From: Fundidesulfovibrio terrae
Lineage (GTDB): Bacteria; Desulfobacterota; Desulfovibrionia; Desulfovibrionales; Desulfovibrionaceae
NCBI RefSeq assembly: GCF_022808915.1
Contig: NZ_JAKZFS010000005.1
Coordinates: 1 to 64,000 of the forward strand
DNA: 64,000 nucleotides
Direction of reading: 5' to 3'
Positions 1 to 64,000 of the stretch are shown here, piece by piece (within the stretch, counting starts at the first letter, position 1; every line of letters starts with the position of its first letter). The position numbers and the translations under genes were made by a program. The notes below the pieces were generated by a model. It did not search any database, was not told the origin of the DNA, and saw nothing but the letters and a program-made list of their open reading frames with translations.

Positions 1-4
1 GAAT

Positions 5-122
5 TTCCTGGTGGCCTTTGAGGAGGGGGTACACCCGATCCCATTCCGAACTCGGAAGTTAAGCCCTCCATCGCCGATGATACTGCTAGGACCGCTAGTG
101 GGAAAGTAGGTCGCCGCCAGGT
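5..122 (+). rRNA. rrf: 5S ribosomal RNA
   Basis: About 117 nt with the bacterial 5S layout. The two ends are complementary (CCTGGTGGC near the start, GCCGCCAGG at the end). The internal CCCATTCCGAACTCGGAAG block and the AAGTAGGTCGCCGCCAGG end are highly conserved in 5S rRNA. A strong terminator follows within 10 nt and nothing else of the operon lies in the window, so this is the last gene of an rRNA operon whose 16S and 23S genes would lie before position 1. The ends are placed by eye and may be off by a few bases. Confidence 0.95.
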
Positions 123-130
123 TCCTTTAA

Positions 131-165
131 GAAAGGCCCGCACCAAAATGCGGGCCTTTCGCTTT
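131..165 (+). terminator. Rho-independent terminator of the rRNA operon
   Basis: Perfect 12-bp stem (131-142 paired with 149-160, GAAAGGCCCGCA arm, six-base loop) followed by GCTTTT. It sits directly after the 5S gene. Confidence 0.9.
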
Positions 166-581
166 TCGGGCATCGACCAATCGCTTCCGCAACACCCCGG
201 ACTTCACTGCGACAACGCAGGGCATGAGTGGGCCTTCCTTCCTCAAAACTTCTCACCTGCCAGCCTCACGCCATGCCCACATAGCTCTGACATGAACTCG
301 CATTTCCCTGCCTTCACTACGGCCATAGCGAAGCGATACGGGATCCTAAAGGGACGAAGTCCCATTTTCCGCCGGAGGCATCCAAGAAAAGTTCATCTTC
401 AACATCGCCTTGAACCGCTATCCCCTCTTCAGTTCTCCCCCATACCTCCGATATGAATGGTGCGGAAATCCTGTTGCAATGCGGCCTGGAACATGACATT
501 GCGGCCAAACGGCGGGCCCGCCGGCCACGCGTCCCTGGGCTCGATGCTCAACACATGAATTTAATTTCATATTCTCATAAT
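166..581. other. Gene-free stretch between 5S rRNA and lon
   Basis: Short open frames exist on both strands but none has a ribosome-binding site, codon bias or recognisable product. The only structured element seen is one copy of an intergenic repeat at 334-382. No tRNA fold was found. Confidence 0.6.
334..382 (+). repeat. Intergenic repeat, copy 1 of 3
   Basis: Contains CGGGATCCTAAAGGGAC, then GTCCCATTTTCC and GCCGGAGGCATC. The same order of blocks (GGATTCCAAAGGG, a short complementary return, then CCGGAGGC) recurs at 17668-17720 and 21484-21536. The middle can fold into a small hairpin (GGGAC/GTCCC). Copy 1 is the most diverged. All three copies lie outside genes. Function unknown. Confidence 0.65.
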
Positions 582-609
582 TTGACAATTTCCCTGCCTG
601 TCTTACTCT
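582..609 (+). promoter_or_regulatory. Possible sigma-70 promoter for lon
   Basis: A perfect TTGACA at 582-587 is followed after 16 nt by TACTCT (604-609), which is weak as a -10 box. It lies about 70 nt before the lon start and is the only good -35 match in this AT-richer stretch. A heat-shock promoter could not be recognised. Confidence 0.35.
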
Positions 610-679
610 CCGTGTTCGTGAACTACGGAGTTCCGCGCCCTTCGTCATCCGCGTGGACAATTACGCCCAGGAGGCTTTC

Positions 680-3136
680 ATGACGAGCTTGTTTTCCGAT
701 GACCAGCCCCGCCGCGCCGATCGCCTGCGCCTGCCGGTGATGAGCCTGCGCGAGGTGGTCATGTTTCCCCGGTCCATCGTGCCGCTGTTCGTTGGCCGGG
801 AGGCTTCCATCAAAGCCATTGAGAACGCCGTCTCCACCTACGACAAGAAGATTTTCCTGGTGGCCCAGCGCACTCCGGAGACGGAGAAGCCCCAGGCTGA
901 GGACCTTTTCCGCGTAGGCACCGTCAGCAAGATCCTCCAGATGCTCCGCCTGCCCGACGGCACCATCAAGGTTCTTTTCGAGGGTCTGTACCGGGCCGAA
1001 TGGGAAGAGGACGGCATGGAGGGCTTCGAGGACGACTTCCCCACTGCCCGCGTGGCGCGTCTGCCCGAGGACGACGGGGAGGGAAGCGAGGCCGAGGCCC
1101 TGGTGCGCACCGCCCATGAGGCCATGGAGCACTACGGGCGCATCAACAAGAAACTCGCGCCCGAAACCATCCTGGCAATCAACGCCCAGACCGCTCCCGG
1201 ACGTCTGGCTGACGCCATCATGCCCCACCTCAAGGTGGACTACATCAAGAAACAGGACATCCTGGAGCAGTTCGATCCGGTGAAGCGCCTGGAAGAGGCT
1301 TTCGGGCTCCTGCAGGGCGAGATCGAGATTTCCTCCATCGAGAAGAAGATCAAGAGCCGCGTCAAGCAGCAGATGGAGAAGAACCAGCGCGAATACTACC
1401 TGAACGAACAGCTTAAGGCCATCCACAAGGAGATGGGGCGCGACGAGGACCCCCTGGCCGAGGTGGCCGAGTTCGAACAGCGCCTGAAGGATAAGGACAT
1501 GCCCGAGGAGGCTCGCGAAAAGGCCATGCGCGAGCTCAAGAAGATGAAGAACACCCCGGCGTCCTCGGCCGAGTACACCGTGGTGCGCAACTATGTGGAG
1601 TGGATCCTGGACCTGCCCTGGAACGTGCTTCAGGATGTCGAGATCGACGTGAACAAGGCCAAGGACATCCTGGACGCCGACCATTACGGCCTGGAGAAGC
1701 CCAAAGAGCGCATCCTCGAGTACCTGGCCGTGCAGAGCCTGGTGGACAAGATCAAGGGCCCTATCCTGTGCCTGGTGGGCCCTCCGGGCGTGGGCAAGAC
1801 GTCGCTGGCCAAGTCCATCGCCAGGGCCATGGGCCGTGAGTTCGTGCGCCTGTCGCTTGGCGGCGTGCGCGACGAGGCCGAGATCAGAGGCCACAGGCGC
1901 ACCTATGTGGGCGCGCTGCCGGGCAAGATCATCCAGTCGCTCAAACGGGTGAAGTTCAACAACCCCGTGTTCTGCCTGGACGAGGTGGACAAGATGTCCA
2001 CGGACTTTAGGGGCGATCCATCGTCGGCGCTGCTGGAGGTGCTGGACCCCGAGCAGAACTACGCCTTCGGCGACCACTACCTGGATCTGGACTACGACCT
2101 GTCCAAGATCTTTTTCATCACCACGGCCAACGCGCTGCACACCATCCCGCTGCCCCTGCAGGACCGCATGGAGATCATCCGCATCCCCGGCTACCTGGAG
2201 ACGGAAAAGGCCAGCATCGCGCGCCAGTTTCTGCTGCCCAAGAAGATCAAGGAGAACGGCCTGAAGGACGAGAACATCACCGTCACGGAGGATGCCGTCC
2301 TTGAGGTTATCCGGCGCTACACCCGCGAGGCGGGCGTGCGCAACGTGGAACGCGAACTGGCTTCGCTGTGCCGCAAGACCGCCCGCAAGCTTGTCGAAGG
2401 CGGCGACCTGGCGGCCAACTTCGAGATCACCAAGGACAGCGTGGCCCAATACCTGGGCGTGCCCAAGTTCCGACACGGCGAGATGGAGGACGAACCCCAA
2501 GTGGGCGTGTCCACCGGCCTGGCCTACACGGAGCTCGGCGGCGAAATGCTCATGGTGGAGACCGTGCTCATGCCCGGTTCCGGCAAGGTGGAGATCACCG
2601 GCAAGCTGGGCGACGTGATGCAGGAATCCGCCCGCGCGGCCCTCTCCTACATCCGGTCGCGCTCCGCCACCTTCGGCCTCAAGCCCGATTTCCACAAGGA
2701 GATCGACATCCACATCCACGTGCCCGAAGGAGCCACCCCCAAGGACGGCCCTTCGGCCGGCATCACCCTGGCCACGGCCATGGTGTCGGCGCTTCTGAAC
2801 ATGCCCGTGCGCAACGACCTGGCCATGACCGGCGAGATCACCCTGCGCGGCCGCGTGCTGCCCATTGGCGGGCTTCGCGAGAAGCTCCTGGCCGCTCACC
2901 GTGGCCAGATCAAGAAGGTGCTCATACCCGACGAGAACGCCAAGGACCTGAAGGAAGTGCCCGAGGCCATCCTGAAGGACCTGGAGATCGTCCAGGTGAA
3001 GCACATGGACGACGTGCTGGCCCAGGCCATCCTGTGCGACGGCCCGGACAAGCTCTTCTGCGGGCGCGACGCCAACGTGCGTCCCCTGGCCGTGGGCCTG
3101 CTCAAGGAAGAATACCAGAATCAACCGCGCCACTAG
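680..3136 (+). CDS. lon: ATP-dependent protease La (Lon)
   Basis: Cytoplasmic ATP-dependent serine protease that degrades misfolded and regulatory proteins as a hexamer. The 818-residue product has the full family layout: N-terminal substrate-binding domain (about 20-220), AAA+ domain with Walker A GPPGVGKT at 367-374, and a C-terminal peptidase domain. The Ser-Lys dyad is S692 in PKDGPSAG and K735 in GGLREK. The ATG at 680 is preceded by AGGAGG (669-674); an in-frame GTG at 653 has no such site and would add nine unlikely residues. A strong terminator follows, so the gene is probably monocistronic. Nothing is missing or unusual. Confidence 0.97.
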
Positions 3137-3157
3137 CCGTCAGAGCGCTTATGGATA

Positions 3158-3189
3158 CGAAAAAGCCGGGGGTCGCCCCGGCTTTTTCG
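3158..3189 (+). terminator. Rho-independent terminator after lon
   Basis: Perfect 14-bp stem (3158-3171 with 3176-3189), four-base loop GTCG, and a T5 run built into the 3' arm. It starts about 20 nt after the lon stop. The A5/T5 arms make it potentially bidirectional. Confidence 0.92.
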
Positions 3190-3348
3190 TTGGCGCGCCT
3201 GGCGCCGAGAGGTTCGATTTCCCGAAAGAATAGACGTGAAGCGCAGGCAAAACCGCCGGGAGCTTCCCAGCAACCGTCTTTTGCGCTAAACATCGAAGAG
3301 TCCCATCCTCTTTTCCGGCCCCGCCTGGCGGCCACAAGGAGCGCTTCG

Positions 3349-6195
3349 ATGTTCGAGTCCAACGACTGCAACCAGCTGACCGGAATCCACCGGCAATATC
3401 ACGAACGTATCGCGGGGTTCATCCCTTCCGACCGGCTCTTTTGTGGTCCCTTCACCAACCTGGCCTACGGGGACGACGCCAGCTTCTACCGGCTGGTGCC
3501 TAAGATCGTGGTCAAGGCCCGCACCCCGGAAGAGGTTTCCAAGCTCCTGGCAGCGGCCAGCGAACTCAAGGTGCCCGTGACCTTCCGTACGGCCGGCACC
3601 AGCCTCTCCGGCCAAGCCCTCACGGACTCCGTGCTCATCTACCTGTCTGGTGCCTGGAAAGGCCTGCACATCCATCCGCTGGCCGAGCACATAAGCCTGG
3701 AGCCCGGCGTCATCGGAGCCGAGGCCAACTTCCAGCTGGCGCCCTTCGGCAAGAAGATCGGCCCGGATCCGGCCTCCATCAACGCGGCCATGATCGGCGG
3801 CATCGCGGCCAACAACGCCTCGGGCATGTGCTGCGGCACGGCCGAGAACAGCTACAAGACAGTGGAGTCCATGAAGCTCATCTTCGCGGACGGCTCCACC
3901 CTGGATACGGCCGATCCGAAGTCGCGCCGGGCCTTCACGACCGCGCATCCGAAGCTCGTGGCCGAGCTTGCCGCCATCCGCGACGAGATAACTGCCGATA
4001 CACCCCTGGCCGAACGCGTCCGACGCAAGTTCAAGATCAAGAACACCACCGGCTACGGCATCAACTCCTTCGTGGACTTCACGGACCCCATCGACATCCT
4101 GCTGCACCTGATGGTGGGCTCCGAGGGCACCCTGGCCTTCATCTCCGAAGTCACCTACCGCACGGTGGTGGAGCATCCGCACAAGGCTTCGGCCATGATG
4201 TACTACGCCACCATCGCCGACGCCTGCAACGCCACCATCGCACTCAAGAAGGGGCCCGTCTCGGCCGTGGAACTCATGGACCGGGCGTCGCTTCGCTCCG
4301 TTGAGGACAAGCCCGGTATGCCCGCCTTCCTGAATGAGCTGCCGGACACGGCGGCGGCCATCCTGGTGGAGACCCGGGCGGCCGACGAAAAGACGCTGCT
4401 TCGCCAGATCGACGAGATCCAGGGCCTGGTTTCCAAGATCAAGGCCCTGCATCCCATCGTGTTCATGGACCAGCCCGCGGACTACAACAAGCTCTGGAAC
4501 ATCCGCAAAGGCCTGTTCCCGGCCGTGGGCGCCGTCCGCGATCCCGGCACCACCGTGGTCATCGAGGACGTGGTCTTCCCCATCGAGAAGCTGGCCCACG
4601 GCACCGTGGAGTTGCAAGAACTCATGCACAAGCACGGCTTTCCCGAGGGCATCATCTTCGGCCATGCCCTGGAGGGCAACCTGCACTTCGTGTTCTGCCC
4701 GAACTTCGGATCACGCAAGATGATCGAGAACTACCAGGCCCTCATGGAGGAAGTGGCGGACATGGTGGTGGGGCGCTACGACGGTTCGCTCAAGGGCGAG
4801 CACGGCACCGGGCGCAACATGGCCCCCTTCGTGGAGATGGAGTGGGGCAGGCAGGCCTACGCCTACATGGTGCGCCTCAAGAAGGCCTTCGACCCTGACA
4901 ACCTGCTCAACCCCGGGGTCATCATCAACGACAACCCCAACGTCTACCTGGAGAACCTGAAACCCATGCCCGCGGTGGACGAGATCATCGACCGCTGCAT
5001 CGAGTGTGGTTTCTGCGAGCCCGTCTGCCCCTCGCGCACCATCACCTCCACCCCGCGCCAGCGCATCGCCCTGCAGCGCCACATGGCCCGCATCCAGCAC
5101 TCCAGCGACGAAGAGCTCATGAAGAAGTTCTGGGAGCACTACACCTACTTCGGCGAGCAGACCTGCGCCGCAGACGGCCTGTGCGCCACGGTCTGCCCCG
5201 TGTCCATCGACACCGGCCGCTTCACCAAGGAGCTGCGCGGCAGGCGGGCCAGCGGCACCTCCCGCAAGCTGGCCCAGTGGGTGGCCAACCACTACGGACT
5301 GGCCATGAAGCGCGTGCGCCAGTTGCTTAAAGTCGCGGGATTCGCCCACCGAGTACTGGGCACGTACCTCATGGAGCAGCTGGCCGGATCGCTGCGCGAA
5401 CTCTCAGGCAATCGCATCCCCCTGTGGAACAAGTGGATGCCCGGCGGCCTGCCCTCCAAGTCCTTCACGGACACGACCCGGGGCAAGGGCCGCCAGGTGG
5501 TCTATTTCCCCAGCTGCGTGGCCCGCTCCATGGGGCCCGCCAAGGGCGACCCGGACCAGCGCGCCCTGTACGAGGCCACGCTCTCCGTGCTCTCCAAGGC
5601 CGGATACGACGTGATCTACCCGACGGGCATGGCCGACCTCTGCTGCGGCCTGACCTTCGAGTCCAAGGGGTTCATGGAGCAGGCCGACCAGAAGGGCCGG
5701 GAGCTGGAGGCCGAACTGCGCCGCGTAAGCCAAAACGGCGGCATCCCCATCCTTTTCGACACAAGCCCCTGCCTGTACACCATGCGCCGCAAGATCGAGC
5801 CCGACCTCAAGCTCTACGAGGCCGCCGAGTTCATCCACGACTTCCTCATGGACAAGCTTCATTTCACCAGGGCGCCTGAGACCGTGGCCCTGCACGTCAC
5901 CTGCAGTTCGGTGAAGATGGGGCTCTCCGGCAAGTGCCGGGCCGTGCTCGAAGCCTGCGCCGAGAAGGTGATCCTGCCACGCAACATCTACTGCTGCGGT
6001 TTCGCCGGGGACCGGGGATTCAACTTCCCCGAACTCAACGAAGCCGCCCTGGACGGCCTGACCGAACAGCTGCCGCCGGAAACCGTGGCCGGATACTCCA
6101 ACAGCCGCACCTGCGAGATCGGGCTGTCGCGCAATACCGGGGTGCCCTACCAGTCCATCGTGTATCTGGTGGACAGGTGCACCGTGGCGAAATGA
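3349..6195 (+). CDS. FAD-linked / 4Fe-4S D-2-hydroxyacid dehydrogenase (Dld-II/YdiJ type)
   Basis: A 948-residue fusion of a FAD-binding GlcD-type domain (about 40-500) with a GlcF-type iron-sulfur half. Visible are the FAD-oxidase C-terminal motif GEHGTGRN (near 485), a 4Fe-4S site C550-x2-C553-x2-C556-x3-C560, a second cluster region with C606, C612 and C616, and two CCG-domain signatures (CCG at 765-767 and 882-884). In known members of this family the enzyme oxidises D-lactate or D-2-hydroxyglutarate and passes electrons to the membrane quinone pool. Lactate is a standard electron donor for sulfate reducers, so D-lactate is the first guess, but substrate cannot be read from sequence. The ATG at 3349 has AAGGAG 8 nt upstream; the frame is open much further upstream only as the shadow of lon. 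Confidence 0.88.
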   Translation: MFESNDCNQLTGIHRQYHERIAGFIPSDRLFCGPFTNLAYGDDASFYRLVPKIVVKARTPEEVSKLLAAASELKVPVTFRTAGTSLSGQALTDSVLIYLSGAWKGLHIHPLAEHISLEPGVIGAEANFQLAPFGKKIGPDPASINAAMIGGIAANNASGMCCGTAENSYKTVESMKLIFADGSTLDTADPKSRRAFTTAHPKLVAELAAIRDEITADTPLAERVRRKFKIKNTTGYGINSFVDFTDPIDILLHLMVGSEGTLAFISEVTYRTVVEHPHKASAMMYYATIADACNATIALKKGPVSAVELMDRASLRSVEDKPGMPAFLNELPDTAAAILVETRAADEKTLLRQIDEIQGLVSKIKALHPIVFMDQPADYNKLWNIRKGLFPAVGAVRDPGTTVVIEDVVFPIEKLAHGTVELQELMHKHGFPEGIIFGHALEGNLHFVFCPNFGSRKMIENYQALMEEVADMVVGRYDGSLKGEHGTGRNMAPFVEMEWGRQAYAYMVRLKKAFDPDNLLNPGVIINDNPNVYLENLKPMPAVDEIIDRCIECGFCEPVCPSRTITSTPRQRIALQRHMARIQHSSDEELMKKFWEHYTYFGEQTCAADGLCATVCPVSIDTGRFTKELRGRRASGTSRKLAQWVANHYGLAMKRVRQLLKVAGFAHRVLGTYLMEQLAGSLRELSGNRIPLWNKWMPGGLPSKSFTDTTRGKGRQVVYFPSCVARSMGPAKGDPDQRALYEATLSVLSKAGYDVIYPTGMADLCCGLTFESKGFMEQADQKGRELEAELRRVSQNGGIPILFDTSPCLYTMRRKIEPDLKLYEAAEFIHDFLMDKLHFTRAPETVALHVTCSSVKMGLSGKCRAVLEACAEKVILPRNIYCCGFAGDRGFNFPELNEAALDGLTEQLPPETVAGYSNSRTCEIGLSRNTGVPYQSIVYLVDRCTVAK

Positions 6196-6232
6196 CGTTC
6201 TCAAGGAGGGGCCGAAGGTCGATGCCGCGTGG

Positions 6233-6262
6233 GCCCCGCCGGGGAGATGCTCCAGGCGGGGC
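6233..6262 (+). terminator. Possible terminator hairpin after the dehydrogenase
   Basis: GCCCCGCC (6233-6240) pairs with GGCGGGGC (6255-6262), with an inner GGAG/CTCC pairing in the loop. No T-run follows, so termination is uncertain. Confidence 0.35.
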
Positions 6263-6342
6263 GGCAATTGCGCTGACCTACCGGGAGGAGCGCTCGGAAA
6301 ACGCTGAAGCGGTGCCTAGTGGACGCGACACAGATGAAACCA

Positions 6343-7179
6343 TCATTGGGGGGGCGTTGGAACGGTTTCGTTCATCTCAAGAAAGGTCAGGACGATGCGG
6401 GAGAATTCGACTGGAGCTTCAAATTGAAGGTGGTGGGTCCCATTCTTGAATTGGACAAGCCATGCGCCGGGAATCAGCCCGGCCAGGGTCTTTGAGCTCT
6501 GTGTGCCCACAATGGTGTCCGCGGTGCCCACCAGCAACATTACCTGATTCTTTATCAGCGCCATCTTGTCCAAGGGGGACTCCCAGCCCATTGCCGCTTC
6601 GAGCTGCTTCTTGATGGTGGGATTGTCGGGCAACGGTACGCTCTTAAATGCGGCGGCAACGGCTTTTCCATCGGTTGACGTGGCATGGATGATGGCCTTG
6701 CCCACCCGGTCCGGATACTCGAGAAGCAGATTCTGAGTGGTGACGCTCGACTGGGAATACCCCAGCACATTCGTTTTGCCGACTCCAAGAGAATCAAGCA
6801 GGCTGATCACGTCCTTTGCGAAAAGCGTATAGGTGAAATCCTGGCCGTTGTCCGTGGTGTACCCCATCCCACGGTTATCCATGATGATCAGTTGGTATTT
6901 CCCGGATGCCTCTTCGATGAACGCAGGGGTCCAGCGATCCATGGTGCAGCCAAGGCCGGTGAGCAGCAGGAGCGGCTCCCCGGAACCGATCAATTTGTAC
7001 CCGATCCTGATCCCGTTCGCCTCGACCTGATAGATGGCGTGGCCGTTCCCGTCCACGGCGACCTTTTCCCCCACCGGCGACACGTCTTTGGCCAAAGCCA
7101 CACCAGAGGCGGCAACCAGTGCAAGGGCCAGTGCGCACATGATGCGAACGCCGGTGAACACCATGCTTTCTTTTTTCAT
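6343..7179 (-). CDS. Secreted alpha/beta-fold hydrolase
   Basis: 278 residues with an N-terminal Sec signal peptide (hydrophobic core about 10-30, cleavage near ALA-KD), so periplasmic or secreted. The alpha/beta-hydrolase core is recognisable: oxyanion region LLLTGLGCT, DNRGMG after strand 4, nucleophile elbow GYSQSS, an acid candidate in GTADTI, and the C-terminal histidine in NGTHHLQFE. The cap between elbow and acid is short (about 60 residues). It lies alone between two genes on the opposite strand. SD AAGGA precedes the ATG. Substrate unknown; esterase-like activity is the family default. Confidence 0.75.
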   Translation of the reverse strand: MKKESMVFTGVRIMCALALALVAASGVALAKDVSPVGEKVAVDGNGHAIYQVEANGIRIGYKLIGSGEPLLLLTGLGCTMDRWTPAFIEEASGKYQLIIMDNRGMGYTTDNGQDFTYTLFAKDVISLLDSLGVGKTNVLGYSQSSVTTQNLLLEYPDRVGKAIIHATSTDGKAVAAAFKSVPLPDNPTIKKQLEAAMGWESPLDKMALIKNQVMLLVGTADTIVGTQSSKTLAGLIPGAWLVQFKNGTHHLQFEAPVEFSRIVLTFLEMNETVPTPPQ

Positions 7180-7375
7180 GCGTATTTCCTTGGGTCGAAA
7201 CTGTCCGTCATCCCCTTAACAACCCCATATCAATGATGACTTTGCAACGCAAATCCAGACAAAGGGCGCACAGCGCAGGGCCAAAAAGCTCCCTCCCCGG
7301 CCGGCTCGCCCGCGCGGTGACAGCCAGGCCGCTCTCGGGTATGCTCCAGGAAAAACGCATCGGAGCCGTGCCCTC

Positions 7376-9343
7376 ATGGATATCCCTCTTCTGCCGGAGC
7401 TCGTGGTCATCCTGGCCATGAGCGTGGCCGTCATGTTCGCCTGCCACAAGATCGGCCTGCCTCCCATCGTGGGTTTCCTGGTGGCTGGCGTCATCTGCGG
7501 CCCGGGCGGCTTCGGCCTGGTGAAGTCCGTGCACCAGGTGGAGATGATCGCCGAGATCGGCGTGGTGTTTCTGCTGTTCTCCATCGGAATGGAACTCTCC
7601 ACGTCGGAACTGTTGCGCCTGAAACGGCCAGTGTTCCTGGGCGGATCAGCGCAGGTGGTGCTCACCATCGTCGCGTTCGGCGGTCTCGCGCTGCTCCTTG
7701 ATCCCAGCCCGAGCATGGGCAGGGCGGTGTTCGTAGGCTTTCTGGCGGCGTTGTCCTCCACGGCCATCGTGCTCAAGGAGCTCCAGAACCGCGCCGAGCT
7801 GGAAAGCCCCCAGGGCCGCGTGAGCCTCTCCATACTCATCTTTCAGGACCTGGCCATCGTACCCATGATGCTGCTCACGCCGTTTCTTGGCGGCCAGGGA
7901 GGGGACCTCCTGCCGTCGCTCGGCATGATGCTCGTCAAGGGCGCCGGGGTGGTCGTTCTTGTGCTGGTGTTGGCCAAGTACGCCGTTCCCCGCCTGTTTC
8001 TCTCCGTGGCCAGGGTGCGAAGCCGTGAGCTTTTCCTCATGGCCACCATCGTGTTCTGCATGTCGGTGGCGTTTCTCACGGCCGGGGTGGGCCTCTCCCT
8101 TTCCCTAGGAGCTTTTCTGGCGGGGCTCATGCTGTCCGAATCCGAGTACGCCCTGAACGCCATGGAGGGCGTTCTGCCCTTCAAGGATATCTTCACCAGC
8201 CTGTTTTTCGTGTCCGTGGGAATGCTGGTGGACGTAAGCTACATCGTGGGCCATCCAGCGCATGTTTTCTTCTGGTCCGTGATGGTCATGGTGATGAAGA
8301 TACTCGCTGCCGGAGGGGCCGTACTGATCCTGGGATATCCGCTCCGGGTGGCGATACTGGGAAGCATGGCCCTGGCCCAGGTGGGAGAGTTCTCCTTCGT
8401 GCTGGCCAAGGTGGGCCTGGACACTGGGCTCATGAACCGCGACGCCTACCAGAACTTCCTGGCATCCAGCGTGCTGACCATGGCGGTGACGCCTTGGCTC
8501 ATCCAGCTTGCGCCCAAGGTGGCGGGACGGATCTGCAAGGTCCCCAAGCCCAGGGAGGTCAAGGCCGAGGAGCACGAGGAGCTGCGCGACCACATAATCG
8601 TCGTGGGCTACGGCCCCGGCGGCCGTCAGATCGTGCACGCGGTCAAGCGGGCGGGAATCCCCTTCATCGTGCTGGAGATGAACATCGACACGGTGCGGCG
8701 CGAACGCAAGGAGGGCGTGCCCATCCGCTACGGTGACGCCTCCTATCCGGCGGTGCTTGAGCACGCCGGGATCAAGCAGGCCCGGGTACTGGTGCTGGTC
8801 GTGTCCGATCCGGCGGCCGTGCGGCGCATGGTGGCGACGGCAAGGGCGCTCAACCGCAACCTGAATATCATCGTACGTACCCGGTTCGTGGGCGAGGCCC
8901 CGGAACTCCTTGAGCTGGGAGCGTCCGAGGTGGTGCCCGAGGAGTTCGAGACTTCCATCGAGATATTCACCCGCGTTCTTGTGGAGTACCTGGTGCCCAA
9001 CCAGACCATCGAGCGCTTGATCCTTACGGCGCGCGGGTCCAACTACCGGATGCTGCGCACCCCGGACATTCCGCTGGACGGCCAGAAGCTCCTGACGCCG
9101 CAGCTGACCGGCATGGACCTGGCGGTGTTCACCGTGGAGGATGCCTCGCCGCTGGCAGGCAAGACCCTGGAGGAAGCTGGGATACGCCGCGAGCACGCGC
9201 TTACTGTGGTGGCCGTGGACCGCGACGGCACGACGCACATGAACCCGGACGGCTCCTTCGCCATCCAGGCCGGGGACAAGGCGTACGTGTTCGGCCGCCA
9301 GGAGGACGTGGTGGACAAGGCCTGGCTGTTCTCGGCCGCCTGA
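7376..9343 (+). CDS. KefB/YbaL-type monovalent cation:proton antiporter (CPA2) with RCK domain
   Basis: 655-residue inner-membrane transporter. About twelve hydrophobic segments fill residues 1-385 (Na+/H+ exchanger fold), followed by an RCK_N/TrkA-N nucleotide-binding domain from about 405 with the Rossmann glycine motif GYGPGG (411-416), and a TrkA-C domain from about 570. Proteins with this order move K+ or Na+ against H+ and are gated by NAD(H) or other ligands at the RCK domain. No glutathione-specific KefF partner lies nearby. The ATG at 7376 is weakly served (GGAG about 10 nt upstream). Ion specificity cannot be decided here. Confidence 0.88.
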   Translation: MDIPLLPELVVILAMSVAVMFACHKIGLPPIVGFLVAGVICGPGGFGLVKSVHQVEMIAEIGVVFLLFSIGMELSTSELLRLKRPVFLGGSAQVVLTIVAFGGLALLLDPSPSMGRAVFVGFLAALSSTAIVLKELQNRAELESPQGRVSLSILIFQDLAIVPMMLLTPFLGGQGGDLLPSLGMMLVKGAGVVVLVLVLAKYAVPRLFLSVARVRSRELFLMATIVFCMSVAFLTAGVGLSLSLGAFLAGLMLSESEYALNAMEGVLPFKDIFTSLFFVSVGMLVDVSYIVGHPAHVFFWSVMVMVMKILAAGGAVLILGYPLRVAILGSMALAQVGEFSFVLAKVGLDTGLMNRDAYQNFLASSVLTMAVTPWLIQLAPKVAGRICKVPKPREVKAEEHEELRDHIIVVGYGPGGRQIVHAVKRAGIPFIVLEMNIDTVRRERKEGVPIRYGDASYPAVLEHAGIKQARVLVLVVSDPAAVRRMVATARALNRNLNIIVRTRFVGEAPELLELGASEVVPEEFETSIEIFTRVLVEYLVPNQTIERLILTARGSNYRMLRTPDIPLDGQKLLTPQLTGMDLAVFTVEDASPLAGKTLEEAGIRREHALTVVAVDRDGTTHMNPDGSFAIQAGDKAYVFGRQEDVVDKAWLFSAA

Positions 9344-9413
9344 GGCTCCTCCCGTCCCATTCCGGGCCTCGCCCAATCCCGTCTCGCCTCTTGGTCATCC
9401 CAGAGCAATAAAA

Positions 9414-9441
9414 AAGGGCGGATGCCGACGCATCCGCCCTT
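9414..9441 (-). terminator. Rho-independent terminator of the FlgO-like operon
   Basis: Perfect 12-bp stem (9414-9425 with 9430-9441), loop CGAC. On the minus strand it is followed by a T6 run. It lies 21 nt after the stop of the last minus-strand gene and may also stop readthrough from the antiporter. Confidence 0.88.
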
Positions 9442-9462
9442 CGTCGTTCTTCTTTCGCGCCG

Positions 9463-10194
9463 CTACTGCGGCACCAGGAAGTTGGGAATCTTCTGCCGCG
9501 TGGTTCGCCAGTCGCCGGGCTGCTGGTAGGTGGGGCCGGGGTCGGCCGCGCCGGGCACGGTGGCCACGGTGGGGCGGATGTTGCTCTGGCCGGGCGTCTG
9601 CTGCTCCATGAGGTAGGCCACGGGGCGGCTCATGGGCAGCACCCGGCTGGACTTGGCCAGCACGTCGTTGTTGCGCGCATCCATGACCTCGATGTTGAAG
9701 CGCACGCCGTAGGGCGTGGCCGAATAGGTTCCCGCCACCACCAGGGTTCCCTGGAACTTGCGGGTGGCCAGTTCGCGGGCGTTGCGCGAGAGCATGAACT
9801 CGCCCTGGCTCTTGTTGAACACCACCTCCGAAGTCTTCCTGATCTCCTGGACGTAATATCCGCGAGCGGTAAGCGCCGAGCCCAGCTGTTCGGCCATTGC
9901 CCGGGACAGGGGGGAAGCCTGGCCCATGTTGTCCAAGTCCGAGGGCGTGGTGACGATGACCCATTGCAGCCCGCGCGTGGTGGTGCCGTCGAAGCCCAGT
10001 CGCGGGGCCAGCTGCGCGTCCAGTTCGCCCGCCATCTCGCGCGCGGCCTGGGGGTAGTACTCGTTCATGTCCGGCTTGCTGCCGCTCCAGGGCATGGACG
10101 ACCCCACGTCGTGGAAGAGTTGGCCCATTTCGCCGTTGGCCATGGGGGCGCAGGCGCTTGCCAGCAGAAGGAGTATCCATGCGTATGGTTTCAT
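9463..10194 (-). CDS. FlgO-family outer-membrane lipoprotein
   Basis: 243 residues with a lipoprotein signal (lipobox LLASAC, Cys14), so probably outer-membrane anchored. The central part has the FlgO-type pattern: a paired amphipathic region (REMAGELDAQL), a segment predicting strands (LQWVIVTTPSDLDN), PLSRAMAEQLGSALTARGY, and a late VVAGTYSATPYGVRFNIEVMD-type strand. FlgO-family proteins support flagellar outer-membrane structures in Vibrio; elsewhere the role is less clear. It is the last gene of a three-gene operon that opens with a second FlgO-like protein behind a sigma-28 promoter, which favours a flagellar role. Family call by pattern; a profile search would settle it. Confidence 0.7.
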   Translation of the reverse strand: MKPYAWILLLLASACAPMANGEMGQLFHDVGSSMPWSGSKPDMNEYYPQAAREMAGELDAQLAPRLGFDGTTTRGLQWVIVTTPSDLDNMGQASPLSRAMAEQLGSALTARGYYVQEIRKTSEVVFNKSQGEFMLSRNARELATRKFQGTLVVAGTYSATPYGVRFNIEVMDARNNDVLAKSSRVLPMSRPVAYLMEQQTPGQSNIRPTVATVPGAADPGPTYQQPGDWRTTRQKIPNFLVPQ

Positions 10195-10210
10195 GACCTG
10201 GTTCTCCGTA

Positions 10211-10471
10211 TTATCGCAGCTCTTTGATGGCCCGGTCCACGGCGGCGATTTCGGCGTCGCAGCGCCGGGTCATGTCCGTGTCCCGGGCGGTGGCGCGGGC
10301 CAGCTCGAAATGTTCCCTGGCCAGCAGGTAGCGCCCTTCCTGCTTGCAGCGAAGGCCCTGGGCGTAGTGATCCAGGCTGTGGGCGTCCTGGGGGATGACT
10401 GTCAGGCCCTTGCCCTGGCAAGCGGCCAGGGCGAGGACGGAAGCGAGCAGTAGGGCGGCGGAAAATTTCAT
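10211..10471 (-). CDS. Small lipoprotein with TPR-like helices
   Basis: 86 residues. Signal peptide with lipobox LALAAC (Cys18), then a helical segment HYAQGLRCKQEGRYLLAREH resembling one and a half tetratricopeptide repeats. It sits between the two FlgO-like genes, 10 nt after the first and 16 nt before the second, so it is surely cotranscribed. No specific function is recognised; an envelope partner of the FlgO-like proteins is the natural inference. Confidence 0.65.
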   Translation of the reverse strand: MKFSAALLLASVLALAACQGKGLTVIPQDAHSLDHYAQGLRCKQEGRYLLAREHFELARATARDTDMTRRCDAEIAAVDRAIKELR

Positions 10472-10481
10472 GGCCTCTCTC

Positions 10482-11417
10482 CTACTTTCCAGGCGCGGGC
10501 GGCTGGGGGGCTTGGGGAGGCTGCGCCTTGGCCGCAGTGTCGATGGGTTCGCATCCGGGAGGGCAGGGCTGCTTAGCCGCTTTCTTCACGGATTTTTTCG
10601 CCGGGGCCTTCTTCTTGGCAGAAGGCGAGTAGGGCACGGGCGTCCTGTCGCCCCCGTAGCCCGCCCCGTAACCCGGAGGCTCGTCCACGTTGCGCGCGCC
10701 GATGAGGGTGGGCGGAGTGGGACGAAGACCGGTTGGGTCGGGGATGCCAAGCATCCGCCTGAGTGTCGGGGTCATGGGGATGAGCACGGAGCCGGTGCGC
10801 AGCACGTTTCCGGATGGCTGCACCAGCCGGGCGTTCACGAACAGGTTGTCGCGGTCCACGTAGTAGGATCCGGCCAGCACGGCCACAGGGGCCGCCGGGG
10901 GAGCCTTTTTCCCCTTGGTCCTGGCCACGGCGGGTGCGCCGCCACGGGCCTCCTTGACCGGGAACCCCCGGCTGCCGAGTTCGTAGATCATCTGCTCGCC
11001 CATGAGCCTGCCGAAGGAGGACGAATCACGGGTGTCCTGGTTGACGAAAGCCGTCGGGACGCTGACGACCCCGGCCAAGGGCGTGTCGCCGGTGAGTCCT
11101 TTGGTGATCTGGGAGGCCAGTTCACGGGCGTAGAGCCTGATTTCCTCGGCGTCGGCGCGTGACGGGCTCTGCGGCGCTGCGGGGGGGGCCGGAGCATAGT
11201 AGACGTAGCCGCCTGACGCGTCGGGGACCATGTATCCCTGGGACGCGCCGGGCGTTTCACGCACGCGAACGCCCGAGACGCCGTCCACGGTGACGCTCTT
11301 GGGGGCGGAGACGTCCACCTGCGCTCCCGGGTCAACGGGGCCTATGGTCTGCGCCCGGGCCTGGGCCGCAAGCGGGAGCGTTGTCGCGAGCGCGGCGATC
11401 AGGGCTAACGCGCGCAT
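10482..11417 (-). CDS. FlgO-domain periplasmic protein with Lys/Pro-rich tail
   Basis: 311 residues with a cleavable signal peptide (cleavage near ARA-QT). A Pro/Ala linker is followed by a FlgO-type domain (about 95-225: ELASQITKGL, a strand with VVSVPTAFVN, SSSFGRLMGEQMIYELGSRG, then LAGSYYVDRDNLFVNARLV). The tail from about 255 is rich in Lys, Pro and Ala and carries two cysteines (CPPGC). It is the first gene of the operon, with a perfect SD (GGAGGA) and a sigma-28-type promoter 28 nt upstream. Two FlgO-like proteins in one flagellar-type operon suggest parts of a basal-body-associated outer-membrane ring; that is inference. Confidence 0.7.
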   Translation of the reverse strand: MRALALIAALATTLPLAAQARAQTIGPVDPGAQVDVSAPKSVTVDGVSGVRVRETPGASQGYMVPDASGGYVYYAPAPPAAPQSPSRADAEEIRLYARELASQITKGLTGDTPLAGVVSVPTAFVNQDTRDSSSFGRLMGEQMIYELGSRGFPVKEARGGAPAVARTKGKKAPPAAPVAVLAGSYYVDRDNLFVNARLVQPSGNVLRTGSVLIPMTPTLRRMLGIPDPTGLRPTPPTLIGARNVDEPPGYGAGYGGDRTPVPYSPSAKKKAPAKKSVKKAAKQPCPPGCEPIDTAAKAQPPQAPQPPAPGK

Positions 11418-11444
11418 GATGTATCCTCCGGAGGGTTTTGCCTC

Positions 11445-11471
11445 TCATCGGCGTTTGGGAAAATCCCTTTA
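11445..11471 (-). promoter_or_regulatory. Sigma-28 (FliA) promoter for the FlgO-like operon
   Basis: On the minus strand TAAA (11471-11468) is followed by exactly 15 nt and GCCGATGA (11452-11445). The FliA consensus is TAAA-N15-GCCGATAA, so 11 of 12 key positions match with correct spacing. It lies 28 nt before the ATG at 11417, with the SD in between. Confidence 0.75.
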
Positions 11472-11575
11472 GTCCCGGGGGAACGGGCCATTTTTTCCCA
11501 TACACCGGTGCAACAAGATAATACGCAAAGACCATGCCGGAAATATGGACAACGTCTTTTTCCGGGGATATTATG

Positions 11576-11605
11576 AAGTCACGAAATTAAAGCAATTCGT
11601 GACTT
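11576..11605. promoter_or_regulatory. Perfect inverted repeat upstream of tauE-like gene
   Basis: AAGTCACGAA (11576-11585) and TTCGTGACTT (11596-11605) are perfect 10-bp complements with an AT-rich 10-nt spacer, 115 nt before the permease start and 105 nt beyond the sigma-28 promoter of the divergent operon. It could be an operator for a dimeric regulator or a hairpin. No strong T-run follows on either strand. The rest of the roughly 300-nt divergent region shows nothing recognisable. Confidence 0.5.
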
Positions 11606-11719
11606 TTACTGTGCGGATACAGCTGGCGGCGAAGAAAGACTCATGATCCCGAGTGGATGGGCAACAGGCACGGCGGCTGGGTAACGGGAAAACCGGCTTT
11701 TGAACCGGAGGCGGGCGAC

Positions 11720-12715
11720 ATGTACTTTCCTGTGGCCGGAATTGAAGTCTCACCGTGGGTTCCTCCGGTGGTGGCCTTCTGCGTCTCCCTGTGCACGTCC
11801 ATGGGCGGCGTGTCCGGGGCATTTCTGCTGCTTCCCTTCCAGCTTTCGGTGCTGGGCTACACCTCGCCGTCGGTGAGCGCCACGAACCAGGTGTTCAACA
11901 TCGTGGCCATCCCCAGCGGAGTGTACCGCTACATCAGGGAAAAGCGCATGGTCTGGCCCCTGACCTTCGCCACGGCCATCGGGACCCTGCCCGGGGTGCT
12001 CATCGGGGCCATCGTGCGCGTCAAATATCTGCCGGACCCCAAGAGTTTCAAGCTCTTCGCCGCGTGCGTGCTGGGCTATATCGGCCTGCGCCTGGTGAAG
12101 GACACCTTCTTCAAGAAGCCTGCCCCGGCCAAGCCTGCGCAGGGCGCGGGTCCCGGCTGCGCCATGAAGGACGCCCCCAAACAGGCCAGCTGCTCCGGCA
12201 AGCCGCAGGAGCAGGCAGGCGCCAGCCGTTGCGGACCCCAGGGGACGCTGATCGAGCACATGGCCGTGAGCGGGGCGAAGTATTCCTTCAAGGAAGTCGA
12301 ATTCACCTTCCAGGGAGAGACCTACCGGTTCTCCACCGGCGGAGTGCTCCTCATGAGCTTTGCGGTGGGCATCGTGGGCGGCGTGTACGGCATCGGAGGC
12401 GGGGCCATCATCGCCCCGTTCTTCGTGGCCTTCTTCGGCCTCCCGGTCTACACCGTGGCCGGGGCCGCGCTCATGGGCACCTTCCTCACCAGCGTGTGCG
12501 GCGTGTTCTTCTACCAGGCCATCGCGCCGTTCTACCCCGAAATGGCCGTGGCCCCGGACTGGACCCTGGGGGCGCTCTTCGGACTGGGCGGCTTCGCGGG
12601 CATGTACGTGGGCGCACGTTGCCAGAAGTACGTCCCGGCCAGGTACATCAAATCCTTCCTTGCCGCCTGCATCCTGTTTCTCGCCGTCCGCTACATCTTC
12701 GAAGCTCTGCGCTGA
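11720..12715 (+). CDS. TauE/SafE-family sulfite/organosulfonate exporter
   Basis: 331-residue inner-membrane protein with two four-helix halves typical of the TauE/SafE (DUF81) family. The half signatures are visible: MGGVSGAFLLLPF near the start and GGVYGIGGGAIIAPF in the second half. Between them (about 135-205) is a long soluble loop with three cysteines (GPGCAMK, SCSGKP, SRCGPQ) that is not a usual part of the family. Start set at 11720, where GGAGG lies 8 nt upstream; an in-frame ATG at 11657 has no SD. Members export sulfite, sulfoacetate or related anions. In a sulfate reducer, sulfite or sulfide handling is plausible, but the substrate is unproven. A second family member is at 55409. 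Confidence 0.85.
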   Translation: MYFPVAGIEVSPWVPPVVAFCVSLCTSMGGVSGAFLLLPFQLSVLGYTSPSVSATNQVFNIVAIPSGVYRYIREKRMVWPLTFATAIGTLPGVLIGAIVRVKYLPDPKSFKLFAACVLGYIGLRLVKDTFFKKPAPAKPAQGAGPGCAMKDAPKQASCSGKPQEQAGASRCGPQGTLIEHMAVSGAKYSFKEVEFTFQGETYRFSTGGVLLMSFAVGIVGGVYGIGGGAIIAPFFVAFFGLPVYTVAGAALMGTFLTSVCGVFFYQAIAPFYPEMAVAPDWTLGALFGLGGFAGMYVGARCQKYVPARYIKSFLAACILFLAVRYIFEALR

Positions 12716-12731
12716 TCCTCGCTGAAAGCCC

Positions 12732-12760
12732 TTGCACATGTGGGCTAAAAGTGGTTTATG
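12732..12760 (+). promoter_or_regulatory. Weak promoter candidate for dfx-ftn
   Basis: TTGCAC (12732-12737), 17-nt spacer, TTTATG (12755-12760). Only the spacing and -35 are good. A 7-bp hairpin (CCGGGCG at 12773-12779 with CGCCCGG at 12793-12799) would lie in the 5' leader. No PerR-type palindrome was found. Confidence 0.3.
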
Positions 12761-12825
12761 TCACTGAAATATCCGGGCGTTCACCCTGTGGGCGCCCGGC
12801 GTGACATCAACGCAAAGGAGCACAT

Positions 12826-13203
12826 ATGACCGAGAAAAACGGCGTCTACAAATGTGATATCTGCGGCAATATCGTCGAAGTCCTGCACACCGGCGGCGGA
12901 GATCTGGTCTGCTGCGGGCAGCCCATGAAGTACTTCCAGGAGAACACCGTGGACGCCGCCAAGGAAAAGCACGTCCCGGTCATCGAGAAGACCGCCAACG
13001 GATTCAAGGTGATGGTGGGCGCCGTGGCGCATCCCATGGAGGAGAAGCACTACATCGAGTTCATCGAGGTCATGGCCGACGGCAAGGTCTACCGCCAGGA
13101 CCTGCAGCCCGGACAGAAGCCCGAGGCCGAGTTCTGCATCGCCGCCGAGAAGATCGTGGCTCGGGAGTACTGCAACATCCACGGCCTCTGGAAAGCGGAG
13201 TAA
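12826..13203 (+). CDS. dfx: Desulfoferrodoxin (two-iron superoxide reductase)
   Basis: Cytoplasmic enzyme that reduces superoxide to hydrogen peroxide without making oxygen, a hallmark of anaerobes. The 125 residues match the two-domain class exactly. The desulforedoxin-type Center I ligands are C10, C13, C29 and C30. The catalytic Center II ligands are H49, H69, H75, H119 and C116, with E47 and K48 in the active-site loop. SD AAGGAG precedes the ATG. Ferritin starts 3 nt after the stop, so the pair is cotranscribed, coupling superoxide removal with iron storage. Confidence 0.97.
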
Positions 13204-13206
13204 CCG

Positions 13207-13719
13207 ATGCTCAGCAAGAAGATGGAACAGGCCCTGAACGATCAGGTCAAATGGGAATTGTGGTCCTCTTACCTGTATCTCTCGATGTCCTCCTATTTCC
13301 AGGATATGGGTCTGGTGGGCTTCGCCAACTGGATGCAGGTTCAGGAGCAGGAAGAGAAGTTCCACGCCACCAAATTCTACAACTATACCATCGAACGCGG
13401 CGGCCGTATCAAGCTGCAGACCCTCGAAGCCCCCGAGAACACCTGGAAAAGCCCCCTGATCGCCTTCCAGGAGACTCTCAAGCACGAGCAGGGCGTCACC
13501 GCGCGCATCAACGCCCTGATGGACCTGGCCATCAAGGAGAAGGACCACGCCACCGCCTCCTACCTGAAGTGGTTCATCGACGAACAGGTGGAGGAAGAGG
13601 CCAACGTGCAGGACGTGATCAACAAGCTCAAGCTCGTGGAGGGCAACCCCTCGGCCCTGTACCTGCTCGACAAGGAGCTGGCCGTGCGGGTGTTCACTCC
13701 GCCCACGACGGCCGCCTAG
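13207..13719 (+). CDS. ftn: Ferritin (non-haem, FtnA type)
   Basis: 170-residue iron-storage protein forming 24-mer cages. All ferroxidase residues of the bacterial ferritin family are present: E17, E50, H53, E94 and Q127/E130, with Y24 as the conserved tyrosine. It lies between dfx and a second ferritin-fold gene in a tight operon (3 and 7 nt gaps). Oxidising Fe2+ to the mineral core with O2 or H2O2 fits the peroxide made by the upstream superoxide reductase. No haem-binding methionine typical of bacterioferritin was noted. Confidence 0.95.
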   Translation: MLSKKMEQALNDQVKWELWSSYLYLSMSSYFQDMGLVGFANWMQVQEQEEKFHATKFYNYTIERGGRIKLQTLEAPENTWKSPLIAFQETLKHEQGVTARINALMDLAIKEKDHATASYLKWFIDEQVEEEANVQDVINKLKLVEGNPSALYLLDKELAVRVFTPPTTAA

Positions 13720-13726
13720 CACAGCC

Positions 13727-14224
13727 ATGGACGCCGGCGGCGCGGACATACTCTGCAGGGGGCTGGAACTGGAGCGCAAGGTCCTGGATTTCTATATCGA
13801 CGCCCAGGCCCGGTGTTCCAATGAGTTCTGCTCCAATGTGTTCTCGCTGCTGGCCCAGGACAAGCTGCGGCTGATCACCAGGCTGGCCGAGGTCCACGCG
13901 GCCGTGTGCCAGGGAATGAGCATGAAAAACGCCTGCTCCCTGGCGGACGACGACCTGCAGGACCCCGCCGGGCTTCCGGCCGATGCAGGGCTTGAGCCGA
14001 AAGCGCCGCCTTCGGCCGGACGCGAGGCCGAACTGCTGGACTTGGCGCTTCGGGAACAACGCTCCTGCCTCGATTTTTTCGAGAATGAGCTGCGCCGCGT
14101 CAAAGACCCGGACGCGCGGTCCTTCCTGGGCCAGGCGCTCAAGGACGAGCAGGAGCACCTGGTGCTCCTTTCGGATATGCACCGCCGGTATGAACAGGCC
14201 GTGGAACTCTCGAACGCCTCATAA
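13727..14224 (+). CDS. Ferritin-like (rubrerythrin-fold) protein with half a diiron site
   Basis: 165 residues in the same operon as dfx and ftn, starting 7 nt after the ftn stop and ending before a strong terminator. The helix pattern looks like a ferritin-like four-helix bundle. The second half keeps a Glu on helix C (E110) and ExxH on helix D (E141, H144). The first half has Glu (E14/E16) but D45-K-L-R48 where the first ExxH should be. There is no rubredoxin domain. The metal site is therefore probably incomplete or unusual. Six cysteines (C10, C30, C35, C61, C70, C114) are more than expected for the fold. Role unknown; oxidative-stress or iron-related by context. Confidence 0.6.
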   Translation: MDAGGADILCRGLELERKVLDFYIDAQARCSNEFCSNVFSLLAQDKLRLITRLAEVHAAVCQGMSMKNACSLADDDLQDPAGLPADAGLEPKAPPSAGREAELLDLALREQRSCLDFFENELRRVKDPDARSFLGQALKDEQEHLVLLSDMHRRYEQAVELSNAS

Positions 14225-14228
14225 CACG

Positions 14229-14269
14229 GCGCGGCCGCCGGGCGATTCCGGCGGCCGCGCTTTTTTTTT
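14229..14269 (+). terminator. Rho-independent terminator of the dfx operon
   Basis: Perfect 13-bp GC stem (14229-14241 with 14248-14260), loop GCGATT, followed by a T9 run. Confidence 0.95.
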
Positions 14270-14290
14270 CGCCAAAGGACGGAGACCCGC

Positions 14291-15979
14291 ATGCCCGACA
14301 GCAGCGTGAACATCGTCATCGGCGGCGAGGCCGGACAGGGCCTCGTCACGGTGGGAGATTTCCTGGCCAAGGCCCTGATGCGGGCCGGGTACGAAATCGT
14401 GGTGACGCAGGACTACCAGTCCCGCATCCGCGGCGGCCACAACACCTACGCCGTGCGGGTGAGTCCCGAGCCGGTGTACGGGCCGCGCGAGACCATCGAC
14501 CTGCTGGTGGCCCTGAACGCCGAAACGGTGGCTCTGCACAAGGGACAGCTCACCGCCAAGGCCCTGGCCGTGGCCGATGAGTCGGTGGACTTATCCGGCG
14601 TGCCCGGACTGGCCGTGCCTTTCAAATCCCTGTGTCCCAAGCCGATTTTCGAAAACATCGCCGCCCTGGGCGTCCTGAGCCGCCTGCTCTGCCTGGACGC
14701 CGCCTGGCTGGAGGGGATCGTCTCCGAGGTGTTCGCCCGCAAGGGTGAGGAGGCCGTGGCCGGAAACCTGAAGGTGTTCGCGGCGGCCCGGGCATGGGCC
14801 GAGGCCAGCGGAGCCGGATTCTCCTGTATGCCTCCCCCGATGCGCACGGACAAGCGCCTCTTCATGCACGGCAACGAGGCCCTGGCCTTCGGCGCCCTGG
14901 CCGCCGGAGCCAACTTTTGCTCCTACTACCCCATGACGCCGGCCACGTCCGTGGCCTCCACCTTCGTGGACAAGGGGACCAAGCTCGGCATGCTGGTGGA
15001 GCAGGCCGAGGACGAGATCGCGGCCATCAACATGGCCCTGGGAGCGTCCTATGCCGGGGCCAAGGCCGTGGTGCCCACCTCCGGGGGCGGTTTCGCCCTG
15101 ATGGTGGAGGGCGTGAGCCTGGCGGGCATGACCGAAACGCCCATCGTGATCGTGCTGGCCCAGCGGCCCGGCCCGGCCACGGGGCTGCCCACGCGCACCG
15201 AACAGGGGGATCTCAACATGGCCCTCTACGCGGGCCACGGCGACTTTCCCCGGGCTATCTACGCACCCGGCACGCCCGAGCAGTGCTTCGAGCTGGCCTA
15301 CCGGGCCATGAACCAGGCCGAGAAATGGCAGAGCCCCATGTTCGTGCTCACGGACCAGTACCTGGCCGACTCCTACCGGGCGGTGGTCCCCTTCGACCTG
15401 GCGGCCCTCGAGCCCATGGCCGAGCCCGCGCTGACCTGCGACGACCCCGCCGGATACCGGCGCTACGCCGACACCCCCTGCGGCGTTTCCCCCAGGTTGA
15501 TTCCCGGCTTCGGGGAACATCTGGTGGTGCTGGACAGCGACGAGCACACCGCTGACGGGCACATCACCGAGGACCTGACCGTGCGCATCCAAATGATGGA
15601 CAAGCGCATGCGCAAGACCGAGGGGATCGTGTCCTCCATCGTGCCGCCTACGTTCGAGGGAGATGAGAAACCGGACATCCTTCTGGCCTGCTGGGGGTCC
15701 ACCTACGGCCCGGCCCTGGAGGCGGCGCAAATACTGCGCGAACGGGGAGTCCGGGCCGCAGTCATCCATTTTTCGCAGGTGTACCCCCTGAATCCGGACC
15801 ACTTCCTGCCGGTTTTCGCCAAGGCTGGCCGGACCTTCATGGTCGAGGGCAACCACTCGGGCCAACTGGCTCAACTCATCCGCCAGCAGACCGGCTACGC
15901 CTTCGACCAGCTGATCACCCGCTACGACGGCCTGCCCGTGACCGCCGCCCACATCATGGACCGGCTGGACCGGCTGTAA
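14291..15979 (+). CDS. 2-oxoacid:acceptor oxidoreductase, fused gamma-alpha subunit (KorA type)
   Basis: 562 residues. Residues 1-180 form the gamma domain (GGEAGQGLVT, QDYQSRIRGGHNTY); from about 190 the alpha subunit starts with the pyrimidine-binding motif YPMTPATS and the signature GPATGLPTRTEQGDL. Such enzymes oxidatively decarboxylate 2-oxoacids to acyl-CoA with reduction of a low-potential acceptor, usually ferredoxin; they require TPP and the beta subunit encoded 9 nt downstream. No ferredoxin-type delta subunit lies nearby. The gamma-alpha arrangement is that of 2-oxoglutarate and related oxidoreductases; the exact substrate cannot be read here. SD-like AAAGGACGGAG lies upstream of the ATG. 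Confidence 0.9.
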   Translation: MPDSSVNIVIGGEAGQGLVTVGDFLAKALMRAGYEIVVTQDYQSRIRGGHNTYAVRVSPEPVYGPRETIDLLVALNAETVALHKGQLTAKALAVADESVDLSGVPGLAVPFKSLCPKPIFENIAALGVLSRLLCLDAAWLEGIVSEVFARKGEEAVAGNLKVFAAARAWAEASGAGFSCMPPPMRTDKRLFMHGNEALAFGALAAGANFCSYYPMTPATSVASTFVDKGTKLGMLVEQAEDEIAAINMALGASYAGAKAVVPTSGGGFALMVEGVSLAGMTETPIVIVLAQRPGPATGLPTRTEQGDLNMALYAGHGDFPRAIYAPGTPEQCFELAYRAMNQAEKWQSPMFVLTDQYLADSYRAVVPFDLAALEPMAEPALTCDDPAGYRRYADTPCGVSPRLIPGFGEHLVVLDSDEHTADGHITEDLTVRIQMMDKRMRKTEGIVSSIVPPTFEGDEKPDILLACWGSTYGPALEAAQILRERGVRAAVIHFSQVYPLNPDHFLPVFAKAGRTFMVEGNHSGQLAQLIRQQTGYAFDQLITRYDGLPVTAAHIMDRLDRL

Positions 15980-15988
15980 GGAGCTCCC

Positions 15989-16840
15989 ATGATTCCCCTC
16001 GAACAGTACGGCGAGTTCGAAACGGCCTGGTGTCCCGGCTGCGGCAACTTCGCCATCAACAAGGCCCTCAAGAAGGCCCTGTCCATGCTGGACCTGGCGC
16101 CCCACAAGGTGCTTGTCTGCTCGGGCATCGGACAGGCGGCCAAGTCGCCGCATTATCTGCGCTGCAACTGCTTCAACGGCCTGCACGGCAGGAGCCTTCC
16201 CCCGGCCCAGGGCGCGGCCCTGGCCAACACCGAGGTGGCCGTTTTCGCTGAAAGCGGCGACGGGTGCAGCTACGGCGAGGGCGGGAACCACTTTCTGGCC
16301 GCCATGCGCCGCAACGTGACCATGACCTACCTGGTGCACGACAATCAGATCTACGGCCTGACCAAAGGCCAGGCCAGCCCCACCACGGCCCAGGGCCAGC
16401 CCACAAAGTTCCAGCCCGCGGGCGTGGCCTCCATGGCCTTCAACCCCATCGCCGTGGCCGTGACCATGGACACGCCCTTCGTGGCCCGGGGCTACGCCGC
16501 CGAGGTCGACCATCTGGCCGATCTCATCGTCCAGGCCGCGCGGCATCCCGGATTCGCACTGGTGGACATCCTTCAGCCCTGCGTGTCCTTCAACAAAGTC
16601 AACACCTACGCCTGGTACAAGGCGCGATGCTACAAGCTCGGAGCCGACTACGACCCCACCGACCGCAACGCCGCCATGCTTAAGGCGCAGGAGTTCGGCG
16701 ACCGCATCCCCATCGGCGTGATCTACAAGGGCACGCGCGCGCCCTATGAGGGCAGGATCGATTCCAGGGTGCGCAGGCCCCTGGCCACCTCCAAGCCGGA
16801 CATGGCCAAGCTGGCCTCCATGCTGGAAAGCTACGCCTGA
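15989..16840 (+). CDS. 2-oxoacid:acceptor oxidoreductase, TPP-binding beta subunit (KorB type)
   Basis: 283 residues. The TPP pyrophosphate motif runs from GDGCSYGEGG to the DNQIYGLTKGQ block. The ligands usually seen for the subunit's 4Fe-4S cluster are present as C15, C18 (WCPGCGN) and C198 (LQPCV). The family's cysteine after GIG is replaced by Q49 (CSGIGQAAK), with C44, C59 and C61 nearby. So the cluster either uses an alternative ligand or is altered. Partner of the gamma-alpha subunit upstream. SD AAGGAG before the ATG. Confidence 0.9.
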   Translation: MIPLEQYGEFETAWCPGCGNFAINKALKKALSMLDLAPHKVLVCSGIGQAAKSPHYLRCNCFNGLHGRSLPPAQGAALANTEVAVFAESGDGCSYGEGGNHFLAAMRRNVTMTYLVHDNQIYGLTKGQASPTTAQGQPTKFQPAGVASMAFNPIAVAVTMDTPFVARGYAAEVDHLADLIVQAARHPGFALVDILQPCVSFNKVNTYAWYKARCYKLGADYDPTDRNAAMLKAQEFGDRIPIGVIYKGTRAPYEGRIDSRVRRPLATSKPDMAKLASMLESYA

Positions 16841-16841
16841 G

Positions 16842-17612
16842 ATGCCTGCCGGGATTCACTACGAAGTCCACGGCAGCGGCCCCGCGCTTATGCTGCTGGC
16901 AGGACTCACTCAGGACGTCACCCAATGGGGCGGGCTCATCGCCGCGCTGGCCGAGCGTTTCACGGTCATCGCGCACGACCCCAGGGGAGCGGGGCGCACC
17001 ACGGCCTCCTTCGACGGCCTGACCACGGAAGTAATGGCCCAGGACGCCCTGGCCCTGTTGGACGAACTGGACATGGCGCGCGCCCATGTTCTCGGATTTT
17101 CGCTTGGGGGCATGACCGCCCAGGTGCTGGCCGCCACCCATCCCGAACGGGTGGACAGGCTGGTATTGGCCTCGTCCGGCTCCCGGATAGGCATCCCGCC
17201 CATGGCGGCCATCCGGGCTGCGCGGACCTTGTTCGCGGCCTCGCAGTGCGCGGTGTACGCCAACGACGCCTTGATCCCCTGGCTTCTCGGTCAAAACGCT
17301 TTGCTGGATGGGAGCATCGGGCGCGGTTTCGCCACCAGGGCTTACAAGCCGAGCCTGGAGGGCTTCACGGCCCAGTGCGACGCCCTGGCCGCGCACGACG
17401 GCGGGCCTTTCCTGCCGCGTATCCTGGCTCCCACCCTCTGCCTGGCCGGTGCGCAGGACCTGCTCATCCCGCCTCCTCAGGGCCGCGACATGGCTTCAAT
17501 CATCCCTAACGCTTCATTCTGGGAACTTCCCGATAGCGGCCATATGTGCTTTCTGGAAGTACCGTCCGTCTTTCAGGATGCGCTTCTCGCGTTCCTGACC
17601 GACGACTCTTGA
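16842..17612 (+). CDS. Alpha/beta-fold hydrolase
   Basis: 256-residue cytoplasmic hydrolase, starting 1 nt after the korB-like stop, so translationally coupled. Catalytic nucleophile S87 in GFSLGG, DPRGAGRT after strand 4, acid candidate in GAQDLLIPP, and histidine in SGHMCFLE. Similar proteins are called 3-oxoadipate enol-lactonase-like or general esterases, but no pathway context supports that. Coupling to a 2-oxoacid oxidoreductase might suggest acyl-CoA or acyl-ester hydrolysis; that is speculation. Confidence 0.75.
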   Translation: MPAGIHYEVHGSGPALMLLAGLTQDVTQWGGLIAALAERFTVIAHDPRGAGRTTASFDGLTTEVMAQDALALLDELDMARAHVLGFSLGGMTAQVLAATHPERVDRLVLASSGSRIGIPPMAAIRAARTLFAASQCAVYANDALIPWLLGQNALLDGSIGRGFATRAYKPSLEGFTAQCDALAAHDGGPFLPRILAPTLCLAGAQDLLIPPPQGRDMASIIPNASFWELPDSGHMCFLEVPSVFQDALLAFLTDDS

Positions 17613-17667
17613 CCGCACTCCCAGCCTTCTTGCATGCCCAGCTTCATTCGCAGCGTTCGACGCGAGA

Positions 17668-17720
17668 GCTATAGGGGATTCCAAAGGGACTGGTCCCTTT
17701 GGCCGCCGGAGGCATCTTCT
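17668..17720 (+). repeat. Intergenic repeat, copy 2 of 3
   Basis: Blocks GGGGATTCCAAAGGGAC, GGTCCCTTTGG and CCGCCGGAGGCATC. This copy has the best hairpin (CCAAAGGGAC pairing with GGTCCCTTTGG). It lies between the convergent stops of the hydrolase and tadA. Confidence 0.8.
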
Positions 17721-17745
17721 CTCTTTGCCTTATCTTCTTAATCTT

Positions 17746-18267
17746 TCACTTTAACTTTTCCTTTCTTCTTCCCGCAAAAAATCTCGTCAGAGTGGCTCCG
17801 CATTCCTCGGCCAGTACGCCTTCGAGCACCGGAAACCTGTGGTTCAAAAACGCGAGCCCCGGCCCGTCCAGGTTGGAGACCACGGCCCCGGCCTTGGCGT
17901 CTCGAGCGCCGAAGACCAGCCCGCCGATGCGGGCGTGCACCATGGCTCCCAGGCACATGAGGCAGGGCTCCAGGGTCACGGCCAGGATGGCCCCGTTCAG
18001 GCGATAATTGCCGAGCGCAGTGCCTGCTTGGCGAAGCGCCAGTATCTCGGCATGGGCCGTGGGGTCGCTTGCGCCGATGGGGCCGTTGCAGGCTTCGGCC
18101 AGCAGGCGTCCCGTGGCGGCCTCGATGACCACCGCGCCGATGGGGGCCTCGCCGCGCCTGCCAGCGAGCCAGGCTTGGCGCAGCGCGCGGGTCATGACCA
18201 GCCGCCAGGATTTCCAGCCCGGGGGAGGGGTGGTGAAGATGGCGGCGGAGGAGTGGAAAGTGTTCAC
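17746..18267 (-). CDS. tadA: tRNA-specific adenosine deaminase
   Basis: Deaminates adenosine-34 to inosine in the anticodon of tRNA-Arg(ACG). The zinc and catalytic motifs are intact: HAE in DPTAHAEIL, and PCLMC in TLEPCLMC. The GNYRLNGA and FGARDAKAGAV blocks also match the family. The start is uncertain. GTG at 18267 gives 173 residues and includes the PPPGWKSW segment that aligns with the N-terminal helix of other TadA proteins; ATG at 18195 would lose it. Neither has a clear SD. It follows purQ by about 40 nt with a hairpin between them. Confidence 0.9.
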   Translation of the reverse strand: MNTFHSSAAIFTTPPPGWKSWRLVMTRALRQAWLAGRRGEAPIGAVVIEAATGRLLAEACNGPIGASDPTAHAEILALRQAGTALGNYRLNGAILAVTLEPCLMCLGAMVHARIGGLVFGARDAKAGAVVSNLDGPGLAFLNHRFPVLEGVLAEECGATLTRFFAGRRKEKLK

Positions 18268-18278
18268 GAGGCGGGGAA

Positions 18279-18301
18279 GGCGGGGAGACGGACTCCCCGC
18301 C
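18279..18301 (-). terminator. Hairpin between purQ and tadA
   Basis: Perfect 9-bp stem, GGCGGGGAG (18279-18287) with CTCCCCGCC (18293-18301), five-base loop. No T-run on the minus strand, so it may only weaken readthrough into tadA or act in mRNA processing. Confidence 0.4.
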
Positions 18302-18308
18302 AGTGGAA

Positions 18309-19121
18309 TTACGCGTTTTCCTTGAGGAACCTGACGCCGTTCTCCAGGATGGAGATGCCCAGGCGGGGCTTTTCGCCGCGCGTCCAGCCGGGGTGGTTGG
18401 TGGCGTGGTTGAAGGCCTCGGGGTGGGGCATGAGCCCGAGAATGCGCCCGGAGGGGTCGGTGAGCCCCGCGATGGCCATGGGCGACCCGTTGGGGTTGGC
18501 CGGGTACTCCATGGTGGGCAGCCCCGTGCCCGGATCGGCGTACTGCAGCGCGATCAGGTTCTCGGTGACGATGCGCGAGAGCGTGGCGTTGTCCTGGGGG
18601 ATGAGCAGGCCCTCGCCGTGGCGCACGGGCAGGTCCAGGTGGTCGATGCCCCGGGTGAACACGCAGGGGCTCGACTTGTTCACGCGCACCGTGACCCAGC
18701 GGTCTTCGAAGCGGCCGGAGTCGTTGTTGGAGAGCGTGACCTGGCGCTCGAAATAGTTGCCGTCCAGGGCGGGCAGGAGCCCGAGCTTCACCAGCAACTG
18801 GAAGCCGTTGCAGATGCCCAGGATCAGGCCGCCGTCCTGGATGAAGGTCCGGAGCTGGTCTAGGAGGGGTTCGCCGGTGGCAGTCTTGGCGTACTTCCAG
18901 CGGATGGCTCCGGCCTGGCCCGCGCCCAGGTCGTCCCCGTCGAGAAATCCGCCGGGGAAGATGAGAAAATTGTAGCCGGGCAGGCGGACTCGTCCGGCGG
19001 TGATGTCGGAAAAGTAGACGATATCGGTCTGGTCGGAACCGGCCAGATTGGCTCCATGGGCGGATTCCGCCTCGCAATTGGTGCCGTAGCCGGTGATCAC
19101 GAGTGTCTTGACTCGGGCCAT
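18309..19121 (-). CDS. purQ: Phosphoribosylformylglycinamidine synthase, glutaminase subunit
   Basis: Supplies ammonia from glutamine for the fourth step of purine synthesis. 270 residues; class-I amidotransferase triad C104 (GICNGFQLL), H233 and E235 (MPHPEAF), and the PurQ signature GYGTNCE at 11-17. This is longer than the common 220-230-residue PurQ. Start set at ATG 19121 with GGAG upstream; an in-frame ATG at 19184 lacks support. No purL or purS is seen in the window. Confidence 0.93.
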   Translation of the reverse strand: MARVKTLVITGYGTNCEAESAHGANLAGSDQTDIVYFSDITAGRVRLPGYNFLIFPGGFLDGDDLGAGQAGAIRWKYAKTATGEPLLDQLRTFIQDGGLILGICNGFQLLVKLGLLPALDGNYFERQVTLSNNDSGRFEDRWVTVRVNKSSPCVFTRGIDHLDLPVRHGEGLLIPQDNATLSRIVTENLIALQYADPGTGLPTMEYPANPNGSPMAIAGLTDPSGRILGLMPHPEAFNHATNHPGWTRGEKPRLGISILENGVRFLKENA

Positions 19122-19168
19122 GAACAACGCTCCAGGGGTTTCTTGAAAAAATCGGTCCAGTCGCTTAG

Positions 19169-21447
<2,279 letters not shown>

Positions 21448-21483
21448 CCTCTCGCCCGCCATATCGCCGCCCAAGCCAGCGAA

Positions 21484-21536
21484 ACTATACTGGATTCCAA
21501 AGGGGCGAGCCCCTAAGGCCTAAGGAGGCTTTTCCC
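21484..21536 (+). repeat. Intergenic repeat, copy 3 of 3
   Basis: CTATACTGGATTCCAAAGGGG, then CCCCTAAGGCC and TAAGGAGGC. Same block order as the copy at 17668. The rest of the kdsC-rpoN gap (21448-21698) shows no gene; rpoN's promoter probably lies in its second half. Confidence 0.7.
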
Positions 21537-21698
21537 CTGATCCGCTACGCTCCACCGCGCTACAGCCTCCCGCCCACTGTTGTGAATTCCCGTCAAGTCT
21601 TGCCACCCCCGCCTTTTTAGTGCATAACCGCCACGGTTGAACGGTGGTCCGGCATTTTTCTTGCTTGCCGCAGAACTTTCACGAGGACAGACGCACGC

Positions 21699-23138
21699 AT
21701 GGCCCTTGAGCTCAGACAGCAACTCAAGCTTTCGCAGCAGCTGGTGATGACACCCCAGCTGCAGCAGGCCATCAAGCTGTTGCAGCTCTCCCGGCTGGAG
21801 CTGGTTGAGACCGTGCAGCAGGAGATGCTCGAGAATCCCCTGCTGGAAGAGGTCCAGGTCGACGACGAGCGCCCCGAGCCCACCATCGCCGAGGATTCCC
21901 ACGCGCCTGACGCCACCCAGGAAGAGGGGGCCATGCAGCGCGAGCTCATGAAGACCGCCGAATGGGACGACTACATCGGCGACTTCGCTTCCACCTCCCG
22001 CCAGGCCACGGTGCGCGAGTACGAGGCCCCGGAGGAGGGCATGTCCTTCGAGGCCAGGCTGGCCTCCAAGACCTCGCTCGAGGGCCATCTCTCCTGGCAG
22101 ATCAACCTCTCCCCCTTCACCGAACGCCAGCGAGTCATCGCCGACGACATCGTGGGCAACCTGGACTCCGTGGGCTACCTACAGTCCACCGTGGAAGAGA
22201 TCGCCGCCACCACCGGCGCCACCCCCGAAGAGGTGGAGGTGGTCCTGCACGCCCTGCAGCGCTTCGACCCGGTGGGGATCGCCGCGCGCACCCCGCAGGA
22301 GTGCCTGCTCACCCAGTTGGAAGTTTACGGCTACACCGACCCGGTGCTCCTGGAGATCGTGCGCGAGCACCTGGAGGACCTGGAAAAGAAGCGCTACAAG
22401 CCCCTGGCCAAGAAGTTCCGCATCACCCTCGAGGACATCAAGGAATACCTGGACATCATCCAGACCCTCGACCCTCTGCCAGGCTCACACTTCAGCTCCT
22501 CCGATCCGGTCTACGTGAGTCCCGACGCCTACGTGTACAAGTACGGCGAGGACTTCATCATCGTGCTCAACGAGGACGGCCTGCCCAAGCTCCAGCTTTC
22601 CCCCTATTACATGGAGGACATGAGCCGTTCCAGCGGGAGCAAGGACAAGGACTACCTCCAGGACAAGATGCGCTCGGCCCAGTGGCTCATGAAGAGCCTG
22701 TACCAGCGCCAGCGGACGTTGTTCAAGGTCCTGGAATCGATAGTGAAATTTCAGCGGGACTTCTTCGAGGACGGGGTTACGAAATTAAAGCCCCTCATCC
22801 TCAAGGACGTGGCCGACGACATCGGCATGCACGAATCCACTGTGAGCCGCATCACCACGAGCAAATACGTGGCCACCCCGCACGGCATCTACGAACTCAA
22901 GTTTTTCTTCAACTCCGCCCTGGAGTTGGACGACGGCACTTCCGTGGGTTCGGAGTCGGTGAAGGCGCTCATCAAGCAGCTCATCTCCGGCGAGGATCCC
23001 AAGAAGCCCGTGAGCGACGAGCAGATCGCGGACACCCTCAAGCAGAAGCTGCAGGTCAACATCGCCCGCCGTACCGTGGCCAAGTACCGCATGGCCATGG
23101 GCATCGACTCCTCGTCCAAGCGCAAGGAAGTCTTGTAA
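21699..23138 (+). CDS. rpoN: RNA polymerase sigma-54 factor
   Basis: Directs RNA polymerase to -24/-12 promoters and needs AAA+ activators. 479 residues with the N-terminal activator-response region (LSQQLVMTPQLQQAIKLLQL), an acidic linker, core-binding domain, and the C-terminal RpoN box ARRTVAKYR at 456-464. First gene of the cluster rpoN-hpf-ptsN-rapZ-PTS, a very common arrangement. GAGGA about 11 nt before the ATG. Confidence 0.98.
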   Translation: MALELRQQLKLSQQLVMTPQLQQAIKLLQLSRLELVETVQQEMLENPLLEEVQVDDERPEPTIAEDSHAPDATQEEGAMQRELMKTAEWDDYIGDFASTSRQATVREYEAPEEGMSFEARLASKTSLEGHLSWQINLSPFTERQRVIADDIVGNLDSVGYLQSTVEEIAATTGATPEEVEVVLHALQRFDPVGIAARTPQECLLTQLEVYGYTDPVLLEIVREHLEDLEKKRYKPLAKKFRITLEDIKEYLDIIQTLDPLPGSHFSSSDPVYVSPDAYVYKYGEDFIIVLNEDGLPKLQLSPYYMEDMSRSSGSKDKDYLQDKMRSAQWLMKSLYQRQRTLFKVLESIVKFQRDFFEDGVTKLKPLILKDVADDIGMHESTVSRITTSKYVATPHGIYELKFFFNSALELDDGTSVGSESVKALIKQLISGEDPKKPVSDEQIADTLKQKLQVNIARRTVAKYRMAMGIDSSSKRKEVL

Positions 23139-23180
23139 TCACGCCGCGCGTCTTTTCGCGGCCACACCTCGGAGGTAGAT

Positions 23181-23720
23181 ATGAACATTGCTTTCTATTT
23201 CAAGAATTTTGAGCCGTCCCCCGGTCTGCGCGAATACGCCGCCAAGCGTTTCGACAAACTGGCCAAATACATGCCCAATGCCGACAACGCCGAAGTGGTG
23301 GTCACGCTGCTGGTCGAAAAGACCCGCCAGATCGCCGATGTGGTGATCGACGCGGACGCCATGCACATCTCCGCCCATGAGCGCTCCGACGACATGTACT
23401 CCACCATCGACATGATCACGGACAAGCTCGAGGCCCAGGTGCGCAAGATGCGCGAGAAGATGAAGGACCGCCGCAAGGCCGCGTCTTCCGACGTCACCAT
23501 GGGCGTGGTCAGCTTCACCGATGAGGGCAAGGTCCACTCCATCGAGGAATCCGACAAGTACAGCCCCAAGCCCATGAGCGTTGAAGAGGCCGCCGAGCAG
23601 ATCACCGCCATGAAGTACGAATTCCTGGTGTTCTTCAACTCCGAGGCCGAGCGTATCAACGTCATCTACAAGCGCAAGAATGGCGACTTCGGTCTGATCG
23701 ACCCTGGAGTTTCCCTCTGA
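23181..23720 (+). CDS. hpf: Ribosome hibernation promoting factor, long form
   Basis: 179 residues: N-terminal S30AE ribosome-binding domain (about 1-100), linker, and a C-terminal dimerisation domain (about 122-178, PKPMSVEEAAEQI, ending NGDFGLIDP). Long HPF proteins join two 70S ribosomes into inactive 100S dimers during starvation. SD GGAGG upstream of ATG. Its stop overlaps the start of ptsN (TGATG). Confidence 0.96.
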   Translation: MNIAFYFKNFEPSPGLREYAAKRFDKLAKYMPNADNAEVVVTLLVEKTRQIADVVIDADAMHISAHERSDDMYSTIDMITDKLEAQVRKMREKMKDRRKAASSDVTMGVVSFTDEGKVHSIEESDKYSPKPMSVEEAAEQITAMKYEFLVFFNSEAERINVIYKRKNGDFGLIDPGVSL

Positions 23721-24172
23721 TGCGGCTGGGGGAGTTTCTGCGCAAGGATTTCGTGCTCGACGACCTGCAAGCGTCGGACAAGCCCGAAGTGCTCCGCGAA
23801 CTGGTGTCCCCCGTGGCCCAGGCTTTCCCGGACGTGAGTCCCGAGAAGGCCCTGCGGGTGCTCATGGACCGCGAAAACCTGGGCACCACGGGCATCGGCG
23901 ACGCCGTGGCCATTCCCCACGGGAAGATGGACTCCCTCAAGGAGATCGTCATCGTGGCGGGGCGCAGCCGGGGCGGAGTCGATTTCGAGGCCCTGGACCA
24001 CAAGCCTTGCCGGATATTCTTCCTGGTCCTGGCCCCGGAACATGTGGCGGGCATGCATTTGCGTATCCTGGCCCAGATATCCAGGCTCCTCTCCGATGAG
24101 GGGTTCCGGGAATCCTTCCTGGACGCCCCGGACCGGGAAAGCCTCTGGCGCGTGCTGTCCAGCCATTCCTGA
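23720..24172 (+). CDS. ptsN: PTS IIA-Ntr regulatory protein
   Basis: 150 residues of the fructose/nitrogen IIA fold, with the phosphorylated histidine H67 in AIPHGK. In the nitrogen PTS the phosphorylation state regulates K+ transport, the RapZ/GlmS circuit or sigma-54-linked functions. It overlaps the hpf stop by one base and precedes rapZ, the classic gene order. Confidence 0.94.
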   Translation: MRLGEFLRKDFVLDDLQASDKPEVLRELVSPVAQAFPDVSPEKALRVLMDRENLGTTGIGDAVAIPHGKMDSLKEIVIVAGRSRGGVDFEALDHKPCRIFFLVLAPEHVAGMHLRILAQISRLLSDEGFRESFLDAPDRESLWRVLSSHS

Positions 24173-24278
24173 GGCGGCATCCGTTTCGTGATGATTCCCG
24201 GTCGATGATGTGCTAGCGTCCATCCCCGTCGCGCTTAAGAAGGCGCGGCGGGGATGTCTTTTTCAAGGAGCGCGCGAC

Positions 24279-25163
24279 ATGGCCTCTTCGGTCAAGCTGC
24301 CCGTGGTGGTGATTTCGGGCCTCTCCGGGTCCGGCAAGTCCACGGCCCTCAACGTCTTCGAGGACCTGGGCTATTTCTGCGTGGACGGCCTGCCCGCAAG
24401 CCTCATGCCCAAGCTGGTGAGCCTTTTCGAAGGCCAGGGAGCCAACCGCTACCGGGGCCTCGCCCTGGGCATGGACATGCGCCAGGCGGGCTTCGACTCC
24501 GGCTGGCAGCCCGCCATGGAGGAGTTGCGCGCCGCGGGCAACCTGCCCCAGATCGTGTTCATCGAGGCCGCCACCCAGGAGATCATGCGCCGCTACGCCA
24601 CCACGCGCCGCCCACATCCCTTCGAGGCAGAGGGGTACGGGCTGGGCGAGGCCGTGGAGGAGGAACGCCGCCGCATGGCCCCCTTGCGCGACGCGGCCGA
24701 CCTGGTCATGGACACCACCGACTTCTCCATCCACGACCTGCGCCGCCAACTGCAGGACAAATGGAAGTTCCTGGAGGGCAAGGGGCCTTCCATGAAGGTG
24801 CACATCATGAGCTTCGGGTTCAAGTATGGCATCCCCACCGAATCCGACCTGCTCTTCGACCTACGCTTTCTGCCCAACCCCTATTTCGAACCAGCTCTCA
24901 AGCCACTGTCCGGACAGGACAAATCCATCGTGGAGTATGTCCTTGACTCCAAGGAGGGCAGGGTGTTCCTGCCCAAGCTGGAGGCATTCCTTCAAGACCT
25001 TATCCCCATGTACGCCAAGGAAGGCCGCTACCGGCTGACAATCTCGCTTGGCTGCACCGGGGGCAGGCATCGCTCCGTGGCCACGGCCGAGGCCGTCTTT
25101 GACACCTTGCGCAAGGCGGGGTACACGGTCTCGCTGGAACACCGCCATATCGAAAAAGGCTGA
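24279..25163 (+). CDS. rapZ: RNase adapter protein RapZ
   Basis: 294 residues. N-terminal P-loop GLSGSGKS (14-21), Walker B-like region with VFIEA, and the conserved C-terminal domain with GCTGGRHRSV, which in E. coli binds sRNA and glucosamine-6-phosphate to control glmS expression. Start placed at ATG 24279 with AAGGAG 8 nt upstream. Cotranscribed with ptsN and the PTS genes downstream. Whether a GlmY/GlmZ-type sRNA exists here is unknown. Confidence 0.95.
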   Translation: MASSVKLPVVVISGLSGSGKSTALNVFEDLGYFCVDGLPASLMPKLVSLFEGQGANRYRGLALGMDMRQAGFDSGWQPAMEELRAAGNLPQIVFIEAATQEIMRRYATTRRPHPFEAEGYGLGEAVEEERRRMAPLRDAADLVMDTTDFSIHDLRRQLQDKWKFLEGKGPSMKVHIMSFGFKYGIPTESDLLFDLRFLPNPYFEPALKPLSGQDKSIVEYVLDSKEGRVFLPKLEAFLQDLIPMYAKEGRYRLTISLGCTGGRHRSVATAEAVFDTLRKAGYTVSLEHRHIEKG

Positions 25164-25173
25164 TATTTCAACA

Positions 25174-25611
25174 ATGAACGACAAGAATATATCCGGCGCC
25201 CCGGTCGGCGTGGTCATCGTGACCCACACCGACTACGGCGACAGGCTTCTCAAGGCCGCCGAAATGATCATCGGCCCCCAGGAGCACACCCGCACCGTTT
25301 CCGTGGACGTGGGCGTGGACACCGTGGAAACCGTCAAGGAGCTCGAACGGTCCATCAAGGCCGTGGAGCAGGGCGCGGGCGTGATCATCGTCACCGACAT
25401 GTTCGGGGGCACTCCCACCAACCTCTCGCTGTCGCTCATCGGGCAACATCGTATCGAGGTGGTCACGGGCGTGAACCTGCCCATGCTCATAAAAATCCTT
25501 TCCACCCGTACCAAAGCCCTGGAGCTCCTGGCCGCCGACGCCAAGACCGCGGGCGTGCAGGGCATCGTGGTGGCCGGGGAAATCCTGCGAAAACGGGTCG
25601 CCGGGGAGTAG
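25174..25611 (+). CDS. Mannose-family PTS IIA component
   Basis: 145 residues of the EIIA-Man fold. The phosphoryl-accepting histidine is H18 in IVTHTDYG, and the second hallmark DMFGGTPTN is intact. It lies 10 nt after rapZ and 6 nt before the IIB gene. With IIB and a frameshifted IIC but no IID in view, the system may be regulatory rather than a sugar transporter. Confidence 0.9.
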   Translation: MNDKNISGAPVGVVIVTHTDYGDRLLKAAEMIIGPQEHTRTVSVDVGVDTVETVKELERSIKAVEQGAGVIIVTDMFGGTPTNLSLSLIGQHRIEVVTGVNLPMLIKILSTRTKALELLAADAKTAGVQGIVVAGEILRKRVAGE

Positions 25612-25617
25612 TCCGGG

Positions 25618-26073
25618 GTGTTCTGGGTACGCATCGACAACCGTCTCGTGCACGGCCAGATCATCGAAGCCTGGCTGCCTTTCACCGACGCCAACGCCAT
25701 CGTGGTGGCCAACGACGAACTGGCCGCCGACGAGTTGCGCCAGCAGATCATGTCCATCGCCATCCCCCTTGGGGTCGACATCTCCTTCGTCCAGGTGAAT
25801 CTGGCCCAGGCATATCTGTCGGGCCGCAAGCTCCTGGGCAAGGACGTGCTGGTGCTGTTCGCCTCCTGCCCGGACGCGCGGCGGGCCTTCGACGCCGGGC
25901 TCAAGTTCGCCCGCCTGAACCTGGGCAACCTGCACTACGGGCCGGGCAAGAAGCAGATCTGCCAGCACATCGCCTTAAGCGGCGAGGATGAGGGCTGCCT
26001 CGATTTCCTCAAGGGCCAGGGCGTGAACCTGGATTACCGCTGCGTGCCGGGCGACCCGGTGGAGATATCCTGA
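25618..26073 (+). CDS. Mannose-family PTS IIB component
   Basis: 151 residues with the IIB-Man active-site histidine H12 in RIDNRLVHGQ. GTG start with GGGGAG upstream. Accepts phosphate from IIA. The usual length for this subunit is about 155-165. Its gene is followed after 79 nt by the IIC-like gene. Confidence 0.92.
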   Translation: MFWVRIDNRLVHGQIIEAWLPFTDANAIVVANDELAADELRQQIMSIAIPLGVDISFVQVNLAQAYLSGRKLLGKDVLVLFASCPDARRAFDAGLKFARLNLGNLHYGPGKKQICQHIALSGEDEGCLDFLKGQGVNLDYRCVPGDPVEIS

Positions 26074-26152
26074 AGAGCCCGAGGGCCGCTTCACATTCGG
26101 GCGCATTTGAGGCATTCTGAAGAAAAGCTGACGGACCAGGACGAAAAGACCC

Positions 26153-26847
26153 ATGGAACTGCACGCCGACGTCATCCCTTTCATCCTCGCCACCGCTTTT
26201 TTTTTGCCCTTTTTTCCTGCTTCCGCTTCCTGATCAATCTGCCCCTGCTTGACCGGCCTCTCACGGTGGGGTTCGTGTGGGGCCTTATCACCGGCGACTG
26301 GGCGTCGAGCCTGGGCATCTGCCTGTTCTTCGAGCTTCTCTGGCTGGACATCTTCCCGGCCGGAACCATCATCCAGCCACATTCCCTGGCCCCGGCCCTG
26401 GCCAGCCTGGCCGTGGTGCACCATTTCGCCCTGCGGCAACCGGCCCTGGCCGCCGTGGTCATGCTGGCGGCGCTTCCGCTGGGGCGGGCTTTCGCCGTGA
26501 TCGAGCGCTACCACCGCCAATACGAGAACCTGGCCTTCGAGCGCCTCATGCTCTGGGCCAAGCGCAGTTCAGGCGGACCCGGCCCTGCCTCGCTCACCCG
26601 CCGCTCCATGCTGGTCATGTTGCCGGTGAACGTCGTGGCCTTCGCCCTGGCCCTGTCCGGGCTTCTGGTGGTCACGCACCTGATGCTCCCCCGGCTGACG
26701 CCGCTTCTGGGCTCGGTGCCGCTCAAGTGGCCTCACCTCTGGGTGGTGGCCAGCATCGGGGCAGTGCTTTCGCTTCGGCACCGCCCGGCCTACGCCGTGC
26801 TCCTTGGGGGCGTGGCCTTGGCCGTGCTCAGCCGTTTGCTGATATGA
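26153..26847 (+). CDS. Mannose-type PTS IIC-like membrane protein, frame interrupted at a T9 run
   Basis: The natural N-terminus is the ATG at 26153 (MELHADVIPFILATAFF), the first half of a hydrophobic helix. That frame stops at 26237-26239. The rest of the protein (FALFSCFRFLINLPLLDRP and on to 26847) is in the -1 frame. Slipping back one base in the T9 run (26197-26205) joins the two into about 231 residues with several membrane helices and the IIC-like VGFVWGLITGDW segment. An alternative TTG at 26107 keeps one frame but gives a charged, His/Arg-rich N-terminus unlike a membrane protein. So this is either real -1 slippage, a phase-variable or broken gene, or a base-count error in the run. 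Confidence 0.7.
26197..26205 (+). other. T9 slippery run in the PTS IIC gene
   Basis: Nine T residues read as GCT-TTT-TTT-TTG in the ATG frame; a U-UUU-UUU heptamer is a textbook -1 slippery sequence and also a transcriptional-slippage site. A second T6 run follows at 26210-26215. Confidence 0.6.
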
Positions 26848-26875
26848 GTTCCGGAGCAATGTTGGACAAAGCCGC

Positions 26876-26904
26876 TTGGCAACCGGCGATCTTTGTGATA
26901 TTTC
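26876..26904 (+). promoter_or_regulatory. Possible promoter for ppaC
   Basis: TTGGCA (26876-26881), 17-nt spacer ending with a TG, then TATTTC (26899-26904). It lies about 43 nt before the ppaC ATG. A sigma-54 reading was tested and fails on GG-GC spacing. Confidence 0.35.
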
Positions 26905-26946
26905 CCACAAGTTCATTTTGCACATCACCTCAGGAGGGATTCGAAC

Positions 26947-27870
26947 ATGGCAGCATATGTCGTTGGACACAAAAACCCGGACACCGACTCTATCGCCTCG
27001 GCCATTGCCGTGGCCGACCTGATGACTAAGCGCGGCATCCAGGCCGTGGCCGCCGCTCAGGGCAAGACCACCCCTGAGACCGACTTCGTGCTCGGCAAGT
27101 TCGGCGTGAAGGCCCCCGAGATCATCTCCGACGCCGAAGGCAAGAAGATCATCCTGGTGGACCACTCCGACCTGGCCCAGAGCCTGGAGAACCTCTCCAA
27201 GGGCGAGATTCTGGGCGTCGTCGACCACCACAAGCTGGGCGACGTGACCACCTCCAGCCCCCTGGAAATGTGGGTCTGGCCCGTGGGCTGCACCTGCACC
27301 GTCATCGCCAGCATGTATGAATTCTACGGCGTGGAGATCTCCAAGCCCATGGCCGGCATCATGCTGTGCGCCATCCTGTCCGACACCGTCATGTTCAAGT
27401 CCCCCACCTGCACCCCCGAAGACAAGAAGGCCTGTGAAAAGCTGGCCAAGATCGCGGGCGTGGCCGACATGATGGCCCTGGGCATGGACATGTTCAAGGT
27501 GAAGTCCGCCGTGGACGGCACCCCCATCCGCGACCTGGTCTTCCGCGACTACAAGGACTTCAACATGTCCGGTACCGGCGTGGGCATCGGCCAGCTGGAA
27601 GTCGTGGACCTGTCCATCCTGGACAAGTACAAGGCCGACCTGCAGGCCGACATCGCCAAGGTGAAGGCTGAGAAGAAGCTGCACTCCGTGTTCCTGCTGC
27701 TCACCGACATCATGAAGGAAGGCACCGAGATGCTGATCGTCTCCGACGACGCCTCCGTCGTCGAGAAGGCCTTCGGCGTGAAGCCTGCCGGCACCTCCGT
27801 GTGGCTGCCCGGCGTCATGAGCCGCAAGAAGGACGTGGTTCCCAAGTTCGAGAAGGTCTTCGGCGCCTAG
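26947..27870 (+). CDS. ppaC: Manganese-dependent inorganic pyrophosphatase
   Basis: Family II pyrophosphatase of the DHH superfamily. 307 residues, the usual length. Metal ligands are visible: H8, D12 and D14 in GHKNPDTDS, D72 (VDHSD), H94 of the DHH triad (93-95), and D146. The C-terminal substrate-binding SRKK is at 293-296. It clears pyrophosphate, which sulfate reducers make in large amounts by activating sulfate with ATP sulfurylase. Excellent SD (AGGAGG) and strongly biased codons fit high expression. A strong terminator follows. Confidence 0.97.
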   Translation: MAAYVVGHKNPDTDSIASAIAVADLMTKRGIQAVAAAQGKTTPETDFVLGKFGVKAPEIISDAEGKKIILVDHSDLAQSLENLSKGEILGVVDHHKLGDVTTSSPLEMWVWPVGCTCTVIASMYEFYGVEISKPMAGIMLCAILSDTVMFKSPTCTPEDKKACEKLAKIAGVADMMALGMDMFKVKSAVDGTPIRDLVFRDYKDFNMSGTGVGIGQLEVVDLSILDKYKADLQADIAKVKAEKKLHSVFLLLTDIMKEGTEMLIVSDDASVVEKAFGVKPAGTSVWLPGVMSRKKDVVPKFEKVFGA

Positions 27871-27897
27871 TCGCACCGAAAGCCCCTATGATGATCA

Positions 27898-27929
27898 AGC
27901 CCGGAGCGGTCTCCCGCTCCGGGCTTTTT
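27898..27929 (+). terminator. Rho-independent terminator after ppaC
   Basis: Perfect 12-bp stem (27898-27909 with 27914-27925), loop TCTC, then TTTTTCTTTT. Confidence 0.93.
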
Positions 27930-27942
27930 CTTTTGTGAACGG

Positions 27943-28791
27943 CTAAAGCGCGGCCTTGACCGAGGCGGCCATGCGGGTGGTGGGGCGGCCGATGAGGCGG
28001 CCGAGCTGGCCGGAGTTGTCAAAGAGACCCCCCTTGGACGCACCGGTGTCCGAATCGGCCAACAGCCCGGCGATGGGTTCGGGCAGGCCGGCCGAAAGCA
28101 GCGCCGCCTTGAACTCGGCCTCGGGGAGGTTCGCGTAGGTTACGGTCTTGCCGGACTGGCGCGAAATCTCCCCAGCCAGATCCGTGAGCGTGTAGGCCTC
28201 GTCGCCCGCCAGTTCGTATGTCCGGCCCTCTTGGTTCTCGAGCGCCAACACGGCGGCGGCCGCCTCGGCGTAGTCGGCCCTCGCGGCCGAGGAGATACGC
28301 CCGTCGCCCGCGCTGCCGAGGAACGCGCCGTGCTTGAGGGCGGGGGCAATGGAGGCGGTGAAGTTTTCGGTATACCAGCCGTTGCGCAACAGGACGAAGG
28401 GAACGCCAGAAGCCTTCAAGTACGCCTCGGTCGCCTTGTGCTCTTCGGCCAATCCCAGGGGAGACGTGTCGGCATGCAGTAGGCTCGTGTAGGCCAGCAG
28501 TGTTACCCCGGCCCGCTTGGCGGCGTCGATCACGGCCTTGTGCTGTGGGAAGCGGCGGCCCACCTCGCTGGAGGAGATGAGCAACAGCTTGCCGGCGCCC
28601 GCGAACGCGGCGTCCAGGGTTTCGGGTTTGTCATAGTCGGCGTGGCGCGTCTGAACGCCGCGTGCGGCCAGGTCCTTGACTCGGTCAAGGGTGCGCGCCG
28701 CAGCGACGATCCGAGCGGCGGGCATCGTCTTTAACAGTTGCTCGATGACCAGACGGCCGAGTTGGCCGGAGGCTCCGGTGATGACTAACAT
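27943..28791 (-). CDS. NmrA/QorB-like NAD(P)H-dependent quinone reductase
   Basis: 282-residue atypical short-chain reductase. N-terminal Rossmann motif GASGQLG at 6-12, then the NmrA-like order of strands and a C-terminal substrate lobe. The closest pattern is QorB (NAD(P)H:quinone oxidoreductase 2 of E. coli). It is divergent from an HxlR-family regulator, the same pairing known for quinone/aldehyde stress systems. Start ATG 28791 with AAGGAG upstream; the longer open frame is a readthrough of noncoding sequence. Substrate unproven. Confidence 0.82.
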   Translation of the reverse strand: MLVITGASGQLGRLVIEQLLKTMPAARIVAAARTLDRVKDLAARGVQTRHADYDKPETLDAAFAGAGKLLLISSSEVGRRFPQHKAVIDAAKRAGVTLLAYTSLLHADTSPLGLAEEHKATEAYLKASGVPFVLLRNGWYTENFTASIAPALKHGAFLGSAGDGRISSAARADYAEAAAAVLALENQEGRTYELAGDEAYTLTDLAGEISRQSGKTVTYANLPEAEFKAALLSAGLPEPIAGLLADSDTGASKGGLFDNSGQLGRLIGRPTTRMAASVKAAL

Positions 28792-28882
28792 GGCTGATAC
28801 TCCTTTCGGTTGATGGGAATATCTGGCACGGTAGCAGCCACACAAACTTTTTGTAAGTACACACATAAAGGTAAGCGTAAAA
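28792..28882. promoter_or_regulatory. Divergent control region of the QorB-like/HxlR pair
   Basis: 91 nt between the divergent starts. Two direct GTAAG repeats (28853-28857 and 28871-28875) 18 bp apart are candidate half-sites for the HxlR dimer. TGGCACG-N4-CAGC at 28824-28838 has the GG-N10-GC spacing of a sigma-54 promoter but a poor -12 box. Confidence 0.4.
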
Positions 28883-29314
28883 ATGAGCGAACACGGTCGG
28901 AAGGCGGAATGTCCGGCAGCCACGTTGTCGGACCGGTTCAAGCGCGGAGATGTCTTCTCGGAGCGATGCCCCTCGCGTGAAGTGCTCAAGCATGTCACGA
29001 GCCGCTGGGGGATGCTGATTCTCGTCGCGCTGTCGGGGGGAACGCACCGCTTCAGCGATTTGCGCCGGAAAGTGGGCGGGGTGAGCGAGAGGATGCTTGC
29101 GCAGACGTTGCAGTGGCTGGTGAGCGACGGCTTCGTGGAGCGCAAATCCTACCCGGTGGTGCCGCCGCATGTGGAATACAGCCTGACCCTGCTTGGCGTC
29201 GAGGTCGGGCAGCGGGTGGCGGCGTTGGCGGACTGGATCGAAGAGAACCTGAAGGATATCCTGGATCGCAGCCAGGAGGAAGGCAAGCCCGGCCGTGGGG
29301 CCGGGCTTGTTTGA
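28883..29314 (+). CDS. HxlR-family transcriptional regulator
   Basis: 143 residues with the HxlR winged helix (about 27-115; RFSDLRRKVGGVSERMLAQTL is the recognition region). C29 in ERCPSREVL corresponds to the conserved N-terminal cysteine that senses quinones or aldehydes in QorR/HypR-type members. Divergent from a QorB-like reductase, so it probably represses that gene until electrophile stress. A terminator overlaps its last codons. Confidence 0.9.
   Translation: MSEHGRKAECPAATLSDRFKRGDVFSERCPSREVLKHVTSRWGMLILVALSGGTHRFSDLRRKVGGVSERMLAQTLQWLVSDGFVERKSYPVVPPHVEYSLTLLGVEVGQRVAALADWIEENLKDILDRSQEEGKPGRGAGLV
29284..29312 (+). terminator. Terminator overlapping the end of the HxlR gene
   Basis: CAAGCCCGG (29284-29292) pairs with CCGGGCTTG (29301-29309), extendable to 11 bp, followed by TTT. 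It lies inside the coding end. A further 9-bp inverted repeat (29338-29346 with 29368-29376) lies before the next convergent gene. Confidence 0.6.
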
Positions 29315-29401
29315 GATTTCATTCGGCAAATGGCGGATTGAAGCCGCGCGGAGGCGGGATGCCCCTTCGGCTTCAAACCTGACATGGAGTTAGGCGCTGG
29401 T

Positions 29402-29947
29402 TCAGCCGGTCCGGCGCTCGCCCAGAAGCCGGATGAGCGCCAGGGCCTCGGGAGAGGGCCTTCGTTCGATGCGCCGGTAGACGCGGCCGTCAGGGGTTCT
29501 TGCGAGCATCCCCCGGTCGAACATCTCCCGGCGCAGCAAGGCCGGGTCTTCGAACAGGTGGCCTTCCAGAAGCAGTTCGTTCACCTGCCGTTCGTTCATA
29601 TCCCGCCGGGGCGGGATTTTCGACCACATCACCCACAAGCAGGGCTCGCGGTGACTGAACTTGCCCGGCCAGCGCGTCAGCTGACCTGCAGCGTCGAAGT
29701 AGCGCGCCGCGCGCAGCACCTTGGCGGAATCCACGCTTTGCGGTTGGGGCAGGGGCCGCTCCAGGCGGACCTGGGCATCGGCCTGGGTGCGGAAGTGCTG
29801 GAAGTTGCGGTAGCCGGTGGACCGGGCCAGCATGTTGAGCAGTTCCACGTGGCCGGGAGTGCGCTCGCAGGCGCAGAGCTGGCCGCGAAGCGACCGGGCA
29901 AGGGCGGAGATATCGCCCGCATACAGGGGGAGAGGGGTACGGGACAT
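29402..29947 (-). CDS. DUF2087-domain protein
   Basis: 181 residues. The C-terminal half (about 80-175: YFDAAGQLTRWPGK, NERQVNELL, RREMFDRGMLARTPDG) matches the DUF2087 pattern, often found with ArsR/MerR regulators and predicted to bind nucleic acid. The N-terminal half has LLNMLARSTGYRNFQHFRTQ, a short motif seen in many small proteins with glyoxalase or toxin-like partners. SD AAAGGA before the ATG. Monocistronic. No defined function. Confidence 0.65.
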   Translation of the reverse strand: MSRTPLPLYAGDISALARSLRGQLCACERTPGHVELLNMLARSTGYRNFQHFRTQADAQVRLERPLPQPQSVDSAKVLRAARYFDAAGQLTRWPGKFSHREPCLWVMWSKIPPRRDMNERQVNELLLEGHLFEDPALLRREMFDRGMLARTPDGRVYRRIERRPSPEALALIRLLGERRTG

Positions 29948-30235
29948 CGCTTATCCTTTAAGCGCGCCGATCCTGGACGGATCGCCGGTGGTCGCCGTCT
30001 TCCGACTCGGCACGGGATAAGGTGTCGATGGAATGATGAAACTGGCAGGTTTAGCTCCCCTCGCGGGGCGGCGACGCCTGGGTGAACTGCCGACCGGAAG
30101 GTCACATACTTCACTGTCGGATGGGATGCAAGAGGATCAACGCGCAGGTGCGCGCACGCCACCGTCGGGATCAAGGCATGGCCGGTGTCGCATTACGCCC
30201 GGGGCGCGGACGCGATGCCCGGCAATCCAAACGAA
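29948..30235. other. Gene-free stretch between DUF2087 gene and dapA
   Basis: About 290 nt holding the presumed promoter of the DUF2087 gene near 29950-30020. No convincing open frame, tRNA or repeat was seen. The part next to dapA is a terminator hairpin, listed separately. Confidence 0.5.
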
Positions 30236-30265
30236 CGGGGCCCGGAGAATTCTCCCCGGGCCCCG
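30236..30265 (-). terminator. Terminator after dapA
   Basis: 10-bp stem CGGGGCCCGG (30236-30245) with CCGGGCCCCG (30256-30265). On the minus strand it is followed by TTCGTTTGG, a weak T-run. It lies 22 nt after the dapA stop. Confidence 0.6.
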
Positions 30266-30287
30266 AAGCAACAGCGTGTCGACAGTC

Positions 30288-31166
30288 TTACAGAATCCCG
30301 GACTTCTTCAGCACTTCCGAGAGCCTGGCTTCGACTTCCGGGGCCATGTTGACCAGGGGCAGGCGAAGCTCGGAGGACATTCTCCCCATGAGGCTCAGTG
30401 CGGTCTTGGCCGGGATGGGGTTGGTCTCGATGAACATGGCCCGGTTGAGGGGGGCCAGCTTGTAGTGCAGGCGCTGGGCCTTGGCGATGTCGCCCTTGCG
30501 CCACGCCTTGCACAGCTTGCGCATCATGGCAGGAGCCACGTTGGACACCACCGAGATCACGCCGTGGCCGCCGATGGCCAGGGTGGGCAGCACGGTGAAG
30601 TCGTCACCGGAGAGGACGGTGAAGTCCCGGCCGCAATACTCGATCACCTCGGAGATCTGGCACAGGTTGCCGGTGGCCTCCTTGATGCCGATGACTTCGG
30701 GCACCTGCTTCTTGAGCGCCGCCACGGTCTGGGGCAGCAGGTTCACCGAGGTGCGCCCGGGCACGTTGTAGACGATGAACGGCATGGACACGGCCTTGGC
30801 GATGGCCGCGAAGTGCGCGATCAGGCCAGGCTGGGTGGGCTTGTTGTAGTAGGGCGTGATGAGCAGGGCCCCATCGGCCTTGGCGTCCTTGGCGAAACGG
30901 GTGAGCTCGATGGCCTCGGTGGTGTTGTTGGATCCGGCTCCGGCCAGAACGGGTACTCGGCCTTTCACTTGATCCACGCATATTTTGATCACCTGGGCGT
31001 GTTCGGCGTGTGACAGGGTCGCTGACTCACCCGTGGTGCCGCAGGGAACAAGGCCGTCGATGCCCTGTTCGATCTGCCATTCGATGTGCGCGCGGTATGT
31101 CTCTTCGTCGACCGTTCCGTTCTTGAACGGAGTGACGAGAGCGGTGAAAGCTCCGGTAAACTGCAT
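30288..31166 (-). CDS. dapA: 4-hydroxy-tetrahydrodipicolinate synthase
   Basis: Condenses pyruvate with aspartate semialdehyde in the lysine/diaminopimelate pathway. 292 residues, identical in length to typical DapA. Schiff-base lysine K162 (GIKEATG), catalytic Y133 (VYNVPGR), T44/T45 (CGTTGES), Y107 and R138. ATG at 31166 with GGAGG. It is the last gene of the HU-selenoprotein-dapA stretch, 49 nt after the upstream stop. lysC, the first pathway enzyme, is at 52353. Confidence 0.97.
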   Translation of the reverse strand: MQFTGAFTALVTPFKNGTVDEETYRAHIEWQIEQGIDGLVPCGTTGESATLSHAEHAQVIKICVDQVKGRVPVLAGAGSNNTTEAIELTRFAKDAKADGALLITPYYNKPTQPGLIAHFAAIAKAVSMPFIVYNVPGRTSVNLLPQTVAALKKQVPEVIGIKEATGNLCQISEVIEYCGRDFTVLSGDDFTVLPTLAIGGHGVISVVSNVAPAMMRKLCKAWRKGDIAKAQRLHYKLAPLNRAMFIETNPIPAKTALSLMGRMSSELRLPLVNMAPEVEARLSEVLKKSGIL

Positions 31167-31215
31167 TCTGCCCTCCAAATTGGTTCGATTCGGCCAGGAG
31201 CCCCTGCCCCAGGGT

Positions 31216-32118
31216 CTACTTGGCCGGCTTGTCGCCCGGATCCGGCACGCTAAGGAGCAGCTGCTCCATGCCGGGATCGGGGATGTAGGCCTCGTCCAGC
31301 ACCACGGCCTGCGTGGTGTAGTTTGAGCCCTGCTCCCATTTGAACCCTTTGTCGCCCGGCCAGGCAAGAACGTCAATGGTGTAGATGGCCTTGCCCTTGG
31401 TGTAGGTGTGCATCCACAGCGTCTTGCCGCCCTGGGCGGGCTTGGCGGAGAACCCGACGCCCGAACCGCTGCCCAGGAGCACGTCCAGGTCAGGCTTGGT
31501 CTTGTCCAGGTAGTCGGACTCGGCCTGCACGCCCCAGGGGCTCACTCCGGCCACGAGCTTCACCTGCCCGCGAAGACCCTTGACGGCCTTGGCGATGGCC
31601 TGGATTGCGTCTGGGCCAGGGTCGTCGCCGGGCTTTTTGGCCTCGGGGAAGAACACCAGTCCGATCTTGCCCTTGGGGGTGTCCAGGACGACGGTCTTGG
31701 GCTCCTTGGGGGCCAGGACCTGCCAACCCTTGGGAGGCTGGGCGTTGACGGCGGCGAACTTGGCGGCCTCGGCCGGCGATATCGCTCCCGCGTCGTAGTT
31801 CAGGGCCTCATAGGCCTTGGCCAGGGGGGCGAACGCCTCGTCCATGGCGTGGTCGTGGCCGTCGTCGGATATGAATTCATAGGGGCCGGCGATGAAAACC
31901 GTCTGACCCTTGGTGCTCTCCTGGGAGCGGAACTTGCTGAACGCGCTGGCCCGCCGGGTCAGCCCACCAATGGTGTGGTTGCCTCAGGAGGGGCAGGGCT
32001 TCAAGTAGCCCCAGGAATTTCCGGAAAAGACGATGGACGCAAGCGGCTCCGCCTGGGCGGACGCACCGAAGCCAATGCAGGTGAAGAGCGCCATGAGGAG
32101 CGCTGCAAGAAAACGCAT
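31216..32118 (-). CDS. Probable selenoprotein (UshA-like secreted protein) with in-frame UGA at codon 45
   Basis: Reading from ATG 32118 gives a Sec signal peptide (cleavage near AQA-EP), the segment GNSWGYLKPCPS, then UGA (31986-31984), then GNHTIGGLTRRASAF and an open frame to 31216. That is 300 codons with one internal UGA. The UGA sits as C42-P-S-UGA45, a CxxU redox motif, and 28 nt on is the loop of a hairpin that fits the bacterial SECIS model (31945-31963). The GGLxRRA segment and overall shape resemble proteins annotated, as I recall, as UshA-like (seleno)proteins. The gene starts 9 nt after HU and is followed by dapA. Alternatives: a nonsense mutation in a Cys-containing homologue, with a truncated product from the internal ATG at 31845. 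selA/B/C/D are not in the window. Confidence 0.78.
31945..31963 (-). promoter_or_regulatory. Candidate bacterial SECIS hairpin
   Basis: RNA GCUGACCCGGCGGGCCAGC: 4-bp GCUG/CAGC stem, one A-C mismatch, 3-bp CCC/GGG stem and apical loop GGC beginning with G. The loop starts 28 nt after the UGA, inside the 16-37 nt window of the published bacterial SECIS model, which also wants a G in the first two loop positions. Confidence 0.7.
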
Positions 32119-32127
32119 CGTAAAAAC

Positions 32128-32403
32128 CTACTTGTTGAGAAATTCCTTGAGTTCCTTGCCTGGCCTGAAGAAGGGCAGGCGCTTGGGGGCCACGTTGACC
32201 ACCTCGCCGGACTTGGGGTTGCGGCCGGTATAGCCCTTGTACCCCTTCACCTTGAAGCTGCCGAAGCCGCGGATTTCCACGCGGTCACCGTCAACCAGGG
32301 CGCTTTTGATGGAGTCGATGAACGAATTGACCACGGCCGAGGCTTCGTCCACGTGGATTTCGCGGCTTTCGGCCAGGGCGTTGATGAGTTCGCTCTTATT
32401 CAT
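32128..32403 (-). CDS. hup: HU-family DNA-binding protein
   Basis: 91-residue nucleoid protein. The HU/IHF fold is clear: MNKSELINALAE helix, GFGSFKVKGYKGYTGRNP (DNA-binding arm with conserved Gly-Arg-Asn-Pro), and FRPGKELKEFLNK at the end. ATG at 32403 with GGAGG. A probable promoter lies just after the MinD-like stop. The selenoprotein gene starts 9 nt after its stop. Confidence 0.95.
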   Translation of the reverse strand: MNKSELINALAESREIHVDEASAVVNSFIDSIKSALVDGDRVEIRGFGSFKVKGYKGYTGRNPKSGEVVNVAPKRLPFFRPGKELKEFLNK

Positions 32404-32478
32404 GACGGCCTCCGTTTTCCGCCGCCACGATATTCGCCGGGCGGCCATGGGGTTCCAGACACGGAAATCACTTTTTCG

Positions 32479-32509
32479 TGTATATTGCGGATACCGTCGG
32501 CGCAGTCAA
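32479..32509 (-). promoter_or_regulatory. Promoter candidate for HU
   Basis: On the minus strand TTGACT (32509-32504) and an AT-rich AATATACA block; TATACA (32484-32479) gives a 19-nt spacer, ATATAC gives 18. The -35 starts right after the stop codon of the MinD-like gene. Confidence 0.45.
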
Positions 32510-32510
32510 G

Positions 32511-33338
32511 TTAACCATGTGTTATTTTTTTCAAAATCGCCTTGGCTTTCAGATGGGACTTGGATTCGGCCCGGTGGCGTGCGATCTTGATGGCCAGGCT
32601 CAGGATGTCCTGGGAGGCCCGGCACTGCGGAGCGTACTTGATCAGGGGCACCTGGCGGCGCACTGCCTCGGGCACGTTGGGGTCGGTGTGCACCGCACCC
32701 AGGTAGCCGATATCCAGGTCCAGGAAGCGCTTGCAGGCGCCATGCAGCCGGTCGAAGGTGAGCTGGGCTTCCTTGGCGCTGCTGGCCTGGTTGACCACCA
32801 CCTGGAAGTCTTTGATGTTGTGCTGGTTCTTGAGCACCTTGACCACGGCGTAGCCGTCGGTGAGCGAGGTGGGCTCGGGCGTGACCACAAGCACCCGCAT
32901 GCGGGTCATGGAGGCCAGCGCCAGCACGGTCTTGCCGATGCCCGCGCCCAGGTCGAAGAGGACGTAGTCGTATTCCCCGAGCACGGTATTCAACTTGGTG
33001 AAGACCGAATCGCGCATGTCCTCGTCGAGTTCCAGGAGTTCGGGCACGCCGCTGGCCGCGGGCAGAAAATCGAACCCGCCGGGTTCAACCTCGGCCACAA
33101 CGTCCGCGGGCATGACACCGGGCTTGAGCAGGTCCTGGAGGTTCTTCTCCGGCGAGACGCCCAGCAGCACGTCCACGTTGGCCAGGCCCACGTCGAAGTC
33201 CATGACCAGCATCTTGTGGCTGGCCTTGTACAGGGCGTAGGCCAAGTTCAGGGCCAGGTTGGTCTTGCCGACCCCTCCCTTGCCCGACAGGATGGATACG
33301 CTCAGCGTGGAGCGGGGATTGACGTCTTCGTGGCTCAT
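32511..33338 (-). CDS. MinD/ParA-family ATPase (FlhG/FleN-like)
   Basis: 275-residue deviant-Walker ATPase: KGGVGKT (20-26), switch DFDVGLANVDVLLG, and DLGAGIG. The protein lacks an obvious C-terminal amphipathic MinD membrane helix but ends with a basic tail. The pattern is closest to FlhG/FleN, which sets flagellar number and place, though flhF is absent here. Its ATG overlaps the stop of the GGDEF gene (ATGA), so the two are coupled. Other MinD-type roles, such as cell-pole placement, remain possible. Confidence 0.8.
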   Translation of the reverse strand: MSHEDVNPRSTLSVSILSGKGGVGKTNLALNLAYALYKASHKMLVMDFDVGLANVDVLLGVSPEKNLQDLLKPGVMPADVVAEVEPGGFDFLPAASGVPELLELDEDMRDSVFTKLNTVLGEYDYVLFDLGAGIGKTVLALASMTRMRVLVVTPEPTSLTDGYAVVKVLKNQHNIKDFQVVVNQASSAKEAQLTFDRLHGACKRFLDLDIGYLGAVHTDPNVPEAVRRQVPLIKYAPQCRASQDILSLAIKIARHRAESKSHLKAKAILKKITHG

Positions 33339-34204
33339 GTGTCCGGCCCCGTGAACAGAAATTGTTTCTCCTGGGCGTGCACCAGGGTTGCCTGGGGCGT
33401 CTCCAGGAGGTCGGGTATGGGCGCCTTGACGATGCGGTTCTTGCCCTGGGCCTTGGCTTCATAGAGAGCCTTGTCCGCCATGCCGATGAAGCGCTCCACG
33501 GTAAGGTGCATCTTGCCCTTGGTGCAGACCAGGCCCGCCGAGCAGGTCACGCCCACGGGATCGGCCACGCCCTCGCACGTGACCTGGCGGCCGCGTGATT
33601 CGTCCAGGAGCCGCATCAGGGTGGTTTCGGCCTGCATGAGCCCGGAACCGGGCAGGATGAGCGCGAATTCTTCGCCGCCGATGCGCGCGGCCAGGTCGTA
33701 GCCGCGTTTGTGCCCGAGCAGGGTTCCGGCGATGCCCACAAGCACCCGGTCGCCGCAGAGATGGCCGTAGGTGTCGTTGACGGCCTTGAAGTCGTCCAGG
33801 TCCAGGATGGCCAGGGACAGGCTGGTGCCGCTGCGGTAGGAGCGCTCCAGCTCCATTTTGAGGACCTTCTCGAAAGCCCGGCGGTTGGCTAGGCCCGTGA
33901 GCGGATCGTGGCGGGTCTGGTGGGCCAGTTCTTCCAGGGTGCGCTGGAGGCGCGCCAAGTGGGGCGTGGCGTCCCCGGACGCGGGCAGGGCCAGCCAATG
34001 CATGAAGTGCCCGTCCTGGATGATTTCGTCCCACTCGTCCAGGGTCAGCCCGGCGCAGAGCCTGGCGATGATGATGCCGTCCGTGCTGCCTTTGACCGAG
34101 GAGCGGATCTTGCGGGTCAACGCGTCTCGAAGCCTGGCGATCTCGTCCAGGATTTCGCGCCGGTCTTCGGCGTGGGAGGCTTCGTACGGGCTAGTGGGCG
34201 GCAT
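33335..34204 (-). CDS. Diguanylate cyclase (GGDEF domain)
   Basis: 289 residues: N-terminal helical region of about 95 residues without recognised sensor fold, then a complete GGDEF domain. The active site is GGEEF at 176-180. The inhibitory I-site RxxD is present as R167-G-Y-D170 five residues before it, so the enzyme should make c-di-GMP under product inhibition. No membrane helices: cytoplasmic. It overlaps prfB by 14 nt at its start and the MinD-like gene at its end. A PilZ c-di-GMP receptor lies in the same gene run at 37711. Confidence 0.92.
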   Translation of the reverse strand: MPPTSPYEASHAEDRREILDEIARLRDALTRKIRSSVKGSTDGIIIARLCAGLTLDEWDEIIQDGHFMHWLALPASGDATPHLARLQRTLEELAHQTRHDPLTGLANRRAFEKVLKMELERSYRSGTSLSLAILDLDDFKAVNDTYGHLCGDRVLVGIAGTLLGHKRGYDLAARIGGEEFALILPGSGLMQAETTLMRLLDESRGRQVTCEGVADPVGVTCSAGLVCTKGKMHLTVERFIGMADKALYEAKAQGKNRIVKAPIPDLLETPQATLVHAQEKQFLFTGPDT

Positions 34205-35307
34205 GGAAGTGCAGCAGGTAGTCGCGGATGAAGGTGTCGATGTCGCCGTCCAGCACGGCGTCCACGTTGCCCACTTCGCAGTTGGTGCGGTGGTCCTTGA
34301 CCAGACGGTAGGGCTGGAGGGTGTAGGTCCTTATCTGGCTTCCGAATCCGATGGCGTCCTTGGATTCGTACTCGGCCTGGCGCATGGCCTGCTGCTTCTT
34401 GATCTCCAGGTCGTAGAGGCGGGCCTTGAGCACCTTCATGGCCGATTCGCGGTTGCGGTGCTGGCTCTTTTCGTTCTGGCACTGCACCACGATGCCCGAG
34501 GGCATGTGGGTGATGCGGATGGCCGAACTGGTCTTGTTGACGTGCTGGCCGCCGGGCCCGCTGGCCCGGAATACGTCCACCCGGATGTCCTCCTCCTTGA
34601 CCTCGATCTGGATGTCGGCCCCGGCGTCGGGGTAGACGTCCACCGAGGCGAACGAGGTGTGGCGGCGCCCGGAGGAGTCGAAGGGCGAGATGCGGATCAA
34701 ACGGTGGATGCCTTTTTCCGCCTTCAAAAAACCGTAGGCGTAGGGGCCGTTGACCTGGAGCGTCACGGACTTCACTCCGGCTTCGTCTCCGGGCAGGAAG
34801 TCCAGCTCGTCCACGCTGAACTGGTGGCGTTCGCACCAGCGGCGGTAGAGGCGCAAAAGCATCTCAGCCCAGTCCTGGGCCTCGGTGCCGCCCGCTCCAG
34901 GGTGGATTTCCAGAATGGCTCCGGAGGCGTCTTCGGCCCCTGAGAGCAGGGTGGCCAGTTCGGAGGCCTCCACCTGTTTGACCAGGGATTCGATCTGCCC
35001 GGAAAGCTCGTCGAGAACCTCGGGGTTGGGATCCTCCTGGGCCATGACCAGCCATTCGTCCAGATCCTCGCGGGACTTGAGCAGGGCTTCGTAGGTGGCC
35101 ACCTTGCCGGAAAGATCGGATTTTTCCCTCAGAAAGGGGGTGAGGCGTTCCGGATTCTGCCAGGCGTCGGGCTTGGAGAGTTCTGTTTCGATTTCGTCCA
35201 AGCGCTTGCGCTTGCCATCCAGGTCAAAGACGCCCCCAGAGGGAGTCGAATTTGTCCAGGATCTCCTTGGACTGGGTCTTGAGGTCGGGGTATTGCAGCA
35301 GTGCCAT
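34191..35307 (-). CDS. prfB: Peptide chain release factor 2 (with programmed +1 frameshift)
   Basis: Terminates translation at UGA and UAA. The first frame (ATG 35307, MALLQYPDLK) runs 27 codons to CTT-TGA; a +1 shift skipping base 35226 continues into DLDGKRKRLDE and the rest. Stop-recognition SPF (ISPFDSSGRRH) and peptidyl-hydrolysis GGQ (SGPGGQHVNKTSS) are intact. The frameshift is the well-known autoregulatory loop: low RF2 favours the shift. The 3' end overlaps the GGDEF gene by 14 nt; lnt stops 7 nt upstream. Confidence 0.97.
35223..35229 (-). other. prfB +1 frameshift site CTTTGAC
   Basis: Minus-strand CTT-TGA-C preceded by a GGGGG anti-SD-like run and one codon (CGT), the same arrangement as in E. 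coli prfB. Confidence 0.95.
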
Positions 35308-35314
35308 AGTGTTT

Positions 35315-36835
35315 TTATGCGCCGGTCTTGCGTTTTTTCACCGCCGCGAAGCCCAGCAGGGCCAGGGCGGCCAGACCCGCACCGGCTTCGAGCCGGCCGT
35401 GCAGGCGGTGGTAGACAGTCGTTTCCGTGATAAGGCCCACTCCGGTTACGGCCACGGCCGCTTCCTGGAACAGCTGCGTCTGGTGGCTGGATCGCCCCTT
35501 GGGGTCGATCAGGGCCGTGTAGCCCGTGTTGGTGGCCCGCAGCAGGAAGCGCTCCTGCTCGACGGCCCGCAGCCTGGCCAGTTCCAGATGCTGTTCGGGC
35601 GCGGCGGAGCGGCCGAACCAGGCGTCGTTGGAGATGTTCACCAGCACGTTGGCTCCCGCCTCCACGCGCTTCTGGGCCAGTTCCGGAAAGATCGATTCGT
35701 AACAGATGAGCATGCCCATGGCAAGGCGGCCTGCTTTCAAAGGGGCCGTCGCCGTGCCAGGGGTGAACGCGCCCACGCCCTGCAGCAGCGCTGACAGGAT
35801 GGGGATGTCCTGGCCGAAGGGGGCGTATTCCCCGAAGGGGACCAGGTGTTCCTTCTCGTAGAAGGTTTCCTGGCCCGAGGGAGCGATCAGGTAGGCCCGG
35901 TTGAACACCAGGGCGTTCCTGCCCACGCGCTCGTACCCAGGAGCTCCGGCCAGCAGGGGGACGCCGGCGCGCTTCACGAACGCCTTGACCTGGACCGATT
36001 CCGGCCCCGGCTCCTGGACGAAGAAGGTCAGGGCCGTCTCGGGCCAGATGACCACGTCGGGCTTGGGAGAAAGGACCGGGCCGCTCAAGTCGGCGTATTG
36101 TTGTATGGCCCTGGAAAGCGTGTCCGGCTCCCATTTCTGGGCCTGGTCGATGTTTCCCTGGACCATGGCCGCGCTGCACTCGCCCGAGGTCGCCACGGGC
36201 TGGTCCACGGCCCACAGGCCGTAGGTGAAGAGCGCCGCCAGGGTAGCCGCGCAGGCCGCTCGGGACGCGATGCCCGGCCCGGCCAGCCATACGCCGCAGG
36301 CGGCGAGCACGCCCGAGAGGCCGTAGGCCCCGATGAGGGCGGCCGCCTGGATGGCCGGAGTCCAGGGAACCAAGGCGGCGGCCAGGGGAAGCCAGGGGAA
36401 GCCGGAAAAAAGCCAGCCGCGCAGGGCCTCCAGGGCGATCCACGAGAAGCCCGCCAACGCGCCCCAGGCCATCGGGCGCAGGCTTTCCCGCGTGGCGAAG
36501 AGCAGCCAGCAGAACACGGCCGGATACATCCCGAGGGCCGCGCCCATCAGGAGCGGGCAGGGCACGGCGAGAATCCAGGGCAGGAAGCCGTAGTCGTGCA
36601 CCGGGAGGGCGATCCAGTAAAGGCTGGCCGAGGCGGCGGCCGCGCCGGTGAGCCAGCCCAGTTTCAGGGCGTGCCTCGAGTCCCGGGCCTGGCGGGCGAG
36701 TTGCGCCAGCACCCAAGGAAAGCCCAGCACCAGCAGGGGCAGGCGCGCCACGGGGTTGGCGAAAGCCAGGAAGCCGGCCGCCGTGCCCAGAAGGACCAGG
36801 CGCAGGGGCCCGTCAAGGACCGACGGGCGTGTCAT
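35315..36835 (-). CDS. lnt: Apolipoprotein N-acyltransferase
   Basis: Adds the third acyl chain to outer-membrane lipoproteins in the inner membrane. 506 residues: about six N-terminal membrane helices to about 215, then a periplasmic nitrilase domain with the Glu-Lys-Cys triad in WPETAL, EKEHLVPFGE and ICYES, and one C-terminal helix before KKRKTGA. Overlaps the end of corC by 23 nt, the common corC-lnt order. Confidence 0.95.
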   Translation of the reverse strand: MTRPSVLDGPLRLVLLGTAAGFLAFANPVARLPLLVLGFPWVLAQLARQARDSRHALKLGWLTGAAAASASLYWIALPVHDYGFLPWILAVPCPLLMGAALGMYPAVFCWLLFATRESLRPMAWGALAGFSWIALEALRGWLFSGFPWLPLAAALVPWTPAIQAAALIGAYGLSGVLAACGVWLAGPGIASRAACAATLAALFTYGLWAVDQPVATSGECSAAMVQGNIDQAQKWEPDTLSRAIQQYADLSGPVLSPKPDVVIWPETALTFFVQEPGPESVQVKAFVKRAGVPLLAGAPGYERVGRNALVFNRAYLIAPSGQETFYEKEHLVPFGEYAPFGQDIPILSALLQGVGAFTPGTATAPLKAGRLAMGMLICYESIFPELAQKRVEAGANVLVNISNDAWFGRSAAPEQHLELARLRAVEQERFLLRATNTGYTALIDPKGRSSHQTQLFQEAAVAVTGVGLITETTVYHRLHGRLEAGAGLAALALLGFAAVKKRKTGA

Positions 36836-37667
36836 CGGACGTGTCCGGCTCCGCTGTTGGTTCGGCCAGGACCCAGCGGACCTGGCGCCTGTCGGCCTCG
36901 GTGACGGTGAACGTGTAGCCCGCCGCCCGGAAGGAGTCCCCCTGCCTGGGCACGCGCCCGGCCAGTTCGCTCAGGTAGCCGCCCAGGGTTTCCACCTGGT
37001 CCGACTCCAGCACGATGCCGAAGCGCTCGGCCAGTTCCTCCAGGGGGAAGCGGCCGTGCATCTTGAGCCTGCCGTCCTCGAGTTCCTGGAATTCCGCCGG
37101 GCGGGTGGGATCGTGCTCGTCCTCGATCTCGCCCACGAATTCCTCCAGCACGTCCTCGAACGTGACCAGGCCCGAGGTGCCGCCGTACTCGTCCAGGGCG
37201 ATGGCGATGTGGATGCGCCCCTTCTGGAACTCGGCCAGCATGTCCTTCAGGTTCTTGGTCTCCGGGATGTACAGGGGCCTGCGCATGACCGGCGCCAGGG
37301 ACCGGGGCTTGTCCTTGGGGTTCACCAGGTAGGTGAGCACGTCCTTGGCGTGGACCACTCCGATGATGTGGTCCCTGTTTTCGCGGTAGATGGGGATGCG
37401 CGAGTGGCCCCGCTCGATGATGAGGCGGGTGACGGCGTCGATGCCGTCCTCCTCGTCGGCGCAGGCGATGTCGGTGCGGGGCACCATGATGTCCGCCACC
37501 TGCTTCTTGCCGAGTTTCAGGTACTTGAGCAGGACGCTGGCGTCCTCGGCGCCGACCTCTCCGTCTTCCGTGGCGGCCTGGATGAGCTCCTCCAGGGGCA
37601 GGTCGTTGCGGCCCCTGAAGAACTTGTTCACCAGGGTCCAGAACCGTCCTTCCGATCCTTCGTCCAA
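36813..37667 (-). CDS. corC: CorC/hemolysin C-like CBS-domain protein
   Basis: 284 residues: two CBS domains (about 75-190, starting VADIMVPRTD) and a C-terminal CorC_HlyC/FAD-like domain with EYGGTSGLVTFEDVLEE between and GRFPLEELAERF. Related proteins help Mg2+/Co2+ efflux or bind AMP. The start chosen is TTG at 37667, with GGAGG 7 nt upstream (MDEGSEGRFW); an in-frame ATG at 37769 would overlap the PilZ gene and adds a non-family N-terminus. It precedes lnt, the usual pairing. Confidence 0.88.
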   Translation of the reverse strand: MDEGSEGRFWTLVNKFFRGRNDLPLEELIQAATEDGEVGAEDASVLLKYLKLGKKQVADIMVPRTDIACADEEDGIDAVTRLIIERGHSRIPIYRENRDHIIGVVHAKDVLTYLVNPKDKPRSLAPVMRRPLYIPETKNLKDMLAEFQKGRIHIAIALDEYGGTSGLVTFEDVLEEFVGEIEDEHDPTRPAEFQELEDGRLKMHGRFPLEELAERFGIVLESDQVETLGGYLSELAGRVPRQGDSFRAAGYTFTVTEADRRQVRWVLAEPTAEPDTSDDTPVGP

Positions 37668-37710
37668 CTGAATCCTCCGTACTCGCGCGGTTTGCGTCGC
37701 AGCGTCGGTA

Positions 37711-38757
37711 CTATGCAATCCCTTTGTTACGATACAGTTCCAGGTGCAGCTCGTAGGCCCAGTCGTCAAGCTCCCGGATGCCGAAATCCCGGTTGACCGT
37801 GCGCCATTTGAGCCCGGTCAGGGGCGGTTCGTTGGGCACGCCCATGGCCGAAAAAATGAGCCCCAGCGACAGCTTCGTCTTGGAGTCGCAGTCGTCGTAA
37901 CACTTCACCACCCGCATGAGAACATAGTGGGTGGTGAAACCCGTGAACTCGGGATCGGCCAGGGTGAACTGGCCGTAGTACTGCTGGTTCACGGCGATCT
38001 TGTTGTTCTTGGCCCGAAGCGCCCCGGGAACGATCTCCACCCGCATGCCGCCGCCGGAGATGTTGTCCATCTCGATCTCCTGGGCCATTTCCGAGCCCGC
38101 GGAGTAGAGCGCGTCTCCCCAGGAATCGGGGTCCCGGGGGTCGCCGTTGTGGCGCACATCGTCCTCGGTCCAGAGCTTGAGGCTGCGCACGTATTTGGCC
38201 GGGGGCTCCACTCGCAGATGCATGCGGTTCTGGTTCAGCTCCAGGCGCAGAGGGCGCGATATCTTGAACTGAAGGATGTCGTTTTGCCCTTGGTGGTAGG
38301 ACAATATCTCCGAGATGAAGCTGAAGGTGGAGAGAATCTTGGGCTGGTCGGGCAGGCGGAGCATGAAGTTGAGTTCCAGCGTGCGCCCCACCCAGGCTGG
38401 GTTGATGGTCTTGATGGAGCTCATCTCCAGGGTCAGGTCGTTCTTGTTGGCGTCAATGAGCGTGCCGTCGCTGGATCGGGCTCCACCCAGGTCGCGGTGG
38501 AAGCTCACCCGCACCTTGCTGCGCTGCACCACGGCCGCGTCCAGGAGTTCCATGATGCGCGGATATTCCGTCACCCAGGTGGCGGGGTGGTCCAGCATGA
38601 CTTCCCTGGGCTTCTTGGAGAACACGAAGGCCAGCGAGGTGAGCAGGATGAACGAGCCGAAGAACGCAAGCACCACCATGATCGATTCCAGCGTGACCCG
38701 CCCGGCCAGGATGTCCTCGAACACCCTGGTGAAGAAATCGTTGATGGATGCGTCCAT
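37711..38757 (-). CDS. Membrane-anchored PilZ-domain c-di-GMP receptor
   Basis: 348 residues. One N-terminal membrane helix (about 24-46), a YcgR-N-like region (about 75-170), and a PilZ domain with the c-di-GMP signature: R178-x3-R182 (NRMHLR) and DNISGGG (231-237). In known proteins this binds intercalated c-di-GMP and regulates motility, secretion or exopolysaccharide output. It is between mnmG and corC in a gene run that also encodes a GGDEF cyclase. No other output domain is visible. ATG 38757 has no strong SD. Confidence 0.85.
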   Translation of the reverse strand: MDASINDFFTRVFEDILAGRVTLESIMVVLAFFGSFILLTSLAFVFSKKPREVMLDHPATWVTEYPRIMELLDAAVVQRSKVRVSFHRDLGGARSSDGTLIDANKNDLTLEMSSIKTINPAWVGRTLELNFMLRLPDQPKILSTFSFISEILSYHQGQNDILQFKISRPLRLELNQNRMHLRVEPPAKYVRSLKLWTEDDVRHNGDPRDPDSWGDALYSAGSEMAQEIEMDNISGGGMRVEIVPGALRAKNNKIAVNQQYYGQFTLADPEFTGFTTHYVLMRVVKCYDDCDSKTKLSLGLIFSAMGVPNEPPLTGLKWRTVNRDFGIRELDDWAYELHLELYRNKGIA

Positions 38758-38795
38758 GTCGTTTGATCCCGGACGTCGGCGCTTCAAGCCGGCGG

Positions 38796-40676
38796 TTACA
38801 ATCGGCCCGTTTTCTTCAGGTGGATTTCCAGGCACATGAGCGACGCCGGGGTGATCCCCGATATGCGCGACGCCTGCCCCAGCGTCAGGGGCCGGGCGCT
38901 CGAAAGCTTCTCCACCACCTCGCGGGAGAGACCGGCAACCTCCCGATACTCCATATCCGGCGGAAGTTCCAGGGATTGTATCCTGGCGAGTTTGCCCGCC
39001 AGCTCTTCCTGGCGTTTCAGGTAGCCGTCGTACTTGACCCTGGCCTCGGCCTCCTGGAGCACGTCGGGGGCAAATTCCGCCAGGGCCGGCCACAGCGGGG
39101 CCAGGTCCTCGATGGAAAGCTGCGGCTGGCGCAGCACGTCGGCCAGGGACGCCGACTTGCCGGGCACGTGCGCCCCCATGGCTTCCAGGATTTCGCGCGT
39201 GGGCGCGTCAGGCCTTATGCGGATGGTCTCCAGGCCCTCCACGGTCACGGCCAGGGCGCGGCGCTTGGCGGAAAAAAGCCGCCAGTGGGCATCGTCCACC
39301 AGACCCAGTTCGCGCCCCAGAGGCGTGAGGCGTTCGTCGGCGTTGCCCTCGCGCAAAAGAAGCCTGTGCTCGGCCCGGGAGGTGAACATGCGGTAGGGCT
39401 CGGTGGTGCCCTTGGTCACCAGGTCGTCCACCAGGACGCCCATATACGCCTGGTCGCGCCTGGGGATGAAGGGCGGGCGTTCCCCGAGGGCGCAGAAGAC
39501 GTTGAGCGCGGCCCACAGGCCCTGGGCGGCGGCCTCCTCGTAGCCGGAGGTGCCGTTTATCTGGCCTGCTAGATAGAGCCCGGGCAGCACTTTTACTTCA
39601 AGTGTCGCTTGAAGTTGTGTGGGGTTGGCGAAATCGTACTCGATGGCGTAGCCCGGGCGCACGATCTGGGCCTTTTCCAGGCCCGGGACGGTGGCCAGCA
39701 TGGCCTTCTGCACCGAAAGCGGCAGGCTGGTGGGGATGCCGTTGGGATAGACCTCCGGGCTCTCCAGCCCTTCTGGCTCGACGAATATCTGGTGGCGGTC
39801 CTTTTCCGGGAACCGGGCCACCTTGTCCTCGATGGAGGGGCAGTAGCGCGCCCCCGTGCCCTTGATCACCCCGGTGAACATGGGCGAGCGGTCGAAGCCC
39901 GAGCGGATGGCCTCATGGGTGGCCTGGTTGGTGTAAGTGAGCCAGCAGGGCAGCTGGGGCAGCGTCACGCCCTTGGAGCGGAAGCTGAAGGGCGCGGGCG
40001 GATCGTCGCCGGGCTGGATGGTCATCTGGGAAAAATCAATGGAATCCTTGAGGAGCCTCGGTGTGGTGCCGGTCTTGAGCCGCCCCAGTTCGAGGCCGAT
40101 GGAGCGCAGGCTCTCGGACAGTCCCACCGAGGCCGGGTCGCCCAGGCGTCCGCCGGGAAAATGGGTCAGGCCCACGTGGATGAGGCCCGAGAGGAAGGTC
40201 CCCGTGGTCAGAAGTACGGCCCGGGCCGGGTGCTCCTCGCCGAGCGAGGTGGCCACGCCCGAGGCGCGGCCGTTTTGCGTGAGCACGGCCACGGCCATGT
40301 CCTGGCGCACCCAGAGGTTCTCCTGGGCGAAGATGTCGCGTTTGACCACGCGCATGTAGGCGTCCCGGTCGATCTGGGCGCGGGTGGAGCGCACGGCCGG
40401 GCCTTTGCGGGTATTGAGCTGGCGGAACTGGATGCCCGCGGCGTCGGCCCACAGGCCCATCATGCCGCCCAGGGCGTCGATCTCCTTGACCATGTGCCCC
40501 TTGGCCAGCCCGCCGATGGCCGGGTTGCAGGAGAGGTGGCCGATGCGGTCGGCATTGATGGTCAAAAGCAGGGTGGCCAGGCCGAGTTTGGCGGAAGCCA
40601 TGGCCGCCTCGCATCCGGCGTGGCCCGCCCCGACGACAATGAGGTCGAAGCGCTCGGGGAACGTCTTTGGGGGCAC
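38796..40676 (-). CDS. mnmG: tRNA uridine-34 5-carboxymethylaminomethyl modification enzyme
   Basis: With MnmE installs cmnm5U34 in tRNA. 626 residues, normal length. FAD-binding GAGHAGCEA near 17, [11 protein letters not shown], and the C-terminal helical MnmE/tRNA-binding region starting DGYLKRQEE. Start set at GTG 40676, which directly follows the M20 peptidase stop (40679); the longer open frame upstream belongs to the antisense shadow of that gene. No mnmE in view. Confidence 0.95.
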
Positions 40677-40678
40677 GC

Positions 40679-41917
40679 CTAGGCCCCGGAGGTCTCGTCG
40701 AAGAGGACCGTGGCCATGACCTTGGCGTCGCCGATGTTGTTCTTGATGAGCGAGCGCTCGTTGGGCTGGTGCGCGTTGGGAACCCAGGTGGCCCAGACCA
40801 CCGCGTCCAGGCCAGCCCGGCGCAGGTAGGCCGCCACGGTGCCGCCGCCCACGCCCATGGGCCGGGGCTTGCCGCCGTACACGGCCTCCACGCCCCTCAG
40901 CACCCGGGTGACGATCTCGGCGTTCTTGGGAGTGGCCGGAGCGGCCTGCTCCTTCTGCACGATGTGGTACTCGGCGGTGACGCCGTAAGTGGCGCAGATC
41001 TCCCGGCCCATCTCGTAGACCGCCTCCAGCACGTCGTCGAGCTCGTACTGGGGCAGCACGCGGCAGTCCATGTAGAACACGTCGCGCCCGGGGATGGTGT
41101 TCACGTTCTCCACGTTGGCCTCTTTCTTGGTGGGCTGGAACGTGGAGTTGGCGGGCTTGAAGAGTTCGTTCACGGCCGGGAAGCGGTCGTGCAGCTTGGT
41201 CAGGCGCAGGATGAACGCGGCCGTGGCCACCAGCGTGTTCACTCCCTCCTCGGGTGAGGATGCGTGGCACTGCTTGCCCGACAGAGTGATCCTGAGCCAG
41301 AGCATGCTCTTCTCGGCGATCTCCACCATCTCGGAGCTGGGGATGCCGAAATCCGGGATCAGGTAGAGGTCGTTTTTGCCGAAGATTTCCGGATGGTTCT
41401 TGAGCAGCCACTCCAGGCCGAACTTGGAGCCGTTCTCCTCGTCGGCCACCAGGAGCATGCCGTAGTTGACGGGCGGCACGGCTCCGGTCTTCACCATGGC
41501 GTCGGCCAGCAGGAGCGAGGCCACCACGCCCTGGTGGTTGTCCTCCACGCCGCGTCCCACCAGCGCGTCCCCGTCCACGGCCAGCTCGAAGGGCTTGGTG
41601 CCCCACAGGGCCATGTCACCGGGCGGCACCACGTCCAGGTGGGAGATCACCCAGAAGGTGCGGGAGGCGTCCTGCCCCGGGATGACCGCCTTGATGCTGG
41701 GGCGGTGGCCGCAGGGCACGCGCTCGTCCGGGGCGCGGTATTCGGTCACGTCCGTGACGCCGTGCTCCTTGAGCCAGGCCAGCATGGCGTCGGCCTTGGC
41801 CCGCTCGCCCAGACCGCCGTTGTCCGGCCCCACGGCCGGGATGGAGACGAGGATGCGCTGCAGGTCCACGACTTGGTCGCGGCTGGCCGAAATGTGTTCG
41901 AGTATGCCGGAAAGCAT
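40679..41917 (-). CDS. M20-family metallopeptidase
   Basis: 412 residues with the M20 metal site: [29 protein letters not shown], and the dimerisation domain around [17 protein letters not shown]. Members include ArgE, DapE and dipeptidases. The product is not specific enough to choose; DapE is possible given dapA and lysC in the window, but DapE is usually about 375 residues and the length and motif spacing suggest a general M20 dipeptidase/deacylase. Start ATG 41917 with GGAG. It is translated next to mnmG. Confidence 0.85.
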
Positions 41918-42115
41918 GGGGGCTCCGAGGTTAGTGCTCACGAATGGCAAGGATACTTCCGTTCTCGGGCGTGTAGCCTCTTTGTGGGGGCGATGGCAAG
42001 GCTGGGGGCGCCACAGGAGAAGCCGGGCCGGCATTCCGAGGCGCGACGATGTCGCGGAAACCCGCGTCCGTGCGGCAAACAGCGACCGTCCGGCGGGCCG
42101 GCGGCAATAAAAAAA

Positions 42116-42139
42116 GGGCGGGAACCGTGGTTCCCGCCC
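42116..42139 (-). terminator. Terminator of the PxxKW gene
   Basis: GGGCGGGAACC (42116-42126) pairs with GGTTCCCGCCC (42129-42139); on the minus strand a T7 run follows. Confidence 0.9.
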
Positions 42140-42154
42140 GTGGAATCGATTGGC

Positions 42155-42391
42155 TTAGCGGCCGCGGGCAGCGCGCTTGGAGGCCTTCAGCGGGTTGATC
42201 TTCACCTTGCCGCCGGTGTCCTTCTCGGCCTTCACATGGGTGGCGAAGTTGCACACGCCGTGCGACCATTTCCGCTCGGGCAGCGGATAGCTGGAGCAGT
42301 ACTTGGCTCCTTCCACTTCCTTGGTGCGCTCGCAACCTTCACATTTGTCGATGATGGGATGGCACTCGACACCGTTCACGACATAGCTCAT
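42155..42391 (-). CDS. PxxKW family cysteine-rich protein
   Basis: 78 residues with five cysteines (C10, C17, C20, C32, C47) and the family hallmark PLPERKW. This small family is found mainly in sulfate reducers and relatives; function is unknown, although the CxxC and spaced cysteines suggest metal binding. The tail is basic (KASKRAARGR). Strong SD (GGAGGA) and own terminator suggest good expression as a single gene. Confidence 0.9.
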   Translation of the reverse strand: MSYVVNGVECHPIIDKCEGCERTKEVEGAKYCSSYPLPERKWSHGVCNFATHVKAEKDTGGKVKINPLKASKRAARGR

Positions 42392-42477
42392 TGATCTATC
42401 CTCCGTTCACGCCCCGCTGGGCGATACGATTCACGTCGCTTGGAAACGTGGTCTCTTTCATCATTATTCGCGCCCTG

Positions 42478-43788
42478 TCAAGCCCCGAGAGCCCATTTCC
42501 TCACTTTGTCCATGCGTTTGAGCAGGGCAGGGTAGTCCAGGGTGGTGAAACGGCCGTCTCGGTAGAGCACGCGTCCGGCCACCATGGTCAGGCGGACCTC
42601 GTGCCCCGATGCGGCGTAGGCCAGGTGCGACACGGGCCGGTGGGGCGGCTGGAGGTTGGGGGCGCGCCCGTCGAGCGCCACGATGTCCGCCTGGCGACCC
42701 GGTTCGATGCTGCCGCAGTCGGAGAGCCCCAGGGCGCGCGCTCCCCCGATGGTGGCCATGTCCAGCACGGCCTGGGCGGGCAGGGCGGTGGGGTCGTGTT
42801 CGCGCGCCTTGGCCATGAGCGCCGCCTGGTTCATCTCCGAGAACATGTTGAGCGTGTTGTTGCTGGCCGCGCCGTCGGTGCCGAGCCCCACGGTGATCCC
42901 GGCCGCTCGCATGGCCGCCATGGGAGCCATGCCCGAGGCCAGTTTCAGGTTGCTGCGCGGGTTATGGGCCACGGCCGTGCCGCTTTCGGCCAGCAGGGAG
43001 ATCTCGGCTTTGGTCACATCCACGGCGTGGGCCACCAGCAGGTTCGGCGCCAGGATGCCCAGGGCGCGCAGAATCTCCACGGGACGCGCCCCGAAGCGCT
43101 CCAGGCACATGGCGGTTTCCGAGGCGCTTTCTGCGGCGTGCAGGGTCAGGCGCAGGTCCCTGTCCCGGGCCAGCCCGGCGAGGCGCGCAAGCGTATCGTG
43201 CCCGGTGGCGTAGACCGAATGGGCCACCAGGCACGGCGTGAGCAGGGCGCGGCCCCGGCAGAAGTCCGCCAGATCGTCCACCTTGGCGAAAGCCTGGTCC
43301 AGATTCGAGTACGAGGCGTTGGGCGTGTCGAACACGCCTTCGCCCAGCACCGCCCGGATGCCCACGGCGGCGGCCGTCTCGGCCACGGCGCGCTCGAAGA
43401 TGTAGAGGTCGCAGAAGGCGGTCGTGCCCGTTGCCAGCATCTCGGCGCAGGCCAGGAGCGTGCCCGTGACCACGATCTCCGGCGTCAGGCGCGCCTCGGC
43501 TGGCCAGATGTGGCCCGTGAGCCAGTCCATGAGGGGCAGGTCGTCCTCGAGCCCCCTGAAAACGGTCATGGCCGCGTGGGTGTGGGTGTTGACCAGTCCA
43601 GGCAGGACGATGTCCCCGGAGAAATCGAGGGTCTCGCGGGCGGGGGTTCCGCCCAGTTCGCTCCAGGGGCCCACGGCGGCGATCGCCGTGCCGGTGACGG
43701 CCACGGCCGCGTCGTTTAGGATGGTGCGATTTTCGTCCTGGGTGACCAGGGTTCCGGCGCGAATGAGGGTGTCGCAGGAGGAAAGCAT
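42478..43788 (-). CDS. mtaD: 5-methylthioadenosine/S-adenosylhomocysteine deaminase
   Basis: 436-residue amidohydrolase with the metal ligands of the ATZ/TRZ-MtaD branch: HTHAAMT (near 70), HAAESASE, and GTDGAASNN. It should deaminate MTA or SAH to the inosine form, or a related aminopurine. The same window encodes MTA phosphorylase (47175) and adenine phosphoribosyltransferase (46597), so MTA salvage is well represented. The ATG at 43788 lacks an obvious SD. Other substrates (guanine, S-inosyl compounds) are possible for this family. Confidence 0.85.
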   Translation of the reverse strand: MLSSCDTLIRAGTLVTQDENRTILNDAAVAVTGTAIAAVGPWSELGGTPARETLDFSGDIVLPGLVNTHTHAAMTVFRGLEDDLPLMDWLTGHIWPAEARLTPEIVVTGTLLACAEMLATGTTAFCDLYIFERAVAETAAAVGIRAVLGEGVFDTPNASYSNLDQAFAKVDDLADFCRGRALLTPCLVAHSVYATGHDTLARLAGLARDRDLRLTLHAAESASETAMCLERFGARPVEILRALGILAPNLLVAHAVDVTKAEISLLAESGTAVAHNPRSNLKLASGMAPMAAMRAAGITVGLGTDGAASNNTLNMFSEMNQAALMAKAREHDPTALPAQAVLDMATIGGARALGLSDCGSIEPGRQADIVALDGRAPNLQPPHRPVSHLAYAASGHEVRLTMVAGRVLYRDGRFTTLDYPALLKRMDKVRKWALGA

Positions 43789-43866
43789 CTGTGGGTGATG
43801 CCATCTGGGGCTGGGATGTCAAGTCGCGGTTGCGGTGGCGGGCCTTAGACGGATAAGAGCACGGCC

Positions 43867-45915
43867 ATGCGCTGCAAGCTCGGTTTCCTGACCATCACAG
43901 CCACCCTCCTACTCGGCCACTTTTTCTACGGCGCGCGCCTCCTTGGGGTGCCCCGGGGCGGCGATGCGGTCCTGGCGGGCGTATTCTTGCTGAACCTCAT
44001 GTTCTTCAAGGTGTTCTGCTTCCGCCAGTTTCCCCTGTTCGGCAGGAGCCGCCGCTTTCTGCGGGGCATGAACGCGCTGGTGTGCCTGTTTTACGGGATG
44101 TGCGCCGTGCTGGTGCTGGAATCGGCCTGGCACCTGCTTGTGCCCTGGTTCCGGCACATCGCGAACGTGGCGACGTATCCGCTGTCCCTCAACGCCGTGG
44201 AGGGCCGCGAGACTGTTAAGGCTTGGCTTTTGGCCCACGGCAGCAACATCTATTCGTCACTTGGGGACCATCCTTTCCTGGTGACCATTTATCCTCCCGT
44301 CTACCACATCATGGTGGCCGCCGCCGCGCCTTTCCTGGGGTGGACGCTGGAGACCGGGCGCATCATCAGCCTTGGCTGTTTTCTGATTCTCATCGGCATG
44401 GCCTGTCTGATTACCTTGCGTTTCACCTCGTCGTGGCTGGCGGCCCTATCTGTGTCGTGCATGCTCCTGTTTATTCCCATGCTCCAGGAGTGGAGCATGC
44501 ATGCGCGCCCGGACATGCTGGCCTGGTGCCTCGCCCTGGCGGGGGTCTGGTGTTTTGTCGAAGCCTGCGCACGCGAGCAATCGAGCCAGGCGGGCGTGAG
44601 GCTGGCCGTGACGGCGGGGATAGTGTTCTGCCTGGCGATGTTCACCAAGCAGCAGGCCCTGCCGTATTTTCTGGGAACCCTGGTCTGGGGAGCGGGCAGG
44701 CGGGCGTGGCGTCCGACTGTTGCGGCGGCTCTTGCGGCCCTGGTCCTGGGGCTCGTCCTTTTCGGATGCGTGCAAGCCGCAAGCGGCGGCTGTTTCCTAC
44801 GCAACTGCTTCGTCTATCCCTCGGTCATGAGTGGCAATCCGGACCTTAACACCTTTGAATTCCTGCTGCAGCGCCTTGGCCATATCTGGGACCAACTGCG
44901 TGCCCTGATTGTCGTGCTGTTCGTTTATTTCGCATGGGCGGCATGGCGAAGGCGCTGGGACCTGCCCATGGTCCTCACGGTGGTCAACGCCGTCTTCATG
45001 GCGAAGTTGCTTGCCACCTGGGGCGCGGACATCAATTACGCCATCGGCACGCTGATAACTGCGGTAATGTGCGTGGGGACACTTGTAGGCCACGTCGTCC
45101 GCCTCAGGCCCCAGGGCCCGGCCGTGGCGCTCACTCTGCTTCTGGCCTGGCTGCCCGCGTCCGCCTCGCCCGAGCCCCCCCCTCCGGCGGACGTATCCTG
45201 GGTGAGCGGGCTTTCGGGAACTGTCCTGGTCACCACGGAAGGGGGGCAGCTGTTTCTCGGCGAGGCCGAAAATTGGAAGATAACCTTCTTCGACGGCATA
45301 GAGACCCAGCTCTACGAAGAGGCCGGGATGTGGCAGGCTGAATGCTCCTCTCTGGCGGAGGACATCCGCGCCAGGCGCTTTGACCATCTGGTGCTCTACG
45401 GGGGCTTCTCTCCGAAAGCCTTCCAGGATGCGGTGGCACTGTATTACGATCTTGATGCCAGGCATGGGAACTACACGGTTTTCAGGCCTGGCGCGGCGGC
45501 GCGGGTGGCCGAGATGGGCCCTTCGGGGACGTATCGGACCCAAGGTGATTGGCAAGTGGTCGAGGCGGACGTCTCGAGCCTGCACCCGGAAACGGAGGGG
45601 TTGGCTCCGGCCGACAGGAGCCGTCCTGGATACGCGCGCCTCAGGCTCACCGCGCAGGAGCCCATGTCCTGGGCTCAGGCCCGTTTCACCGTGCGCCTGG
45701 ACCCCAAGGACGCAAAAGCCGCCGCCCGCTGGGCCCTCAAGGACGCGAGGGGCCGCGAGCTCGCCTCCGGGGCCGCCTCGCGGGAAGGTCGCGCGGATGT
45801 CGTCGTGGAAGCCGGAGATGCCGGACGGGAGCTGAAGCTGGTGGTGGAACTGGAAGGCAACGCCTGGATCGAGCCCGTGCACGGGGCCGTGGCAGTGCTG
45901 CGCGCCTCCTACTAG
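43867..45915 (+). CDS. Large membrane protein, GT-C glycosyltransferase-like, with soluble C-terminal domain
   Basis: 682 residues. About ten to twelve hydrophobic segments occupy residues 1-435. The first large loop has HGSNIYSSLGDHPFLVTIY followed by PPVYH, a pattern seen in GT-C/ArnT-PMT-type glycosyltransferases that use polyprenyl-phosphate sugars. The last 240 residues are soluble and not recognised. Its stop codon overlaps the stop of the convergent gene at 45912 by a few bases. It may decorate lipid A, lipoprotein or a glycan, but no partner gene supports a specific role. Confidence 0.65.
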   Translation: MRCKLGFLTITATLLLGHFFYGARLLGVPRGGDAVLAGVFLLNLMFFKVFCFRQFPLFGRSRRFLRGMNALVCLFYGMCAVLVLESAWHLLVPWFRHIANVATYPLSLNAVEGRETVKAWLLAHGSNIYSSLGDHPFLVTIYPPVYHIMVAAAAPFLGWTLETGRIISLGCFLILIGMACLITLRFTSSWLAALSVSCMLLFIPMLQEWSMHARPDMLAWCLALAGVWCFVEACAREQSSQAGVRLAVTAGIVFCLAMFTKQQALPYFLGTLVWGAGRRAWRPTVAAALAALVLGLVLFGCVQAASGGCFLRNCFVYPSVMSGNPDLNTFEFLLQRLGHIWDQLRALIVVLFVYFAWAAWRRRWDLPMVLTVVNAVFMAKLLATWGADINYAIGTLITAVMCVGTLVGHVVRLRPQGPAVALTLLLAWLPASASPEPPPPADVSWVSGLSGTVLVTTEGGQLFLGEAENWKITFFDGIETQLYEEAGMWQAECSSLAEDIRARRFDHLVLYGGFSPKAFQDAVALYYDLDARHGNYTVFRPGAAARVAEMGPSGTYRTQGDWQVVEADVSSLHPETEGLAPADRSRPGYARLRLTAQEPMSWAQARFTVRLDPKDAKAAARWALKDARGRELASGAASREGRADVVVEAGDAGRELKLVVELEGNAWIEPVHGAVAVLRASY

Positions 45916-46553
45916 AAAAAGGCAGACCCGTTTCTGACCCAGAGTTGCGCCCAGGGGCCGGCCAGGGTCACCTGGAGGAGGATGGGCCGGTCCCTATGGA
46001 AGCAGGCTAGAGGGATGGTCCAGCGCGCGCCGATGGGTGTCCACACGCCGGGTTTTCCGGTGAGCCGGGCCAGGGGGCTGGTCTTGCCCGCGTCCAACAC
46101 CGCCACCTCGACGGAACTGTCCGCGCCGTTTGCGCGGGGGAAGTAGAGCAGCTGGGCTCCTTCGGCCTGCACTTCGAAGACCAGCGTCTGCGCGCCAGCC
46201 CCCTCCGGGACCATGTAGACGCTCCAGCCCGGCGTGTCCGAGGAATCGAGGCGCGTGGTCGCCGGGACCGCCTGGGCGAGCGTCTGGGCCTGGATTTTTC
46301 CCTCCGGAAAGCCCTGGTGCAGGCCCTGCACGGTGGGCATCGCCGGCCCGAAAAGGCAGCCCACCCGGTCATAGACCCCGCGCATGCCCCACCATCCCGG
46401 ATCACGCGAAACCAGAGCGACCAGGACGGCCGAGTTCACCAGGATGGGGAAAAAGGCGTATTTCCAGAAGGGTTTCCGCGGTGCTCGCAATGATTTCCCC
46501 AGAAGTTTCAATATGATGGTGCCCAAGGCGCTTGACTCGTATCCGCAATTCAC
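45912..46553 (-). CDS. Hypothetical protein with one membrane helix
   Basis: Up to 213 residues from a GTG at 46553; the true start may be further inside, since there is no SD. A positively charged stretch is followed by a single hydrophobic helix (about 32-48, KYAFFPILVNSAVLVALV). The rest is beta-rich and likely periplasmic (WSVYMVPEGAG, VFEVQAEGAQLLYFP), compatible with a carbohydrate-binding-like beta-sandwich. It is convergent with the GT-C-like gene, overlapping at the stop codons, and its upstream end faces apt. No family recognised. Confidence 0.55.
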   Translation of the reverse strand: MNCGYESSALGTIILKLLGKSLRAPRKPFWKYAFFPILVNSAVLVALVSRDPGWWGMRGVYDRVGCLFGPAMPTVQGLHQGFPEGKIQAQTLAQAVPATTRLDSSDTPGWSVYMVPEGAGAQTLVFEVQAEGAQLLYFPRANGADSSVEVAVLDAGKTSPLARLTGKPGVWTPIGARWTIPLACFHRDRPILLQVTLAGPWAQLWVRNGSAFF

Positions 46554-46596
46554 GTAGCGCCGTCAAGGCGTTTATTTCACAATCAGGAGAGCTGTC

Positions 46597-47112
46597 ATGG
46601 ATCTGCGCGCTTTGTTACGGGAAATTCCGGACGTCCCCAAGCCGGGCATCCTCTTCTTCGATATCACCCCCCTCCTGGGGCACGGCGAAGCCTTCCGCCA
46701 CGCCATCGACACCATGGCCGAGCGGTTCAAGGACTGCGGAGCCACCAAGGTGGTGTGCGCCGAGGCGCGCGGCTTCATCTTCGGGGCCGCCCTGGCCTAC
46801 AAGATGGGGCTCGGTTTCGTGCCCGTGCGCAAGCCCGGCAAGCTTCCCTGGAAGACCGCCTCCGTCACCTACGACCTCGAGTACGGCACGGACACCCTGT
46901 GCATGCACGAGGACGCCCTGCTGCACGGAGAAAAGGTGCTGGTCATCGACGACGTGCTGGCCACCGGCGGCACCCTGCAGGGCATGCTCAAGCTCATGGA
47001 GAGCTTCGACGCCAAGATCGTGGGCATCGGCGTGCTCGTGGAACTGGAATTCCTGAACGGCCGCGACAAGCTGGGCGAGCTGCCCTTCGACAGCATCATC
47101 CAGATCAGCTAG
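46597..47112 (+). CDS. apt: Adenine phosphoribosyltransferase
   Basis: Makes AMP from adenine and PRPP. 171 residues; PRPP-binding motif VLVIDDVLATGGT and the ARGFIFGAALA, VRKPGKLPW blocks typical of Apt. AGGAG before the ATG. Followed after 62 nt by mtnP, whose product releases adenine, so the two act in sequence in MTA salvage. Confidence 0.97.
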   Translation: MDLRALLREIPDVPKPGILFFDITPLLGHGEAFRHAIDTMAERFKDCGATKVVCAEARGFIFGAALAYKMGLGFVPVRKPGKLPWKTASVTYDLEYGTDTLCMHEDALLHGEKVLVIDDVLATGGTLQGMLKLMESFDAKIVGIGVLVELEFLNGRDKLGELPFDSIIQIS

Positions 47113-47174
47113 CGGGTGTTTCGAAACACAGGAAACTGTTTTCCATAAGCAACATATCGCGACAGGGCACCCAC

Positions 47175-47918
47175 ATGAAGATAGGCATCATCGGCGGCAG
47201 CGGCCTGGACAATCCCGACATCCTGGAAAACCCGGTGGACGGCGAGGTGGACACCCCCTACGGCAAGCCCAACTCTACCCTGCGCTCTGGTCGCATCAAG
47301 GGACGCGAGGTGGTGCTTCTGGCCCGGCACGGGCGCAGCCACACCTGCCCGCCCACCTGGGTGAACTACCGGGCCAACATATGGGCGCTCAAGGACGCGG
47401 GCTGCACGCACATCCTGGCCACCACCGCCGTGGGCTCGCTCAAGGCCGAGATCAAACGCGGCGACCTGGTGGTGCTGGACCAGTTCATCGACTTCACCAG
47501 GCTTCGCCCCGTCACCTTCCATGAGCGCTTCGAGCCCCACGCCCCCGTGCATACCCCCATGGCCGATCCCTTTGACGAGGGGCTGCGCGGCAAGCTGAAC
47601 ACCGCCTGCGCCAAGTTCGGCTACGCCCACCATCCCGGCGGCACGGTCATCACCATCGAGGGGCCGCGTTTCTCCACCCGGGCCGAATCCAACATGTTCC
47701 GCCAGTGGGGCGCGGACGTCATCAACATGAGCGTGGCCACCGAGGCCATCCTGGCCGTGGAGGCCGGGGTGCCCTACGCCGCCGTGGCCATGTCCACCGA
47801 CTACGACTGTTGGAAAACCGACGAACCCCCCGTGACATGGGAGGACATCCTGCATATCTTCAAGCAGAATGCCGAGAAGGTGACCGACGTGCTCATCGAG
47901 GTCATCTCCACCATGTAG
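47175..47918 (+). CDS. mtnP: S-methyl-5'-thioadenosine phosphorylase
   Basis: 247 residues of the MTAP/PNP class: GGSGLD (7-12), RHGRSH (51-56), TTAVGSLK, NMSVATEAILA and STDYDCWK, the last with the aspartate typical for 6-aminopurine specificity. Phosphorolysis of MTA gives adenine and methylthioribose-1-phosphate. MTA-inosine or purine nucleoside phosphorylase activity is an alternative, relevant because MtaD is also encoded. Weak SD (AGGG). Confidence 0.92.
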   Translation: MKIGIIGGSGLDNPDILENPVDGEVDTPYGKPNSTLRSGRIKGREVVLLARHGRSHTCPPTWVNYRANIWALKDAGCTHILATTAVGSLKAEIKRGDLVVLDQFIDFTRLRPVTFHERFEPHAPVHTPMADPFDEGLRGKLNTACAKFGYAHHPGGTVITIEGPRFSTRAESNMFRQWGADVINMSVATEAILAVEAGVPYAAVAMSTDYDCWKTDEPPVTWEDILHIFKQNAEKVTDVLIEVISTM

Positions 47919-47947
47919 CGGGACCGTATGCGGCAGCGGCGGTCCCG
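47919..47947 (+). terminator. Possible hairpin after mtnP
   Basis: 8-bp stem CGGGACCG (47919-47926) with CGGTCCCG (47940-47947), directly after the stop. No T-run, so uncertain. Confidence 0.35.
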
Positions 47948-48017
47948 GGAGGGTGCTGTCATGCCGTCATACCATTTGGTTACGATCCGTCGCACCCGGG
48001 CGGGGGGCTAGAAGACC

Positions 48018-48773
48018 ATGTCCAAGGCCGCCTGCCTGCTCATCCACGGTTTCGGGGGCGAACCCTTCGAAATGTCGCCCGTGGCCGAAGCCCTGCAGAA
48101 CCTGGGGTATCCGGTCAGTCTGCCCACCCTGCCGGGACACGGGACCACGATTGAGGCGTGGAGCCGCACGCGCTGGAGCGGCTGGCTCAAGCACGCGGCC
48201 GAGGAGTACGAACGCCTTCAGGCCGCCCACGGCCGGGTTTTCGTGCTGGGACTGTCCATGGGCGGCAGCCTGAGCCTGGCCCTGGCCCAGCGCTACAGGC
48301 CCGCCGGGGTGGTCACCATGGCCTCGCCGGTCTACCTCTACCGCTTCCTGCCGCCCGAGGCCACGGACTGGCGGCTGCCCATGGTGGGGCTGCTCAAGAA
48401 GGTCCGCCCCATCTGGCCCACCGATCCCAAAAAGCCCGAGTCGCGGCTCATAGCCCCATGGCAGGGCTACGACGAGGCCGTGGCCCTTGAGCCGTTGCAC
48501 AGCTTCGTGCGGGGGCTGCGGGTGGTCCGGCGCGACCTGGGCAGGATCACCTCTCCGCTCCTGGCCATGCATTCGCCCCTGGACAGGCAGGTGCCCCTGG
48601 GCAATCTATGGGAAATAACGTCCAAGGTGAGTTCCACTGTGAGGCGCGCGGTGGTTCTCCCCATCGAGGAGCGCATCACCGGGCACCACGTCATCACCAC
48701 CCATGTGGAGACCAGGGACGAGGTGGCCAAGCTCTGCGCCGGTTTCGTGAGCGATCTCGACGCGGCTTCCTGA
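48018..48773 (+). CDS. Carboxylesterase (Est30-like alpha/beta hydrolase)
   Basis: 251 residues: oxyanion HGFGGEPFE at the N-terminus, nucleophile S80 in GLSMGGS, acid in SPLDRQVPL, and histidine in GHHVITTH. The short N-terminal start and lid resemble Est30-type carboxylesterases or monoacylglycerol lipases. Cytoplasmic (no signal). Its stop lies 5 nt from the stop of the convergent kinase gene. Substrate unknown. Confidence 0.82.
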   Translation: MSKAACLLIHGFGGEPFEMSPVAEALQNLGYPVSLPTLPGHGTTIEAWSRTRWSGWLKHAAEEYERLQAAHGRVFVLGLSMGGSLSLALAQRYRPAGVVTMASPVYLYRFLPPEATDWRLPMVGLLKKVRPIWPTDPKKPESRLIAPWQGYDEAVALEPLHSFVRGLRVVRRDLGRITSPLLAMHSPLDRQVPLGNLWEITSKVSSTVRRAVVLPIEERITGHHVITTHVETRDEVAKLCAGFVSDLDAAS

Positions 48774-48777
48774 CTTC

Positions 48778-50505
48778 TCAGCCGGTCCTCTTGTCCAACG
48801 CGGTCCGTGCCGCCAGGGCCAGGGCGTTCTTTTCCAGGGGTTTGGGCACGTATTCGTCCATCCCCGCCTCCAGACACATCTCCCGGTCGCCTTTCATGGC
48901 GTGGGCGGTCATGGCCACGATGGGCAGACGGGGCCCGCCCGCCGCGCCCTCACGTTCCCGGATGGCCCGGGTGGCGGAAAGCCCGTCCATCACCGGCATT
49001 TGCAGGTCCATGAACACGATGTCGAACTGGAACCGGGATACGGCGTCCAGGGCTTGCTGGCCGTTTTCGGCCATGTCCACGCTCATGCCGAGCTTTTCAA
49101 GCATGCGCCGGGCGGTCAGCTGGTTGACCCGGTCGTCCTCCACCAGCAGGGCCTTGAGGGGAGGGAGGGTAATTTGGGGAGCCGCAGGTTCGGCCGCGGC
49201 CTCAGAAGGGCGAACCTCCCCCGGTTCCACAGGGATGCTGAACGCGAAATCGGTTCCCTGGCCCGGTTCGCTGCTCACGCACGCCGCGCCCTCCATCATG
49301 CGCACCAGCTTGCGCACGATGGACAGGCCAAGGCCGGCGCCACCGTGTTCGCGGGTGAGCGCGCCCATGGCCTGCACGAACGGATCGAATATGGCCGCGA
49401 GCTTGTCGCCGGGGATGCCGATGCCCGTGTCGGAGACCACGACCACCAGCTTCCGGGCGGCCTGCGTCCCGGCCAGGAAGGCGCTCACGGCAACCGTTCC
49501 GCCGAATTTGGTGAATTTGAGGGCGTTGCCCAAAAGGTTGAACAGCAACTGGCGCATCCTGACTTCGTCCAGCGGGAAGAGCAGGGAATCCAGTTCGGCG
49601 CAGACCTCCACCGTGAGGGAAATACCCAGGCCGCGGGCCTCGTGGGCGAAGGGGGCCGTGCCCCGGCGGATCAGTTCCCCCACGTTGATGAGGCTCGGAT
49701 GCAGGGGCAGGTTGCCCGCTTCGATCCTGGCCAGGTCCAGCAGGTCGTTGAGCAAGCCCAGGAGCTGCCTGGCCGATTGCGAGGCCGTTTCGATGTATTC
49801 GGCCTGCTGCGCCGAGGGGGAGGATTCGGCGAGGGCTTCGAGCATGCCCATGATGCCGTTTAAGGGGGTGCGCACTTCGTGACTGATGTTGGCCAGGAAC
49901 TGGCTCTTGGCTTCTCCGGCGGCCTCGGCCCTGGATTTGGCCTCGGTCAGGGAGCGTTCCTGCTCGATGCGCTCGGTGATGTCGAAACTGCAGCCGATGA
50001 GGCCGGCGAAATCCCCCTGCCCGTCGCGGAAAGGACGCCCGAGATCGGTTATCCAACGCCACTCTCCGTCGCTGCGCTGCAGGCGGAACCGGGTTTCGAA
50101 CGGCGAGTGGTTGTTAAAGCTTTGGCTGAGCTTTTCCCTGTATGCGTCCAGGTCTTCCGGATGAATCCGTTCCATCCAGCCGCCCCGGGTTTCCCGTTCC
50201 AGGGTGGAACCGGTGAATTCGAGCCAAGCGTTGTTGAAATAGTCGTGTGCCCCGTGTCTGTTCATCCTCCAGCTGAGCGCAGGGAAATCCACCAGGACGG
50301 AACAGCCGGAAACCGGCGGTTCCTGGTCGTGCGCCGAGCCTCCGGGACCACCAGGGCCCCCCGGCTCCCGGACGGCGTCAGGCCCGCAAACGCAATATGC
50401 CTGCGCCTCACGGGAGGCTTCGCTTGTGGCCACATGCCCATCGGGCACATGCGTTCCGGGTTCGCAGCTTGAGCCCGTGGCGTCTTTACTGCTGGATTGC
50501 GACAT
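48778..50505 (-). CDS. Hybrid PAS sensor histidine kinase / receiver
   Basis: 575 residues, cytoplasmic. Unstructured N-terminus (Cys/Gly/Pro-rich, about 1-65), PAS domain (about 70-180), HisKA with H209 (ISHEVRTPLNG), HATPase_c with GNALKF, DTGIGI and GGAGLGLSI, and a C-terminal receiver with D456/D457 and phospho-acceptor D500 (FMDLQMPVMDG). No HPt or output domain is adjacent, so its partner is elsewhere. No SD is obvious at the ATG. Confidence 0.9.
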   Translation of the reverse strand: MSQSSSKDATGSSCEPGTHVPDGHVATSEASREAQAYCVCGPDAVREPGGPGGPGGSAHDQEPPVSGCSVLVDFPALSWRMNRHGAHDYFNNAWLEFTGSTLERETRGGWMERIHPEDLDAYREKLSQSFNNHSPFETRFRLQRSDGEWRWITDLGRPFRDGQGDFAGLIGCSFDITERIEQERSLTEAKSRAEAAGEAKSQFLANISHEVRTPLNGIMGMLEALAESSPSAQQAEYIETASQSARQLLGLLNDLLDLARIEAGNLPLHPSLINVGELIRRGTAPFAHEARGLGISLTVEVCAELDSLLFPLDEVRMRQLLFNLLGNALKFTKFGGTVAVSAFLAGTQAARKLVVVVSDTGIGIPGDKLAAIFDPFVQAMGALTREHGGAGLGLSIVRKLVRMMEGAACVSSEPGQGTDFAFSIPVEPGEVRPSEAAAEPAAPQITLPPLKALLVEDDRVNQLTARRMLEKLGMSVDMAENGQQALDAVSRFQFDIVFMDLQMPVMDGLSATRAIREREGAAGGPRLPIVAMTAHAMKGDREMCLEAGMDEYVPKPLEKNALALAARTALDKRTG

Positions 50506-50602
50506 CGCTTCTCACTTGTTTCGGGTCGATACGCCTGTCCGGGACAGGGTCAACGAAAGAGGAAACATATTTATCTAGCCATAAAATGAAGCGATGCAAG
50601 AA

Positions 50603-50624
50603 AAAACCGGCCGAAGCCGGTTTT
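50603..50624 (-). terminator. Terminator after cimA
   Basis: AAAACCGGC (50603-50611) with GCCGGTTTT (50616-50624), loop CGAA; on the minus strand continues with T's. It lies 26 nt after the cimA stop. Confidence 0.88.
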
Positions 50625-50650
50625 AAGGGAACTCAAAAGGCCATTGCCGG

Positions 50651-52249
50651 TCAGCATCCGGCCAATTTCTTCCGGTCTTCCTTCATGAGCTTGTAGTTGA
50701 CCGAATCTTCCAGGGCCTGCCAGCTGGCTTGGATGATGTTGTGTGAGACGCCCACGGTGGTCCAGGTATCGTGCAGGTCTCCGGAGGTGATGAGCACGCG
50801 CACGTTGGACGCGGTGCCGGTGTCGTGCTTGGTCTTGGAGTTGAGCACGCGCACCTTGAAGTCCAGAAGCCTGATCTCGGCGATGCGCGGGTAGAAGCGT
50901 GAAAGGGCCTTGCGCAGGGCGTTGTCCAGGGCGTTCACGGGGCCCAGGCCCGCCGAGGCCGTGTGCTCCACGTTGCCGCCCACCTGGACCATGACCGTGG
51001 CCTCGGCCAGGGGCTCCTCGCAGTCGGCCTGCTTCCAGTCCAGCACGCGGTATTTCACCAGGGAGAAATAACGGCGCGTGGTGCCCAGGGCGCGGCGCAT
51101 GAGCAGCTCGAAGGACGCCTCGGCTGCGGAGTATTCGAAGCCGGCGGCCTCCTGCTCCTTGACCTCGCGCAGGATGTCCAGGGTCTCGGGCGAGCCCTTT
51201 TCCAGGGGGATGCCATACTCCTTGGCCTTGAACAGGATGTTGGACTGCCCGGCCATGTCCGAGAGAACCACCTGGCGGGTATTGCCGACCTTTTCCGGAT
51301 CGATGTGCTCGTAAAGGCTCGAATTCTTGACCACTGCGGCCACGTGGATGCCAGCTTTGTGGGTGAAGGCTGACTCGCCCACGTAGGGCTGGCGGGCGAA
51401 CGGCACCCTGTTGGCCACCTCGTCGATGAACCGCGAAGCCTCGGTGATGAGCGGCAGGTTGCCCTTGGGCAGGGCCTGCTTTTTCAGCTTGAGCTCCATA
51501 GTGGGGATGATGGAGCACAGGTTGGCGTTGCCGCAACGCTCGCCGAAGCCGTTCATGGTGCCCTGGACCTGGGTGGCCCCGGCCTGCACGGCCATGAGCG
51601 AGTTGGCTACGGCCATGTCCGTGTCATTGTGGGCGTGGATGCCGATTCTGGCCAGGGGCACGGCCTTGAGCACCGCGTCGCATATCTTTCGGATGTCGCA
51701 GGGCAGGGTGCCGCCGTTGGTGTCGCAGAGCACCAGCACGTCCGCGCCCGCCTGATGGGCGCGCTTGAGGCATTCCAGGGCGTAGTCGCGGTTGGCCCGG
51801 AATCCGTCGAAGAAATGTTCGGCGTCGAAGAAGAGATCCTGGCAATGGGGCCTCAAGTAGGCCAGGGAGTTCTCGATGAGTTCCAGGTTTCGCGGCAGCT
51901 CCACGTGCAGGGCCTCAACGGCGTGGCGGTCCCAGGATTTGCCGAAGATGGTCAGGGCCGTTGCTTTGCTGGCCACCAGGGCCTTCAGGTTGGGATCGGT
52001 CTCAGCCGCGTTCTTGGCGTTGTGGGTGGAGCCGAAGGCGGCGATGCGCGAATGCTTGAGGGCGTAGCCCTGGATATCCTCGAAGAAGCGCTTGTCGGTG
52101 GGATTGGACCCGGGCCAGCCGCCCTCGATGAAGTCCACGCCCAGCTCGTCGAGCTTGAGCGCGATGCGCATCTTGTCCTCGGCCGTGAGGTTGATGTCCA
52201 CGGCCTGGGCCCCGTCACGCAGGGTCGTATCGTATATCTGAACCTTCAC
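50651..52249 (-). CDS. cimA: Citramalate synthase
   Basis: 532 residues of the DRE-TIM LeuA/CimA family: DTTLRDGAQ (7-15), the metal-binding HAHND motif, GFGERCGNANL, and a C-terminal LeuA-type regulatory domain (about 400-525). It condenses pyruvate and acetyl-CoA to citramalate, opening a threonine-independent route to isoleucine. GTG start at 52249 with AGGAAGG upstream. About 100 nt after lysC with a GC hairpin between. In sulfate reducers this route is common. Confidence 0.92.
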   Translation of the reverse strand: MKVQIYDTTLRDGAQAVDINLTAEDKMRIALKLDELGVDFIEGGWPGSNPTDKRFFEDIQGYALKHSRIAAFGSTHNAKNAAETDPNLKALVASKATALTIFGKSWDRHAVEALHVELPRNLELIENSLAYLRPHCQDLFFDAEHFFDGFRANRDYALECLKRAHQAGADVLVLCDTNGGTLPCDIRKICDAVLKAVPLARIGIHAHNDTDMAVANSLMAVQAGATQVQGTMNGFGERCGNANLCSIIPTMELKLKKQALPKGNLPLITEASRFIDEVANRVPFARQPYVGESAFTHKAGIHVAAVVKNSSLYEHIDPEKVGNTRQVVLSDMAGQSNILFKAKEYGIPLEKGSPETLDILREVKEQEAAGFEYSAAEASFELLMRRALGTTRRYFSLVKYRVLDWKQADCEEPLAEATVMVQVGGNVEHTASAGLGPVNALDNALRKALSRFYPRIAEIRLLDFKVRVLNSKTKHDTGTASNVRVLITSGDLHDTWTTVGVSHNIIQASWQALEDSVNYKLMKEDRKKLAGC

Positions 52250-52314
52250 AGCGGCCTTCCTGGGGCTTGCCCGCGCCGCCCGGACGCGACTTGAGCCCCT
52301 GTATGGGATGTGAA

Positions 52315-52347
52315 CGGCGGGCGGGGGCCAACGCGCCCCGCCCGCCG
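52315..52347 (-). terminator. GC-rich hairpin between lysC and cimA
   Basis: Perfect 12-bp stem (52315-52326 with 52336-52347), nine-base loop, 5 nt after the lysC stop. No T-run on the minus strand; it could be a weak terminator, an attenuation element or an mRNA-stabilising structure. Confidence 0.45.
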
Positions 52348-52352
52348 CGGGA

Positions 52353-53585
52353 TCAGCAGGCGGCCTGTTGGCCCTTGTCGAGGCCAAAGGCGGTGTGCAG
52401 GGCGCGCACGGCCAGCTCCACGTACTTCTCGTCGATCAGGCAGGTAATCTTGATCTCGGAGGTGGCGATGAGCTTGATGTTGATGTTCTCGTCGTGCAGG
52501 GCCTTGAACATGGTGGAGGCCACGCCCGAGTGGTTGCGCATGCCCACGCCCACCACGGACACTTTGGCCACATTGGTGTCGTACTGTACGGACTCCGCGC
52601 CGATGTCCTTCTGCACGCCGTCCAGGATGGCCATGGTCTGTTCCAGGTCGCCCTTGGAGACGGTGAAGGTCATGTCGGTGTAGCCGTCGTGGCTGGTGTT
52701 CTGGATGATCATGTCCACCAGGATGCGCTTCTCGGCGATGGAACCGAAGATGGCGGCGGCCACGCCGGGCTTGTCCTTGACCTTGTACACGGTAACCCGG
52801 CACTGGTCGCGGTCAAAGGCGATGCCGGAAATCACGAGATCTTCCATCATAGCGTCCTCCTGGGTGACCAGGGTACCCGGGTCGTCGGTAAAGGTGGAAC
52901 GCACCCGCACGGGCACGTTGAATTTCTTGGCGAACTCAACGCTCCTGATCTGGAGCACCTTGGAGCCGGAGCTGGCCAGCTCCAGCATCTCGTCGTAGGA
53001 GATGAGGTCGAGCTTGCGGGCTGCGGAGCACACGCGGGGGTCGGTGGTGAACACGCCGTCCACGTCGGTGTAGATCTCGCACACGTCGGCCTTGATGGCG
53101 GCGGCCAGGGCCACGCCGGTGGTGTCGGAACCGCCTCGGCCGAGGGTCGTGACGCGCCCCTTGCAGTCCACGCCCTGGAAACCGGCCACCACCAGAACAT
53201 CGTTTTCTTCGAGCATCACTTTAAGTCTTTTGTCGTCGATGCTGATGATGCGGGCCTTCATGTAGGCGTCGGTGGTGGAGATGGGAATCTGCCACGCCTG
53301 CAGCGACTTGGCCTTGATCCCCTCGGATTTGGCCAGCATGGAGAAGAGCGCGATGGACACGTTTTCGCCGTTGGCCACCAGGGCGTCCATCTCCTCTGGG
53401 TCCGGGGTCGCCGTAAATTCCTTGGCCAGGCCGATGAGCTTGTTGGTCTCGCCGGACATGGCCGAGAGTACAACGATCATCTTGTAGCCTTCGTCGATGC
53501 CCTTCTTGACCCTCGAGAGCACCTTCCTCATCCGTTCCAGTCCGGCGACGGATGTGCCGCCGTACTTCTGAACCATGATTTTCAT
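52353..53585 (-). CDS. lysC: Aspartate kinase
   Basis: First enzyme of the aspartate family pathway. 410 residues: kinase domain with KYGGTSV (7-13) and GRGGSDTTGVALA, then two ACT domains (about 265-405) that give allosteric control by lysine or threonine. Its ATG overlaps the tsaE stop (ATGA). No lysine riboswitch leader is possible in this position. Confidence 0.96.
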   Translation of the reverse strand: MKIMVQKYGGTSVAGLERMRKVLSRVKKGIDEGYKMIVVLSAMSGETNKLIGLAKEFTATPDPEEMDALVANGENVSIALFSMLAKSEGIKAKSLQAWQIPISTTDAYMKARIISIDDKRLKVMLEENDVLVVAGFQGVDCKGRVTTLGRGGSDTTGVALAAAIKADVCEIYTDVDGVFTTDPRVCSAARKLDLISYDEMLELASSGSKVLQIRSVEFAKKFNVPVRVRSTFTDDPGTLVTQEDAMMEDLVISGIAFDRDQCRVTVYKVKDKPGVAAAIFGSIAEKRILVDMIIQNTSHDGYTDMTFTVSKGDLEQTMAILDGVQKDIGAESVQYDTNVAKVSVVGVGMRNHSGVASTMFKALHDENINIKLIATSEIKITCLIDEKYVELAVRALHTAFGLDKGQQAAC

Positions 53586-54085
53586 GACTTGCCGCTCTGT
53601 AAGTAGGTTGAAAGGGTGCGCTCAAGCCAGACGGCCGCTTGGGGACCGTGGGGTTCGAGCGTGGCCTCGCGGCCTTGGCCGGATTCGACCAGATTCACCT
53701 GGAGCCAGCTCACGGGACGCAGGCCCTCGGGCAAATATTCGGCCCATTCCACAAGTAGTATCCGCCCGCCCTGGCCGGGGCTCGCTTCCAGGAGTTCTTC
53801 CAGACTGGCGTCCAGGAAACCCTCGCCCAGGCGGTACAGGTCGATGTGCACCACCTGAGGATGGGTCGGGTAGACATTGGCCAGGTTGAAGCTGGGGCTT
53901 GCGACTTCGGAGTCCTGACCACCGGGCAGCGCCGAGACGAATCCTCGGGCAAGGGTTGTTTTGCCCGAACCGAGCCCCGCGCGCAAGAGTGCAACGGGGT
54001 TATCCCATCCTTCCGGCAGCGAAAGCGCCATGGCCCGGCCCAGTGCCAGAGTGGCCGCCTCGTCCGGCAGGAAGAGCCCGGACAC
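53582..54085 (-). CDS. tsaE: tRNA threonylcarbamoyladenosine biosynthesis ATPase
   Basis: 167-residue P-loop ATPase needed with TsaB and TsaD to make t6A37 in tRNAs. Walker A AGLGSGKTT (36-44), SPSFNL switch and HIDLYRL are typical. It starts 3 nt after the CBS gene stop and overlaps lysC, so it is in the middle of an operon. tsaB and tsaD are not in the window. Confidence 0.93.
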   Translation of the reverse strand: MSGLFLPDEAATLALGRAMALSLPEGWDNPVALLRAGLGSGKTTLARGFVSALPGGQDSEVASPSFNLANVYPTHPQVVHIDLYRLGEGFLDASLEELLEASPGQGGRILLVEWAEYLPEGLRPVSWLQVNLVESGQGREATLEPHGPQAAVWLERTLSTYLQSGKS

Positions 54086-54088
54086 CGC

Positions 54089-54544
54089 CTATTTCTGGCC
54101 CGTGACCGTGCGCAGGATGTCCTCCAGGCCGATCACGCCCGCCACTTTGCCCGCTTCGACCACCGGCAGGGTGTGGAAGCCCCGGTCGACCATGAGGCTG
54201 GCGATGTCCTCGATGGGGGTTTCGGGATTCACGAACTCAGGGTCCTGGCTCATGGCTTGGGACACGGTGATGGCCGCGATCTTTTCCATCTCGCGATCCA
54301 GGTCGCTCATGGAGGTCATGGGGACCAGGCCGTCGAGCAGGGTGAAGACCGTGGGCAGCGAGAGCTTCTTCTGCTGGGCCACCAGGTCCGACTGGCACAG
54401 GATGCCCACGAGGGCGCCGCTGGCGTCCACCACGGGGCAGCCGTTGATGTGCTTCTCCAGAAGCGTCTTGGCCGCCTCGGAGATGGGGGTTTCCGGGAAG
54501 AAGGTGATGACCGGTGTGGTCATGATATGTTTTGCTTGTAACAT
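54089..54544 (-). CDS. Two-CBS-domain protein
   Basis: 151 residues consisting of a pair of CBS domains (about 7-60 and 95-148), the first starting AKHIMTTPV. Such stand-alone pairs bind adenine nucleotides and act as energy sensors. Start chosen at ATG 54544 (family-like MLQAKHIM); an upstream in-frame ATG at 54604 adds a non-conserved leader. First gene of the CBS-tsaE-lysC-cimA stretch. Confidence 0.85.
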   Translation of the reverse strand: MLQAKHIMTTPVITFFPETPISEAAKTLLEKHINGCPVVDASGALVGILCQSDLVAQQKKLSLPTVFTLLDGLVPMTSMSDLDREMEKIAAITVSQAMSQDPEFVNPETPIEDIASLMVDRGFHTLPVVEAGKVAGVIGLEDILRTVTGQK

Positions 54545-54644
54545 CAGCTTTTCATGCCTCTCTGTTTGAGTCGGTTCGTTAAAGGAAAACGGTTGTGCGG
54601 GCATCCTGCAACGAGCCGGCGGATGTCTTCGTGGCCAATCGTGT

Positions 54645-54941
54645 CTATACTGACGCGTCCACTGCTGGAGGACTGAATTCTTTCAGAATGGAAGCGCCAT
54701 GTGCACTCAAGCTTGTGGCCAAGTCTTTGGCTGCATGGAAAGGCTTGGCCAAGTCTGCGAATGTATTGTCGGTGACTGTAAGGGGGCGCTTGGCTCGGGG
54801 GGTGTGGTTCATGTCGCATGTGATCCGAGCGATCTTGAGCTCAACTCTTTCCGGCGAGGCGCCCTTTACGGGGTGCTCGCGGCCGAGGTGGTCCCGGTAT
54901 GTTTCGTACCAGCCTTTGCACCCCTTCTTCTGGTAGGCCAT
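54645..54941 (-). pseudogene. Possible phage-integrase N-terminal remnant
   Basis: A 98-residue frame beginning MAYQKKGCKGWYETYRDH and GREHPVKGASPER, then FADLAKPFHAA. The opening resembles the arm-binding N-terminus of some tyrosine recombinases, but the catalytic domain is absent. There is no clear SD. It sits in an 860-nt gene-poor patch. If right, it is the stub of a lost mobile element; the match is weak and it could be a chance frame. Confidence 0.35.
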
Positions 54942-55394
54942 GAGTCGGTGGTTACGGCCATCTTGCCGTTAGAGTCAACGAAAAACTTGCCGATCTTCAA
55001 GGGCTTCGCGGTCCTGTGGCTCTCGGGATCGGCTCTGAGGACCAGGGCTTGTTTCCGCATCCGGCGTTCGCGGAAGCGAAGACTCCCCGTTGAGAGGGCA
55101 GGCCGGCCAGGGGAAGTGGGCGCGAGCGCAACAGGTGCTCTGTGAAATTTTGCTCAATCGAAAGCCTTCCGGCGATGACCGCGGGGAATTTGATGCCTTT
55201 GAAATGGGAACTTCCGAACAATGATCTGAAATTCTCGACAATCTTCAGCGGAAAGGTTCCGGTGGCACCGAAGAGTGGCGGCACAAGCCTCGGTTGCCGG
55301 CCATGTATCTGCCCGTCCCGCATGGCGGATTGGACTCGGAAACAGGCCCGGCCCCGCGGCCGCCGGGATTTTTTGGACACGGACTTTAATCGAG
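54942..55394. other. Gene-poor stretch before the second TauE gene
   Basis: No convincing gene on either strand. Base composition is less GC-biased than its neighbours around 54950-55260. It contains the leader of the permease gene; no clear promoter was identified. No tRNA or direct repeat that might mark an att site was found. Confidence 0.45.
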
Positions 55395-55408
55395 AAGGAG
55401 CGACCGAA

Positions 55409-56536
55409 GTGAAACCCATGAAGACGCTTGCACTTGTGCTCGTCCTGGCAGCGGCCATGTGCGCCCTGCTGCATGAACCCGCCATGGCGGACAAACTGGC
55501 CGACGCCATCGGGGAAGCCACAGCTGCGGGCAAGGTCGATCCCGCCCAGCCGGCCGGATTCCTGGGCATCCCCGGCGGCCCTCACCTCGCCTGGTGGGCC
55601 GGGCTGCTCTGGGCCGTGTGGGTCGGGTGGATCTTCTCCACCGTGGGCGCTTTCGGCGGCATCATGGCCGCCATCGGCCACATGACCGTGTTCGGCCTCG
55701 GCGGCTACGCCAAGAGCTTCGGCAAGGGCCTCAAGCTGAACAAGATCGTCACGGACTCCATCCGCACCTCGAACCAGTACCTGGTGGGCACCTCGGCCGG
55801 CTTCTCCACCTACAACTACTGGAAGATGGGCCGCCTGGTGCTGCCCCTGGGCCTGGCCCTGGGCATCGGCACCATCGTCAGCTCCTATCTTGTTCCCATG
55901 CTGACCGCCGGGAAGATCAACCTGAGCTCTTACCAGGGCTATTTCGGCCTCTTCGTGCTGGTTCTGGGCGCGTATCTGATCTATGAAGTCACGCCTGCGG
56001 GCAAGGCCAAGAAGAAAGCCGCCTCGGCCGCGGCCAAGGCCTTCCAGGAGAGCGTGAAGAAGGGCGGCGACCTCACCGAACAGGGCGTGAAGATCAAGAG
56101 CTTCACCTTCTCCAAGTGCGTGTTCACCTTCTTCGGGGTGGAATTCAGCTTCAATCCCATCGTTCCGGTCCTCGGCGCATTCGTGATCGGGGCCATCGCC
56201 TCCTTCCTGGGCGTGGGCGGCGGTTTCCTGCTGGTGCCGTTCCTGACCTCCGTGGCCGGCCTGCCCATGTACCTTGTGGCAGGCACCTCGGCCATGGGCG
56301 TGTTCGTGGGCATGGTGACCTCCATTTTCTCCTACATGATGCAGGGCACGCCCATCGCGTGGTCCTTCATCGGCGCGGAGATGGTGGGCATCCTCCTCGG
56401 TTCGTTCATCGGCCCCCGGACCTCCAAGTACATCCCGGACACTGTCCTGAAGGTCATCTTCATCGTGCTGGCCCTCTACACCGGCATTGATTACATCCTG
56501 CGCGGCTTCTACGGCATCGTGATCATCGGCTCATAA
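55409..56536 (+). CDS. TauE/SafE-family permease with N-terminal signal/anchor
   Basis: 375-residue membrane protein. An N-terminal signal-like segment (about 4-26) is followed by a soluble linker (PAQPAGFLGIPGGPHLAW), then TauE-type helices with the repeated half motifs FSTVGAFGGIMAA and SFLGVGGGFLLVPF. A central basic loop (KAKKKAASAAAKAFQESVKKGG) is cytoplasmic. GTG at 55409 has AAGGAG 8 nt upstream and is preferred over ATG 55418. Likely exports sulfite or another oxidised sulfur anion; a 10-bp hairpin and a partner membrane gene follow. Confidence 0.85.
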   Translation: MKPMKTLALVLVLAAAMCALLHEPAMADKLADAIGEATAAGKVDPAQPAGFLGIPGGPHLAWWAGLLWAVWVGWIFSTVGAFGGIMAAIGHMTVFGLGGYAKSFGKGLKLNKIVTDSIRTSNQYLVGTSAGFSTYNYWKMGRLVLPLGLALGIGTIVSSYLVPMLTAGKINLSSYQGYFGLFVLVLGAYLIYEVTPAGKAKKKAASAAAKAFQESVKKGGDLTEQGVKIKSFTFSKCVFTFFGVEFSFNPIVPVLGAFVIGAIASFLGVGGGFLLVPFLTSVAGLPMYLVAGTSAMGVFVGMVTSIFSYMMQGTPIAWSFIGAEMVGILLGSFIGPRTSKYIPDTVLKVIFIVLALYTGIDYILRGFYGIVIIGS

Positions 56537-56550
56537 ACCGCCGCGAACCG

Positions 56551-56574
56551 GGGGGCCGCCACACGGCGGCCCCC
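56551..56574 (+). terminator. GC hairpin between the permease and membrane-protein genes
   Basis: GGGGGCCGCC (56551-56560) with GGCGGCCCCC (56565-56574), loop ACAC. No T-run; the downstream SD lies just after. Probably tunes readthrough rather than stopping it. Confidence 0.5.
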
Positions 56575-56588
56575 TTCAAGGCAACAGC

Positions 56589-57155
56589 ATGAACAGCTTC
56601 GCAGACTTGAACGCCGTTCTGGACCCCGTCTTCATCTGGGCCTTCCGCCTCGTGCGGGACCCGCAGGCGGGGTTTTTTCTGGGCTGCGCCTACGTGGCCC
56701 TGTGCGCGGTCATCGTGGGCGACGTGGCCATGTCCTTGGCTTACCGCATCAACCGGAAGGCATTCCTCGCCCACCAGCGCGAGATGCTCAGGCACAACGA
56801 CATGAGCTTCCAGGCCCTGGCCTGTAAGGACAAGGAGGCTTTCAAAGCCTGCAACACCTTGGCAAATGACGCTTTCGGCAGGAATTTCTTTCTGGGCGCG
56901 ACGCTGTTCTGCGCCTCCATCTGGCCCGTGGCCCTGGCGCTCGGCTGGCTTGACCAGCGCTTCGGCCGGGTCGACGACCTGATCGCTCCGTTCATCGGGC
57001 AGGTGCGGCCGGAATTCTGGTTCATCCCCATCTACATTATCGTGCGCGTCGCCTTTTCCAAGATCAAGCACGGCGTGCCGCTGTATCGCCGCATCCACGC
57101 CACGGCCCTGGCAGACGAGGACTCCTTGCGGATGCGGGGCGTAGAGACGGCCTAG
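56589..57155 (+). CDS. Membrane protein of unknown function, partner of TauE-like permease
   Basis: 188 residues with about three membrane helices (near 28-50, 98-118 and 138-155) and a cytoplasmic charged segment between the first two (AYRINRKAFLAHQREMLRH). The shape recalls DUF106/EMC3-like proteins but no family call is possible by eye. It follows the permease by 52 nt with a good SD (AAGG), so it is probably cotranscribed and works with it. Confidence 0.65.
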   Translation: MNSFADLNAVLDPVFIWAFRLVRDPQAGFFLGCAYVALCAVIVGDVAMSLAYRINRKAFLAHQREMLRHNDMSFQALACKDKEAFKACNTLANDAFGRNFFLGATLFCASIWPVALALGWLDQRFGRVDDLIAPFIGQVRPEFWFIPIYIIVRVAFSKIKHGVPLYRRIHATALADEDSLRMRGVETA

Positions 57156-57172
57156 CCGGTCGAGATCGAATT

Positions 57173-58243
57173 CTATTTGGTTTTTTGGACGGACTTTCGG
57201 AGCTGGTGGAAGAATCGCTGCGCGTAGCGCCCCGAAACCACCTCCGGTATGCTGAAGGACAGCGGAGATTCCGGCAGGAATGCCCCGGAGAGGGCCAGGA
57301 AAACCTGGCTCGAGAGCTGGTCCAAGACCGGCGCGAGGGTCCGCCAGAGATGCTCGGCTGCGTCGGCGTTCATCCCATGGGTGCGGCACCGCAGCGGCCG
57401 CGAGTAGAAGAGCAGGCAGCGCCCGGCCTCCAGCAGGGGGCAGGCACAGGCCACGCCGGACAGGTTGCCCTCCGCCTCCGCGCCACGTGGCCCCTGCTCT
57501 AGGCTGCCCCGTCGTTCCAGGCTCGAGGCTTGGGTGGCGCGGTCCATGATCTCCCGGCGCCTTTCACTGGAGAGTTCCTTGTTGACCACGGCGGCCAGGG
57601 CCACGGCCTCGATGAGCGTCAGCCGCACGGGACGATGGCAGCATTGTTGGTGCTCCAGGCCGCACCGCGTCACGCCGGGGGCGGAGGCGGCGACAGCGGC
57701 CTCCGTCTCGGCGACCAGATTCTCATAGTCCTTGAGGAACGGTTTCAGATCCGTAGAGCGAGCGAACTCCAGCCGGGGTTCGCGGATGGTCAGCTTGCCG
57801 GAGGTCTTGCCGTAGCGCCTGACGGCCCGCCACTGGCAGAAATTGGCGGGCTTGCTGCGCAGCTTGGCCAGTAGCCTGGCCGCCGCCTTGTGCCCCAGCC
57901 CCCGGCGCAAAAGGTAGGCATTGAGCACGGTGCCGGTGCGGCCGATGCCGTGGCGGCAATGGATGAATATCTTCTTACCGAGGTATACGGCCTCGTCCAG
58001 CCAGGCCAGGGCCTCTTCCAGGGCGGCCATGTTCGGGGCCTCTTCGTCAGGGATGGGGAGGTGGCGGACTTCGAAACCGTGGTCCCGCTCGATCTCGTGA
58101 AGATCGCAAAACTCCCCGCAAAGATTGAGGATGGCCGTGACACCCTGGTCATGCAGCTCGGCCAGCTGGCGGTAGGAGAGCGGGGCTGCTCCAACGGCCA
58201 GCTGATCCGTGACCCAGACCAGGGATGGCTGCCGGTCAGGCAT
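57173..58243 (-). CDS. Dual-specificity/tyrosine phosphatase fused to a YkgJ-type Cys-cluster domain
   Basis: 356 residues. N-terminal phosphatase (about 8-150) with the PTP loop HCRHGIGRT: nucleophile C96 and R102, and general acid D66 (PIPDEE). The C-terminal half has cysteines spaced like the YkgJ/CxxCxxCC zinc- or iron-binding family: C194, C201/C202, C266, C268, C276 and C286. It starts 5 nt after the PEP-synthase-like stop. The fusion suggests phosphate removal coupled to metal or redox sensing; substrate may be a protein in this signalling cluster. Confidence 0.8.
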   Translation of the reverse strand: MPDRQPSLVWVTDQLAVGAAPLSYRQLAELHDQGVTAILNLCGEFCDLHEIERDHGFEVRHLPIPDEEAPNMAALEEALAWLDEAVYLGKKIFIHCRHGIGRTGTVLNAYLLRRGLGHKAAARLLAKLRSKPANFCQWRAVRRYGKTSGKLTIREPRLEFARSTDLKPFLKDYENLVAETEAAVAASAPGVTRCGLEHQQCCHRPVRLTLIEAVALAAVVNKELSSERRREIMDRATQASSLERRGSLEQGPRGAEAEGNLSGVACACPLLEAGRCLLFYSRPLRCRTHGMNADAAEHLWRTLAPVLDQLSSQVFLALSGAFLPESPLSFSIPEVVSGRYAQRFFHQLRKSVQKTK

Positions 58244-58248
58244 GCGAT

Positions 58249-60705
58249 TTACGCCTCCCGCTCCAGGACGGCGTCCAGGAACCGTCTGGCCTGGTCCCGG
58301 GCCTGCTCCGGGGTTTCGATCCGGATATCCATCAGCCTCGTGTCCATCAGCAGGCGCCCCAGCACCACGAGCCGCCGCCGCAGGGTGTTGCAGTCCAGGC
58401 CGGTCAACATGCCCTCGAAAAGGTCGCCCATGATCGTGACCCGAAAACCCTGGTCCTCCAGCACCAGGCGCAGAAACTCCAGCCGCAGCAGCCGTTGATG
58501 GTACTGGCCGCCGCCGCCCTTGAAGCGTATGGCCACATGGTTTTTCTCCCCATTCTGCTCGCACAGGGCGTCAACCACGCAGAAATGGTAGCCGAACCGC
58601 AGCATGAGGTGGGCGTAGGCGCCGTCGATGACAGCGAAACTGCCCAGGAGCCTGTCGTCGAGCATGACCCCGGCGCTGTGGCGGTCCAGGGCCTCCCAGT
58701 CGGCCATGGGCAGGGAGGACGTGGGCGCGCTGGAAAGCCCCCACCACAGGGCCCACATGGGGGTGGAGGTGATGTCGTCGGGCAGGATCTCGGCCTTGTC
58801 GCGGGCGGCGGGGAAGAGTCCTTGGCCCAGGTCCAGCACGTACATGGTCAGGGGCAGCTTGGTTTTCAGCTTCTTGGCGCGGGCCATGCCCCGGGCGGAT
58901 TTGCCCACCAGGGAGAACATCTCCTGCACCGCTGTCTCGTGGGCGTAGCGCACCACGTCGTGCACCGAACGGCAGCCCTCCGGCCGGAAGTCGGGGGACC
59001 GGGGATCGGTGAGGCCAAGGCTGGCCACATGGGGCAGGAGTTTTTCCAGGCGGGCCTGGGCTGCGGCCGCCAGGGACTTGCGGGGCGGCCGCGCGGCCTC
59101 CAGCACGGCCTCCAATCGACCAGGGAAGACCTGGCCGTGCGCGGCGTCCAGGGTGACGACATCGCCCTCGGTGAGGTCGTCGAAGACCGTCGCCCCGCCC
59201 ACGATGACCGGGAGTCCGAACTCCCGGGCCACTGAGGCGAAGTGCGAGGCCCGGCTTCCCCGCCGGCTGATCACCCCGGCTACCCGCCCCATGGCCTGCA
59301 CCAGCGAGGGCGGCATGGCCTCGGTGACCAGGATGGCTCCGGAAGGGGCCTCGCGGATGGCTGCCTCCGTGCGGGCATGGACCACCGGGCCGCTGGCGGC
59401 TCCGGGCGAGACGCTGAGGCCGCCCGTCAGCAGCGCTTTGGGGAGCTGTTCCGGCAGGAAGGCAGCAGGCGCGGTCCGCCCCCGCTGCATGGGGCGCGAT
59501 TGGAGAATCCACGCCTTGCCGCCGCGGTCCACGGCCCATTCCACGTCCTGGGGGCATCCGAAGAACTTCTCCAACTGCCGGGCCAGGCGGGCCAGGCGCC
59601 GCACCGTCTCGTCGGGCAGCCCGGCGAATCCGGGGGGGCGCTGCAGGATCTCAGGCGGCAGGGCCGGAGAACCCTCGGCGTCGACGCAGAAGACTCCGGG
59701 GGAAACCCGGCCGCTGACAAGGTTCTCGCCCAGGCCCGGAACGGCGTAGAGGGCCGTCATGCCGCACAGGCTGGCCGAGCGGTCGGTGTCCCGGGTGTAG
59801 CAGACGCCCGCGTAGGCGGCGTCCACCATGGGCATGACCAGCACGGCCATGGGCGTCTCCATGTCCGAGAGGCCGGTGAGAATGCGATAGGTCAGGGCGC
59901 GCGGGGAATATTTGCCTATGATCACCCGCCGCCAGGAGTCGGCCAGATCGGCGGGGGGGACGTTCAGGAAACTGTCGTACTGGCCGGCGAAGGAGTTCGC
60001 GGCGTCCTCGGCCACGGCGCTAGAACGCACGGCCAGGGGGGCGTCAGGGTCGGGAAGCCCGGCCTGGGCCTGGCGTATCTCCTCCAGGACGGCGGCGGGA
60101 ATCTCCGCCTCCTGGATCAGCGCCTGGAGAGCCATGCTGCCAGCTTCCATTCCTTCGGGATCGTTCAGGTCGAGCCGCCGCAGGTGTTCGTCCAGCGGTG
60201 CGCGCAGGTTGTTGGACTCCAGGAAATAATGGAAGGCGCCGGGCGTGATCACGAAGCCCTGCGGCACGGGCAGCTCCGGGAGGTTCATGGCCCGGGCCAG
60301 GTTGGCGGCCTTGCCGCCCAATCGGGCAACGTCGGCTTCCCGCCGGTCCAGGAGCAGCGTAAAGGGCGGCGAGGCGTCAGGCGGAGGGATGTCCACCGCC
60401 AGCTTCAGGTAGAAGGAGATTTTCCGGAAATATTCCAGCAGGGACACACCCTTGGTGGGCGTGAGGCTGGTCAGGGCGGCCACGAGGCCCCGCCCAAGGC
60501 CCTCGAGCTCCTGGACCAGAAAGACTACCCGCGTCCAGTCCACGGCACGGCGGCCGTAGTGGATGTCCTCCAGTTCGGCGATGCGTTCCAGGCAGGTCTC
60601 GTCCAGGGCCAGCAGTTCGCGGAATGCCTCGTATCGGACCCTGAGCAGCGTCCCCGGGGCGAAGACCTGATAGGTCCAGTGCTTGAGCAGTTCCCGGTTC
60701 AGCAC
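58249..60705 (-). CDS. PEP-synthase/PPDK-like phosphotransferase with atypical C-terminus
   Basis: 818 residues. An N-terminal domain (1-105) of unknown type is followed by a pyruvate phosphate dikinase ATP-binding domain (about 120-405, LGGKAANLARA; ending WAVDRGGKAWILQSRPMQ) and the mobile phosphohistidine domain with H488 in RGSRASHFASVARE. After about 560 the usual PEP-binding TIM barrel is missing; instead there is a 260-residue domain not recognised (VHDVVRYAHETAVQEMF, FGYHFCVVDAL). It may therefore phosphorylate a substrate other than pyruvate. Flanked by a receiver and a phosphatase. Confidence 0.8.
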   Translation of the reverse strand: MLNRELLKHWTYQVFAPGTLLRVRYEAFRELLALDETCLERIAELEDIHYGRRAVDWTRVVFLVQELEGLGRGLVAALTSLTPTKGVSLLEYFRKISFYLKLAVDIPPPDASPPFTLLLDRREADVARLGGKAANLARAMNLPELPVPQGFVITPGAFHYFLESNNLRAPLDEHLRRLDLNDPEGMEAGSMALQALIQEAEIPAAVLEEIRQAQAGLPDPDAPLAVRSSAVAEDAANSFAGQYDSFLNVPPADLADSWRRVIIGKYSPRALTYRILTGLSDMETPMAVLVMPMVDAAYAGVCYTRDTDRSASLCGMTALYAVPGLGENLVSGRVSPGVFCVDAEGSPALPPEILQRPPGFAGLPDETVRRLARLARQLEKFFGCPQDVEWAVDRGGKAWILQSRPMQRGRTAPAAFLPEQLPKALLTGGLSVSPGAASGPVVHARTEAAIREAPSGAILVTEAMPPSLVQAMGRVAGVISRRGSRASHFASVAREFGLPVIVGGATVFDDLTEGDVVTLDAAHGQVFPGRLEAVLEAARPPRKSLAAAAQARLEKLLPHVASLGLTDPRSPDFRPEGCRSVHDVVRYAHETAVQEMFSLVGKSARGMARAKKLKTKLPLTMYVLDLGQGLFPAARDKAEILPDDITSTPMWALWWGLSSAPTSSLPMADWEALDRHSAGVMLDDRLLGSFAVIDGAYAHLMLRFGYHFCVVDALCEQNGEKNHVAIRFKGGGGQYHQRLLRLEFLRLVLEDQGFRVTIMGDLFEGMLTGLDCNTLRRRLVVLGRLLMDTRLMDIRIETPEQARDQARRFLDAVLEREA

Positions 60706-60781
60706 GTCCGCCCCGTCATGGCTTTATTCTCCTGCAGGTCCGCGTCATGGTCGGCCCGCTTTCGCAGTGCGTTCCTCTCGC

Positions 60782-61141
60782 CTACCTGGCGAGCACTTCC
60801 GCCACTTTGGTTTCCAGTTCGTCCTTGTCGATCGGCTTGACGCAGTATTCGTCCGCGCCCAGACGAACGCTCTCGCGGGCCGTCTCCAGGGTGGGGTAGC
60901 CGGTGAGCATGATCACCCTGATGCCGGCGTCGATCTTCTTGAGTTCGTCCAGCACCTCCACCCCGGTCATCTTCTTGAGCTTGATGTCCAGGATGGCCAG
61001 GTCGGGGCGTTGTTTGGCCGCATGCGCCAGGGCCTGCTCCTCCTCGGTGAAGCTCGTCACCGCGTGGCCCTTGCGTTCCAGGATGCGCTTGATGAGGGTG
61101 CCAGCGTCGGCCACGTCGTCGAGAACCATGATGTTCGCCAT
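60782..61141 (-). CDS. Stand-alone response regulator receiver
   Basis: 119-residue CheY-like protein: acidic pocket D8/D9, phosphorylation site D52 (LAILDIKLKKMTG), T80 and K102 (CVKPID). No output domain. It lies between the PEP-synthase-like gene and the sensor kinase, so it is the likely phosphate acceptor and may act by binding one of the neighbouring proteins. SD AAGGAG before the ATG. Confidence 0.93.
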   Translation of the reverse strand: MANIMVLDDVADAGTLIKRILERKGHAVTSFTEEEQALAHAAKQRPDLAILDIKLKKMTGVEVLDELKKIDAGIRVIMLTGYPTLETARESVRLGADEYCVKPIDKDELETKVAEVLAR

Positions 61142-61165
61142 GAATGCTCCTTGCAGTAGCGGGAC

Positions 61166-63130
61166 TCAGGACAGCAGGGCCGGTCCTTCCGGATACGCTT
61201 TGTCGGAATGGTCCAGGGGCAGCTCGACGACAAACTGCGAGCCCGGTCCCGCAGCGTCCGCATCGCGGCCTTCGTCCCCCTCGTCTCCCGGAACGGGACT
61301 GCTCACCGCGATGGCCCCGCCGTGGTCCTTGATGATGCCGAAAGAGACCGCCAGGCCAAGACCGGTGCCTTCTCCCACGCCCTTGGTGCTGAAGAAGGGA
61401 TCGAAGATACGTGGCAGGTTTTCCGCGGGGATGCCCTCCCCGGAGTCGGAGAAAGTGACCAACACCACTCCGCGATCGCGTTCCAGCCGGGAGGACACCC
61501 GGATGACGCCGCCCCGGGGCATGGCGTCGCGGGCGTTGTTCAGCAGGTTGATCCAGACCTGTTTGAGCTTCTCGGGATCGCCGTAGATGATGGGATGGTG
61601 CTCGTCAAGGCGGGTCAGGATTTCCACATGGTCCAGCCGGAAGGTGTGCCGGACCAGGGTCACCGCCTCCAGGATGGAGTTGTTGAAGCACATCTCCATC
61701 TTGGCGCAGTCGGCCTGGCGGGAAAAGCCCAGCAGGTCGGCCACGATCTTGCGGCACACCTTGGCCTGCTTCTCGATGATCTCGAGGTCGGCGTGCAGGG
61801 AGGAGCCCGGCGGCACGTCCTCCTGCAGGAGCTGGGCATAGCCCAGGATGACTCCCAGCGGGGTGTTGATCTCGTGAGCCACGCCCCCGGCCAGCTTGCC
61901 CAGCGATTCCATCTTCTGGGCCTGGATGAGCTGGTCCTGGTAACTCTTGAGCTGGGTGACGTCGTGGGCCGAGCGGACCACTGCCACCACCTCGTCCCGT
62001 TCGTCCTTGACCGGGACGCGTACCACGTGCAGCCAGTGGAGTGCCCCATCGCGGCGGACCTGGATCTCCTCTTCCTCGCGCAGTCCGGTGCTCAGGATGC
62101 GGTCCAGCGCTTCGCGGTTGCGCAGGGCCTCGGCCTCGGGAAGGAAGGCTTCGTCGAGGCGGCCCACGATGGCCGCCTCGGGATGGCCCAGGTCTTCCGC
62201 AAGCGCCTTGTTCACGGCCATGTAGCGGTGGTCGCGGTCCTGCAGGGCCACATAGTCCGGGGTGGAGTCCAGAATGGTGCGCATGAGCTCTTTTTGCCGG
62301 GTGAGCTCGCGTTGGGCGGCGTGCAGTTCGTCCAGGTGCAGCCGCAGGGTATGGGTCATGACATTGAAAGTTTCGCTCAACTGCTGGATTTCGTCCCCGG
62401 AGCTCTCCAGGGAAGGCTGCGGCGGGACGTCGGGCGCGCTGTCCGGCGGGTCGAGATAGCCGGCCACCACCGAGGCGGCGTGCTCCCGCAGGAAGTTGAT
62501 GCGCCGGGTGACCCGCCGGGCGTACACCGTAGCCAGGACCACCGCCAGGATCATGGTCAGGAAGGAGACGTTGACCACAGGGTCGATGAGGGCGCTGACG
62601 ACGTCCTCCACCACCCCGGACTTGGCCAGCCCCACCCGGACCACGCCCAGGCGGTTGTCGGCCACCACCACCGGAGCAGCGAAATCGTAAACCAGCATGG
62701 AGCCGGTATCGATGAGCTGGATGCGAAGATCGTTCTTGGGGCCCAGAGGGTTGGCCGCGGGGAGATCCACCGGGAACCCGCCAGGGAAGGTGTGGGCCAA
62801 CACGTGACCCTCGTCGTCCATGACGAAGGCGTAGACCACGTCGTTGCCGGCGCTTTTGAGCTCGTCCAGATGGTTCTTGATGCGCAACAGGTCCTGGGCC
62901 AGCAGGGCGTCGCGGCTGCGCAGGGCCAGGTTTTCGCAGAGCACGCGCCCCCATTTCTTGGCTTCGCCTGTGAGGGAGCGCGAGGCCATTTCGTAGAAGG
63001 TGGCCGTCATGGCCACGGAGACGAAGAGCACGATGGCGCTGATGCCCAGGCCCAACTTGGTGGCAAAGGACAGGCGGCGGGTCGGATTGAGCGGAGGAAG
63101 CCAAGCCAGACGCTTCATGTGCGTTCCCAT
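61166..63130 (-). CDS. Membrane sensor histidine kinase (sensor-HAMP-PAS-HisKA-HATPase)
   Basis: About 654 residues. Two membrane helices (near 22-44 and 184-206) enclose a periplasmic sensor domain, followed by HAMP, PAS (about 305-425, PDYVALQDRDHRYMAV), HisKA with HEINTPL, and HATPase_c (NLLNNARDAM, DSGEGI, GTGLGLAVS). The start is ATG 63130 or 63118; neither SD is strong. It begins 17-29 nt after a PhnD-like binding-protein gene, so that protein may be its ligand-sensing partner. The receiver at 60782 is its probable target. Confidence 0.92.
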   Translation of the reverse strand: MGTHMKRLAWLPPLNPTRRLSFATKLGLGISAIVLFVSVAMTATFYEMASRSLTGEAKKWGRVLCENLALRSRDALLAQDLLRIKNHLDELKSAGNDVVYAFVMDDEGHVLAHTFPGGFPVDLPAANPLGPKNDLRIQLIDTGSMLVYDFAAPVVVADNRLGVVRVGLAKSGVVEDVVSALIDPVVNVSFLTMILAVVLATVYARRVTRRINFLREHAASVVAGYLDPPDSAPDVPPQPSLESSGDEIQQLSETFNVMTHTLRLHLDELHAAQRELTRQKELMRTILDSTPDYVALQDRDHRYMAVNKALAEDLGHPEAAIVGRLDEAFLPEAEALRNREALDRILSTGLREEEEIQVRRDGALHWLHVVRVPVKDERDEVVAVVRSAHDVTQLKSYQDQLIQAQKMESLGKLAGGVAHEINTPLGVILGYAQLLQEDVPPGSSLHADLEIIEKQAKVCRKIVADLLGFSRQADCAKMEMCFNNSILEAVTLVRHTFRLDHVEILTRLDEHHPIIYGDPEKLKQVWINLLNNARDAMPRGGVIRVSSRLERDRGVVLVTFSDSGEGIPAENLPRIFDPFFSTKGVGEGTGLGLAVSFGIIKDHGGAIAVSSPVPGDEGDEGRDADAAGPGSQFVVELPLDHSDKAYPEGPALLS

Positions 63131-63146
63131 TGCGAGCCCGTCCCGA

Positions 63147-64000
63147 TTATTGGGGACTGTCCGCGCCGACGCGCGCCACCAGTTCGCGCACGGGGTCGTA
63201 GTCTTCATTGCGTGCCGGAATCACGGCCTGAATGTGCGCCGCTTCAAGGATGGGTGCTTGTCCGGGATCGTCCATGGACAGGGCCAGCAAGGCCTTTGAG
63301 ATGGACTGGACCACATCCGGGGGCAGGCCTTGGCGCGCGACGAAGAGCCAGCCCGGGTACGCCTGGGAGGCGCCCAGGACGGAGATGGTCGAGATGTCGA
63401 TGCGGTTGGCCAGGAGCTTCAGGGTCCCATCGCGTACCATGCCCACGTCGGAGAGCCCGGCGTGCACGGCCAGGACGACCTTTTCCTGCTTGCCGCCCGG
63501 GCCGGGAGGGAAAGTGACTTCAGAGAAGTCGGACATCTTCACCCCATTGTCCAGGAACAGCCCCATGGGAAAGAGGAAGCCGCCGGCGGAGGAGGGATCC
63601 ACGGCAATGAGCCGCTTGCCGCGGCAGTCCTGGAGGGTCTTGATGGAGGGATTGTTCGCCCGAACGATGATCTCTCCCCGAAACTCGGGGGAGCCGCTGG
63701 GTTCGATTACACGTGCGAAGGCGAAGGCCCCGTTGGAGGCCATTTTCAGGAAGACGAACGGATTGACGTAGGAGATGTCGATCTCACCGCGCCGCACCAT
63801 GGCGATATGTTCATCGAAAGTGGCCGGGAAGACCTGCCGTATGGGGAGGCCGGTAGCCTTGCTCAGGTAGGCCACCAGCTGATGGTGCCGGGCGTAGGAG
63901 ATGGGATGGGAATACTGGGGCAGGTACGCGTACGTCAGCCCCTCTTGGGGCACGTGGTGCGAAAGTTCCCGCCGCTTGTCGAAGTCCACCTTGAGGGCCG
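63147..64000 (-). CDS. PhnD-like phosphate/phosphonate-type periplasmic binding protein (cut by window end)
   Basis: At least 284 residues, incomplete: the frame runs on to the last base, so the N-terminus with a likely signal peptide lies outside. It has the type-2 periplasmic binding fold of the PhnD/PtxB group (LTYAYLPQYSHPISYARHHQ, FDEHIAMVRRGEIDISYVNPFVF, RLIAVDPSSAGGFLFP, LSDVGMVRDG). No ABC transporter genes accompany it. The next gene is a sensor kinase, so a sensory rather than transport role is likely. Confidence 0.85.
   Translation of the reverse strand, partial: ALKVDFDKRRELSHHVPQEGLTYAYLPQYSHPISYARHHQLVAYLSKATGLPIRQVFPATFDEHIAMVRRGEIDISYVNPFVFLKMASNGAFAFARVIEPSGSPEFRGEIIVRANNPSIKTLQDCRGKRLIAVDPSSAGGFLFPMGLFLDNGVKMSDFSEVTFPPGPGGKQEKVVLAVHAGLSDVGMVRDGTLKLLANRIDISTISVLGASQAYPGWLFVARQGLPPDVVQSISKALLALSMDDPGQAPILEAAHIQAVIPARNEDYDPVRELVARVGADSPQ

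Follow-up and report, generated by a model that had tools for sequence, protein, structure and literature searches.

Selenoproteins related to UshA have already been described as sequence families. UshA-like (seleno)protein family 2 is tabulated with the motif CxxU and the remark 'GenBank annotated' in a 2026 review (PMC13188914), and a UshA-like family with the motif CxU appears both in a survey of 2008 (PMC2398784) and in a 2022 review (PMC9312934). Among the titles and abstract openings listed from the open-licence PMC literature, no functional study of family 2, which corresponds to the NCBIfam model NF049981, was found.

The gene studied here lies in a stretch of 64,000 nucleotides from Fundidesulfovibrio terrae (contig NZ_JAKZFS010000005.1, positions 1 to 64,000), which is called the window below. 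Its product scored 300.8 bits against NF049981 (cut-off 140), and the match runs from residue 28 to residue 288 and from position 2 to 261 of the 262 profile positions, which is nearly the whole mature protein. The CxxU motif of the family is present as CPSU, and no difference from family 2 was found. The name UshA-like (seleno)protein, which an earlier, sequence-only reading of the window had offered tentatively, is therefore the right one. As this selenoprotein family was already catalogued, the window gene adds a further member to it, and its novelty is modest. It does not belong to the sister family NF041198, against which it scored 41.7 bits with a cut-off of 275. The NF041198 proteins resemble it in their N-terminal layout, with a strand, a loop that carries PCGU and then GGLxRK or a similar sequence, and most of the matches listed contain one TGA. 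They differ in having CxU where the window family has CxxU, and often in carrying four CxxCH motifs at the C-terminus (8 of 10 loci, which were picked from the best matches). NF041198 was found over its cut-off in 39 of 198 genomes sampled across the phylum.

An in-frame UGA in a gene for a predicted secreted protein

The coding sequence of the putative selenoprotein (31216..32118, minus strand, 300 amino acids) was delimited from its single in-frame TGA and the NF049981 score. It starts with the ATG at 32118-32116 and ends with the TAG at 31218-31216, and the only in-frame stop before that end is the TGA at codon 45 (31984..31986). The surrounding protein sequence reads PCPSUGNHTIGGLTRRA, in which the partner cysteine of the CPSU motif, Cys42, is encoded at 31993..31995. 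By eye, a signal peptide of about residues 1-23 (32050..32118) is predicted that ends in ASAQA just before EPL, an AxA site, and residues 2-17 form a helix in the structure model. The sequence-only reading had described this open frame, its one UGA, the signal peptide, the C-P-S-UGA context and the continuous protein beyond it, and all of these were recovered, the signal peptide by eye.

A plain open reading frame call, as had been anticipated, begins at ATG 31845 and yields 209 amino acids, by which both the signal peptide and the redox motif are lost. Such a call agrees with an alternative by which translation simply ends at the TGA, or the TGA stems from a sequencing error or marks a pseudogene, leaving a 44-residue peptide and a separate protein from ATG 31845. 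Immediately upstream of this ATG no Shine-Dalgarno-like sequence was seen by eye. In four comparisons within the genus, third codon positions varied most on both sides of the TGA in the mature protein, an excess that was weaker in the signal peptide. An ordinary downstream start had been proposed as a counter-test to the selenoprotein reading, and it is instead upstream of the TGA that the conserved frame starts.

The genome of the host (3.90 Mb in 7 contigs, 96.8% complete) was searched for the selenium machinery, as the sequence-only reading had proposed. All four components are present, each with a top match that exceeds the cut-off: selA (608.8 bits), selB (360.5 bits), selD (337.2 bits, with one in-frame TGA) and selC, the gene for tRNA-Sec (79.4 bits, gathering score 47). 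As its gene (L040, C1:1243285-1244208) contains the in-frame TGA, SelD is probably a selenoprotein too. A second tRNA-Sec match (L045, C4:319280-319367) reached 47.9 bits, just above the gathering score of 47, and is probably another tRNA.

Codon 45 and the downstream hairpin in relatives

Relatives were obtained by a search of the order that read through every stop. Among 199 genomes sampled, 119 had a match and 116 exceeded the NF049981 cut-off; the listed places over the cut-off contain one TGA, or no stop in 15. The loci that were fetched are a selection of these places, namely the best-scoring and some divergent ones, and their frames were cut at TAA and TAG. Together with the window they gave 97 gene copies, and the weak-match loci L098-L100 gave none. 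Two of the latter, L099 and L100, represent a further degenerate UshA-like branch, in which GDTQG and DAGDAF are present but a Cys/Sec motif is absent at the place of codon 45. For the analysis of codon 45 and of the hairpin, three copies identical over the 81 nt around codon 45 were removed, so that 94 distinct genes remained, the window included. Alignment A1 holds 77 of 96 proteins that were left after a motif filter, thinned at 80%. This filter failed to retain one Cys copy (L054), which is consequently absent from the tree and from the context count.

Of the 94 distinct genes, 79 carry TGA at codon 45 and 15 a cysteine codon, so that the check for Cys or Sec at this position in homologues turned out positive for every one of them. 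Position 45 is also the only column of A1 that is Cys or Sec in 77/77. Cys42 is kept in 75 of the 77 proteins, and G51, G52, R55, R56, P158, G218 and G242 are invariant in all of them. The CxxU pair is not universal, because two of the aligned proteins (L084, 5011-5919, and L062, 4870-5787) have kept Sec where Cys42 is missing.

When the same 199 genomes were searched for selA, it was over its cut-off in 109 of the 113 genomes with the TGA form. The other four (G013, G023, G047 and G066) are 82-94% complete. Only Cys forms were found over the cut-off in 3 of 116 genomes (G082, G149 and G070). Of these, G070, which is 85% complete, has no selA and the other two have it, so the Cys forms do not simply track the loss of selenium use. 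In the sample of 198 genomes from the phylum, NF049981 was over its cut-off in 2, the host and one member of the same taxonomic family, and NF049981 may not occur outside the order. Those of its loci that are named, 24 in all, come from Desulfovibrionaceae, Desulfovibrionales, Desulfohalobiaceae and unclassified proteobacterial records. A gene 64% identical to that of the window is carried by Fundidesulfovibrio agrisoli SG106. A tree made quickly from 95 rows of the family and 6 of its sister, with many forks unsupported, needed 4 changes between Sec and Cys. It has a basal Cys group, so that the first change can be read in either direction. Copies of the Cys form and of the Sec form stand in tandem at 9 loci of one genus (L052-L055, L057 and L093-L096). 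Six of the Cys copies at these loci still have the full hairpin described below, in keeping with a replacement of Sec by Cys.

Downstream of the UGA, overlapping the GGLxRRA codons, a bSECIS-type hairpin can be drawn at 31945..31963 (minus strand), with the arms GCUG-A-CCC and GGG-C-CAGC around the loop GGC. It has 4+3 base pairs around one A.C mismatch, its apical loop lies 28 nt after the UGA and its energy is -9.9 kcal/mol when calculated on a 22-nt piece. The rules given for bSECIS elements ask for a loop of 3-9 nt with a G in the first two places, a stem of 4-16 bp, a distance of 16-37 nt from the UGA and an energy of at most -7.5 (PMC13188914), and the window hairpin conforms to them. 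When 41-60 nt around the window UGA were folded, the energy was no lower than that of shuffled sequences (z 0.2 to 1.0). An Rfam search of 31000-32500 with E up to 10 returned three hits, each under its gathering score.

As the folding energy around the UGA was not significant, the hairpin was tested by its conservation. All six scored pairs were intact in 71 of the 79 Sec genes, against 11.5 expected when the six codons were redrawn from the synonymous usage of each gene itself. In the Cys genes they were intact in 6 of 15 (Fisher p 6.6e-5 against the Sec genes, for genes that are related and not independent events). The loops of the Sec genes are GGC in 60, GGA in 14 and GUC in 5. Eight of the 79 Sec genes, among them the window gene, fall short of six pairs, and the A.C mismatch of the window gene also occurs in L076 and L077.

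This imperfect hairpin, like the plain call from ATG 31845, speaks for an ordinary stop. Against this, the most conserved part of the family, with G51, G52, R55 and R56, lies between the TGA and ATG 31845, the stop is replaced by nothing else than a cysteine codon in the related genes, and the genome contains the Sec machinery. An ordinary stop, an error or a pseudogene is thus an exceedingly improbable explanation. As judged from these comparisons of sequence, the selenoprotein reading of the window gene is strongly supported, and the UGA very probably does encode selenocysteine in a secreted protein.

The fold and its metal site

Neither a Pfam scan of the window protein nor a phmmer search of the PDB with the window protein alone gave a match. 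A profile search of the PDB found 5'-nucleotidases (5h7w, E 4.2e-5) and SoxB (E 0.035), together with weak hits of the kind expected by chance. A structure model built from A1 (pLDDT 93.4, pTM 0.90) was compared with the PDB by Foldseek, which returned 106 matches with E up to 0.001. The best 50 of these 106 are 5'-nucleotidases/CD73 and SoxB, and the first has an E of 2.5e-15 and a TM-score by query of 0.66. As modelled, the window protein folds like the catalytic domain of UshA, CD73 and SoxB. It differs from these enzymes in that the aligned metal ligands are replaced, the C-terminal substrate-binding domain is absent and a CPxU motif has been added.

The dimetal ligands of Escherichia coli UshA are presumably D41, H43, D84, N116, H217, H252 and Q254. 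In an alignment with this protein, which is remote (hhalign probability 38%, E 3.3e-4), the first six correspond to N34, W36, Y80, P115, P194 and G218 of the window protein, and Q254 lies opposite a gap. The alignment with the host's own UshA, again a remote one (probability 92%, E 5.2e-7), places the same residues opposite D84, H217 and H252 and puts G220 opposite the second His of GGHSH. It stops short of D41/H43, and it positions N116 differently from the alignment with the E. coli protein. Across A1, the position of N34 is N in 69/77, and those of W36 and Y80 are most often Y (34 and 31, respectively, both with other aromatics). The commonest residue is P at the positions of P115 (41) and P194 (35, with D in 17), and G at those of G218 (77) and G220 (72). 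From these alignments the dimetal site looks lost, with a possible ligand kept at single positions in some members, and this leaves CPxU as the candidate site.

An intact 5'-nucleotidase was rejected on these grounds: the ligand positions are replaced and the C-terminal 5'-nucleotidase domain, for which Pfam gave no match, is absent, the protein having only 300 residues. Alternatively, the protein might still work as a hydrolase like UshA or SoxB, with a nucleotide or a sulfur carrier as its substrate and with Sec tuning the site. The fold does match 5'-nucleotidases and SoxB bound to SoxYZ. The replaced ligand positions and the missing Pfam match argue against it, as does the presence in the genome of another, complete UshA that has both Pfam domains; we consider such a hydrolase quite improbable. 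What the sequence suggests instead is a metal enzyme fold that was turned into a redox protein.

Gene neighbourhood and the proposed redox role

The window gene lies between genes that we take to be those of an HU-family DNA-binding protein and of dapA, names that were adopted from the earlier reading. The HU gene (32128..32403, minus strand) is just upstream, with 9 nt from its stop to the ATG, and dapA (30288..31166, minus strand) follows 49 nt downstream of the selenoprotein stop. Relatives were counted for their context in a set of 94 from which the window and identical proteins were left out. In 69/94, HU lies on the same strand no more than 400 nt upstream, and in 64/94 dapA follows within 1,500 nt downstream. 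The placement between HU and dapA had been recognized correctly, but its description as an odd place for a redox protein needs correcting, the position being mostly inherited gene order. With these counts, the position was rejected as a sign of function.

Six of the 94 relatives have none of the six reference neighbours and stand in two unusual contexts, three of the six being beside CcmF. The Sec paralogues L074 (from the genus of the window), L080 and L091 belong to three genera and share one gene block, which consists of a metal-resistance gene, CcmF, a TPR protein, the selenoprotein, a heavy-metal P-type ATPase and an M23 peptidase. Scanning of L091 gave the heavy-metal ATPase (TIGR01525, 597.9 bits, over its cut-off), both CcmF Pfam domains over their cut-offs (the four NCBIfam heme-lyase models all stayed below theirs), TPR repeats, a CcmH-type domain under its cut-off, and M23. 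In L080, Metal_resist was over and ZraP under the cut-off, and M23 was found as well. No frame with two or more CxxCH motifs was found at the L074, L080 and L091 loci. The Cys paralogues L058, L059 and L061 are located among pilin-like genes, an AAA ATPase and a GspE/MshE-type ATPase (scanned in L058). At three of the 10 PCGU loci (L181, L182 and L183) the proteins with four CxxCH stand beside frames with 9 and 16 CxxCH.

The heavy-metal P-type ATPase that adjoins the three Sec paralogues, and the metal-resistance (ZraP-like) gene near them, speak for the main rival, by which the Sec/Cys pair would bind a metal or haem, as in a periplasmic metal chaperone or sensor, and would not exchange thiols. 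No metal gene was seen by the main HU-dapA copies in the context count, which was made without neighbour-by-neighbour scans, and two members keep Sec without Cys42. Both observations argue against metal or haem binding, which we regard as unlikely.

The explanation preferred here is a genuine selenoprotein with a UshA fold devoid of the dimetal site, most likely acting as a periplasmic thiol/selenol redox protein, and we hold it to be probable. The UGA at codon 45 would be read as selenocysteine by the SelA, SelB, SelD and tRNA-Sec of the genome itself, with the hairpin whose loop lies 28 nt downstream guiding the insertion, both the genes and the hairpin being recognized by sequence. The protein would then be exported. 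Its likely working site is Cys42-x-x-Sec45, in the loop after the first strand, where the two residues may serve as a redox pair. As for partners, c-type cytochromes or their apo-forms could tentatively be considered: the paralogues at the side of CcmF, a TPR protein and a heavy-metal ATPase, and the haem motifs of the PCGU proteins, point to a thiol/selenol redox protein that is exported and tied to c-type cytochromes. By a wider proposal, which is possible at best and rather doubtful as it stands, family 2 and its PCGU sister would form a selenium-dependent class of periplasmic redox proteins on a metal-stripped 5'-nucleotidase fold. This class would serve c-type cytochromes: it might keep apocytochrome thiols reduced for haem attachment of the CcmF type, or it might hand electrons on to multihaem cytochromes.

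A metal-free hydrolase fold with a Sec/Cys pair would, if true, represent an unusual change of chemistry, and the genus with Sec and Cys copies in tandem provides natural pairs with which to ask why selenium is kept.
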